Positions 1-36,539 of a DNA stretch of 36,539 nucleotides are shown here, one piece after another. The notes beneath the pieces are model-generated. The model was not told where the DNA came from. It was given only the letters and a program-made list of their open reading frames with translations, and did not search any database. The stretch lies in the IMG/VR virus record IMGVR_UViG_3300008448_000284, positions 1 through 36,539 of that record; one strand, written 5' to 3'. How positions within the stretch are numbered: position 1 is the first letter of the stretch; each line of letters opens with the position of its first letter. Made by a program: the position numbers and the translations under genes. The DNA comes from a virus.

Positions 1-1
1 C

Positions 2-808
2 ACTGCGACTGCCAGTCAGACCACGTTTGCGGTGACATACACCCCTCCCAACATTGAGGTGTTCGTCAACGGCGTGCTTCTTAATGGGTCAGACTACACG
101 GCCACTAGCGGCACAAATGTGGTTCTTGCGACTGCTTGCGCGGCAGGCGACATCGTTGAGTTCATCTCTCTGATCGTCGGCAACCTTGGCGGCATGGGTC
201 CGACTGGTCCGACCGGTGCTAAGGGCCCCACGGGCCCGACTGGCCCCACGGGAGCAAGCGGCCCAAATTCCTTGACCGTTGGAACGACAACTATTGCCAG
301 CGGCGCAACAACAAGAATTTTGTATCAAAACAGTTCTGTCCTTGGCCAGACCACTGGCATAACCACTGATGGTTTGAAGCTAACGCTTGCGGGTACTACT
401 GCTTCTCTTTCGTCTTTGCTGACGAATATGTCGGAGGTGGCTACTGTATCCGCTACGGCTGCTGTTGGCACTATCACTTATGATGTGACCACTCAGAGCA
501 TCCTTTATTACACCGTGAACGCTACAGGAAACTTCACGGTGAATTTCCGCGCCAGCAGCGGGACAACTTTGAACACTGCTCTTTCTACGGGGCAAGCTGT
601 TACAGTTGCATTTTTGGTCACAAACGGACCGACTGCGTACTATAACAACGTCATTCAGGTTGATGGCTCGACAATCACGCCTAAATATCAAGGTGGCACG
701 GCTTGGACCGCTGGCAATTCAAGCAGCATAGACATCTACGTCTACACGATCATTAAAACGGCTGCTTCAACCTACACTGTGGTGGCGTCGCAAACTAAGT
801 TTGCATAA
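2..808 (+). CDS. Tail-fibre protein with collagen-like stretch, 5' end cut by window
   Basis: The frame is open from base 2 and no stop precedes the first possible start (GTG at 32), so this is the C-terminal 268 residues of a longer gene. The start of the visible part (ATASQTTFAVTYTPPNIEVF and the following VNG.LL..SDYTA) is a fold common in phage tail fibres. A Gly-X-Y stretch rich in GPTGPTG follows, about nine triplets, which in phages forms trimeric collagen-like rods. The C-terminal part is Ser/Thr/Gly-rich and probably beta-structured. The protein likely belongs to the adsorption apparatus; the receptor cannot be inferred. It sits 14 nt upstream of another repeat-rich tail protein. Confidence 0.8.
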   Translation, partial: TATASQTTFAVTYTPPNIEVFVNGVLLNGSDYTATSGTNVVLATACAAGDIVEFISLIVGNLGGMGPTGPTGAKGPTGPTGPTGASGPNSLTVGTTTIASGATTRILYQNSSVLGQTTGITTDGLKLTLAGTTASLSSLLTNMSEVATVSATAAVGTITYDVTTQSILYYTVNATGNFTVNFRASSGTTLNTALSTGQAVTVAFLVTNGPTAYYNNVIQVDGSTITPKYQGGTAWTAGNSSSIDIYVYTIIKTAASTYTVVASQTKFA

Positions 809-822
809 GAGAGGGGTATCTT

Positions 823-1791
823 ATGCCTAACATTATATCTAGGGGCGCGGGGTCCGCTGCGGGGCTTGGCTTTGCGGCTCCCGCTGCTGGTGGCTGTGGA
901 GATGGTACAGTTGCGATATTTCAACTTGGTTGGATTTCCGGTCCGTCAAATGTAAGAAATAAATATACATATTCCACAGATGTTAGCACTGCTACGGGCG
1001 TTGCATTAGTCCAATCAAATTCATATACAAGTTCCGCTGCCGGAAACGGAACGCTCGGAATATTCGCTGTGGCGAATAACGGCTCTACTTCGGTATCTAG
1101 TACATGCAAATATACTTATGCCACATGCACAAGTGCGGCTGCAACTTCGTTAACTAGCTCATCATATTATGGAGCTGCAGCGGGAAATAGTACACGCGGA
1201 ATTTTTCAACTTGGGCAAAATACTGTGACAAGAAACAAATACACCTACGCGGGGGACACGAACACGGCTGCCGGTGTTGCAACTGCCACTATTGCATCAG
1301 CCGCAACTGCAGCGGCGGGAAATAGCACTCGTGGAATTTTTGGTGTTGGTACTGATTGCAGTTGCGGAGGGCCCGCTGCTCGCAACAAATATACCTATGC
1401 AACCTGCTCCAGCACATCGTGCGGTGTAGGATTTTCAGCATTTTCTTCTAGCAGAGAGTCTGCTGCTGGAAACAGTTCCAATGGAATTTTTGCAGTCGGC
1501 AAGGCTTCTTATGTTCCGCAAACAGCACGAGAAAAATATGTGTATTCTTCTTGCACCAATGTAACAGCAGGGGTGGGAGCCGCATCAACGGCATCAATGT
1601 ACGGTTCCGCAGCCGGCAACAGCACTCGTGGAATTTTTGCTCTTGGAATGAATAACTGCAATGCAGGATTATCTACTCGCAATAAGTACACATATTCAAC
1701 ATGCACAAGTACGGCGACTGGAGTTGGTGCCGCTAGTTCAGCTTCACATTCTGGAGCTGCAGCATCTTGGGCTACTGGCGTTAATGTTTGA
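823..1791 (+). CDS. Six-repeat, Cys-rich beta-propeller-like tail protein
   Basis: The 322-residue protein has six imperfect repeats of roughly 45-50 residues. Each carries an SAAGNSTRGIFALG-like block followed by an RNKYTYATC-like block. The GIF block appears as AIFQLG, GIFAVA, GIFQLG, GIFGVG, GIFAVG and GIFALG, and the KYTY block also appears six times. A six-bladed propeller or similar solenoid is a reasonable inference, as in Kelch/RCC1-like adhesins, but no catalytic residues are seen. Many repeats carry Cys pairs (ATC, STC), unusual for a virion protein assembled in the cytoplasm. The position between tail-fibre genes points to receptor binding or fibre decoration. The start has a GAGGGG ribosome binding site 8-9 nt upstream. 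Confidence 0.6.
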   Translation: MPNIISRGAGSAAGLGFAAPAAGGCGDGTVAIFQLGWISGPSNVRNKYTYSTDVSTATGVALVQSNSYTSSAAGNGTLGIFAVANNGSTSVSSTCKYTYATCTSAAATSLTSSSYYGAAAGNSTRGIFQLGQNTVTRNKYTYAGDTNTAAGVATATIASAATAAAGNSTRGIFGVGTDCSCGGPAARNKYTYATCSSTSCGVGFSAFSSSRESAAGNSSNGIFAVGKASYVPQTAREKYVYSSCTNVTAGVGAASTASMYGSAAGNSTRGIFALGMNNCNAGLSTRNKYTYSTCTSTATGVGAASSASHSGAAASWATGVNV

Positions 1792-1809
1792 ATAGGTCAT
1801 GGGGGATTT

Positions 1810-2418
1810 ATGCACGCCGCTCCGCACAGAAATAACAGCGATTTTCAACTACGCCATTTCATAGCGGGCTCCTGTCACACGGCAGATGGTGCTTGGGCCA
1901 TTCTGTATAATCAAAAACTCGATATCGAGATTAAATTAGCGACAACGAAAGCTCAAATTTTGCGGCGAGAAGTTCGTCGTGTGGAGTTAAGTAGCCGAGT
2001 TTCAAATAATGACCTTGAAACCAAATTGATAGAAGCTGATTGGATTGAGTTCCGGTCAACTGACGGTCTTCTTGAGCTTGCGATAGAGGGTGCTGAGAGG
2101 GAATTGGAAACAATCAAATCTCTTATGGACGAATATGCTCCTCACAGGAAGTATGGCCATTTACCTGTTCTTGAAGCAACGGAAGCTGTCCAGAGGGAAG
2201 AATGGTTGTTGGAATTTAAAAACAGGGTTGAGAATTATCTTCTCACTCAAGGGACTATTCCGCACGACCAAATAGAAGCAATGCGCCAGCATCCTGACTT
2301 TGAGTCTGAGATCATTCCTCATATAAAAACTATGATGATTTCCATCTCTCAAGCCAAATACAGCGTCGAGGCTATCGTTGGGAATGAGAGTCGGGTTCTG
2401 CGCTTAAAAGGGGGATAA
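1810..2418 (+). CDS. Hypothetical protein in tail-fibre locus, helical
   Basis: The 202-residue protein is not recognised. It is rich in charged residues with predicted helical, possibly coiled-coil stretches in the middle (around ELAIEGAERELETIKSLMDE) and no signal peptide or membrane segment. GGGGGA lies just upstream of the ATG and fixes the start. It lies between a repeat-rich tail protein and a 2OG-Fe(II) oxygenase, one base from the latter, so it is probably co-translated with it. A role in fibre assembly or as a linker protein is possible but not shown by the sequence. Confidence 0.6.
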   Translation: MHAAPHRNNSDFQLRHFIAGSCHTADGAWAILYNQKLDIEIKLATTKAQILRREVRRVELSSRVSNNDLETKLIEADWIEFRSTDGLLELAIEGAERELETIKSLMDEYAPHRKYGHLPVLEATEAVQREEWLLEFKNRVENYLLTQGTIPHDQIEAMRQHPDFESEIIPHIKTMMISISQAKYSVEAIVGNESRVLRLKGG

Positions 2419-2419
2419 T

Positions 2420-3043
2420 ATGGACGCGGGGGCGATAGAGTCCATACTTGCGTTTCCAACGCATATTTACACTGTCGAGAAGCCTGAGTTTGTCTCTCAA
2501 GTTCGTTCCGTAGCTATGGAGGCTATGCCGACAGACGATAAACTTGATGAGATTTATCCCGTGAGGATGTCCTTACCCATACAGGATGACCTACGGCTGC
2601 ATCCGTTCTCGGAATATGTAGCTGTTACCGCAGGAAATATTCTATCGGATCAGGGTTACTTGACGGATGGTATGGGCGCTGTGTTTGAGTCCATGTGGTG
2701 CCAAGAGCATTACAAGCACTCAGGCATGGATCAGCATACGCATCCGGGGACACTGATGGCGGGGTTCTACTTTTTGGATGTCCCGCCAAAAAGTTCTGCC
2801 ATGACATTTTTTGACCCAAGGTCAGGAAAGGTAGCCTCTGGAACGCAAGAGGCAAATCCGTACGACATAACCTACGCCAGCAACAGCTTTAACATGGCTC
2901 CGCGACCGGGTTTGCTGGTTTTTGCTAATTCTTGGCTGCCACATTCTTTCACCCGGCATGCGGATGATTTGCCTTTGAGGTTCGTTCATTTCAACGTCAA
3001 TTTAGTTAAGCATAAGTTTGAAAATATTGTTGAGGTGATCTGA
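2420..3043 (+). CDS. 2OG-Fe(II) oxygenase-like protein
   Basis: The 207-residue protein has the layout of the phage/bacterial 2OG-Fe(II) oxygenase family often annotated 2OG-FeII_Oxy_5. A QHTHPGTLMAGFYFLDVPP block (candidate iron ligands H106/H108) is followed by TFFDPR (D132), and later by PGLLVFANSWLPH (H175) and a R187-x-V-x-F-N tail that would bind 2-oxoglutarate. Family members hydroxylate proteins or small molecules. In a tail-fibre locus the substrate might be a virion protein or a surface glycan precursor, but that is inference. The stop overlaps the next ATG by one base (TGATG). Confidence 0.75.
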   Translation: MDAGAIESILAFPTHIYTVEKPEFVSQVRSVAMEAMPTDDKLDEIYPVRMSLPIQDDLRLHPFSEYVAVTAGNILSDQGYLTDGMGAVFESMWCQEHYKHSGMDQHTHPGTLMAGFYFLDVPPKSSAMTFFDPRSGKVASGTQEANPYDITYASNSFNMAPRPGLLVFANSWLPHSFTRHADDLPLRFVHFNVNLVKHKFENIVEVI

Positions 3044-3276
3044 TGCCCCAGTATTGCATCCGTTTTAACAAAACTCGGGGTCAGGCCGGGCGAGGCACGC
3101 TAGACCATGTTTGGCGTGTCTTTGAGGGAAATCGGGAGTATATTGTTAAACACGTTCAAATCCTTGTCCCTTCAAGGGGTGAGAAAACAGGAGAAGATTG
3201 GTCGATCTGCTGCGAGGGTGAATTGACGCTAGATCGTGACACCTCGACGGCGACCATCAAGGAGACTAGGCCATGA
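3043..3276 (+). CDS. Small conserved phage protein, unknown function
   Basis: The 77-residue protein begins with MPQYCIRFNKTRGQAGRGT and contains GEDWSICCEGELTLD. From memory it resembles small proteins that recur next to tail-fibre genes in phages of Proteobacteria, but no function is known to me. The vicinal CC and one other Cys do not form a recognisable metal site. The start overlaps the oxygenase stop (TGATG) and its own stop overlaps the next ATG (ATGA), so it is embedded in a coupled translation unit. Confidence 0.6.
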   Translation: MPQYCIRFNKTRGQAGRGTLDHVWRVFEGNREYIVKHVQILVPSRGEKTGEDWSICCEGELTLDRDTSTATIKETRP

Positions 3277-3776
3277 CCGTTTATGCCAAGGTAGCTGGCT
3301 CTAATCTTGTTCAGTATCCCTATACGCTTGGGGATATGATGGCGGAGAATCCCTATACCAACTTCCCCGCCAATGCCGACTTGGCGGCCATCTTCCCTGT
3401 CACCGACATCGCCGTTCAGAATGGGTGGTCGTTGGCCCCTGTGGAATTTTTGTCCCAACCCTCTTTTGACCAAGCCTCTCAGGTTTGCGCGCAAGAGACG
3501 GCTCCCACGCTTATCAGTAATGTTTGGACCCTTGGCTGGGTTGTCAGGGCTATGACGGCTCAGGAGCAGGCAGAAGCGACATCTCAAAAGGCTGCATCTG
3601 TCCGGTCTGATAGGGATCAGCGTCTGGCAAAGACCGATTGGCGTGTTATAAAAGTTCTTGAAGCGGGTAGCCTGCAAGACTTTGACTGGGCTGCATACCG
3701 CCAGATGTTGCGTGATGTACCGAGCCAAGGTGGTTTCCCTTGGAATGTTACTTGGCCGACTGAGCCGGGAGCTTAA
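3273..3776 (+). CDS. Phage tail assembly chaperone-like protein
   Basis: The 167-residue protein ends with a pattern typical of the Phage_tail_APC family: RSDRDQRLAKTDWRVIKVLE, then a W-x-x-YRQMLRDVPSQGGFPWNVTWP block. Related proteins are encoded beside tail fibres and help fold or attach them. The N-terminal half, with an NPYTNFPANADL.AIFPV section, is common in fibre-locus proteins. AAGGAG lies about 9 nt upstream of the ATG, which overlaps the previous stop. Direct evidence is sequence pattern only; the partner would be one of the neighbouring fibre genes. Confidence 0.7.
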   Translation: MTVYAKVAGSNLVQYPYTLGDMMAENPYTNFPANADLAAIFPVTDIAVQNGWSLAPVEFLSQPSFDQASQVCAQETAPTLISNVWTLGWVVRAMTAQEQAEATSQKAASVRSDRDQRLAKTDWRVIKVLEAGSLQDFDWAAYRQMLRDVPSQGGFPWNVTWPTEPGA

Positions 3777-3778
3777 AC

Positions 3779-3985
3779 ATGACTATCCCCCGCGACCTAT
3801 CCAATCTTGCTCCGGGCGCTAATACGTCAGGCGTCCTTCAGCCGTCTAAGGGTGGCACGGGGCTGACATCTTCAGGTACGTTAGGAAATGTGCTAGTATC
3901 CAATGGCACAATTTGGGTGAGTCAAGCTCCTGCGGCATCTGGCGTGTCTGCTGGCAGGCTTTTCTTCACAGCTAACCTAAAGTGA
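3779..3985 (+). CDS. Short tail-fibre-like protein
   Basis: The 68-residue protein contains LQPSKGGTGLTSSGTLGNVL, the GGTG.T motif that recurs at the shaft of many phage tail fibres, here followed by an Ala/Ser-rich end. It looks like a short fibre segment encoded as its own gene. It starts 2 nt after the preceding stop and ends 9 nt before the next start, so it is part of the fibre operon. It could be a remnant of a longer fibre or a genuine minor structural protein. Confidence 0.55.
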   Translation: MTIPRDLSNLAPGANTSGVLQPSKGGTGLTSSGTLGNVLVSNGTIWVSQAPAASGVSAGRLFFTANLK

Positions 3986-3994
3986 GGAAATTCA

Positions 3995-4306
3995 ATGGCT
4001 TCTGGAGTTCTTGGAACAAGTGACTTGTCAGCGGCGACAAACACTTCTGTTTACACGGTGCCCAGCGCCAAGACCGCATCATTCTCCGTAAACTTTACCA
4101 ATAGGAACTCTGTTCCTGTTCAGGTTAGGCTTGCGGTTTCATCGTCTGGGACGCCCGCCAACGCGGACTATCTCATGTATGACGTGGCGTTAAATCCTAA
4201 CGTATCATTGGAACGCACTGGCTTGGTTGCGGAGGCCACTAAGATCGTGGTGGCTTATTCTGACACGGCTAGTGTTTCTGTTCAGGTTTATGGCTACGAG
4301 GAGTAA
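3995..4306 (+). CDS. Small beta-rich tail structural protein
   Basis: The 103-residue protein contains VYTVPSAKTASFSVNFTNRN, then VQVRLAVSS, a DYLMYDVALN stretch, LERTGLV and a final VQVYGYEE. This alternating pattern is that of a small beta-sandwich domain seen in tail-fibre loci of marine and freshwater phages, where it is taken as a structural or attachment protein. No catalytic residues are evident. GAGG lies 8-9 nt upstream of the ATG. It is followed 5 nt later by a long fibre-like gene. Confidence 0.6.
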   Translation: MASGVLGTSDLSAATNTSVYTVPSAKTASFSVNFTNRNSVPVQVRLAVSSSGTPANADYLMYDVALNPNVSLERTGLVAEATKIVVAYSDTASVSVQVYGYEE

Positions 4307-4311
4307 GCAAG

Positions 4312-5931
4312 ATGGGCGTCAATGTTATAAACGACACCTCGTCGCAAGATATTCGTATGCCTGCTGCCGCGGCAATCAGCTCTGGTGATTTGATTATTAA
4401 TACTGAATCGGGAAAGGCTTCTGTCGCCTCTGCGGGCTTAACTATTTCTCAAAACAACAATACGACAGCGGGCCCCTCAGCTTTGTGGGCGAATAATGCA
4501 TTAAGTAGTTATACAAGCTCGAGTGGCCAAAATCCGACTTCTCCCAACATTGTTCAACTTTCTACTGGTGGTATTGCTCTTGCGCTTCGGGGAGATCAGT
4601 CAAGCAGTTCTAGTTCAACACTAAAAATATTTTTTAGAAATCAGCTTGGTGGGGTTCCTTATTTCAATGTGACGGTTTCTTCAGCTACGATAGATAACCA
4701 GATTATCAGGTCTATGGGGTCTGTCGGCTTTGTGGTTGCTTGGGTTGAAAGCAGCACTACTCTCAAGTTTGCAATTTATTCTAATACTGGAACGGCAATC
4801 AAAGCCGCTACTACAGTATCAACTGTAGCATCATCTAATTTGCGGTATTTTAACGTCAATGTTTTGACTAATAACTATGTTGTCATTTCTTATAATAGAG
4901 GTGGGACATTATATTTTATTATATACGATACCGCCGGGAATGTGTCTGTTGCTGAAACAACTGTTGAGGCATCTTCCGCAACAAATATCAGCGTTCGCCC
5001 TTTAAGTTCGGGTGGGTTTGTTATTTATTATTATACTACAGCAGCTAAATTTGGAAGGTACAATAGTTCTGGCGTTCTTCAGGGTTCTCTGACCGCTATA
5101 AGTGGTTCTAGTTCTCTGTTTGATTTTGCAGATCAAACGCAAACATGTTTGGAATTAACAAATGGAAATCTTTTATTTTTGTTTTTGGATTCCAGTAATT
5201 GGCCTCAATTTGCCATTTATAATTCTTCTGGCTCTTCCGTAAAGACAGCAACAGATGTTCTTGGGTCAACTGTGACAAGGAACACCGGTTATGTTAGTAA
5301 TTCTCAGTTCCCCGGCGTTTGCGTCACGTCGAGTGGGTTTACAATTTTTACAAAAGGAACCAGTCAATGGTATTACGCATCATTTAATAGTGCCGGAAGC
5401 AACCTAATTGGATTTGCTACTGCGGGAGGCGGAATCAGTGAAAGTTCTACCAATACTGCCGTAAACACACTTCAGGCCTTTGACTTGGGCAACGCAGGCT
5501 TTGCTGTTTATACAAAAACTTATAATACCACTTGTTGTGGCGTAAATTACAGTAGCTCTCTTTTTTGCTCTTCATTGACCGGCGTGCTAATCGGGAATCG
5601 AGTTAATTTCCAAACAGCATCATCAACTGTAATTCAAAATCAATATGGCATTTTAACTTCAGACGGTTCCTTTTTTGGAAATTATTGGCATAGTGGCGGT
5701 TCTGGTCAGCTTTACGTGCAAAGTTATGCCGTCCAAAGAAAATCTGTAATTGGTGTTGCACGTAATTCTGTTTCGGCAGGCGGGACGGTTCGCGTTTCAA
5801 CTGTGGGCACATTTACGCTTAACTCTTCTTACGGAGCTGGTGGTACGTTTGACCAACGGTCGGCAACTGTTCCGGGAACAAAAGGCACCGTTCTTGGAAC
5901 CTCTGCGGTTCTATTTGGCTTATCTTCTTGA
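4312..5931 (+). CDS. Large beta-repeat tail adhesin-like protein
   Basis: The 539-residue protein starts with a short conserved-looking head (MGVNVINDTSSQDIRMP). A long Ser/Thr/Asn-rich region follows with repeated strand-turn units such as VVAWVESSTTLKFAIYSNTG and FVIYYYTTAAKFGRYNSSG, roughly 45-55 residues apart, suggestive of a propeller or FG-GAP-like solenoid. The end (SVSAGGTVRVSTVGTFTLNS) resembles a virion attachment segment. Base composition is clearly AT-richer than the lysis and virion genes downstream, fitting an exchangeable host-recognition gene. No enzymatic motif is seen. Confidence 0.6.
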   Translation: MGVNVINDTSSQDIRMPAAAAISSGDLIINTESGKASVASAGLTISQNNNTTAGPSALWANNALSSYTSSSGQNPTSPNIVQLSTGGIALALRGDQSSSSSSTLKIFFRNQLGGVPYFNVTVSSATIDNQIIRSMGSVGFVVAWVESSTTLKFAIYSNTGTAIKAATTVSTVASSNLRYFNVNVLTNNYVVISYNRGGTLYFIIYDTAGNVSVAETTVEASSATNISVRPLSSGGFVIYYYTTAAKFGRYNSSGVLQGSLTAISGSSSLFDFADQTQTCLELTNGNLLFLFLDSSNWPQFAIYNSSGSSVKTATDVLGSTVTRNTGYVSNSQFPGVCVTSSGFTIFTKGTSQWYYASFNSAGSNLIGFATAGGGISESSTNTAVNTLQAFDLGNAGFAVYTKTYNTTCCGVNYSSSLFCSSLTGVLIGNRVNFQTASSTVIQNQYGILTSDGSFFGNYWHSGGSGQLYVQSYAVQRKSVIGVARNSVSAGGTVRVSTVGTFTLNSSYGAGGTFDQRSATVPGTKGTVLGTSAVLFGLSS

Positions 5932-5942
5932 CGGGGGTTGTC

Positions 5943-6131
5943 ATGTATCGTTTGGCAGATGGCATACAAACCATTGTTGAAAGCCAGCACAAAATAGAGT
6001 TCTCCGAGCAGGAGGTTGCGTGGTTTTGTGTGGAACAGGGATGGTTCTGCGATCCGCATCGGAGATTCTCCGTTGTGGAATTTGAGCCTCCCGTTCCCGC
6101 CGCTGATGGTGGTCCTGATGTTGTTGGCTAA
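5943..6131 (+). CDS. Small hypothetical protein
   Basis: The 62-residue protein starts at ATG 5943 behind GGGGG with about 5 nt spacing; an in-frame start at 5928 overlaps the previous gene and is less likely. The sequence (EFSEQEVAWFCVEQGWFCDP) is not recognised. Its last 14 nt overlap the start of the cupin gene in another frame, suggesting coupling. It resembles the many short proteins scattered in phage fibre loci. Confidence 0.5.
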   Translation: MYRLADGIQTIVESQHKIEFSEQEVAWFCVEQGWFCDPHRRFSVVEFEPPVPAADGGPDVVG

Positions 6132-6417
6132 ACCATTAAGCGGGTTTGGCGACCTCAAGGGCACAATCTACGATTTTGAAAACGTCGGCGACGTTATCTC
6201 TAAGCATGTACATGATGAAGAAACGGTACATATAACAATAGTCTGTCGCGGCAGAATTAAAGCATATTCCCATGATTGGGAACGTGAGGCTATCGCTGGG
6301 CAAATAATTGACTTCCGTGCTGGCGAGCCACACGAGATTGCCGCTCTTGAGGAAAATACTCGCGTTATAAATATCGTGAAAAAGATGAACGGATATGTAG
6401 GTGAAACAGATCTATAG
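6118..6417 (+). CDS. Small cupin-domain protein
   Basis: The 99-residue protein, counted from ATG 6118 (ATG 6106 is an equally possible start), contains the two short motifs of a single cupin barrel: H-x-HDEETVHITIVCRGRIKAY and, further on, AGQIIDFRAGEPHEIAALE. The two His and the Glu of the first block plus the His of the second could bind a metal. The function of small phage cupins is unknown; sugar-nucleotide modification or metal-dependent dioxygenase roles exist in the superfamily. The neighbours, a glycosyltransferase and a 2OG oxygenase, suggest glycan or protein modification, but this is inference. Confidence 0.65.
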   Translation: MLLAKPLSGFGDLKGTIYDFENVGDVISKHVHDEETVHITIVCRGRIKAYSHDWEREAIAGQIIDFRAGEPHEIAALEENTRVINIVKKMNGYVGETDL

Positions 6418-6438
6418 CTGGCATTGGTAGGGGGTCAT

Positions 6439-7590
6439 ATGCCATTTAGCTCTCAGGCTGGTAAAAACAGCATCAAACTGACGTACTGTGTGTACGCTAT
6501 TAGTAAAAATGAGGAACAATTTGTTCGTCGTTTCTGCAAGTCGGCTGAAGATGCTGATCTTATCCTCATTGCTGACACTGGAAGCACTGATGAGACAGTT
6601 AGCGTCGCCAGAGAGTGCGGCGCGTCTGTTTATGATATTTGTATTAGTCCATGGCGTTTTGACCATGCTCGCAACGCTGCTCTTGCTCTCGTACCTCGCG
6701 ATATTGATATTTGCATTTCGTTGGATTTAGACGAAGTTTTAGAGCCCGGCTGGCGAGAAGAAGTAGAACGGCTCTGGGTGCCGGGTAAAACCACGAATAT
6801 GTGGTACATGTTTGACTGGGGTCACGACGTAAAATTCCCGTCTCGTAAAATTCACGCACGTCATGGATACTCATGGCGACACCCGTGCCACGAAGATTTG
6901 CATCTGGACCCACGGCTGGAAGACCAACGCGCTTGGTCGAATAAGTTTCTAATCACACACCATCCCGACCCAACGAAAAGCCGTGGGCAGTATATGCCGC
7001 TTCTAGAGTTGGCAGTTAAAGAGGACGACCGCGACCCCCATCACTATTTTTATTACGCGCGGGAATTAACTTTTTACCGGCGTTGGGACGAGGCGAAGGT
7101 CGCGCTTCAAAGATACTTAGATATGAATACTACAAGCGCGCAAAACGAACGCTCTTACGCGATGCGGTTACTCGGCAAAGCCTACGCCGAAACTAACGAC
7201 AATGGTCAGGCTGAGAAGTGGTATTACTTAGCCGCAGCAGAAGCCCCAAACACTCGCGAGCCTTGGTGTGAATTGGCGCTCCTCATGTACAACCAGCGCA
7301 GGTGGGAGGAGTGTTTTGCCTCTGCTATGCGTGCGCTGCGTATTAAAGAGCGCTCTATGGTCTACACTTGTGACCCAGCCGTTTGGGGGCACTGGGCGCA
7401 CGACCTCGCCAGCATCGCGGCGCATAATCTTGGGCTAAAGGATATAGCTCTTGCACAAGCGAAGTTAGCCGTGGACTTAGCGCCGGATGACCTTCGCCTG
7501 CGCCGCAACCTGCGGTATCTTACGGACGCTTCAAGAGATTCTGAGGGCGAAGAGTCATGGGCGTCAGAGACGAAGCCGTTAAGCAAATAG
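6439..7590 (+). CDS. Family-2-like glycosyltransferase with TPR-like C-terminus
   Basis: The 383-residue protein has an N-terminal GT-A fold: the strand CVYAISKNEEQFVRR, the nucleotide-binding ADTGSTDET at about 45-53, and a DLDEVL motif whose D96-x-D98 should hold the metal-sugar nucleotide. After about residue 200 the sequence becomes helical with paired ..A...Y...A..P..REPWCELA.L.Y.. units typical of TPR-like repeats. ATG 6439 is preferred over an upstream TTG because GGGGG lies 4-5 nt before it. It may glycosylate a virion protein or a host surface glycan. Its last 34 nt overlap the holin gene. Confidence 0.8.
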   Translation: MPFSSQAGKNSIKLTYCVYAISKNEEQFVRRFCKSAEDADLILIADTGSTDETVSVARECGASVYDICISPWRFDHARNAALALVPRDIDICISLDLDEVLEPGWREEVERLWVPGKTTNMWYMFDWGHDVKFPSRKIHARHGYSWRHPCHEDLHLDPRLEDQRAWSNKFLITHHPDPTKSRGQYMPLLELAVKEDDRDPHHYFYYARELTFYRRWDEAKVALQRYLDMNTTSAQNERSYAMRLLGKAYAETNDNGQAEKWYYLAAAEAPNTREPWCELALLMYNQRRWEECFASAMRALRIKERSMVYTCDPAVWGHWAHDLASIAAHNLGLKDIALAQAKLAVDLAPDDLRLRRNLRYLTDASRDSEGEESWASETKPLSK

Positions 7591-7727
7591 CCGATGGCGT
7601 CTCAGTCATTACGGTGATTGGTACGCTCGCGGGGATTTTGCCAGCAGTTGCGGCCATCTTCACGATTGTCTGGACGGGTATCCGTATTTACGAGACGGAC
7701 ACCATCCAGAGATGGTTGGGTAAGTGA
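7557..7727 (+). CDS. Holin (small membrane protein)
   Basis: This 56-residue protein starts inside the end of the glycosyltransferase gene in another frame. It has a short N-terminal polar helix, a hydrophobic stretch around residues 16-42 (VSVITVIGTLAGILPAVAAI and IFTIVWTGIRI) and a polar end (YETDTIQRWLGK). This is the size and layout of small phage holins near endolysin genes. The hydrophobic run is long enough for one or two membrane passes around the central Pro. Its stop overlaps the next ATG (TGATG), and it heads a block containing the endolysin and spanins. The holin role is inferred from context and topology. Confidence 0.7.
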   Translation: MGVRDEAVKQIADGVSVITVIGTLAGILPAVAAIFTIVWTGIRIYETDTIQRWLGK

Positions 7728-8440
7728 TGGCTCCCCCAACCAAAAAACCAGTAAAACGTACTCCACGTAAAGTGGAAGAAACTCGTACGCGTATCGTAAA
7801 GATTAAGGCTGAAATCGACAGCCCAGCTCCGCCCCCAAAACCTCCCGGCGGGCCGCTGGATAAGGTTCTTGACCTCGTCAAATGGGTCGACTCCCCCTTC
7901 AAACTTCTAACTATTATAATCCTCGGTGTTCTTGGTTTGATCGGGTACATCATCTATTCGCATCAGGATAAGTTGGTCGCTTCGCTTACGTCCCGAGAGA
8001 CGATGCCCGAGCTTCTGGCCGATGAGCGGCTGGCGTCTTTGGGGCGCGACCTGATCCGTGATCTGCGTGCCGAGACTGTCATCATCCATCAGGTTGATCT
8101 GGCGAAAAACGCTCGCATCACTCGCACCGCCCAGTCTGCCGATGGCAGGTTCTCCCCGCTGGAAGGCAAGAAGGGCGCGTTCTTCTCTGGCTCTCCGGCA
8201 AGAAACCGAGCAGCCGTCGCCATGCTGAATGGAGAGGTGCTGTGCGAGAAGTTCGAGGCGTCATCTGACGCGGGTGACTGGCTGATCTCCCGTGGCGTCA
8301 CCTACGCCTGCCGGGGCTCTGTCCCGCCTGAAGCTGGCCACATGGTCGGATATATATCTGTCGGGTTTAAAACAGAGCCTCGTGATACATCAGCCGTGAA
8401 GTCGCGCATCAATCAAACATCGAGCGAGATGGCGAGGTGA
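7727..8440 (+). CDS. Membrane-anchored phage protein, unknown function
   Basis: The 237-residue protein starts at ATG 7727, directly overlapping the holin stop. A basic, Pro-rich N-terminus (about 1-45) is followed by one membrane segment near 59-77 (FKLLTIIILGVLGLIGYII) and a soluble domain of about 150 residues. That domain has a LGRDLIRDLRAETVIIHQVDL stretch and a later NRAAVAMLNGEV block, reminiscent of GAF-like folds I associate with phage lysis regions. The N-terminal positive charge suggests N-in topology, placing the domain in the periplasm. It may regulate lysis or superinfection; this is not shown. Confidence 0.6.
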   Translation: MAPPTKKPVKRTPRKVEETRTRIVKIKAEIDSPAPPPKPPGGPLDKVLDLVKWVDSPFKLLTIIILGVLGLIGYIIYSHQDKLVASLTSRETMPELLADERLASLGRDLIRDLRAETVIIHQVDLAKNARITRTAQSADGRFSPLEGKKGAFFSGSPARNRAAVAMLNGEVLCEKFEASSDAGDWLISRGVTYACRGSVPPEAGHMVGYISVGFKTEPRDTSAVKSRINQTSSEMAR

Positions 8441-8443
8441 GAA

Positions 8444-8917
8444 ATGGACCCCGCAACAATCGCGCTTGTATTTGGGGCCGCTAAGACGGCTTTTTCTGCT
8501 ATCCAACAAGGGATTAAGTTCGGCAAAGACATTCAGTCTATGACGAGCGACGTTGCGAAACTGTATGGCTCTCTAGCAAAACTAACACAAGCTGCCGCTG
8601 AGCCGCCTAAACCCAGTGTGTTTAGCCGTCTAACAGCGGAAGAAATCGCGTTAGACATCGTCCAGAAGCGAAAGCAGGCCGCAGAGTGGGCCGAACAAGT
8701 GAAGAACGAGTTCATCGCCGTACACGGCCTCAATGGCTGGGACGAGGTGCAAAGAGAAATCATAAAAGTTAAAAAAGAACAGCGGAGGCTAGAAGAGCAA
8801 CGGCAGAGGGAATGGGAACAGCTAAAAGAAGACTTGTCGCTTTTAGGCACCGTTATTCTCGCCGCCCTTGTGTCCATAGTAACTTTAGCTGGTATTGCGT
8901 TCCTTCTCAGTAGGTGA
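8444..8917 (+). CDS. Conserved phage membrane protein with coiled coil
   Basis: The 157-residue protein begins MDPATIALVFGAAKTAFSAI with an amphipathic helix rich in Ala and Gly. A charged coiled-coil region follows (about 100-130, KVKKEQRRLEEQRQREWEQL) and a strongly hydrophobic C-terminal helix (about 131-156). Similar proteins lie upstream of endolysin genes in podophages from several habitats, as far as I recall, with no known function. C-terminal anchoring next to the lysis genes suggests an accessory lysis protein. The spacing is 3 nt on each side. Confidence 0.6.
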   Translation: MDPATIALVFGAAKTAFSAIQQGIKFGKDIQSMTSDVAKLYGSLAKLTQAAAEPPKPSVFSRLTAEEIALDIVQKRKQAAEWAEQVKNEFIAVHGLNGWDEVQREIIKVKKEQRRLEEQRQREWEQLKEDLSLLGTVILAALVSIVTLAGIAFLLSR

Positions 8918-8920
8918 CCC

Positions 8921-9640
8921 ATGAAAACATCTAAAGCTGGTATCGCTCACATTCGCGAGTTCGAAGGGGAGCGTTTGAAAGCCTACCGCTGTTCTGCAAA
9001 TGTTCTCACGATTGGGGTCGGGCATACCAGCGCCGCTGGCGCTCCCGAAGTCTGCGAAGGCATGACGATCACCGCCGACGAAAGCGCGGCGATCCTTGCT
9101 CGTGACCTTGAGAAGTTCGAGCGTGGGGTCGACAAGCTTCTTACCATCGAGGTAACTCAGAACCAGTTCGACGTTCTGGTGAGCTTTGCGTTCAACTGCG
9201 GGCTCGGGGCGCTCCAGAAGTCGACCCTCCTCAAGCGGGTCAACGAAGGTAAGTTCGACGCGGTCCCCGCTGAATTGATGAAGTGGACCAAGGCTGGCGG
9301 GAAAGAGGTCGCCGGTCTGGTTCGCCGTCGCCGGGCTGAAGCCAAACTTTGGCGGGGCGTGGACACAGAGAAACCTGTGGATATTGAGGAAGCCCGTGCG
9401 ACCCCCGACCAGCCGAAGGCTTCCAAGTCCATCGCCCAGTCTAAAGAGGCGAGCGCCGCCGTGGCCGCTGGCGGCTTGGGCACGATTGCCGTGGCTCAAG
9501 AGGTTATCCCTCTGGTCAAAGAAGGTGGAGACATTCTATCGTCTCTCAGCCCCACGGTCCTGATCCTCGTGGTCATCGTCATCGCTGCGGGCGCTGTATG
9601 GTGGTTCCGCAAACAACGGCTGGATGAGGAGGCTGCATGA
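8921..9640 (+). CDS. Endolysin, GH24 lysozyme with C-terminal membrane anchor
   Basis: The 239-residue protein has an N-terminal T4/P22-type lysozyme domain (about 1-146) that cleaves the glycan strands of peptidoglycan. The catalytic triad reads E15, C24, T30 in the E-x8-[DC]-x5-T spacing of the family, within FEGERLKAYRCSANVLTIG and then VGHTS. QNQFDVLVSFAFNCGLGAL and the VRRRRAEAKLW end are also typical. Beyond the catalytic domain comes an Ala/Ser-rich linker and a hydrophobic helix at about 210-229 followed by KQRLDEE. A C-terminal anchor is unusual for this family. The stop overlaps the i-spanin start (ATGA). Confidence 0.9.
   Translation: MKTSKAGIAHIREFEGERLKAYRCSANVLTIGVGHTSAAGAPEVCEGMTITADESAAILARDLEKFERGVDKLLTIEVTQNQFDVLVSFAFNCGLGALQKSTLLKRVNEGKFDAVPAELMKWTKAGGKEVAGLVRRRRAEAKLWRGVDTEKPVDIEEARATPDQPKASKSIAQSKEASAAVAAGGLGTIAVAQEVIPLVKEGGDILSSLSPTVLILVVIVIAAGAVWWFRKQRLDEEAA
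9141..9155 (+). promoter_or_regulatory. TTACC-N5-GGTAA dyad, copy 1
   Basis: Perfect 5-bp arms with centre ATCGA, inside the endolysin gene (codons read L-T-I-E-V-T). The AGGTAA side lies on the coding strand. It is part of a family of eight perfect copies in this window. Confidence 0.55.
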
Positions 9641-9867
9641 TCGCCTTTCTGTTCACCCCCCTTGGCCGCTACATCATGATCGGTGGCCTGATAATCGTGG
9701 CTCTTGGCGGCGTTTATGTTAAGATCAGGGCCGACGCGGTGGCTGAGATCGAAGCCGCTGCGACCGCTGACGCTCTGAAGAGGGTCCAAAATGCGATTAC
9801 TGCTGGCGATGCCGCTGTTGTTAGTCCTGACCGGCTGCTCGAAAGTGATGGGCACCGCAGAGACTAA
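9637..9867 (+). CDS. Putative i-spanin (Rz-like)
   Basis: The 76-residue protein has an N-terminal membrane helix (about 5-28, including YIMIGGLIIVALGGVYVKIR) and a short periplasmic part with an Ala-rich helix (ADAVAEIEAAATADALKRVQ). It is shorter than lambda Rz. Its identity is supported by its position after the endolysin and by the lipoprotein gene that overlaps its 3' end in another frame, the classic Rz/Rz1 arrangement. It would span the periplasm with the o-spanin to fuse inner and outer membranes at the last step of lysis. Confidence 0.75.
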   Translation: MIAFLFTPLGRYIMIGGLIIVALGGVYVKIRADAVAEIEAAATADALKRVQNAITAGDAAVVSPDRLLESDGHRRD

Positions 9868-9985
9868 TCTCTCAGCTTGCTCGGTATGGCGTGACATTTC
9901 GTGGTCGTCGAAAGACACGGCGCAGACGATCACTGAAGTGAAAGTTAGCAACGCGCGCCGCGAAGGCTACTGTGGAGGTAAGTGA
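9791..9985 (+). CDS. Putative o-spanin lipoprotein (Rz1-like)
   Basis: The 64-residue protein has a type II signal peptide ending in LLLVLTGC, so C16 would be lipidated and the protein anchored in the outer membrane. The mature part (ACSVWRDISWSSKDTAQTIT then EVKVSNARR) resembles Rz1-like proteins of phages of Gram-negative hosts. The gene begins inside the i-spanin gene in another frame and overlaps it by 77 nt. Its presence implies a host with an outer membrane. The stop overlaps the next ATG (TGATG). Confidence 0.85.
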   Translation: MRLLLAMPLLLVLTGCSKVMGTAETNLSACSVWRDISWSSKDTAQTITEVKVSNARREGYCGGK

Positions 9986-10179
9986 TGGCTAAGAAAGCAA
10001 TGCCGTTCGGCGGCAAGATGGCGAAGCCCTTCGGTGCCAAGGAGTCCGCCAAGGAAGAAAAGATGGAAAAGAAGATGAGCAAGAAGGCTTATCTTGCTGG
10101 CGAAAAGAAAGAGATGAAGGCGGGCGTCAAGAAGATGGGCGCGTACCGTAAAGGCGGGATGGTTAAGGGGAAGTGCTGA
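9985..10179 (+). CDS. Small Lys-rich phage protein
   Basis: The 64-residue protein is very rich in Lys and Met (about a third Lys) with a Gly-rich KGGMVKGKC end. ATG 9985 is preferred to an in-frame GTG three bases earlier because it overlaps the o-spanin stop. Small basic proteins of this type often sit between lysis and virion genes; nucleic-acid binding or DNA packaging are possible but not shown. It is the first of three tandem small basic genes joined by one-base overlaps or gaps. Confidence 0.6.
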   Translation: MAKKAMPFGGKMAKPFGAKESAKEEKMEKKMSKKAYLAGEKKEMKAGVKKMGAYRKGGMVKGKC

Positions 10180-10367
10180 TGGCTAAGAACTGGATCGCTG
10201 GAGCGATCAAGAAGCCCGGCCAACTTCACAAAGACCTCGGGGTGCCGCAGGGGGAGAAAATCCCTGCGGCTAAACTCGAAGCCGCTGCGAAGCAGAAGGG
10301 CAAGGTTGGGCAGCGCGCCCGCCTTGCCATGACGCTCAAGAAAATGAACCGGGGCAAAGGATTCTGA
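10179..10367 (+). CDS. Small basic conserved phage protein
   Basis: The 62-residue protein starts MAKNWIAGAIKKPGQLHKDL and ends with ARLAMTLKKMNRGKGF. This layout, a short Trp-containing head, then a KK-P-G-x-L-x-K-x-LGV section and an Ala-rich helix, recurs in small phage proteins that I recognise by sight but whose function is unknown. The ATG overlaps the previous stop (TGATG) and the next gene starts one base after its own stop. Confidence 0.65.
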   Translation: MAKNWIAGAIKKPGQLHKDLGVPQGEKIPAAKLEAAAKQKGKVGQRARLAMTLKKMNRGKGF

Positions 10368-10368
10368 T

Positions 10369-10623
10369 ATGCCCAAGACCCCTGCATGGCAGCGCGCGGA
10401 AGGCAAGAACCCCAAGGGTGGGTTGAACGCCAAGGGGCGCGCTTCTTATAACAAAGCCAATCCCGGCAAGCCGGGCCTCAAGGCCCCGCAGCCGGAAGGC
10501 GGTCCGCGCCGCGATAGCTTCTGCGCGCGGATGAAAGGTATGAAGAAGAAACTTACCAGCGCCAAAACGGCTAACGATCCGAACTCGCGGATCAACAAGT
10601 CTCTGCGCGCTTGGAACTGCTGA
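10369..10623 (+). CDS. DUF6321-like small basic phage protein
   Basis: The 84-residue protein has the recognisable pattern AWQRAEGKNPKGGLNAKGRA, then KPGLKAPQPEGGPRRDSFCA and RMKGMKKKLTSAKTANDPNS with an INKSLRAWNC end. From memory this matches a family of unknown function found in many phages and metagenomic viruses (DUF6321). Conserved Cys residues near the middle and at the extreme C-terminus may be functional. It is the last gene of the small basic trio before the long virion genes. Confidence 0.75.
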   Translation: MPKTPAWQRAEGKNPKGGLNAKGRASYNKANPGKPGLKAPQPEGGPRRDSFCARMKGMKKKLTSAKTANDPNSRINKSLRAWNC

Positions 10624-10631
10624 GGTAGACG

Positions 10632-12080
10632 ATGGCTGCTGTAAAGCTCAATGTCTTTGGTGGCATGATCCCGGCGATAGACACGCGTCTGCTGCCGGAC
10701 CCTAACGCGACGACTTCTCGCGACACATGGCTTTACAACGGCTTTTTGTCTGGCTTCAAACAGCCAGTTTATATTCGTGATCTTGTGAACCCGGCGGCGG
10801 AACGAGTGTATCGTATTCCGCTTGATCCGTACGAGAAGACGAACTTTAACAACTCTACGTGGATGGAGTTTGAAGACCCGACTGTTGATGTAGTGCGCGG
10901 GCCGATCAACGACGACGCGTACTCTCGGTATTATTGGACCGGAGAGTCCACGGACTCACTTTATAACTCTCTTGCGCGTATTCAGGCAGGCGACCCCCCG
11001 CTGAAACTTGGCGTCCCAGTCCCAACGGTTGCGCCTAGCATCTCTGCTCCTGAGACACCGCCTGACACAACGCCGCCCGTTGCCGCTTCAGCGACGGCTA
11101 ACGCTAGTCAGATTGTCATTACGTTTACCGAAGAGCGGTTACTTAAAGCAACAGCTATCCCTCCGGGTTCAGCGTTTACTGTCGCCGCTACTGGCGTTAC
11201 CTACCAAGTATCTACTTGCTTCGTCAGCGCGTACGGTCTCACCGTAACGCTTCAATTAGTAAACGCGCTGCCAGCAAACGTGGATGTAACGGTATCGTAT
11301 TCCCCTCCGTCTAGTGACGTGGCGATCCAAGATAACTCTGGCAATCTTTGCGCGGCGTTTTCGCTTACGATTACTGGTTTGTCTAATGAGACGACAGACC
11401 AGACTGGACCGGTTTTTGGGTGGGCGGACGCTGTTGCCAGTTACGTGTGGGTGTCGTTTGTCGACGAGAGCGATCTCGACGAGACGCAGATACCTTCACC
11501 GTCTGCGTGGACTGTGGTCGTCAACGGCACAGTGCGTACTGTTAGCACGGTTACCGTGATGACAGGTAAGAAGGCGTATGCGCTTCTTCTTGCATCGTCG
11601 CTTAATCCCAGCGAATCTGTACGAGTAAGCTACGTTAAACCGTCTGTTAACTATGTACGCGACGAATATGGCAACGCCGCACCGAGCTTCTCTGGACAAG
11701 TCGTTAATAACCGCACAACCGCTGCCGATGTACCGAACGGCCCTGTTCCGACCTCTGCGGCAACGGTAAACACCAACGCTATACAAGTTGTCTTCGATAA
11801 GGCCATTGCGTCTGTCAGTTCGTGGTCGCCTGCTAATGCAAATACGCGGTTCTCGATTTCTATTAACGGCGTGACATTGTCGAGCCCAATCACCAATGGG
11901 AGCCCGACGGCGAACTCGGTTACCTTCCAGATCAGTACGTCGGTTGTCTACGGAGACGTTATATCGCTTACCTATAACGCACCGGGGACAGGCATCACAC
12001 CGTACCTACAAGATACCGAAGGCCACGCGGCTTTGAGTTTTACAATTAAAGTCGTCAACAACGTCGTTGATGTTGTCTAG
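10632..12080 (+). CDS. Virion/tail protein, N-terminal half with SwmB-like repeats
   Basis: The 482-residue protein begins VKLNVFGGMIPAIDTRLLPD and continues with DDAYSRYYWTGEST and RIQAGDPPLKLGVPVP. This is the head of a phage virion protein that, from memory, is usually followed in the same chain by a TRAYVYTYVSAYGEEG-type section. Here the head is followed by three repeats of about 110 residues, ending in D.SGNLCAAF, DEYGNAAPSF and DTEGHAALSF, typical of SwmB/Big-like beta domains. The protein then stops. The TRAYVYTYV-type half is encoded by the next gene in another frame. The role is structural, probably tail or surface. Confidence 0.65.
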   Translation: MAAVKLNVFGGMIPAIDTRLLPDPNATTSRDTWLYNGFLSGFKQPVYIRDLVNPAAERVYRIPLDPYEKTNFNNSTWMEFEDPTVDVVRGPINDDAYSRYYWTGESTDSLYNSLARIQAGDPPLKLGVPVPTVAPSISAPETPPDTTPPVAASATANASQIVITFTEERLLKATAIPPGSAFTVAATGVTYQVSTCFVSAYGLTVTLQLVNALPANVDVTVSYSPPSSDVAIQDNSGNLCAAFSLTITGLSNETTDQTGPVFGWADAVASYVWVSFVDESDLDETQIPSPSAWTVVVNGTVRTVSTVTVMTGKKAYALLLASSLNPSESVRVSYVKPSVNYVRDEYGNAAPSFSGQVVNNRTTAADVPNGPVPTSAATVNTNAIQVVFDKAIASVSSWSPANANTRFSISINGVTLSSPITNGSPTANSVTFQISTSVVYGDVISLTYNAPGTGITPYLQDTEGHAALSFTIKVVNNVVDVV

Positions 12081-12100
12081 TCCTGATAGCGAGATAGGCG

Positions 12101-13411
12101 ATGCCGTCCACATGGGTCGAACCAATCGTAGTTTCTCGGGCGTACGTCTATACGTACGTGACAGAGTTTGGTGAAGAAGGCGCACCAAGTGAACCGGCGG
12201 TTGCCGAAGGCAACGTCGGCGAAACGTGGACGATTACTGTGACGCCTCCTACAGCGGGTATGAAGGCAGATCGCCTTCTTGATAAAACACGTATCTATCG
12301 AACCATCACAGGCGTTACGGGTCTGGCGACTTATTTTTTCGTCGCTGAAATTGACATAGATGACACGTCGTACGCTGATAATTACGACGACGAAGAGATC
12401 GCTACGAACAACCAGCTTAAATCTACGGGTTGGACACCGCCGCTCGACTCCTTTGACGGGTTCGTCGCTATGCCGAACGGTATGATGGCGACGTGGAAGG
12501 ATAACGAAGTTTGGTTTTCTGAACCTTATCGCCCTCATGCGTGGCCCGCCGCATATCAGGTTTCGGTCGACCATCCCATCGTTGGGCTGGGCGTGATCGG
12601 CCAGACGCTTGTCATCTGCACCACTGGCCATCCATGGACGGCAACGGGCGTGCGGCCCGACATCATGTCGCTCGCCAAGATCAACGCCTACGAGCCATGC
12701 GTCTCGCGCCGCTCGATTATGTCGATGCCGGAGGGCGTCTACTACGCTTCGCCGAACGGGCTCGTCGCTGTTGTGCCCGGCGCGGTTAAAAATATGACGG
12801 CGGAGCTTATCACTCCGGCGCAGTGGAACGAATATGTCGACACCTCAACAATATACGCTGCCCGTTTCAACACGGCGTATATCGCCTATGAGTGCCCAAC
12901 GGTTACGGCGGCTGGCGGCTTTCTGCTGGATATGGCGCAGCCTCGTATCTCGTACAACCTTCTAAGCGCTGAAGACGGAACGGTCGCTTTCGCTACGGAT
13001 ACGTGGTCGTCCACACCTCTACTCGTTAGAGACGGAGCGATCTACTACATCGCCAATCAGGACAATGAGAACATTCTTCCGTTCTTGTGGAAGTCTAAGA
13101 CCTTACAGACCGCGAAGGTTGATAGCTTCCAAGCTATGAAGATTTTCTTCACCGTCACGACCGGAGCCCCGACGCTCAACCCGGTTCGCTATACGAACCT
13201 CAACATGACGCTCCAGCCTGACATGTATGGTCTCGTGCGGCTTTATGCCGACGGGGTTCTGGTGTTTGCTCGTGAGCTGCGGACTTCGGGCGAAATTTGG
13301 AAGTTACCTTCGGGGTATAAAGCCGAACTTTGGCAAGTCGAGGTTGAAGCGCGCATCATAATCAATGAAATCCAGATGGCGACTAGCACGAAGGAGCTTG
13401 CTGGTGTCTAG
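12101..13411 (+). CDS. Virion/tail protein, C-terminal half encoded separately
   Basis: The 436-residue protein starts soon after a stop in its own frame at 12095, so ATG 12101 is the earliest possible start; the upstream GAGATAGG gives only a weak ribosome binding site. It carries SRAYVYTYVTEFGEEGAPSE, DKTRIYRTITG, MPNGMMATWKDNEVWFSEPY, RPHAWPAAYQVSVDHPIVGL and GVYYASPNGLVAVVPG. These blocks belong to a conserved phage virion protein, possibly a tail tubular or propeller-like component. In relatives I recall, this section is continuous with the VKLNVFGGMIPA head. The protein is probably structural. Confidence 0.65.
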   Translation: MPSTWVEPIVVSRAYVYTYVTEFGEEGAPSEPAVAEGNVGETWTITVTPPTAGMKADRLLDKTRIYRTITGVTGLATYFFVAEIDIDDTSYADNYDDEEIATNNQLKSTGWTPPLDSFDGFVAMPNGMMATWKDNEVWFSEPYRPHAWPAAYQVSVDHPIVGLGVIGQTLVICTTGHPWTATGVRPDIMSLAKINAYEPCVSRRSIMSMPEGVYYASPNGLVAVVPGAVKNMTAELITPAQWNEYVDTSTIYAARFNTAYIAYECPTVTAAGGFLLDMAQPRISYNLLSAEDGTVAFATDTWSSTPLLVRDGAIYYIANQDNENILPFLWKSKTLQTAKVDSFQAMKIFFTVTTGAPTLNPVRYTNLNMTLQPDMYGLVRLYADGVLVFARELRTSGEIWKLPSGYKAELWQVEVEARIIINEIQMATSTKELAGV

Positions 13412-14849
13412 CCTATATACCGCTACTCCAGAACCGGCGGCAGACGGCTCTAATCAAACCGATGTTGCCCGCGCGCTCAAACAAACGTCTGAAGCCCTCA
13501 TTCGCAAAAGTGAGGAACTTGAAGCCGCGATCAAAGAACTGCAAGCTGCGGTCAACACTGCGCCTCCTGAAGACCCGGCGTCTATTATCACTGGGTCTAC
13601 GTCGTCTGCCGGTGGGGGAAATCTAACCCCCGCAAACGATATTGTGGACCCTATCCTCGACCGCGCTATAGAACTGATGAACGCCGCAGTGCGGCAGGCG
13701 CAAGCGGAAACTAGGACCGTTATATCTGCCCTTCGGACTGCTCTCGATAACTTTAAAGCTGGTTATGACGATACCAACGCGGTTGTGAACGCTACGATCT
13801 ATGAACTGACCGCACAGGTCGGGCAGAACACGGCTTCAATTACCGAGGAAGAACTTGTTCGCGCTACCACAACGCAGGCACTTGCCGGTCGTGTTGGTAA
13901 AATAACCTCTGTAGTAAACGGCAACAGTGCTGCGATTACGACCGAAGCTGTTACACGCGCGAACGCTGATAGCGCGCTTTCCGCGCTGATAACTACTGTC
14001 GAGGCAAACACCAACAACAACACCGCTGCGATCACCGCTGAGACTATTGCGCGTACTAACGCCGACAGCGCGCTTGGCGCTCAGATCACTACTGTAGAAG
14101 CTAAAGCTGACAATGCTACGGCTGGTGGGTTTTATCGCCTAACCGCTGTTGCGTCACCTACTAATGGTGCTACTGCTGAATTTGCTATCGAGGTACGGGC
14201 TACGGCTGGTGGGCCGTTTGTCGCGGCTGGTATGAACATTCAAGCGTTCTCCGCCGGTAACCGTCGTATTAAATTCTACACAGACCAGTTTATCGTAACG
14301 ACTGGGACAGGCGCAGACGCACTGCAACCATTCGCCATAAGTGGCGGCGTGGTATACGCAAACAACCTGATGGTTGGTAACGCCAATATTGTTAATGGTG
14401 CGATCACCACAGCTAAAATTGATACGGCGGCGATTACATCAGCAAAGATTGGCACCGCTGAAGTCGGAACGCTAAAAATTGCTGGTAACGCCGTAACGAT
14501 CCCTACTGGATACTATAATGCGGCGATTGTTGCTGGGGCTGGTATGGGCACCCCAATCATCGTCGCTGATTTGTATTTAACGCTTACCCAAGCAGGAAAA
14601 ATCTTAATTAACTTTACAGCGTCTCAAGGTTATGGCGCAGGTTTAAAAGCTAGTGACGCGTTTATGTACGTAGATGGCGTCGTCGTTAATCAGGTTCCAT
14701 CTGGTGTGGCGTTTACTACGAACATGTCGATGTCTTATCAAGCTACACTTTCCGCCGGTACCTATCATATTGAAGTTGAATGGCAGGGCGAAGACAATAC
14801 TATGGGCATTTATTATCGCAGTTTGGCAGCTACAGGCATGATGCGATGA
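13404..14849 (+). CDS. Tail-fibre protein (DUF1983-like repeats)
   Basis: The start is taken as GTG 13404, overlapping the previous stop, because AAGGAG lies 9-10 nt upstream; this gives 481 residues. The N-terminal third is helical and coiled. The middle has repeated EAVTRANADSALSALITTVE and AETIARTNADSALGAQITTV units. A section with GGFYRLTAVASPTNGATAEF and FYTDQFIVTTG then follows, resembling the central/C-terminal domain of lambda J-type tip and fibre proteins (DUF1983). The final part is beta-rich, possibly a receptor-binding tip. It is likely a trimeric fibre. Confidence 0.7.
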   Translation: MSSLYTATPEPAADGSNQTDVARALKQTSEALIRKSEELEAAIKELQAAVNTAPPEDPASIITGSTSSAGGGNLTPANDIVDPILDRAIELMNAAVRQAQAETRTVISALRTALDNFKAGYDDTNAVVNATIYELTAQVGQNTASITEEELVRATTTQALAGRVGKITSVVNGNSAAITTEAVTRANADSALSALITTVEANTNNNTAAITAETIARTNADSALGAQITTVEAKADNATAGGFYRLTAVASPTNGATAEFAIEVRATAGGPFVAAGMNIQAFSAGNRRIKFYTDQFIVTTGTGADALQPFAISGGVVYANNLMVGNANIVNGAITTAKIDTAAITSAKIGTAEVGTLKIAGNAVTIPTGYYNAAIVAGAGMGTPIIVADLYLTLTQAGKILINFTASQGYGAGLKASDAFMYVDGVVVNQVPSGVAFTTNMSMSYQATLSAGTYHIEVEWQGEDNTMGIYYRSLAATGMMR

Positions 14850-15208
14850 ACGACAATATCGTCTTTACGCTGTATAAATTTGCTACTGGTGAGATGGACG
14901 CGATCATCACCTGTCAGCAAGAAACCATCGAACTAAATACTCCTGCGGGATTTGGCCGTATTGATGGCGCGTGGGATAATGATCTTTACTATGTGCTCAA
15001 TGGCGCTGCGACTGCAAAGACGCCAATGAACCCCGTCGTCACCGGCTCGATAATCTCGAACCTTCCGATCCCCTGCACGGTTCTCGTCGACTTCGTTACC
15101 TACCAAGTGGATGACGGCGTGTTCGAGTTTAGCTCGCCGTTGCCCGGCCCGTATAAATGTATAATCTCGGCAGTGCCGTACCTTACCACGGAGGTAACGC
15201 TGCCATGA
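14846..15208 (+). CDS. Small structural phage protein, unknown
   Basis: The 120-residue protein starts at ATG 14846, overlapping the fibre stop (ATGA). It is beta-rich, with ETIELNTPAGFGRIDGAWDN and a later CTVLVDFVTYQVDDGVFEFS stretch, and has no signal or membrane segment. Its place between a fibre gene and virion genes suggests a minor tail or fibre-associated protein. One copy of the TTACC-N5-GGTAA dyad (15183-15197) lies in its last codons and contains the ribosome binding site of the next gene. Confidence 0.6.
   Translation: MNDNIVFTLYKFATGEMDAIITCQQETIELNTPAGFGRIDGAWDNDLYYVLNGAATAKTPMNPVVTGSIISNLPIPCTVLVDFVTYQVDDGVFEFSSPLPGPYKCIISAVPYLTTEVTLP
15183..15197 (+). promoter_or_regulatory. 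TTACC-N5-GGTAA dyad, copy 2
   Basis: Perfect arms with centre ACGGA, in the last codons of the small structural gene (codons L-T-T-E-V-T). The element contains GGAGGT, the probable ribosome binding site of the gene starting at 15205. Confidence 0.55.
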
Positions 15209-15396
15209 AAGTAGTTCACATTGGCGACTATAAGCGGCGGCGCAAAGACGAGTATCCACCCATCGAAGACCTTGCCGACGCACTCTATTGGGCGGACAAT
15301 GGCGACCGTAGTAAGCTCGAAGCGTACCTCGCCAAAGTTTCTGCGGTTAAAGCGAAGTACCCGAAGGTAGCGCCCAATGATCCAAATGAACAATGA
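15205..15396 (+). CDS. Small phage protein (XkdW-like pattern)
   Basis: The 63-residue protein starts at ATG 15205, overlapping the previous stop, with GGAGG about 11 nt upstream. It has the short pattern DYKRRRKDEYPPIEDLADAL and YWADNGD, seen in small tail-locus proteins that consist of one or two helices. Such proteins are usually annotated only as hypothetical or tail-associated. The last 20 nt overlap the next gene in another frame. Confidence 0.55.
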   Translation: MKVVHIGDYKRRRKDEYPPIEDLADALYWADNGDRSKLEAYLAKVSAVKAKYPKVAPNDPNEQ

Positions 15397-15817
15397 GGTG
15401 CACGGTCACGCTATAGCTGAATCCGCTGGGGTAATCTTCAACCCCGTCGCCGATATTGTGATCTCTCATTTGGACAAGAACGGCGAACTGACGGGCGGAG
15501 TTATCTACAACGGGTACACCCGCGCTTCTATCAACATGCACGTTGCCGCTTTCAGCCCCAGATGGGGGTCTCGTGACATGTTATGGGTCTGCTTCGACTA
15601 TCCTTTCAACCAACTTGGGTGTAGAAAAGTATTCGGGCAGGTGCCGTCTAAGAACGACCATGCCCTTGAGTTCAACCTGAAGCTGGGGTTTAAGATCGAG
15701 ACTCTCATTCCTGATGTCTTCCCAGAAGACGATCTGATTGTTGTTTCGATGTCACGAGAAGATTGCCGCTGGCTCAACATTAAGCCGCGCACTCTGTTCC
15801 CCAAGGAGGCCGTGTAA
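15377..15817 (+). CDS. GNAT-like acetyltransferase-fold phage protein
   Basis: The 146-residue protein (ATG 15377; ATG 15386 is an alternative) has the central and C-terminal strands of the GNAT fold: MLWVCFDYPFNQLGCRKVFG, then SKNDHALEFNLKLGFKIETL. The N-x-x-A-L-x-F-N-x-K-L-G-F pattern is the usual signature of the acetyl-CoA-side helix. The MSREDCRWLNI end is common to GNAT-like proteins in podoviral structural operons, where T7 gp13 holds a similar position. Catalytic activity is not proven, and the protein may serve virion assembly. Confidence 0.65.
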   Translation: MIQMNNEVHGHAIAESAGVIFNPVADIVISHLDKNGELTGGVIYNGYTRASINMHVAAFSPRWGSRDMLWVCFDYPFNQLGCRKVFGQVPSKNDHALEFNLKLGFKIETLIPDVFPEDDLIVVSMSREDCRWLNIKPRTLFPKEAV

Positions 15818-16914
15818 TGGGTGGTAAATCTAGTCCTCCCCCTCCCCCGGATTACAGCGCCGTAGCCGCTGCGTCCGAGAAAGCGGCTGAGTATTCCTTC
15901 AGGCTCGGCCAAGAGCAGTTAGCTTGGGCTAGAGAGCAATACGCGGCTGACCGCTCGATCACTGACCAGATCGTCGGTAACGCCATGTCGGCGATGAACG
16001 CGAACCAAGCGGCGGCGGCTGCGGATCGCGCTCGCTACCAACAGACGTTCCAGCCGCTCGAAGACCAGCTTATCCGTGACGTTGAGCGTTATGGTAGCGC
16101 TGAACAGCGCGCTCTGGACGTGGGCCGCGCGCAAGCTGCGGTCGCTCAGCAGTTCGACCAAGCCCGTGCAGCGGCGATGCAGAACCTGCAAGACTATGGC
16201 GTGGACCCCACGTCTGGCCGCGCGCAGGCGCTCGACATTGGGATGCGCACCAATCAAGCTGCGGCGCAAGCTGCGGCTGGCAACCAAGCCATCGCGCAGA
16301 ACGAAGCCATCACCCGCGCCATGCGGTCAGAGGCCATCAACATTGGCCGTGGGTACCCCGGCCAGATCGCTGGCACTTACGGCACCGCCCTTCAGGGCGG
16401 GCAGTTGGCGGGCAGCACCCAGCTTGGTACGACCGCTACCGGCGCGAACATTATGGGTACTCCGGCCCAGTGGCAGCAGATGGGCAACCAGTCGCTCGGC
16501 ACTTGGGGCGGCATCCTGAACCAGTCCTATCAAAACCAGCTTGGAGCCTATCAAGCTGCGAACGCTGGCGGCGGCGGTTGGGGCAGTGCACTTGGCTCCA
16601 TCGGCGCTGCGCTCATCACCAAAATTGAGAGCGGCGGTCCGGTTAACTCTACGGACGGTGGGCGCGTTCCTCCGCAGTCGTCGCCCACGCGCGGCGGCGC
16701 TATCGACGATGTGCCAGCCAAACTTACGGTTGGCGAGTTCGTCGTCCCCAAAGATGTGGCGGCTTGGAAGGGCGAAGAGTACTTCCAGAAGCTCATCGAC
16801 AACTCTCGTAAGGCGAAAGACGAAGCAACGGCGAAACCTACCGTTGCTCTTGAAATGCCTGAAGAGCCGACGTTCGTTTCGCGTCCTCGTGGCGGCGCAT
16901 TACCTCTGGGGTAA
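15817..16914 (+). CDS. Internal virion protein (ejection/structural)
   Basis: The 365-residue protein begins MGGKSSPPPPPDYSAVAAAS and is helical, Ala/Gln-rich through about residue 260, with no classical signal. The C-terminal part carries DDVPAKLTVGEFVVPKDVAA and WKGEEYFQKLID, a motif that recurs in phage internal virion proteins. In podoviruses such proteins are ejected and form a conduit through the cell envelope. The following gene is also of this class. Its stop codon lies inside a perfect TTACC-N5-GGTAA dyad at 16900-16914. Confidence 0.65.
   Translation: MGGKSSPPPPPDYSAVAAASEKAAEYSFRLGQEQLAWAREQYAADRSITDQIVGNAMSAMNANQAAAAADRARYQQTFQPLEDQLIRDVERYGSAEQRALDVGRAQAAVAQQFDQARAAAMQNLQDYGVDPTSGRAQALDIGMRTNQAAAQAAAGNQAIAQNEAITRAMRSEAINIGRGYPGQIAGTYGTALQGGQLAGSTQLGTTATGANIMGTPAQWQQMGNQSLGTWGGILNQSYQNQLGAYQAANAGGGGWGSALGSIGAALITKIESGGPVNSTDGGRVPPQSSPTRGGAIDDVPAKLTVGEFVVPKDVAAWKGEEYFQKLIDNSRKAKDEATAKPTVALEMPEEPTFVSRPRGGALPLG
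16900..16914 (+). promoter_or_regulatory. TTACC-N5-GGTAA dyad, copy 3
   Basis: Perfect arms with centre TCTGG. The final TAA of the element is the stop codon of the internal virion gene, and the next gene starts 3 nt later. Confidence 0.55.
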
Positions 16915-16917
16915 GAC

Positions 16918-19599
16918 ATGGCTATTCCCACCCTTCCCGGTTTTAAGCGTCGTCGCCGTGGCGCGGGCCAAGAGGTCAACGACTTCGTCAAGGCGTTCCT
17001 TGCGACGAGAAAGTCGTTCGCGGACAGCGCTCTCGCTGAGAAGCGCGGCAAGCTCTACGACGCCCAGATTGCGCGCTACGAAGAGATGAACGCCGCGTCG
17101 AAGGAGCGCCGGGAACGTGTTGGTAAAGGCGGCTCTGGGGGTATAACCCAAGAGCAGATGGACCAGCACATTAAAAACTCTCTGGCTCCAAAAGCTCCTA
17201 GTGGTGACGGCGCTCGTGCACCGGAAGGGCGCACAGCGGTTAACGAAGATGGCGGATACTCTCCGCCGCTTGACCCGGCGGCGGCGTCGCGCGCCCGTGG
17301 AATTGAGGCCATCCCGCAGCAGCAGCAGGCTCCCGCGCAGCAGCCTCCTGTTGTTGAACCCCCGTCTGTGCCTAGAGAGATTAACCCCACGCTGGGCGAA
17401 CCTGAACCAAGAAGGAGAGCGGGGCTTCTCATAGAAGACGAACAGAACAATCGTCCTACAGAACTCGCCAGCTACGACAATGCTCCTCAACAGGACACCT
17501 TTAATAATTTTGAACCGGCGTATTACGACGCCGTACAGTATTCCGCCGAAGGCGGAATGATCCAAGACAACGGTCAGATGGCTCCTCTTGGCGAAGCGTT
17601 GGACGCAGCGCTGAAGAGCGTGCAGTCATCTTACGGTCTCGATCAGCGTGGCACCGCCGTGGACGATGGGTCTAACGCTTCAAACCTCGAAGCATTTGCC
17701 CGTAACGAAGGCGCAATGCCCGAAGAGACGATGACGGACCTTTTGATGACCGTCGATCCGAACTCTAAGGATAAGATCGCCGCCGTCTTGCAAAAGGTGT
17801 ACGGCTTTCATACGGGCAATGGCGACCGCGCCGCTGCCGCAGAAGCTGTAGGCAGTATCCTTCAGGCTGCGCGCCAAGAGTCCATGGACCTTGGGGCGAT
17901 TGCTATGGCGGCTATTGAACAGCGTGACTTCATGGCCGCTGGCGAAGCCCTTATTGACGCCTATAACAAAGTTCCTGATGGGCGTTACGTTGAAGGTAAC
18001 GTCGACGAGCGTGGTGTTGGCGAAGCGCTTATTCGTGACGCGCAGACTGACAAGGTTGTTCAGCGGATGCCGTTGAACCCTCAGACGCTTCAGATGGCGG
18101 CGAAGCGCTTCCAATCCGGTGCGGACTACTACAACCATCTTGCTCAGTTCGCCCGTCCTGTGCAGGCCCCGCGCCAGCGGGTCGCGCTTGCGTACGAAGG
18201 TGGTCCCATCGAAGACGAGCCTGACACGATGTCTGCAATAGATGAAGCGGACAGAGAAGACGAACGTCTTGTTGAAGACCTTTCGCTAAACGAAGATGAG
18301 GCGCAGGCGGCTCCAGTAGCCCCGCAGCAGGAAGCTCCCGAAGCTGGCGAAGCCGATCTCCCGTATAGCGGGAATGGGCAATTTGTTGAGGGGCGGCTTC
18401 CTGAACAGCCGATCCCTGAGCGGAACTACGTGCCTTACCTTCCCGGCATGAACGCTACGCAACGTCGGCAGATTGATCTTGCTAACGGTCGACTCAAAGA
18501 ACGCTACAACCAACGAGATGCGCTTGCCAAAGAGCAGCGCGCTAGGCAAGAAGCTCGCGACAGGGAAGAGCGTGGCAGGCGAGATGCCGACCTAAGAACA
18601 GTTTACACTCAAAATAGGGCTGACCAGCGTTCCGCCGCCTCTGCCGCGCAGGCTAGAGACCTTGATAAAATACGCGCAGAAAGAGCCGCCGCCATTGCGG
18701 AAGAAAATCTTAGGCAGAGAGACTCCGCCTACGTTCTTCGGCGTAATCTCGAACCGCTTGACGAGCAAGAGCGTGTACAGCGCGAACGTGAAGGTACGCT
18801 CGAACGTGAAGCCTCTCGTATGAGTCTCTCAGGCGAAGACTATCAGGCGTCGCCTATCGCCGCGCGTACTGGCATGAGGCGCGAGAAAGATGTGGAGATG
18901 CCTGCGCGTAGCCAAGCGCGCGACTACGAGCGCCTCAATATGACGACGCGCGCCATGCCTAAGTATGAAGGTGGCGACAGGGATGTAATTAAGACCGAAC
19001 TGGAGAGCTACGCGCGGACAGTTGAACCAGATAAGTACGGTTATGTTGACCCCAAAAAAGCAATCGACTTAAAAGTACTTGATGCTCAACTTGGGTCGCG
19101 ATTTGTTTCGCGTATGCAGGACGTAGCCTACAAGATCACAGAGGGCAATAGACTGTCAGAGGGCCGCGCTGCTGAGACAGCGTTCGACGCAATCATGAAG
19201 CAGGACGTAGCTCCGAGAGCTACGAGAAGCGATCAAGGTTGGCGCGTGACGGTTGGCAATAGAACTGTCTTCATGGATGGCGATACGTTCCACGAGCTTG
19301 GCCTTCTTCGTCTGCAACGAAGAGGGCAACTAGACAAAGTTACCAAAGAAAAAGTAGCTAAAGACACCGCGGAAAGAGAAGACGAAGGGGCCACACTTGC
19401 CCGTCGTCGGCAAGAGATTGACGATACGCGGGCGTACGTCGACGCTTTTGGCCGTCAGACGACGGGGTTTCGTCGTCGGCAAGAAATCGAAGACGAACGT
19501 GCGCGGCGCGAAGCAGAAGCTTTATCACGAGCGCCTGCGCCTAGCCAGTTCCAGCCATATCGTTCTCGCCTGCGGTCGCGGCTTGCTATACCGGAGTGA
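16918..19599 (+). CDS. Large internal virion protein
   Basis: The 893-residue protein has a basic N-terminus (PGFKRRRRGAG), a Pro/Gln-rich linker near 135-150, and a compact helical section around 205-410 (EGGMIQDNGQMAPLGEALDA through FQSGADYYNHLAQFARP). The C-terminal half is long and highly charged, rich in Arg/Glu/Ala heptads. No enzyme motif is recognised. Size, composition and position between another internal virion protein and the giant protein suggest a scaffold or ejection protein of a podovirus-like particle. Confidence 0.6.
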   Translation: MAIPTLPGFKRRRRGAGQEVNDFVKAFLATRKSFADSALAEKRGKLYDAQIARYEEMNAASKERRERVGKGGSGGITQEQMDQHIKNSLAPKAPSGDGARAPEGRTAVNEDGGYSPPLDPAAASRARGIEAIPQQQQAPAQQPPVVEPPSVPREINPTLGEPEPRRRAGLLIEDEQNNRPTELASYDNAPQQDTFNNFEPAYYDAVQYSAEGGMIQDNGQMAPLGEALDAALKSVQSSYGLDQRGTAVDDGSNASNLEAFARNEGAMPEETMTDLLMTVDPNSKDKIAAVLQKVYGFHTGNGDRAAAAEAVGSILQAARQESMDLGAIAMAAIEQRDFMAAGEALIDAYNKVPDGRYVEGNVDERGVGEALIRDAQTDKVVQRMPLNPQTLQMAAKRFQSGADYYNHLAQFARPVQAPRQRVALAYEGGPIEDEPDTMSAIDEADREDERLVEDLSLNEDEAQAAPVAPQQEAPEAGEADLPYSGNGQFVEGRLPEQPIPERNYVPYLPGMNATQRRQIDLANGRLKERYNQRDALAKEQRARQEARDREERGRRDADLRTVYTQNRADQRSAASAAQARDLDKIRAERAAAIAEENLRQRDSAYVLRRNLEPLDEQERVQREREGTLEREASRMSLSGEDYQASPIAARTGMRREKDVEMPARSQARDYERLNMTTRAMPKYEGGDRDVIKTELESYARTVEPDKYGYVDPKKAIDLKVLDAQLGSRFVSRMQDVAYKITEGNRLSEGRAAETAFDAIMKQDVAPRATRSDQGWRVTVGNRTVFMDGDTFHELGLLRLQRRGQLDKVTKEKVAKDTAEREDEGATLARRRQEIDDTRAYVDAFGRQTTGFRRRQEIEDERARREAEALSRAPAPSQFQPYRSRLRSRLAIPE

Positions 19600-19607
19600 T
19601 AAAAACA

Positions 19608-22600
19608 ATGGCCGACCAATTCGAGTTCGACATGGAACGCCGCGACCCAACGCTTAGGCCGACGGCTGACAGAGAACTGTTAGATGTCGCAAGAGCTGCT
19701 GGTATAGACGTTTCTCAATACGCCCCGCCTAGTGTAGACGAACGTGTTGGGTTTCGCGAAGTTACAGAGAAAGATAGAGAAGCGACGTGGGGCGATTATG
19801 GACGTGCTCTTGGCGCTGCCGGATTAGACGTTGTTGGGGGTATAGGCGCGGCGACGGAGTACGCAACAAGAGGCGCTATTGGTGGCGACACGCGGCGCTT
19901 CTTTAGTGAAAGCGCAGAAGGAGTCCGCAGCCGGATGTCTCCAGCGGGGCGGCAGGCGCTTTCCGCTGAGTTTCTTCCAGAAGAAGGCGGCGTTAGCGTC
20001 CTCGACAACTTTACCAGCTCCATGGGGCTGAAGTCCGTTAGTATGATCCCGGCGTTCGTGACCGCTGTAATTCCCGGCGGGATTGTCGGTTCTGTACTTC
20101 GTTCAGCCGGTGCGTCTACTGCTAGAAGCGCCGCCGCCGCTGCTGTTACCGCGAAGGGAACGTCTGGCGTTATGAACGCGGGCGAGGTCGCCAGCCAAAT
20201 CTATAGCCGCGTTGAAAAACTTCCCGACGAAGAGCTGCGCCGCCTTTCTCCTGCGTACGACAACTATCGGTTCATGATGTCGGAGAAGGACGCACGCCAA
20301 GAATACATGAGAGACGTTGCTGGCGCTGCTCCGGCAGCGGCGTTCTTGCTTTCTTACACGCTTGGTGGGCTTGAAGGTCAGGTCGCAGGGCGAATTGCAG
20401 GTGCCGGTCCAATCGGGTTTGGCCGTGGCGCGCTTAAAGGTGGTTTAGCCGAAGGCAGACAAGAGTTTGGCGAGAGCGCAGGCGGAGAGTATCTGTCTCA
20501 AAGCCAACTGTTCTCCCAGATTGCCGACCCTATGAACTGGCAGAAAATACTGTCACAGGGTTTGGAAGGCTTAACGCTTGGAACTTTTACTGGTGCCACT
20601 ATCGGCGGCGTCACCAACATCGGTGGAGGCGCGCGCCCAGAAGCACCGCCGCCCGGTGGTATAAACCAAACATCGGACCTTGGACCCGACGCTGCACAGC
20701 AGGCAGCGCTCGCTGCTGGCGCTACCCCGCCGCCGCCCGGCGCTGGAGCAGTTACCACTGAGGTAACCACTCCCGAAGCTGCCGACACGATCCAAGCCCA
20801 GCAAGAGAAGCTGGTTAATGGCGAAGTGCCTGCGATGCTCTTCCCGGTCGGCACGCAGGAACTTGCGGTGCCGGAAGGGCTTGCGCGCGTTGAGCGTCCA
20901 GAAGGCGTCGTTCATTACGACCCAATGTCGATTAACGCACAGCAGGCGGAGCGCCTGCCTGTTAACGAAATACTTGGCTACGTGCAGCCGAAAGAGGAAG
21001 TGCTTCAGCGCGCCGCTCGTGGCGAACCCGCCACCGTTGTCGCCGAGACAACGCCAGCAGGACGCGAAGTTCGTGCAGCGGCGGTTAGCGCCACACAGGC
21101 TCCGGCGCAGGCGCAGGTGTTTGAGCAGACCGCGACGCCGGGCAACCGCGTTGTGGAAACGACGCCGGAAGCTATTCAGCGGAACCGTGGGCTCGACATT
21201 CTCAGCCAGCGAGACGAAGAGACGCTGCAAGGCTACCGTGATCTGCGTGACAGCACGCCTGTTTATCCGGCGGTAACGCCGGGCGAAGCGCGTAGTGTAC
21301 GTGGCGACCGCCCCGTGCGGATGACGCGCGAGCCGCCAAGGCAAGAACGTATCGCCGCTGAAGAAGAGTACGATCAATACCTCGCTGAGCAGCGCCTTGC
21401 CCGACAAGCAGAGCAGGAAGCTAGGCGGGCTGAAGAAGACATGGCTCGCCGTGCCCGTATGCAAGAGGGCATGACCAAGGCGGAGCGTGCGATTGCCGTA
21501 GCGAAAGCGCGTGCAGAGGCTGCTCGTCCTCGGTACCCAGAGGTAAAGCAGACAGGCGTACGTACGGAACTTCCGCGTACAAGTACGCCCCTTTATCCTG
21601 CTGGGCGGTTTGCCAATTTCACAACGGAGCCGACGGCGAAGCAGAAAGCTTTGGCCGCAGCGCGTGCTCGCGAAGAAGCTGCTCGCGAAGAAGCTGCTCG
21701 TAAAGAAAAAGCGAAGAAGCCTAAGAAGCCCAGACAACCGAAGAAGCCGCAGCCACCGAAAGACGAAGCGCCGTCACAGCCGCCAGCTCCTACGGCCAAA
21801 CCTCCGTTGGAAAAGATCAGCGGGTTCTGGGTTTCTCAGGCAGAGAAGCGCGCCGAAGAAGGGGCTGCGCGTGCGGGTAAGCAGCGCGGCGTCGGCACGG
21901 GCAAGCGTGGCCCCGAAGAAAAGGCTCGTACCGCGCAGATGCGCGCGGACGCCCGCAAAGCGTTTGAAGAGAACGCGCCGGGCGAAGACGAACTTTATGG
22001 TGGGAAAGCGCAGACCGATCTGTTCAGGCGTACGAAGCAAGAGCCGTCGCGATTTGTTCAGACCAAAGAGCAAGCTGCGGCCCTCAAGAAACGACTTGAG
22101 CGTGTTGTCGCGCAGGCTGAAAAAGCCCGCGAGCTACCGCAATCCATCCGCGAAGGACAAACCGATTTCGTTCTCTTCGCTCGTATGGCGAAGGACGCGC
22201 TCACTTACTACGTTGGTAAAACGGACGCGGCGTCGCTTGAGAAGACGAACGCATGGGTTGCCGATGAACTAGCGGCACGGGCTGGTGACTTTGAGCCGAT
22301 GCGCAAACGTCGTCTCGAAGAAGGTTATGCCGCAAAGCAGCGTCAGGCGTCCGCCGATGAGATGATTGAGACTGCGGGTACGGGCGACACTGGTCGCAGG
22401 ATCGTAGCCGCTACGACTACCGCAGACATTCAAGAGCAACTCGATCAGGCCGACGAAGCGGCACGTTTCGAGGCGGCGCTTGAGCGGCTTCAGGAGATGC
22501 TCAGCGTTAGCCGCGAGCTGACACGCGAGCAAATCCAAGAGCTTGCCGATATTGCTGGACGCGAAGTCGCCGACTTCGAAACCTTCCAGCGCGCGCTGTC

Positions 22601-25600
22601 GTCTGGTGACAAGCTGTCGTCCCCGCGAAACGGCAATGTGAACGCGGCTCCGCGCGCGCAAAACGAACAGAACTTGCGTGAAGCTTTAGCTCGTTTGTTT
22701 AGGGTGATGGCGCAGCCGAGCAAGCAAGCCGCGCTGGATGCGGCCTATGAGCGTCGCGCCGCAGGGCTAGAGAAGGCTAGAGAGGAAGCAGGGCGTCCGT
22801 ATAAGCAGATTATCGAACTGCCCAACGGTCCTACGTTCGTCTCTGGGTCTGCCAGCGTCGGTAATTCGCCGGTCTACGTCGAGCCCGAAGCCACGCTCAC
22901 TGTGCGAGACGCTCTGAACAGCCTAATGGATTACAAATTAGGCCGCTTGTCGCCGGTCTATAAATACATCGCACGGCTCGTCATCCGCCTTGCTGGCGAC
23001 GTTAAAATCTACGTCATCAGCGACGCCAATATGGATAAGATTGGCTATGCGAATGATGATGGCTCCTATTTTAGAACCGCCGACGCTATCTATGTCCGTC
23101 AATCCATCAATGAAGATTTCCAAAGACAAGCTGCGGTGGTGCTTCACGAGGCGGCGCATGCCGCGCTCGTTAACCGCGTTGTGTCGGACCCGCTGGCGAT
23201 AGGTCAGCTTGAAGCAATTGCGCGTCATGTCCTAAAGCATTTCAACGGTTCGCTCGACGGCGCGTATGGCTTCTACAATGCGCAGGAGTTCTTAGCCGAA
23301 GCACTGTCGAACACGAACTTCCAGAAGTGGCTGATGAACGCGCCGCTGACCCCCGAACTTGCAAGGCTCTTGGACCTCAAGGCATGGCGCGGGCGCTCGC
23401 TGTGGTGGGGTTTGCTTAACCGCTTCGCGCGTTGGTTCGGCATGGGGCGTTTCGGTGAAAACGAATACACCGCTATGCACGCCGTCATGTCTGTCACAGA
23501 GCGTCTGGCGGACAACCGCCCGCCGCGTTTTGTGAAAGGATGGGAGCAGGAGTTTTCGATTAACTTTGACCCAAAGGCCGACTGGTACGCCCTGTCGCCT
23601 TTCTGGGAAAAGTACATCGCCGATGAGCAAAAACAGTCAAACGCGCCCGACAGCCTTGCGTCTCGCAAGCAAGAGTTACTAAGCGGGGTAAGCGACCGGG
23701 CTGCGGTCACGAGTAGCTGGCTTAGCCGTGTTGCTATTGTTGGCAGCACGCTCGATCAGCTTCGCCAGCAGTACGCCGGGCTCTTCACTAACAAAGACGG
23801 CACGGACCTGCTTGCAAAGCTTGTGCAGGCGATGCAGGAACAGGCACCCTATGCCCGTGTGAAGAAGCAGGAAGCTGACCTTCTCGCGCAAGACTTCATT
23901 CGCTTCACAAAGAATAACGCTACCGAAGCGGCGGAACTTGTCGACATTATGATCGACGCCACCATGTCCAACGTGCGGCTCGGTACGGGGGCGAGCAATA
24001 CGCATCTCGACAAGGGCTGGCGTGGTATTCAGGGCAAGACAAATCTTTCTAGGCTTCAGAAAGAATACGCGGCGCTTAGTCCCGAAGCGCAAGCGCTCTA
24101 TCAGAAGATGGCTAAGTTCTACCGCGACACTCAGAACGAAATGACGCGCGGCACCATCGGCAATGTGCTGGATGAGCTGGGCCTTAAACCCAAAAACCGT
24201 GAAGACTTCATCACTCGCGTCATGACAGGCACGATGACGCCTGCGGATGAGACGCTCCTCAAGGATAAACCTACCGCGCTCAAAGCGTTCAAGGACGCCA
24301 ACGAGATGCGGGTTATTCAGGGCGACTACTTCCCGCTTATGCGTCAGGGCGATTACGTCGTAGTCACCACGGACAACATCAAAGACCTTATGGGCGGTAA
24401 AGAAATCTCGCCCGGTAAGGTTGAGTTCCGCGCGCGCACCCGCGCCGAAGCGATGAAGCAGGCTAATGCCTTCATCGCGAATACGGACCTGCGCGTGCTT
24501 AGTCGTCGGGTAGTAACTGACGACGCTGCAACCACTAATGATTTTGGCGTCATCGTATCTGTCCAGCGCAACGGCGTGTTCTTCTTCGAGCGTGAGAGCG
24601 ATGCCCGCAAGTGGGCTCGTGAAAATGCCGGAGACTACGACCAAGTGTCCGATGTCATGCCGCGCCGTGAGACCGGAGCGGAGTCCCGAGACCTAACGGT
24701 TGCGCAGTTCAATGCTTTGATGGGGGCGATCAACAGGCAGGAAGACGCGCCTGAAGCCACCAAAGACACGATGCGGGGTATCATCGAGCAGGCTGCGGCC
24801 CGCATGATGTCCGGCAATCGCGTGCAGAAACAGCGTATCGCTCGCCGTAACGTCGAAGGCGCGTCTAAGGACTTCGCCCGCAACCTTCTGCTCTATGGGC
24901 AGTCGACGAGCGGTTACCTCGCGAAGTTACGCTACGCTCCGCAGGTCCGCGCGGCTCTGAAGGAGATGACTGAAGTCTCCAAGGACTACATGGACAAGCA
25001 CGCAGCTACTCGCGTTCGCTTGCTCAACGAACTTAATAAGCGCGTCAACGACGGCGACACCGGGGCCAATGAGCCGCCGCGCTGGATGCGCGACCTCATG
25101 ACGGTTACCTACCTGTCCAAACTGTTCTCGCCGATGTACTCGGTCGTGAACGGTATGCAACCATGGATGGTAACTTACCCCGTGCTTGCTGGCCGGTATG
25201 GCAACATCGCAAGCTGGCGGGCGCTTCAGGACTCGTACAAAGCGATTGGTTTCTTTGGTCGCGCTTGGGACGGGCTGGTTAACACTGGCCGTTCGGTGAA
25301 AGACTTTAACGACGTTGCGTTTGATACGCGCGACGTTGTGGGCAGCATCAAGAAGAACCTTGCCAAAGAGAAGGACGGCGCGGAACTTGTTCAGCTCATC
25401 GACATGCTCTTGGAGCGTGGCGCTATGAGCGATGCTGGGTTTGAGCTTAGCCAGTCTATCGCAGAAGGTCGCGGCAAAGTTGGTACGGCTTTCTCGCACG
25501 TTGACCGCGTCGCGCGGCAGATGCCGCAGACGGTGGAAGAGATTAACCGTGCAGTTGCGGCAATCGCGGCGTACCGCTTGGCTAAGTCGCGGCCCAACGT

Positions 25601-26573
25601 CAGTGCGGAGAAAGCGCGCGCTGCGGCGTTTGACACCGTGATGAACACGCAGGGCGATTACTCTGGTGGTAACGCTCCGCGCTTCTTCAACAATCCGATC
25701 CTGCGCCCGGCGTTGCAGTTCAAGAAGTACGCTCAGATGATGACGTATCTTCTGGTCGACGCAACGTATCGCAGCTTTGATGGCAAGATCAGCTCGGAAG
25801 AGCGCGCTATTGCCCGCAAGCAACTTCTGAATGTCTTTGCTGTTCAGATCATGATGGCGGGTATGCTCTCACTGCCGGGCATCGAAATCGCCAAGATGGC
25901 GTTCATGATCGCAGCGGCGTTTGGCTTCGGCGAAGGCTGGGACGATCAGGAAGAAAAGCTGCGGAAACTCGCCGACGAGACGTTTGGCAAGACGTGGGGC
26001 GAGCTTGTCTCGCGCGGCGTCGTCTCTCGTGCCCTCAACATCGACCTATCCAAGCGCCTGTCGCTCGCAGATATGTGGACGTTTGGCGAGCCGAAGAAAT
26101 ACGACAAGGAGAACCTTGGCGCTTACGCCTTTAACCTCACGTTTGGTGCGCCCGGCGGTACGGTCATGGACATCGTTGACGGCTTCCGTAAAGTCGGTGA
26201 CGGCGAATGGAAGACCGGCCTAGCCCAGATGCTTCCGATTAAAGTCGTCGCCGATGGGCTACGCGCCGCCAACGGTTACTCCGAAGGTAAGGTGACCAAC
26301 GTCGAACTGGCAATGAACGTCTTTGGTGTTCGTTCCGGTCGACAAGCTGAGAAGTCGGAAGAGATTGGTTCCAACATCCGCAAAATGCAGGACATGGAGA
26401 CCGCGTATAAAACGCTGTCTCGTCAGTACATGCGGGCGCAGACTGCGGGCGAACGGACGCTCTTACGGGCGCGGATTGCTGAACACAACAAGGCCGCGCC
26501 GCTGCGATACAAAGTCTTCCCCAACGCGCTTGACCGGCGTCGGGTGCAGAACGAAAAAGAACGGGTGAACTAA
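19608..26573 (+). CDS. Giant internal virion/polyvalent-type protein with zinc metallopeptidase motif
   Basis: The 2321-residue protein starts at ATG 19608 (GGAG about 11 nt upstream; GTG 19596 is less likely). It has several Gly/Ala-rich hydrophobic segments in the first 350 residues, a Lys/Glu/Pro linker near 670-730, and a zincin site AVVLHEAAHAALVNR with H1180, E1181, H1184. A third ligand is probably E1227 or E1231 in NAQEFLAEAL. A long helical region follows, with a hydrophobic stretch near 2080-2107. Such multidomain giants resemble ejected 'polyvalent' phage proteins. Roles may include envelope passage, host-protein cleavage or early takeover. Two exact copies of a 15-nt unit encode part of the linker. 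Confidence 0.7.
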   Translation: MADQFEFDMERRDPTLRPTADRELLDVARAAGIDVSQYAPPSVDERVGFREVTEKDREATWGDYGRALGAAGLDVVGGIGAATEYATRGAIGGDTRRFFSESAEGVRSRMSPAGRQALSAEFLPEEGGVSVLDNFTSSMGLKSVSMIPAFVTAVIPGGIVGSVLRSAGASTARSAAAAAVTAKGTSGVMNAGEVASQIYSRVEKLPDEELRRLSPAYDNYRFMMSEKDARQEYMRDVAGAAPAAAFLLSYTLGGLEGQVAGRIAGAGPIGFGRGALKGGLAEGRQEFGESAGGEYLSQSQLFSQIADPMNWQKILSQGLEGLTLGTFTGATIGGVTNIGGGARPEAPPPGGINQTSDLGPDAAQQAALAAGATPPPPGAGAVTTEVTTPEAADTIQAQQEKLVNGEVPAMLFPVGTQELAVPEGLARVERPEGVVHYDPMSINAQQAERLPVNEILGYVQPKEEVLQRAARGEPATVVAETTPAGREVRAAAVSATQAPAQAQVFEQTATPGNRVVETTPEAIQRNRGLDILSQRDEETLQGYRDLRDSTPVYPAVTPGEARSVRGDRPVRMTREPPRQERIAAEEEYDQYLAEQRLARQAEQEARRAEEDMARRARMQEGMTKAERAIAVAKARAEAARPRYPEVKQTGVRTELPRTSTPLYPAGRFANFTTEPTAKQKALAAARAREEAAREEAARKEKAKKPKKPRQPKKPQPPKDEAPSQPPAPTAKPPLEKISGFWVSQAEKRAEEGAARAGKQRGVGTGKRGPEEKARTAQMRADARKAFEENAPGEDELYGGKAQTDLFRRTKQEPSRFVQTKEQAAALKKRLERVVAQAEKARELPQSIREGQTDFVLFARMAKDALTYYVGKTDAASLEKTNAWVADELAARAGDFEPMRKRRLEEGYAAKQRQASADEMIETAGTGDTGRRIVAATTTADIQEQLDQADEAARFEAALERLQEMLSVSRELTREQIQELADIAGREVADFETFQRALSSGDKLSSPRNGNVNAAPRAQNEQNLREALARLFRVMAQPSKQAALDAAYERRAAGLEKAREEAGRPYKQIIELPNGPTFVSGSASVGNSPVYVEPEATLTVRDALNSLMDYKLGRLSPVYKYIARLVIRLAGDVKIYVISDANMDKIGYANDDGSYFRTADAIYVRQSINEDFQRQAAVVLHEAAHAALVNRVVSDPLAIGQLEAIARHVLKHFNGSLDGAYGFYNAQEFLAEALSNTNFQKWLMNAPLTPELARLLDLKAWRGRSLWWGLLNRFARWFGMGRFGENEYTAMHAVMSVTERLADNRPPRFVKGWEQEFSINFDPKADWYALSPFWEKYIADEQKQSNAPDSLASRKQELLSGVSDRAAVTSSWLSRVAIVGSTLDQLRQQYAGLFTNKDGTDLLAKLVQAMQEQAPYARVKKQEADLLAQDFIRFTKNNATEAAELVDIMIDATMSNVRLGTGASNTHLDKGWRGIQGKTNLSRLQKEYAALSPEAQALYQKMAKFYRDTQNEMTRGTIGNVLDELGLKPKNREDFITRVMTGTMTPADETLLKDKPTALKAFKDANEMRVIQGDYFPLMRQGDYVVVTTDNIKDLMGGKEISPGKVEFRARTRAEAMKQANAFIANTDLRVLSRRVVTDDAATTNDFGVIVSVQRNGVFFFERESDARKWARENAGDYDQVSDVMPRRETGAESRDLTVAQFNALMGAINRQEDAPEATKDTMRGIIEQAAARMMSGNRVQKQRIARRNVEGASKDFARNLLLYGQSTSGYLAKLRYAPQVRAALKEMTEVSKDYMDKHAATRVRLLNELNKRVNDGDTGANEPPRWMRDLMTVTYLSKLFSPMYSVVNGMQPWMVTYPVLAGRYGNIASWRALQDSYKAIGFFGRAWDGLVNTGRSVKDFNDVAFDTRDVVGSIKKNLAKEKDGAELVQLIDMLLERGAMSDAGFELSQSIAEGRGKVGTAFSHVDRVARQMPQTVEEINRAVAAIAAYRLAKSRPNVSAEKARAAAFDTVMNTQGDYSGGNAPRFFNNPILRPALQFKKYAQMMTYLLVDATYRSFDGKISSEERAIARKQLLNVFAVQIMMAGMLSLPGIEIAKMAFMIAAAFGFGEGWDDQEEKLRKLADETFGKTWGELVSRGVVSRALNIDLSKRLSLADMWTFGEPKKYDKENLGAYAFNLTFGAPGGTVMDIVDGFRKVGDGEWKTGLAQMLPIKVVADGLRAANGYSEGKVTNVELAMNVFGVRSGRQAEKSEEIGSNIRKMQDMETAYKTLSRQYMRAQTAGERTLLRARIAEHNKAAPLRYKVFPNALDRRRVQNEKERVN
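20752..20766 (+). promoter_or_regulatory. TTACC-N5-GGTAA dyad, copy 4
   Basis: Perfect arms with centre ACTGA, extended to GTTACC/GGTAAC (20751-20767), within the giant gene (codons V-T-T-E-V-T). It is co-oriented with transcription. Confidence 0.55.
21666..21695 (+). repeat. Two tandem 15-nt units in giant-gene linker
   Basis: GCTCGCGAAGAAGCT occurs twice in direct succession and is followed by a degenerate third unit up to 21710. The repeat is in frame and encodes A-R-E-E-A units of the charged linker, so expansion or contraction would not shift the frame. Confidence 0.8.
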
Positions 26574-26842
26574 TGGTTGGTAAGCGCGACCCCAGCTCGC
26601 ATCGCACTCCCGAGCAAATCCGCAAGATGAACCGGGAGTACGACTCCAAGCCCCACAAGATCAAGCAGCGCGTGATGAACAAACAGGCGCGGCGGATGTT
26701 GGAGAAAGAGGGGCTGGTCCGTAAAGGTGACGGGAAGGATGTTGACCACATTCGTCCCGTGCGCAACGGCGGGTCTAACTCTCGGAAGAACCTTCGTGCA
26801 CTTCCTGCGTCGAAGAACCGGGGATGGCGAGATGGTGTTTAG
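26573..26842 (+). CDS. Small HNH-like nuclease protein
   Basis: The 89-residue protein has the C-terminal half of an HNH motif: DVDHIRPVRNGGSNSRKNLR followed by ALPASKNRGW. H59 and N73 fit the catalytic His and Asn, and N82 takes the position of the last His or Asn. The N-terminal CxxC pair of many HNH proteins is absent, as in several small phage HNHs. It follows the giant gene with a TAATG overlap. Its last 68 nt overlap the end of the convergent DnaA-like gene. It could be a DNA packaging/processing nuclease or a homing-type remnant. Confidence 0.65.
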   Translation: MVGKRDPSSHRTPEQIRKMNREYDSKPHKIKQRVMNKQARRMLEKEGLVRKGDGKDVDHIRPVRNGGSNSRKNLRALPASKNRGWRDGV

Positions 26843-27065
26843 CCGCGTAACGCTGAACACCGTGTAATATTGTGGTGTGGTGCTTACCGCCGCTACGCAT
26901 ACCGATCAGGGTGTAGCTCAGGTCGGTCTCTTGTTTAGCCCGCCACCATGCTTCCTGCCGTGCGTTCACAAACTTATCGTGGCGGTCGTGGCCGTCGAAT
27001 TGTTCTTTCGTAACGCCGTGCTTCTTGCAGACTTCTTCTTTGATGTCCGTGAAAAATTTCCGCAT
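26775..27065 (-). CDS. Stand-alone DnaA domain-IV-like protein
   Basis: The 96-residue protein resembles the C-terminal DNA-binding domain of the initiator DnaA: EEVCKKHGVTKEQF, then ARQEAWWRAKQ (35-45), DLSYTLIG and GGKHHTTILHGVQRYAAKH. In DnaA the last block normally reads [RK]DHTTV, where the Asp contacts the DnaA box; here Asp is replaced by His62. No AAA+ domain precedes it, so it could bind DNA but not open an origin alone. It might recognise DnaA boxes as competitor or recruiter. It is the last gene of the leftward block, with GAGGA upstream of the ATG. Confidence 0.75.
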   Translation of the reverse strand: MRKFFTDIKEEVCKKHGVTKEQFDGHDRHDKFVNARQEAWWRAKQETDLSYTLIGMRSGGKHHTTILHGVQRYAAKHHLAIPGSSTQEVHEGSSES

Positions 27066-27605
27066 CTAGTCCTCGCATGAATATACTTCTCTCTGCACGG
27101 TGAGAGAGGGCCAACCTATGTCTTTTGTGAAGCTCGTGTCTATGAACTTTACACGGTTTGTTGGTTGGATAGTTAAACGACCAAAGTCTGTACGCAAGAA
27201 CATAAACTCTTTGTCTTGCGTAGGCTCTGCCGTAAATCCATCGCCTACAGGTATAACCGTAAAAAGATAGGAGCATGGAAACTCCAGCTCCTTTATCCGT
27301 ACTGCGGCTTGTAACCCCGTGAGGTAAGTGTACTCGTGGACCGAGAACTGCGAGCCGTAGCAGTTCCACATCTGCGCGTAAGACAAGTCCCACCTTTCAA
27401 GGTCTTCTTGCCACGTCAGCGCGTGCGGGGGTAGATTGCGAAACACGGCACCGCTCTCCAGCATAACCGTGCAGCCCCACGCTCTAGCCGGATGGGAGTG
27501 CAGCCCGAACCATATAGCTGGGATCACGCCCTCCAAACCAACAAACTCTCCAAGCACGTAGACGTACTGGTGTTTAGGTAACGACCCGGAGGCGGTGTAG
27601 AGCAT
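27066..27605 (-). CDS. Conserved phage protein, unknown function
   Basis: The 179-residue protein has no motif I can assign. A hydrophobic centre (LEGVIPAIWFGLHSHPARAW) is followed by a block containing GDGFTAEPTQDKEFMFLRTD and FGRLTIQPTNRVKFIDTSFT, which I recognise only as recurring in hypothetical phage proteins. There is no signal peptide and no clear metal site. The start overlaps the gcrA stop (TGATG), and the next gene begins one base beyond its own stop, so it is co-transcribed and probably coupled with both regulators. Confidence 0.55.
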   Translation of the reverse strand: MLYTASGSLPKHQYVYVLGEFVGLEGVIPAIWFGLHSHPARAWGCTVMLESGAVFRNLPPHALTWQEDLERWDLSYAQMWNCYGSQFSVHEYTYLTGLQAAVRIKELEFPCSYLFTVIPVGDGFTAEPTQDKEFMFLRTDFGRLTIQPTNRVKFIDTSFTKDIGWPSLTVQREVYSCED

Positions 27606-28129
27606 CAGTCGTTTCCATATACGAAGCTATTGAATCCGGTCTGTTTGAACTTTTGCCTCGGGCGTTCCCCCGTGGGCTTAATCCATACCATAGGTTTATG
27701 ATGTTCGCAGTATGGACGTTTGGGGCTAAGGCCGGGGTTACCACAGAAGGTATGTTGGTCGTTGTGTCTACCGATTGGAAAACGGCAGTCGGATAGTTTT
27801 TCTAGTTCGGTAATGTACAGCCCGGATTTACGAAGGCTTGATGTAACTACGACTGGAGTATCGACCCAATCGGTTGGCGTTTCGATGTTGAAACGCTTTG
27901 ATAGGATTGGACGTTTACGTCGTTTGTCAGACTTCTTGCGTTCTACCCGCTGCTTACGTGTAGGTTCAGACGGTTTGTTGTCCTCGAAATCTGGGAGTAG
28001 CCCTGCTACTTTCATGCGATGCACCCTCCCGACGATGGAGTTTTTGGTGACGCCTAGTTTGTTCGCAATCTCGCTCCGCGACATACCGGCGTACAGCATC
28101 TTCTTTATAAGCTCGTTAGCCCTGTCCAT
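27605..28129 (-). CDS. gcrA: GcrA-family cell-cycle regulator
   Basis: The 174-residue protein has the two GcrA signatures. The N-terminal helix-turn-helix includes LIKKMLYAGMSRSEIANKLG and TKNSIVGRVHRM. The C-terminal part has LEKLSDCRFPIGRHNDQHTF with CGNP, and PYCEHHKPMVW, giving C115, C129, C141 and H143/H144. In Caulobacter GcrA binds sigma70 and promoters with methylated GANTC sites. ATG 28129 is preferred because GAGGAAG lies just upstream and it overlaps the primase stop. A long basic linker separates the two parts. The phage copy may redirect host cell-cycle transcription or activate phage promoters. Confidence 0.85.
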   Translation of the reverse strand: MDRANELIKKMLYAGMSRSEIANKLGVTKNSIVGRVHRMKVAGLLPDFEDNKPSEPTRKQRVERKKSDKRRKRPILSKRFNIETPTDWVDTPVVVTSSLRKSGLYITELEKLSDCRFPIGRHNDQHTFCGNPGLSPKRPYCEHHKPMVWIKPTGERPRQKFKQTGFNSFVYGND

Positions 28130-31031
28130 TATCTTCCTCGAAAAATTCTTCTTCGTCGACCGCAGCAAACTCCGCCAGCGGCGTGCCCTTAGCTTGGAAC
28201 TGCCACACGTACTCTGTGCCGAGCGCGTACTCGGTGCCAGCCCCTAAGCGACCGGGGAATTTCGTAGCGGCGAACTCGCGCGCCATGGCCTGCGTAAACA
28301 CGGTCGTCGACACATGCCGCTCTTCCAGCCACTCAGTCAGCTTGTCGGCACCGATGCGAATGACGTTGTCCTCGATGCCAACCTGCACGTACAACGCCTT
28401 GAGGCGGGAAGCGTCGCGCTTAACTTGAATGGAGCCGCGCGCGGGCTTGCCCTTACTCAGATGTACCTTGTTGGTATAGAGCGTGTTCTCCGCACGATGA
28501 CGGTTCAAGAACTGCGTCAGGATGCTGGAGACATTGAGCTTCTTCGTCATGTCGACCGGCTGGGAAGCCTTGTCGTTACGTAGCTTGGTAACTGCTTGCG
28601 CGAAAAATTCTTCCATCGCAGGGATGTCAATTTCTGTCAGCTCTAGCTCGTTGGCGTATTCTGCGCCGAGCAAGCAGCACGCTATCGCACCCGCCCAGTA
28701 CCGCTCCTCCTGCGTCCACTCGAACTTCTTCGTGAGCCGCACGTCCAGCTCCCGAAGGTCGGCGTCGACACGTTCATGGTTCTCACCGAGGAACTCAGCA
28801 TACTTGCGCCCCGCCCAGCCGAAGTTGTGTTTGAGTTTGGCGATGCTGGTCGTGAAGTGCTGGTCTTTCGTGATGTTGCCAGTCGGCGGAGGCACGACGA
28901 ACTCGAACACGCGCACCACGCCAGCCACAGTCGTGCGGTTGCCGCGCGTGACGTACTCGATCAGGCTGTCGTTAGAGGCGATGAGCATGAGCGTCTGCCA
29001 GTCACCGCTCTCCTTGATCTGCGCTTGCTGCGTCAGTCGGTTCTTCTCTCTACCGCTCGTGAGCTTGAAGACGGTGTTCACAAACCTGCGCGTGTCGTCC
29101 TCGCTCTTCAGCTCGTCCCAGAACATAGGCAGGTTTTTGAGCTGCCCCATCTTGTTCAGCACTGAGAGCTGCGTGTCGTCGAGAGACTGTACTGCCTTGT
29201 GCGGGTCGCCCCATACTGCTTGCGCCACAGAGATCGCGCTACTCTTGCCGATGCCGCTCTCAACAGAGTAGGCGGACAGCATGAAGCCGTTCTCGCCCGT
29301 GAACATCGTCAGCGGCCCTGCAAACGCACAGGCTAGAATAACGTCGAGCGCAGGGCGCTTCTGGTCCGTGATGAGCTTCGCGGCGTAGAGCCACGGGTCC
29401 GACATGCCAGATGGCTCGTAGTGGCGGGCAAGCACGGGATTGGGATTGGCGGCAGGGCGAGGCTCGCCCTTGGAGAATACCATGCCCGCGTAACTAAACC
29501 CTTCGATGTTGCCGCCGTTCCTCGGAATAACCCAGCCGAACGGTGTCGACGTGACGATTGAATTTTCCTTCTCGCGGAGCTTGTCGACCCATCCCATGAG
29601 GAAGTCCTTCACTAACTTTTGGTTGCTCTCTTTGAGCGTCATGCCGAACAGAGCGACGTGCTTCGCGAACTCTGCCTTCGCATGGAGATGCTCGAACGGG
29701 ATGCCGACTTGCTCGCGCTTGCCCTTCTCAACCATCGTAGAAAAGTTGAGCACCCACGGGTTACGCTGCATCCAACCATTCGAGAACGGATAGTTGGAGA
29801 TTACCTGCTTGGTAACCGATCCATCTTCGAGGGGGATCGACAAGTAGATGAGATCGTTGGCGTCTCGTGAGTAGCCCTGCGGCAGATCGTCGTCTGCTTT
29901 GGTGGTTTGATGGGTTTTAGGCGTGAAGTGCAGCGGGCTCTTGCCGTCGAAGCGGTGCGGGCACGCATTGCAGTCCATGTGTCCACTAGCGGAGATGGTG
30001 TTGCAGGACGGCCAGCCCAGATTTTTCTTCTGTTTCTCTGCTTCCTTGCGGTCGAACAGCGCGTCAGTCGCCTCGGGATCGTAGCCGGAATGGCCCTTCG
30101 CCATCTCATGCGCCATAACCCGCCCGTCTTCGGCGAATGTGGCGATGAACGTGGTTAGGTTCCACAGCGGGTTCGTGTAGGCAGCGCCGCCCGTATCGAG
30201 GGCTTCGCGTATGAAGGCGCACTCGGGCTTCAAGTCTTCGAGTTTAACCGGAGCCGCCTTGCCCAGATCAATGCCAGCGGAGAGATCATCCGTGCCGCTC
30301 ACCGTGGGGCGAGCAGGGAACGCAGGAGCCGGTGCGGCAAACGGCGAGAGCGCAGCGCGAATGTCCTCCACGTCGCAATCGTCGAACGGCGGCACGAGGA
30401 ACTGCACGTCCCCCGGCGGGTCGTACTTGTAGTTGTGCGTGTCGGGGATGCGGAGTATGCGCGCCGCGTCGATGGTGCACTGGCTGTCGCACATGAGCCC
30501 ATGCGTACGGGTCGCTTCGACAAGTTGGTGGGCGAGTACGCTCCACTCAGCCTTGTCGATGGCGTCCTGCAACACCCAATGAACGTGAAAGCCGCCAGAG
30601 CCGGAGGCTACTACGAAAGTAGGACGCGGCAGTCCGACGGCCCTGCGAAAGTTACCAAGCGCGGTAACAGCAGCTTGAGTATCTGGGTACGCCCCAGCCT
30701 TCACGTCTACGTCGATGAAGAGCGACTTGAACTTTACGGCGTTATCGCCAGACCGTTTGGCGTTTAGATATTTGTTCCCAGCCTTGGAGACTTTTTCTTC
30801 GGCCTCGCTCTGCATCGACATGCAGACATAGAAGTCGCGGTTCTCTGGGCTCTTAACAGCCCACGCCAGATTGCGGGTCGCTTCGTCTACAGTGCGTGAT
30901 GCGCGACCGTTCCAGTACGGCTTGGGGGCTCCCGCACGTACAGTCGTCCAATGTACGTTGACGAAGCCCTCTTGTCCCTGCGGCCATGCGACGGCCCTCG
31001 ACAGGAACTCGCGTGCGTTCTCATATGCCAT
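28116..31031 (-). CDS. Primase-helicase (AEP primase fused to P-loop helicase)
   Basis: The 971-residue protein combines two replication enzymes. Residues about 90-210 form an archaeo-eukaryotic-type primase: FIDVDVK (D107, D109), SGSGGFHVHW (143-152) and IDAARILRIPDTHNYK. A Cys cluster at 343-357 (C343, C354, C357, with H359 nearby) may bind zinc. The C-terminal half has a Walker A ESGIGKSSA (K596) and a Walker B LPMFWDE (D639, E640), followed by a sensor-like MLIASND block, as in D5/DUF927-type helicases. It would unwind and prime phage DNA. The upstream gap holds a strong GNRA hairpin. Confidence 0.85.
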   Translation of the reverse strand: MAYENAREFLSRAVAWPQGQEGFVNVHWTTVRAGAPKPYWNGRASRTVDEATRNLAWAVKSPENRDFYVCMSMQSEAEEKVSKAGNKYLNAKRSGDNAVKFKSLFIDVDVKAGAYPDTQAAVTALGNFRRAVGLPRPTFVVASGSGGFHVHWVLQDAIDKAEWSVLAHQLVEATRTHGLMCDSQCTIDAARILRIPDTHNYKYDPPGDVQFLVPPFDDCDVEDIRAALSPFAAPAPAFPARPTVSGTDDLSAGIDLGKAAPVKLEDLKPECAFIREALDTGGAAYTNPLWNLTTFIATFAEDGRVMAHEMAKGHSGYDPEATDALFDRKEAEKQKKNLGWPSCNTISASGHMDCNACPHRFDGKSPLHFTPKTHQTTKADDDLPQGYSRDANDLIYLSIPLEDGSVTKQVISNYPFSNGWMQRNPWVLNFSTMVEKGKREQVGIPFEHLHAKAEFAKHVALFGMTLKESNQKLVKDFLMGWVDKLREKENSIVTSTPFGWVIPRNGGNIEGFSYAGMVFSKGEPRPAANPNPVLARHYEPSGMSDPWLYAAKLITDQKRPALDVILACAFAGPLTMFTGENGFMLSAYSVESGIGKSSAISVAQAVWGDPHKAVQSLDDTQLSVLNKMGQLKNLPMFWDELKSEDDTRRFVNTVFKLTSGREKNRLTQQAQIKESGDWQTLMLIASNDSLIEYVTRGNRTTVAGVVRVFEFVVPPPTGNITKDQHFTTSIAKLKHNFGWAGRKYAEFLGENHERVDADLRELDVRLTKKFEWTQEERYWAGAIACCLLGAEYANELELTEIDIPAMEEFFAQAVTKLRNDKASQPVDMTKKLNVSSILTQFLNRHRAENTLYTNKVHLSKGKPARGSIQVKRDASRLKALYVQVGIEDNVIRIGADKLTEWLEERHVSTTVFTQAMAREFAATKFPGRLGAGTEYALGTEYVWQFQAKGTPLAEFAAVDEEEFFEEDNGQG
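29801..29815 (-). promoter_or_regulatory. TTACC-N5-GGTAA dyad, copy 5
   Basis: Perfect arms, centre AAGCA on the coding (minus) strand, extended at one side to GTTACC, within the primase-helicase gene (codons V-T-K-Q-V-I). It is co-oriented with transcription. Confidence 0.55.
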
Positions 31032-31051
31032 GATGGTGTCCCGGTGGTGGG

Positions 31052-31071
31052 CCGGGGGCTTTCGCCCCCGG
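31052..31071 (-). other. Strong RNA hairpin with GAAA tetraloop
   Basis: On the leftward transcript the 45-nt gap between two genes contains CCGGGGGC, loop GAAA, GCCCCCGG: an 8-bp perfect stem closed by a GNRA tetraloop. No T-tract follows, so it is not a typical intrinsic terminator. It may be an RNA-processing or mRNA-stabilising element that uncouples expression of the Cys4 protein from the primase-helicase. Confidence 0.7.
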
Positions 31072-31076
31072 TATGC

Positions 31077-31970
31077 TTAGATCAGGTCTTCGAGAGCCGC
31101 GTCAAAGGATTTAGCGTCAGCCTTGGGGGCTTCAGCTTCCTTCTTTACCTCCTTGGTAACGGGCTTCTTGGCCTCGACCTGCTTGGGGGCGGGCTGCTCG
31201 AAGAGCTGAGCCGGAGCCTCCTTGGCCGGAGCGGGAGCAGCTCCAGCATCTTCAGCAAGAATACGCAGCGTGCGGGGGTCGTCGTAGTACGCAGCGACCT
31301 TATCGGCCTCCTCGTCCGTGAGCGGGCGCACTGCGCTATACGCGAACTTCGGATACGCCTCGTTCACATCGAAGCTGATCTTCACGCCGTACGACTGGTA
31401 CGGATACCCAGCGCTCTTCATCTTCTGGTTCAGAGACACAAGGTCGGTGAGCGACGCACCGGGCACGCGCAACAGCATCGGGCCGTTGAACATCTCGTTG
31501 TCGAGGTCGTCGAGCGGCACGACTGCGAGACGCTTGCTGTCCGAGCACGCACGAGCGGGCTTACCAGACGGAGTAACCTTCGAGCCGGGCTTGTTCTGCG
31601 GGCACGCCAAGCAGTTCGCGTGCTGCGGAGACTGCACCATCGGGTCGGGCGTCGCGCCGTTGGAAGACCAGCAGTCCGGCGGAGCGGACGAGCCTTCCAC
31701 GTAGCCGTTTTTGTAGAAGATTTTGGACTTGTTGGCGGCAGCGCGCACGATCACGACGCGCAGCGAGGACTCCGGTCCGTCGCCATCAGGGCGCATGATG
31801 GGACGCTCTTCGCCACGGTGCTTGGTGCGCCACACCTTGCCGCGATAGCCAACGACAGCGTAGCCCGTTGAGATGCCAGACGAGAGATCGTCAGTAACGA
31901 ACTTGTCTTTGTTAGCGAAGGCTTTCGGAACCGCTCCGAACGAAGCGGGAATAGAGAGATCGTTGCTCAT
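31077..31970 (-). CDS. Cys4 phage replication-region protein, possibly ssDNA-binding
   Basis: The 297-residue protein (ATG 31970, AAGGA about 8 nt upstream; ATG 31979 is an alternative) has four Cys spaced as a likely zinc site: C100, C120, C123, C142, in PDCWSSNG, ANCLACPQNKPGS and ARACSDSKRLAVV. A beta-rich domain precedes and follows them. The last 60 residues are Pro/Ala/Lys/Glu-rich and end in the acidic SFDAALEDLI, like the flexible acidic tails of ssDNA-binding proteins. Its place between helicase and primase genes supports a replication or recombination role, but the family has no function known to me. Confidence 0.55.
   Translation of the reverse strand: MSNDLSIPASFGAVPKAFANKDKFVTDDLSSGISTGYAVVGYRGKVWRTKHRGEERPIMRPDGDGPESSLRVVIVRAAANKSKIFYKNGYVEGSSAPPDCWSSNGATPDPMVQSPQHANCLACPQNKPGSKVTPSGKPARACSDSKRLAVVPLDDLDNEMFNGPMLLRVPGASLTDLVSLNQKMKSAGYPYQSYGVKISFDVNEAYPKFAYSAVRPLTDEEADKVAAYYDDPRTLRILAEDAGAAPAPAKEAPAQLFEQPAPKQVEAKKPVTKEVKKEAEAPKADAKSFDAALEDLI
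31145..31159 (-). promoter_or_regulatory. TTACC-N5-GGTAA dyad, copy 6
   Basis: Perfect arms, centre AAGGA on the coding (minus) strand, in the acidic-tail region of the Cys4 protein gene (codons V-T-K-E-V-K). It is co-oriented with transcription. Confidence 0.55.
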
Positions 31971-31985
31971 GGTTACCATCCTTGG

Positions 31986-32378
31986 TTATTTGCGGCGGAC
32001 GCCGACGGTGAGGACTGCCGAGTAATTAACACCCGGCGGTGCCGCGTTATGCTCTGCGATGTAGTCAGTCACAGCGGTGACGTTCGCCTTGCGGTCAAGC
32101 AAATCCCACGCGCTGTTCTGGACAACATAATCCATAAAAAGCGCTGGGTCCGCAAGAGAAGCCGAGCGTTTTTCAGTAACGTACACCGTACCAGATTTTG
32201 TACGGACACCGTCACCACCTACTGTCTGTAGTTGCTCAAGCAAAACACCGCCAAGCTCTTCTAATTTTTGTTTGTAAGGACGAAGCTCGTCCTTATGCCG
32301 GGACTCAATATCCCGTATCTCGTCGCGAGTACGAATGTACTCATCGACGTTTGTGTTAACGTCCATGGTGGTCCTCAT
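31986..32378 (-). CDS. Conserved phage/prophage protein, unknown function
   Basis: The 130-residue protein starts at ATG 32378, chosen because AGGAG lies 6-7 nt upstream and the ATG overlaps the helicase stop (ATGA). An N-terminal helix or coiled coil (about 12-50) precedes a section with GVRTKSGTVYVTEKRSASLA, ALFMDYVVQNSAWDLLDRKA and PPGVNYSAVLTVGVRR. This pattern is common in phage proteins of unknown function located near replication genes. It probably forms a helical bundle; no catalytic residues are visible. Confidence 0.65.
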   Translation of the reverse strand: MRTTMDVNTNVDEYIRTRDEIRDIESRHKDELRPYKQKLEELGGVLLEQLQTVGGDGVRTKSGTVYVTEKRSASLADPALFMDYVVQNSAWDLLDRKANVTAVTDYIAEHNAAPPGVNYSAVLTVGVRRK

Positions 32379-33916
32379 GAGTTCTCCTCGAACATCTCCA
32401 GAAGAGTGTTCTGCACCTTCTGTTTCGAGCGGAGGCGGGAGTACATCCTGCGCTCTACATCGGTCGACTGGAACATAAGGACAAGCTGCTTGTGCTTCTG
32501 TCCATATCGACGGATACGGGCGTTGGCTTGCTCGAAAATCTCCAGCGAGGTCGTCGGAGCAAACCATACAATCGTGTCAGCGGCGGTCAGCGTAAGCCCG
32601 TGCGCCATGCACTGCGGGTGCGCTACCAGCACGCGATACTTGTTAGAGTTCTGGAACAGGTTGAACGTCGTGTCGCGTACCTGTTGAGGCGTAGCCCCAG
32701 ACACGACGCTGCACTCGATACCTTCCGTGGTAAGTCGTTCGACCACGCCATCGAGAGCGTGAATGAACGGGACGAACACGATGGTTTTACGTTCTGATGC
32801 TTGAATGGTGTCGACCAAGGCGTCGAGCCGGAAGTCCACGTCCAGCGGGACAACCTCATGCTCGTTGTTGTAGACCCAGCCAAGGCTGATCTGGAGCAGT
32901 TTATTGAGCACAGCGCCAGCGTTGACTGCGGTGATTTCGTTGGCGGCAATGGCAGCGAAGGCGTGCGCTTTCATCTGCTCGTAGGCTTGCTTCTGCTTGT
33001 CGCTCATGTCGATGGCAACCGTGCGTTCGACGCACTCGGGCAGTTCCATAATATCGTCGAGCGTGTAGCGCACTGATGGCTGCATGACGCTGAATACTTT
33101 GGTGATCGCGTCGGGTTTGGGCGACCACTTAAACTGCGTCACGCGCTGCATAACGTCTTCGCGGAAACGCGAGTAATACTTCGGCACGCTGTTGGGGGTG
33201 ACGATGGTGCACTGCGCCCACGCATCGGTGGGGTCGTTGGGGATCGGCGAGCCGGTCATGCCCCAAACCCAAGCGAACCTGCGGGCCAACTCGCGTGTCG
33301 TCTTCGTGCGCTGCGATGTACCATTGCGGTAAACGGCCAGCTCGTCGAGGCACAGCACGTTGATGTCTTCGCGCTTCATGACTTCGTCGAAGATAACTTT
33401 AAGCCCGTCGTGGTTGACGATGTAAATGTCGCGCTTCTCTTCGAGAGCTGCAAGCCGCTTAGCCTTTGACCCGTGAAGGACTGCGTACGACAGGTGCGGG
33501 GTGGTGGAGAATATCTCCTTAGCCCACGTAAAGTTGAGCGTAGAGAGCGGAGCCACCACGAGCATACGGTTGACCATGCCGCTACCACGGAGGTAATCGA
33601 ACGCCCACAGAGCAGACTTGGTTTTGCCAGTACCCATCCCGTTCAGCACATAGCCGCGCGGGTTGGTCGTCAGCATCGCACAGGTCTTCTTCTGCACGTC
33701 GAACGGTGTACCGCCGCACCAGTCGTAGTGAGAGAGGATCGGCGCGGGTACGTCGATCCCGATGTTGCGAAGCACACGGGTCTCTTCGAGCCCATGTGGG
33801 AGCACGATATGCTCCTTACCTTCGATGGTTACACGTTTTGATGTTGGGAAAAGGTTGGCGAGGTCTTGCCGAAAGGGAACCCCGACAACCTTATGTTTAC
33901 TCGATACGTGGATCAT
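32375..33916 (-). CDS. SF2 (SNF2-type) DNA helicase
   Basis: The 513-residue protein has the expected motifs in order: Walker A NGMGTGKTK (93-99), VVAPLSTLNFTW (motif Ia), LCLDELAVY (motif II, D191-E192, with DELA instead of DEAH), WGMTGSPIPNDP (motif III), the C-terminal RecA-like domain with KTIVFVPFIHALD and VLVAHPQCMAHGLTL, and a QANARIRRYGQ motif VI. SNF2-like phage helicases translocate on double-stranded DNA and serve replication or recombination. The gene overlaps the VRR-NUC gene upstream by 20 nt and the next gene by 4 nt, and likely acts with the nucleases. Confidence 0.85.
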   Translation of the reverse strand: MIHVSSKHKVVGVPFRQDLANLFPTSKRVTIEGKEHIVLPHGLEETRVLRNIGIDVPAPILSHYDWCGGTPFDVQKKTCAMLTTNPRGYVLNGMGTGKTKSALWAFDYLRGSGMVNRMLVVAPLSTLNFTWAKEIFSTTPHLSYAVLHGSKAKRLAALEEKRDIYIVNHDGLKVIFDEVMKREDINVLCLDELAVYRNGTSQRTKTTRELARRFAWVWGMTGSPIPNDPTDAWAQCTIVTPNSVPKYYSRFREDVMQRVTQFKWSPKPDAITKVFSVMQPSVRYTLDDIMELPECVERTVAIDMSDKQKQAYEQMKAHAFAAIAANEITAVNAGAVLNKLLQISLGWVYNNEHEVVPLDVDFRLDALVDTIQASERKTIVFVPFIHALDGVVERLTTEGIECSVVSGATPQQVRDTTFNLFQNSNKYRVLVAHPQCMAHGLTLTAADTIVWFAPTTSLEIFEQANARIRRYGQKHKQLVLMFQSTDVERRMYSRLRSKQKVQNTLLEMFEENS

Positions 33917-34196
33917 TGGTGGTGTCCAGCCATGCTTCTAGTTCTGTTAGGTCGCCGTCGATTATAAAGACAGCTCCGCCTGCGCGTTTTATAATGTTTG
34001 CAATCTGCGTCTGGCGGTCAGTTGGTTTGCCACCGGGGCGCTTGGCTTCTATGGCGAAGAAGCGCCCACGATAGCAGCACACGTAGTCTAGCGAGCTTTG
34101 TCCATAGCCCGATGGTACAGGCATAAAGATGTATACGTCGCCCCGTTTCCGCAACGCCTCCGTGATTGCTTTTTTGACTTTACCTTCTGGGGTCAT
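33897..34196 (-). CDS. VRR-NUC nuclease
   Basis: The 99-residue protein is a minimal VRR-NUC domain: PEGKVKKAITEALRKRGD, PSGYGQSSLDYVCCYRGRFF with D37, then IEAKRPGGKPTDRQ with the E50-A-K52 catalytic pair and Q62. Stand-alone phage VRR-NUC proteins cleave branched DNA such as Holliday junctions in known relatives. The position between an SNF2 helicase and a Cas4-like nuclease fits recombination or resolution of replicating concatemers. It overlaps both neighbours (4 nt and 20 nt). Confidence 0.85.
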   Translation of the reverse strand: MTPEGKVKKAITEALRKRGDVYIFMPVPSGYGQSSLDYVCCYRGRFFAIEAKRPGGKPTDRQTQIANIIKRAGGAVFIIDGDLTELEAWLDTTNDPRIE

Positions 34197-34876
34197 TCGC
34201 CGTTATGGGGACACTGCTTTACGGGGCACCAGCGACGGCAGAGATTGCCGGGCTTGGGTGGGAACGACATGCTCGTGTACGCACTCTCAAGAGATTTCAC
34301 ACGCGGCAGCAAGTTATTCCACACGCGAGGCATATCTTCGCGCGAGAAGTCTGCGCGGGTCGTCGCGTCTTCTTTCAACCACACGAACTCACTGCGGACC
34401 TTCTGCACGTCGGGATAGTGCGCGAACACACACGCCGCCATAAGCGCGAGCTGTTGGCTGTCTTCGAGAACCTTACCCGTCTTCCAATCGAGGATCAGAG
34501 CAACTGGCCCTACGATCTTCACCACGTCACCGATGCCGCGATACCATGCGTCCTTGGCGAAGAACTCGGTCGGCCCGAAGTCGGCACGGATCGCGTACTT
34601 CTGTTCGACCAGCAAGTTACCATCCGTGGCAAGTAGCTTCTCAGCCCAAGGCTCCAGATGCTTGAATGGTTCGCCAAGCGGGGTGCCCTTCGACAGACGC
34701 TCAGCAAGCGCCTTGTGTACCGCGTTGCCGTAGGTGAGAGCTTCACTCTCTTCTTCGACAACGTCTTTCTGGATGTCGCAATGAAAGTGTCGCTTGGGGC
34801 AGGTCTCGTAGTTCTTTAGTTTCGAGTAGCTCCAAGCGAAGGCTTTAGGTTTGTTGTACGTTGTGACGGCTTGCAT
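34193..34876 (-). CDS. PD-(D/E)XK nuclease, Cas4/RecB-like with Fe-S cysteines
   Basis: The 227-residue protein has YSKLKNYETCPKRHFH at the start, a YGNAVHKALAERL helix (H54), GIGDVV (D117), LILDWKTGK (D130, K132) and SQQLALMA, the motif order of RecB/Cas4-type nucleases. C26 together with the C-terminal CRRWCPVKQC (C213, C217, C222) could hold an iron-sulfur cluster as in Cas4 and AddB. It probably resects or trims phage DNA ends. Its ribosome binding site lies inside a TTACC-N5-GGTAA dyad. No Cas1 or CRISPR array is present. Confidence 0.85.
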   Translation of the reverse strand: MQAVTTYNKPKAFAWSYSKLKNYETCPKRHFHCDIQKDVVEEESEALTYGNAVHKALAERLSKGTPLGEPFKHLEPWAEKLLATDGNLLVEQKYAIRADFGPTEFFAKDAWYRGIGDVVKIVGPVALILDWKTGKVLEDSQQLALMAACVFAHYPDVQKVRSEFVWLKEDATTRADFSREDMPRVWNNLLPRVKSLESAYTSMSFPPKPGNLCRRWCPVKQCPHNGE

Positions 34877-34878
34877 GT

Positions 34879-34893
34879 TTACCTCAGAGGTAA
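34879..34893 (-). promoter_or_regulatory. TTACC-N5-GGTAA dyad, copy 7, overlapping a ribosome binding site
   Basis: Arms extend to TTACCTC/GAGGTAA around one central base. The element fills the gap between the transglycosylase stop and the Cas4-like nuclease start. Its GAGGT lies 5 nt before that ATG and must be the ribosome binding site. A bound protein, or a 6-bp RNA hairpin with a 3-nt loop, could control translation of the nuclease. Confidence 0.6.
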
Positions 34894-34894
34894 C

Positions 34895-35446
34895 TTAGTT
34901 GTATCGCGCGGTCATAACCATCGCGACGTATTGCCTCTTGTATGTTTCAGCGCTGCGGCGAAGACGTTTCTGCCAGCCGATAGGACCAGCGACGTGGCAC
35001 GCCGCCATCTCTTTCTCGGTTCTGACGCCGTGGTCAATACACATCCGCATATGTGCAACACCAGCGAGGACGCCATACCGTGCCTCATTTAAGCGGTTCG
35101 GGTCAAACCCCATTTTACGTGCGGTCGCTGGCATGACTTGCATGACGCCTCGTGCGCGCCCGTGACGGGTCTTTGGTCCGATGGCTTTATGGTTAAAGCG
35201 GGACTCGACATGGGCGATCCTAAGCGCCACGGGCACCCATTTATCACCAATGGCCTTGCGGGTTTCTTCCGCGACGATCTTTCTTACTTGCTCTTTCTTG
35301 GGGCTCATCTCGGCTACCGCAGCATCCAGATTACCAGCCCATCGAGCGCGGTCCTTACGGAAGAACTCAGCGTGTGATTCGTCCATCGAAGCATGAGCCG
35401 TTACCGGCAGGGCGCAAAGCGCCAGCGCATATATAACTTTTTTCAT
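34895..35446 (-). CDS. Secreted lytic transglycosylase (SLT family)
   Basis: The 183-residue protein has a signal peptide, MKKVIYALALCALPVTAHA, cleaved near residue 19, and an SLT domain: RIAHVESRFNHKAIG with the catalytic E81, then GRARGVMQVMPATARKMGF and ARYGVLAGVAHMR. It would cut peptidoglycan in the periplasm, forming anhydromuropeptides. ATG 35446 is used because AAGGAGG lies 4 nt upstream; a TTG three bases earlier is less likely. It is encoded in the leftward early block rather than with virion or lysis genes, which is unusual. The start overlaps the stop of an uncertain upstream reading frame. Confidence 0.9.
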   Translation of the reverse strand: MKKVIYALALCALPVTAHASMDESHAEFFRKDRARWAGNLDAAVAEMSPKKEQVRKIVAEETRKAIGDKWVPVALRIAHVESRFNHKAIGPKTRHGRARGVMQVMPATARKMGFDPNRLNEARYGVLAGVAHMRMCIDHGVRTEKEMAACHVAGPIGWQKRLRRSAETYKRQYVAMVMTARYN

Positions 35447-35688
35447 CAAGCCTCCTTGGTGACTAAAATGCCCCGACGCCGGAAGGGGGGGAAGCGTCGG
35501 GGCAAGTAGCTTGTGACAGCTCTTCGAAAAACCCAGAGGGAGTTTCGACGTCCCGCGCGGGGATACGCACCGCGTGGTAAAACATGTGCGTTGGGCACAT
35601 GCTCTTCCGCCAGTTTGGCGAGAAGCTCGTCGCTTACCTTAGAGGTAAGCAGGGTGAGTATAATACAGGTGTTCGGGTTAGTGCGCAA
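35446..35688 (-). CDS. Uncertain reading frame upstream of the transglycosylase
   Basis: An 80-residue frame from TTG 35688 ends with TGATG overlapping the transglycosylase ATG, which argues for translation. However, the TTG has no properly spaced ribosome binding site, it coincides with a candidate -35 box, and the C-terminal third is Arg/Pro-rich like an out-of-frame product. The region also contains a terminator-like hairpin. The first half (SKVSDELLAKLAEEHVPNAH) looks more protein-like. It is listed as a possibility only. Confidence 0.3.
   Translation of the reverse strand: MRTNPNTCIILTLLTSKVSDELLAKLAEEHVPNAHVLPRGAYPRAGRRNSLWVFRRAVTSYLPRRFPPFRRRGILVTKEA
35463..35600 (-). CDS. Alternative 45-residue leader ORF
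   Basis: In a second frame of the same region, ATG 35600 is preceded by GGAAGAG at suitable distance and opens a 45-residue protein. Its composition (VRIPARDVETPSGFFEELSQ, then CPDASPPSGVGAF) looks more natural than the overlapping frame. Its last codons run through the terminator-like hairpin, so translation could affect hairpin formation. It could be a leader peptide or a small phage protein; it is not recognised. Confidence 0.35.
   Translation of the reverse strand: MCPTHMFYHAVRIPARDVETPSGFFEELSQATCPDASPPSGVGAF
35466..35504 (-). terminator. Intrinsic terminator or attenuator before transglycosylase gene
   Basis: On the leftward transcript TGCCCCGACGC pairs perfectly with GCGTCGGGGCA (11 bp, positions 35494-35504 with 35469-35479). 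A 14-nt loop separates the arms and TTTTAG follows. GC-rich stem plus short U-tract fits a rho-independent terminator. It lies 20 nt upstream of the transglycosylase start, so it would limit or condition read-through into the replication genes. Confidence 0.65.
35583..35601 (-). other. Leader hairpin at the 45-residue ORF start
   Basis: CATGTGC and GCACATG pair perfectly (7 bp) around a 5-nt loop. The first arm contains the ATG of the 45-residue frame, so the hairpin could mask that start codon. It is the second of three stem-loops between the candidate promoter and the terminator. Confidence 0.5.
35634..35648 (-). promoter_or_regulatory. TTACC-N5-GGTAA dyad, copy 8, at leftward promoter
   Basis: Perfect arms, centre TTAGA, differing from copy 7 in one base of 15. 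Flanks extend the dyad to GCTTACC/GGTAAGC (35632-35650), which as RNA forms a 7-bp hairpin. It lies about 11 bp downstream of the candidate -10 box, the position of a classical operator. Confidence 0.6.
35657..35688 (-). promoter_or_regulatory. Candidate leftward sigma70-type promoter
   Basis: On the minus strand a TTGCGC box (35688-35683) is followed after 17 nt by TATTAT (35665-35660), continuing as TATTATACT. The -10 matches the consensus in five of six positions, the -35 only in three. Initiation would fall near 35653, immediately before the TTACC-N5-GGTAA dyad at 35634-35648, so a protein bound there could block transcription start. It would drive the leader and, past the terminator, the replication genes. 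Confidence 0.45.
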
Positions 35689-35691
35689 CCC

Positions 35692-35799
35692 TCACACCAT
35701 TAGCGATCTACCTTTCGGCCAACGGCTGCTATACCGGTTTCCGCCGCTCCGACGCTTGCGCATGGGAGGACTTCCGTTGTTGCACTCTACTTGCTTCAC
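35692..35799 (-). CDS. Possible 35-residue basic ORF
   Basis: GTG 35799 overlaps the preceding stop (GTGA), with GGAGGGG about 12 nt upstream. It opens a 35-residue basic frame (RKRRSGGNRYSSRWPKGRSL near its end). It is too short to judge, and the composition is Arg/Ser/Gly-rich. If it is not real, this 108-nt stretch is simply spacer upstream of the candidate promoter. Confidence 0.25.
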   Translation of the reverse strand: MKQVECNNGSPPMRKRRSGGNRYSSRWPKGRSLMV

Positions 35800-36008
35800 G
35801 CTAATCTTTCCCCTCCATCGCCAAGCGCCTCACTAATATTTTTTGTCATTTCTTCAGCCGCTTCTTTGTCGTCTAGCTCGACATATCGAGCAACTGCAAT
35901 CCGCAGCGCCGCCTCCAGTTGCTCGATGCGGTCGGCGGCTTCTCTGAGCAGAGGGCGGCGCCACAACCTGTGGGCCTCTTTGAGCCGGTCAAGAAGATCG
36001 TCAGTCAT
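35796..36008 (-). CDS. Small early protein, paralogue of the next gene upstream
   Basis: The 70-residue protein starts at ATG 36008 behind GGAGGGG with 4-nt spacing. It reads MTDDLLDRLKEAHRLWRRPL and then EAADRIEQLEAALRIAV, a helical, probably coiled-coil small protein of a type common in early regions of phages of alphaproteobacteria. The first 15 nt of the gene are identical to those of the neighbouring 36001-36240 gene and both share AADRIE.LE, indicating tandem duplication. Its function is unknown. Confidence 0.65.
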   Translation of the reverse strand: MTDDLLDRLKEAHRLWRRPLLREAADRIEQLEAALRIAVARYVELDDKEAAEEMTKNISEALGDGGERLA

Positions 36009-36240
36009 GTTTCCCCTCCAGCGCGTGCTTCGTCCATACCAGCAACGACATCGCCCTGTTTGGCGCAGGGATGCCGTTGTCCCCGTCAACCACGTCTGCC
36101 TGATCCTCTAGGTACAAGAGGATCGCGGGGAACAGGTTTTCTAGTCGTTCGATGCGGTCGGCGGCTTGTTCTGCCGTTCGTCCGGGTTCGCGCCACCAAT
36201 CTTGAACTGCACGCAACCGCTTCACAAGATCGTCAGTCAT
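36001..36240 (-). CDS. Small early protein, paralogue of the next gene downstream
   Basis: The 79-residue protein starts at ATG 36240 (GGGGAG upstream). It reads MTDDLVKRLRAVQDWWREPG and EQAADRIERLENLFPAILLY, with an acidic middle and NRAMSLLVWTKHALEGKHD at the end. It shares the N-terminal and AADRIE.LE segments with the following gene and overlaps it by 8 nt. It is probably helical; its function is unknown. Confidence 0.65.
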   Translation of the reverse strand: MTDDLVKRLRAVQDWWREPGRTAEQAADRIERLENLFPAILLYLEDQADVVDGDNGIPAPNRAMSLLVWTKHALEGKHD

Positions 36241-36472
36241 TCTTCTTCTCCCCCAGCGCCTTTATAATAATCTGACGGATGCGTTCTTTCGTGCCGTAGC
36301 CGGAGTCGCGTATCCGCTCTAAGGCGATCTTATAGCGGCGGGCTTCTTCTTCATGCGCCATCGCTTCTTTGTAGTTCTCATGCCACATGGATGCTTGAGC
36401 TTCCCAATAGTCGGCGCGGCTCATTTCAGATGATTGCTCACGGTCTGGCATTTTATGTCTATACATTCCCAT
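36233..36472 (-). CDS. Small hypothetical early protein
   Basis: The 79-residue protein starts at ATG 36472 with GGGAG about 7 nt upstream and overlaps the next gene by 8 nt. It is highly charged and helical (ADYWEAQASMWHENYKEAMA, HEEEARRYKIALERIRDSGY). The overlap size and ribosome binding site style match the two genes after it, so the three form one unit. It is not recognised. Confidence 0.6.
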   Translation of the reverse strand: MGMYRHKMPDREQSSEMSRADYWEAQASMWHENYKEAMAHEEEARRYKIALERIRDSGYGTKERIRQIIIKALGEKKND

Positions 36473-36539
36473 CTTTCTTCTCCCTTAGTGCAGCGCGGGC
36501 TTCCCAGCACACTTCTGCGAACAGTTCTGCATAGGATTT
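36459..36539 (-). CDS. Partial small protein, 5' part beyond the window
   Basis: A frame open from the window edge gives 26 residues (KSYAELFAEVCWEARAALRE, then KKDGNV) before a TAG at 36459. It overlaps the next gene's start by 14 nt in another frame, like the other small genes here. The composition fits a real helical C-terminus. Confidence 0.5.
   Translation of the reverse strand, partial: KSYAELFAEVCWEARAALREKKDGNV

Follow-up and report, generated by a model that had tools for sequence, protein, structure and literature searches.

What a bacteriophage gains from a copy of GcrA, and whether such a copy still works as its host counterpart does, is the question raised by one gene in an uncultivated virus. 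GcrA is a cell-cycle protein of bacteria and directs the host RNA polymerase to methylated DNA, and GANTC is the site of the methyltransferase CcrM. The gene is found in IMG/VR record IMGVR_UViG_3300008448_000284, the whole 36,539-base stretch of which was analysed and is called the window here. The record is probably a fragment of a phage genome, because the nearest isolates are ~61 kb long. The gcrA-like gene lies in a replication operon and overlaps both of its neighbours:

28116..31031, minus strand: primase/helicase (DUF927), upstream of gcrA; 14-nt overlap with the gcrA start
28135..28139, minus strand: ribosome-binding site GAGGA, read from the sequence, 5 nt before the gcrA ATG and within the 3' end of the primase gene
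27605..28129, minus strand: gcrA-like gene, complete, 174 aa; ATG at 28129, stop at 27605-27607
27066..27605, minus strand: phrog_3704 gene, downstream of gcrA; 1-nt overlap with the gcrA stop (TGATG)
26775..27065, minus strand: stand-alone DnaA domain IV (DnaA-box-binding domain), 96 aa; Pfam Bac_DnaA_C, E 1.2e-16

A first, sequence-only reading had placed a phage-encoded GcrA at 27605-28129, and these coordinates are correct; the gene is intact and runs on the minus strand, and the plus strand of the same interval has stops throughout. The same gcrA reading frame is present in a second contig, with one mismatch across 8,642 nt of the locus. Exact peptide patterns of gcrA, the primase and DnaA domain IV found one near-identical contig among the viral contigs and nothing else, and the gcrA pattern had no match in the genome collection; only one other sequence of this gcrA, near-identical, is known. 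The GC content of gcrA is 0.49 overall and 0.54 at third codon positions, compared to 0.59 and 0.74 for the primase gene before it, which is compatible with a separate acquisition. Scans of the window for sigma70 promoters and terminators gave chance-level results only, and a search of the window for a CcrM-type methyltransferase found none. On the plus strand, at 19596-26573, a gene for a protein of 2,325 aa belongs to a family without known function (phrog_37402).

The product of the phrog_3704 gene has its closest phage match, 47% identical, in a Pseudanabaena phage; 'ferredoxin' and PurM-like labels for this gene were judged unreliable. The DnaA domain IV gene starts right behind it, two genes on from gcrA in the same operon, and its product might rival host DnaA in binding to DnaA boxes. 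DnaA domain IV is also found in 14 of 50 GcrA-bearing contigs and in none of 42 primase relatives that lack GcrA. It is absent from all 12 contigs of the Atu_ph08 clade, though 11 of them have GcrA, and a GcrA-DnaA partnership is thus not upheld as a general rule.

Both GcrA signatures that had been read from the letters are present: the helix-turn-helix (HTH) SEIANKLGVTKNSIVGRVHRM and the C-terminal CRFPIG...FCG...YCEHH. The protein passes the Pfam GcrA profile (PF07750) with 74.6 bits against a cut-off of 26.9 (E 1.5e-20, profile positions 8-144 of 155). A phmmer search matched the GcrA chain of 7ye1 over residues 6-149 (E 5e-10) and, with the HTH domain, 5yiu (E 2e-4). With these E-values, and with the same reading frame in a second contig, the match is not a product of chance. 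The NCBIfam equivalog model NF050816 gives 50.1 bits, far below its cut-off of 280, and as a protein query the window GcrA has no significant match among phage records. On its sequence, the protein is a diverged member of the known GcrA family, and phage GcrA itself is not new. In the control list of the genome searches, Pfam GcrA also came out above cut-off in the archaeon Sulfolobus acidocaldarius, which is unexpected for this family.

An AlphaFold model, computed with 42 sequences from the window, phages and hosts, consists of two confident modules (residues 1-40 and about 101-150) that are joined by a loose linker:

27995..28129, minus strand: DNA-binding domain, residues 1-45, three helices; pLDDT 90-97 over residues 1-40
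27821..27994, minus strand: linker, residues 46-103; low model confidence, pLDDT mostly ~57-66
27674..27820, minus strand: sigma70-interacting domain, residues 104-152, with C115, C129, C141 and H144; pLDDT 83-92, matched by 5yix_B

The best Foldseek match of the model in the Protein Data Bank is 7ye1_G (probability 1.00, E 6.9e-3). The C-terminal module superimposes onto the sigma-interacting domain 5yix_B with a TM-score (target) of 0.78 and an rmsd of 2.1. The unordered linker keeps the TM-score of the whole chain low, and the evidence therefore rests on the sequence and on the separate domains. Sequence and model together show a predicted HTH, a flexible linker and a conserved, predicted sigma70-interacting domain; the gene belongs to a replication operon and overlaps that of the primase.

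Sixty-six alignment columns, conserved in at least 80% of 80 host GcrA proteins, served as the reference. Of these the window protein retains 31, and the other phage copies between 26 and 55. The C-terminal core is intact (C115, P118, G120, F128, C129, G130, Y140, C141 and H144). At the N-terminus the invariant host Trp is missing, and a second Trp is replaced by Leu. The recognition helix reads KNSIVGRVHRM, compared to RNAVIGKVHRL in hosts, and its changes include Arg to Lys. The host-invariant set formed by the two Trp residues and RNAVIGK is thus not preserved. Since several host-invariant residues are lost, recognition of methylated GANTC is not to be assumed for this protein.

The linker had been described as longer and more basic than in host proteins. 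Neither statement holds against 78 host GcrA proteins: the linker has 76 residues, the host median being 74.5 (range 51-95), and its net charge of +6 equals the host median. The fraction of Lys and Arg (0.237) does exceed the host maximum of 0.195 in these 78 proteins, but is offset by acidic residues. The linker is also poorer in proline than those of the hosts.

Phage GcrA has been published for phiCbK (PMC3556154), Agrobacterium phage Atu_ph08 (PMC6630229), Pam5 (PMC9382816), brucellaphage Y17 (PMC11836647), a coral-associated phage (PMC11309003) and Sinorhizobium prophages (PMC12429752). The C. crescentus protein as query matched 31 phage records and 78 IMG/VR contigs. The phylogeny that the sequence-only reading had called for was calculated from 94 rows of host and phage GcrA. 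In it, phage copies are not gathered into a single group separate from the host copies; the window protein is the longest branch in the tree (end branch 1.93), and its placement is unsupported. Full GcrA is rare in the clade defined by the window's primase, where none of 42 relatives reaches the GcrA cut-off.

The host can be approached from the DNA itself. The window contains 37 GANTC sites where 117 are expected from trinucleotides, a stronger depletion than in any other of the 16 palindromes of like form; within coding sequence, 37 sites compare with 82 +- 6.5 after shuffling of synonymous codons. GANTC is known to be under-represented in CcrM-bearing alphaproteobacteria (PMC3973325). When the primase and the internal virion protein are compared, the closest isolates are Rhizobium phages, at ~41% identity. 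Because GANTC is avoided and the nearest isolates are Rhizobium phages, the host is probably a CcrM-bearing alphaproteobacterium. The phage would be a podovirus-like one.

GANTC avoidance was also considered as a mark of GcrA function and was rejected, since relatives without gcrA avoid the site more strongly, often to 0 to 0.25 of expectation. In the stretches examined, members of the window's primase family (L016, L034, L035, L036, L042 and, as L003 and L255, Rhizobium phage RHph_TM27A) have 0-2 GANTC where 38-128 are expected; TM27A has none at all. Avoidance extends over the whole clade and does not depend on gcrA, and so speaks for the host and not for GcrA function.

GcrA or its C-terminal part was also seen in three 'cyanophages', Pam5 (L268), Yong-M4-211 (L269) and Mwe-JY25 (L271), which have a GC content of 63-69% and GANTC at 0.23-0.36 of expectation. 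In cyanophage PA-SR01 GANTC is little avoided (0.82). The true hosts of the first three may be alphaproteobacteria present in non-axenic cultures.

The reading that we prefer, and to which we give about even chances, is that the window protein is a phage GcrA-family sigma70 cofactor, a takeover factor acting most likely at methylated promoters of the host. Host GcrA binds region 2 of sigma70 and methylated promoters (PMC7403470, PMC3667746). By analogy, the C-terminal domain of the phage protein would dock on region 2 of host sigma70, while the HTH domain would bring the sigma70 polymerase to selected promoters, of which host promoters carrying methylated GANTC are the likeliest candidates. 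As a result, S-phase and replication functions of the host would be raised or prolonged while the phage DNA is copied. The low equivalog score and the loss of host-invariant residues, the N-terminal Trp among them, count against this reading. Reprogramming of the host cell cycle by a phage GcrA was proposed for phiCbK in 2012 (PMC3556154), and is plausible for the window protein, as the first reading had suggested.

The changed HTH leaves room for another destination. The C-terminal domain might hold sigma70 while the HTH leads the polymerase to middle or late phage promoters instead of methylated GANTC, a logic like that of other phage proteins that appropriate sigma factors. Besides the invariant residues lost from the window HTH, partial and rearranged GcrA forms in other phages argue for this. 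In RHph_TM27A, whose lack of GANTC was described above, EVB29_066 (L003:3309-3524) is a protein of 71 residues, annotated as hypothetical, that consists of the GcrA sigma-binding domain alone. Contig L093, a phage of the window's primase family, encodes at 3592-4326 a protein in which two Myb-like HTH repeats are followed by a GcrA-like sigma-binding domain, at 25.0 bits just under the Pfam cut-off. Both genes occupy the same neighbourhood, flanked by genes for an exonuclease and a VRR-NUC protein. The GcrA match in the 11 of 12 Atu_ph08-like contigs often begins inside the HTH section of the profile or only after it. Thus the DNA-binding part is of GcrA type in the window, absent in TM27A, formed by Myb-like repeats in L093 and strongly diverged in the Atu_ph08-like phages. 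These few cases suggest that what phages keep is the sigma-binding part. For the window protein itself, however, the HTH is still recognizably that of GcrA, the changes in its recognition helix are mostly conservative, and no phage promoter motif was identified, so that redirection to phage promoters is possible but somewhat unlikely. Extended to alphaproteobacterial phages in general, the idea would be that phages use the GcrA sigma-binding domain as a portable module for hijacking sigma70, with the DNA-binding part deleted, replaced or retuned, and that many of the phage 'GcrA' proteins do not depend on methylation to act; this is offered tentatively, as a proposal that may well be wrong.

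A protein that merely occupied sigma70 region 2 or the GANTC sites could block the host GcrA programme. The single-domain protein of TM27A, from a related Rhizobium phage, would suit such a decoy, and most known sigma-repressors are phage proteins (PMC7403470). The complete two-domain layout of the window protein would be superfluous for this purpose, however, and we consider the decoy role improbable here.

The first reading had also raised the possibility that the protein reads the host methylation state to time phage genes; in the version considered here it would sense methylation on the phage's own DNA. The window gives this no support, as none of its 37 GANTC sites is intergenic. Their absence from intergenic DNA is weak evidence, because less than one site is expected in the 698 intergenic bases at the overall density of the window, and the promoters of the operon are probably outside the contig. 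One window site does lie close to the start of the gene that follows gcrA, 27 nt ahead of it. In Atu_ph08, 7 of 45 GANTC sites are intergenic against 2.2 expected, although TANTA (11 sites) shows a similar ratio; four of these GANTC lie within an intergenic stretch of ~100 nt (L256:44842-44937, record positions 56842-56937) upstream of a leftward operon. On the other side, Pam5 and Yong-M4-211 have no intergenic excess of GANTC, and a published scan found GcrA sites in phage genomes to be without positional bias (PMC9437464). A timing role is accordingly unlikely, to about the same degree as a decoy.

That gcrA is a drifting passenger without function would agree with its sporadic occurrence among the primase relatives and with its long branch, but is highly improbable for a gene with an intact frame, a good ribosome-binding site, overlaps with both neighbours and two domains that are confidently folded in the AlphaFold model.

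The preferred reading, a sigma70 cofactor acting most likely at methylated host promoters, thus concerns a long-known kind of protein. Phage GcrA has been annotated since 2012, and none of the papers found tests its role in infection; novelty would lie in such a functional test. The strongly diverged window copy lends itself well to the question of which residues sigma70 binding and recognition of methylated GANTC require.

Among the known systems, C. crescentus GcrA (7ye1, 5yix, 5yiu) shares with the window protein the HTH, a similar linker length and the sigma-binding domain with its CxxPIG...FCG...YCxxH pattern. The window copy differs in being a phage gene in a replication operon, and in the multiple alignment its identity to the GcrA proteins of hosts is only 23-30%. 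PhiCbK gp222 and the GcrA of other Caulobacter phages (PMC3556154) are likewise phage-encoded and similarly diverged, with 35 of the 66 reference columns kept compared to 31 in the window. They belong to an unrelated phage type, however, their linker carries a net charge of +17 where that of the window has +6, and BLAST does not match them directly to the window protein. Gp5 of Atu_ph08 (PMC6630229) is of the GcrA family too, and its phage shares the internal virion protein with the window phage, but its HTH is more diverged, its gene is located before the terminase, and it is near-core in its clade. The nearest phage isolate, Rhizobium phage RHph_TM27A, has the GcrA sigma-binding domain in common with the window; its EVB29_066 lacks the HTH domain and is encoded at another locus.
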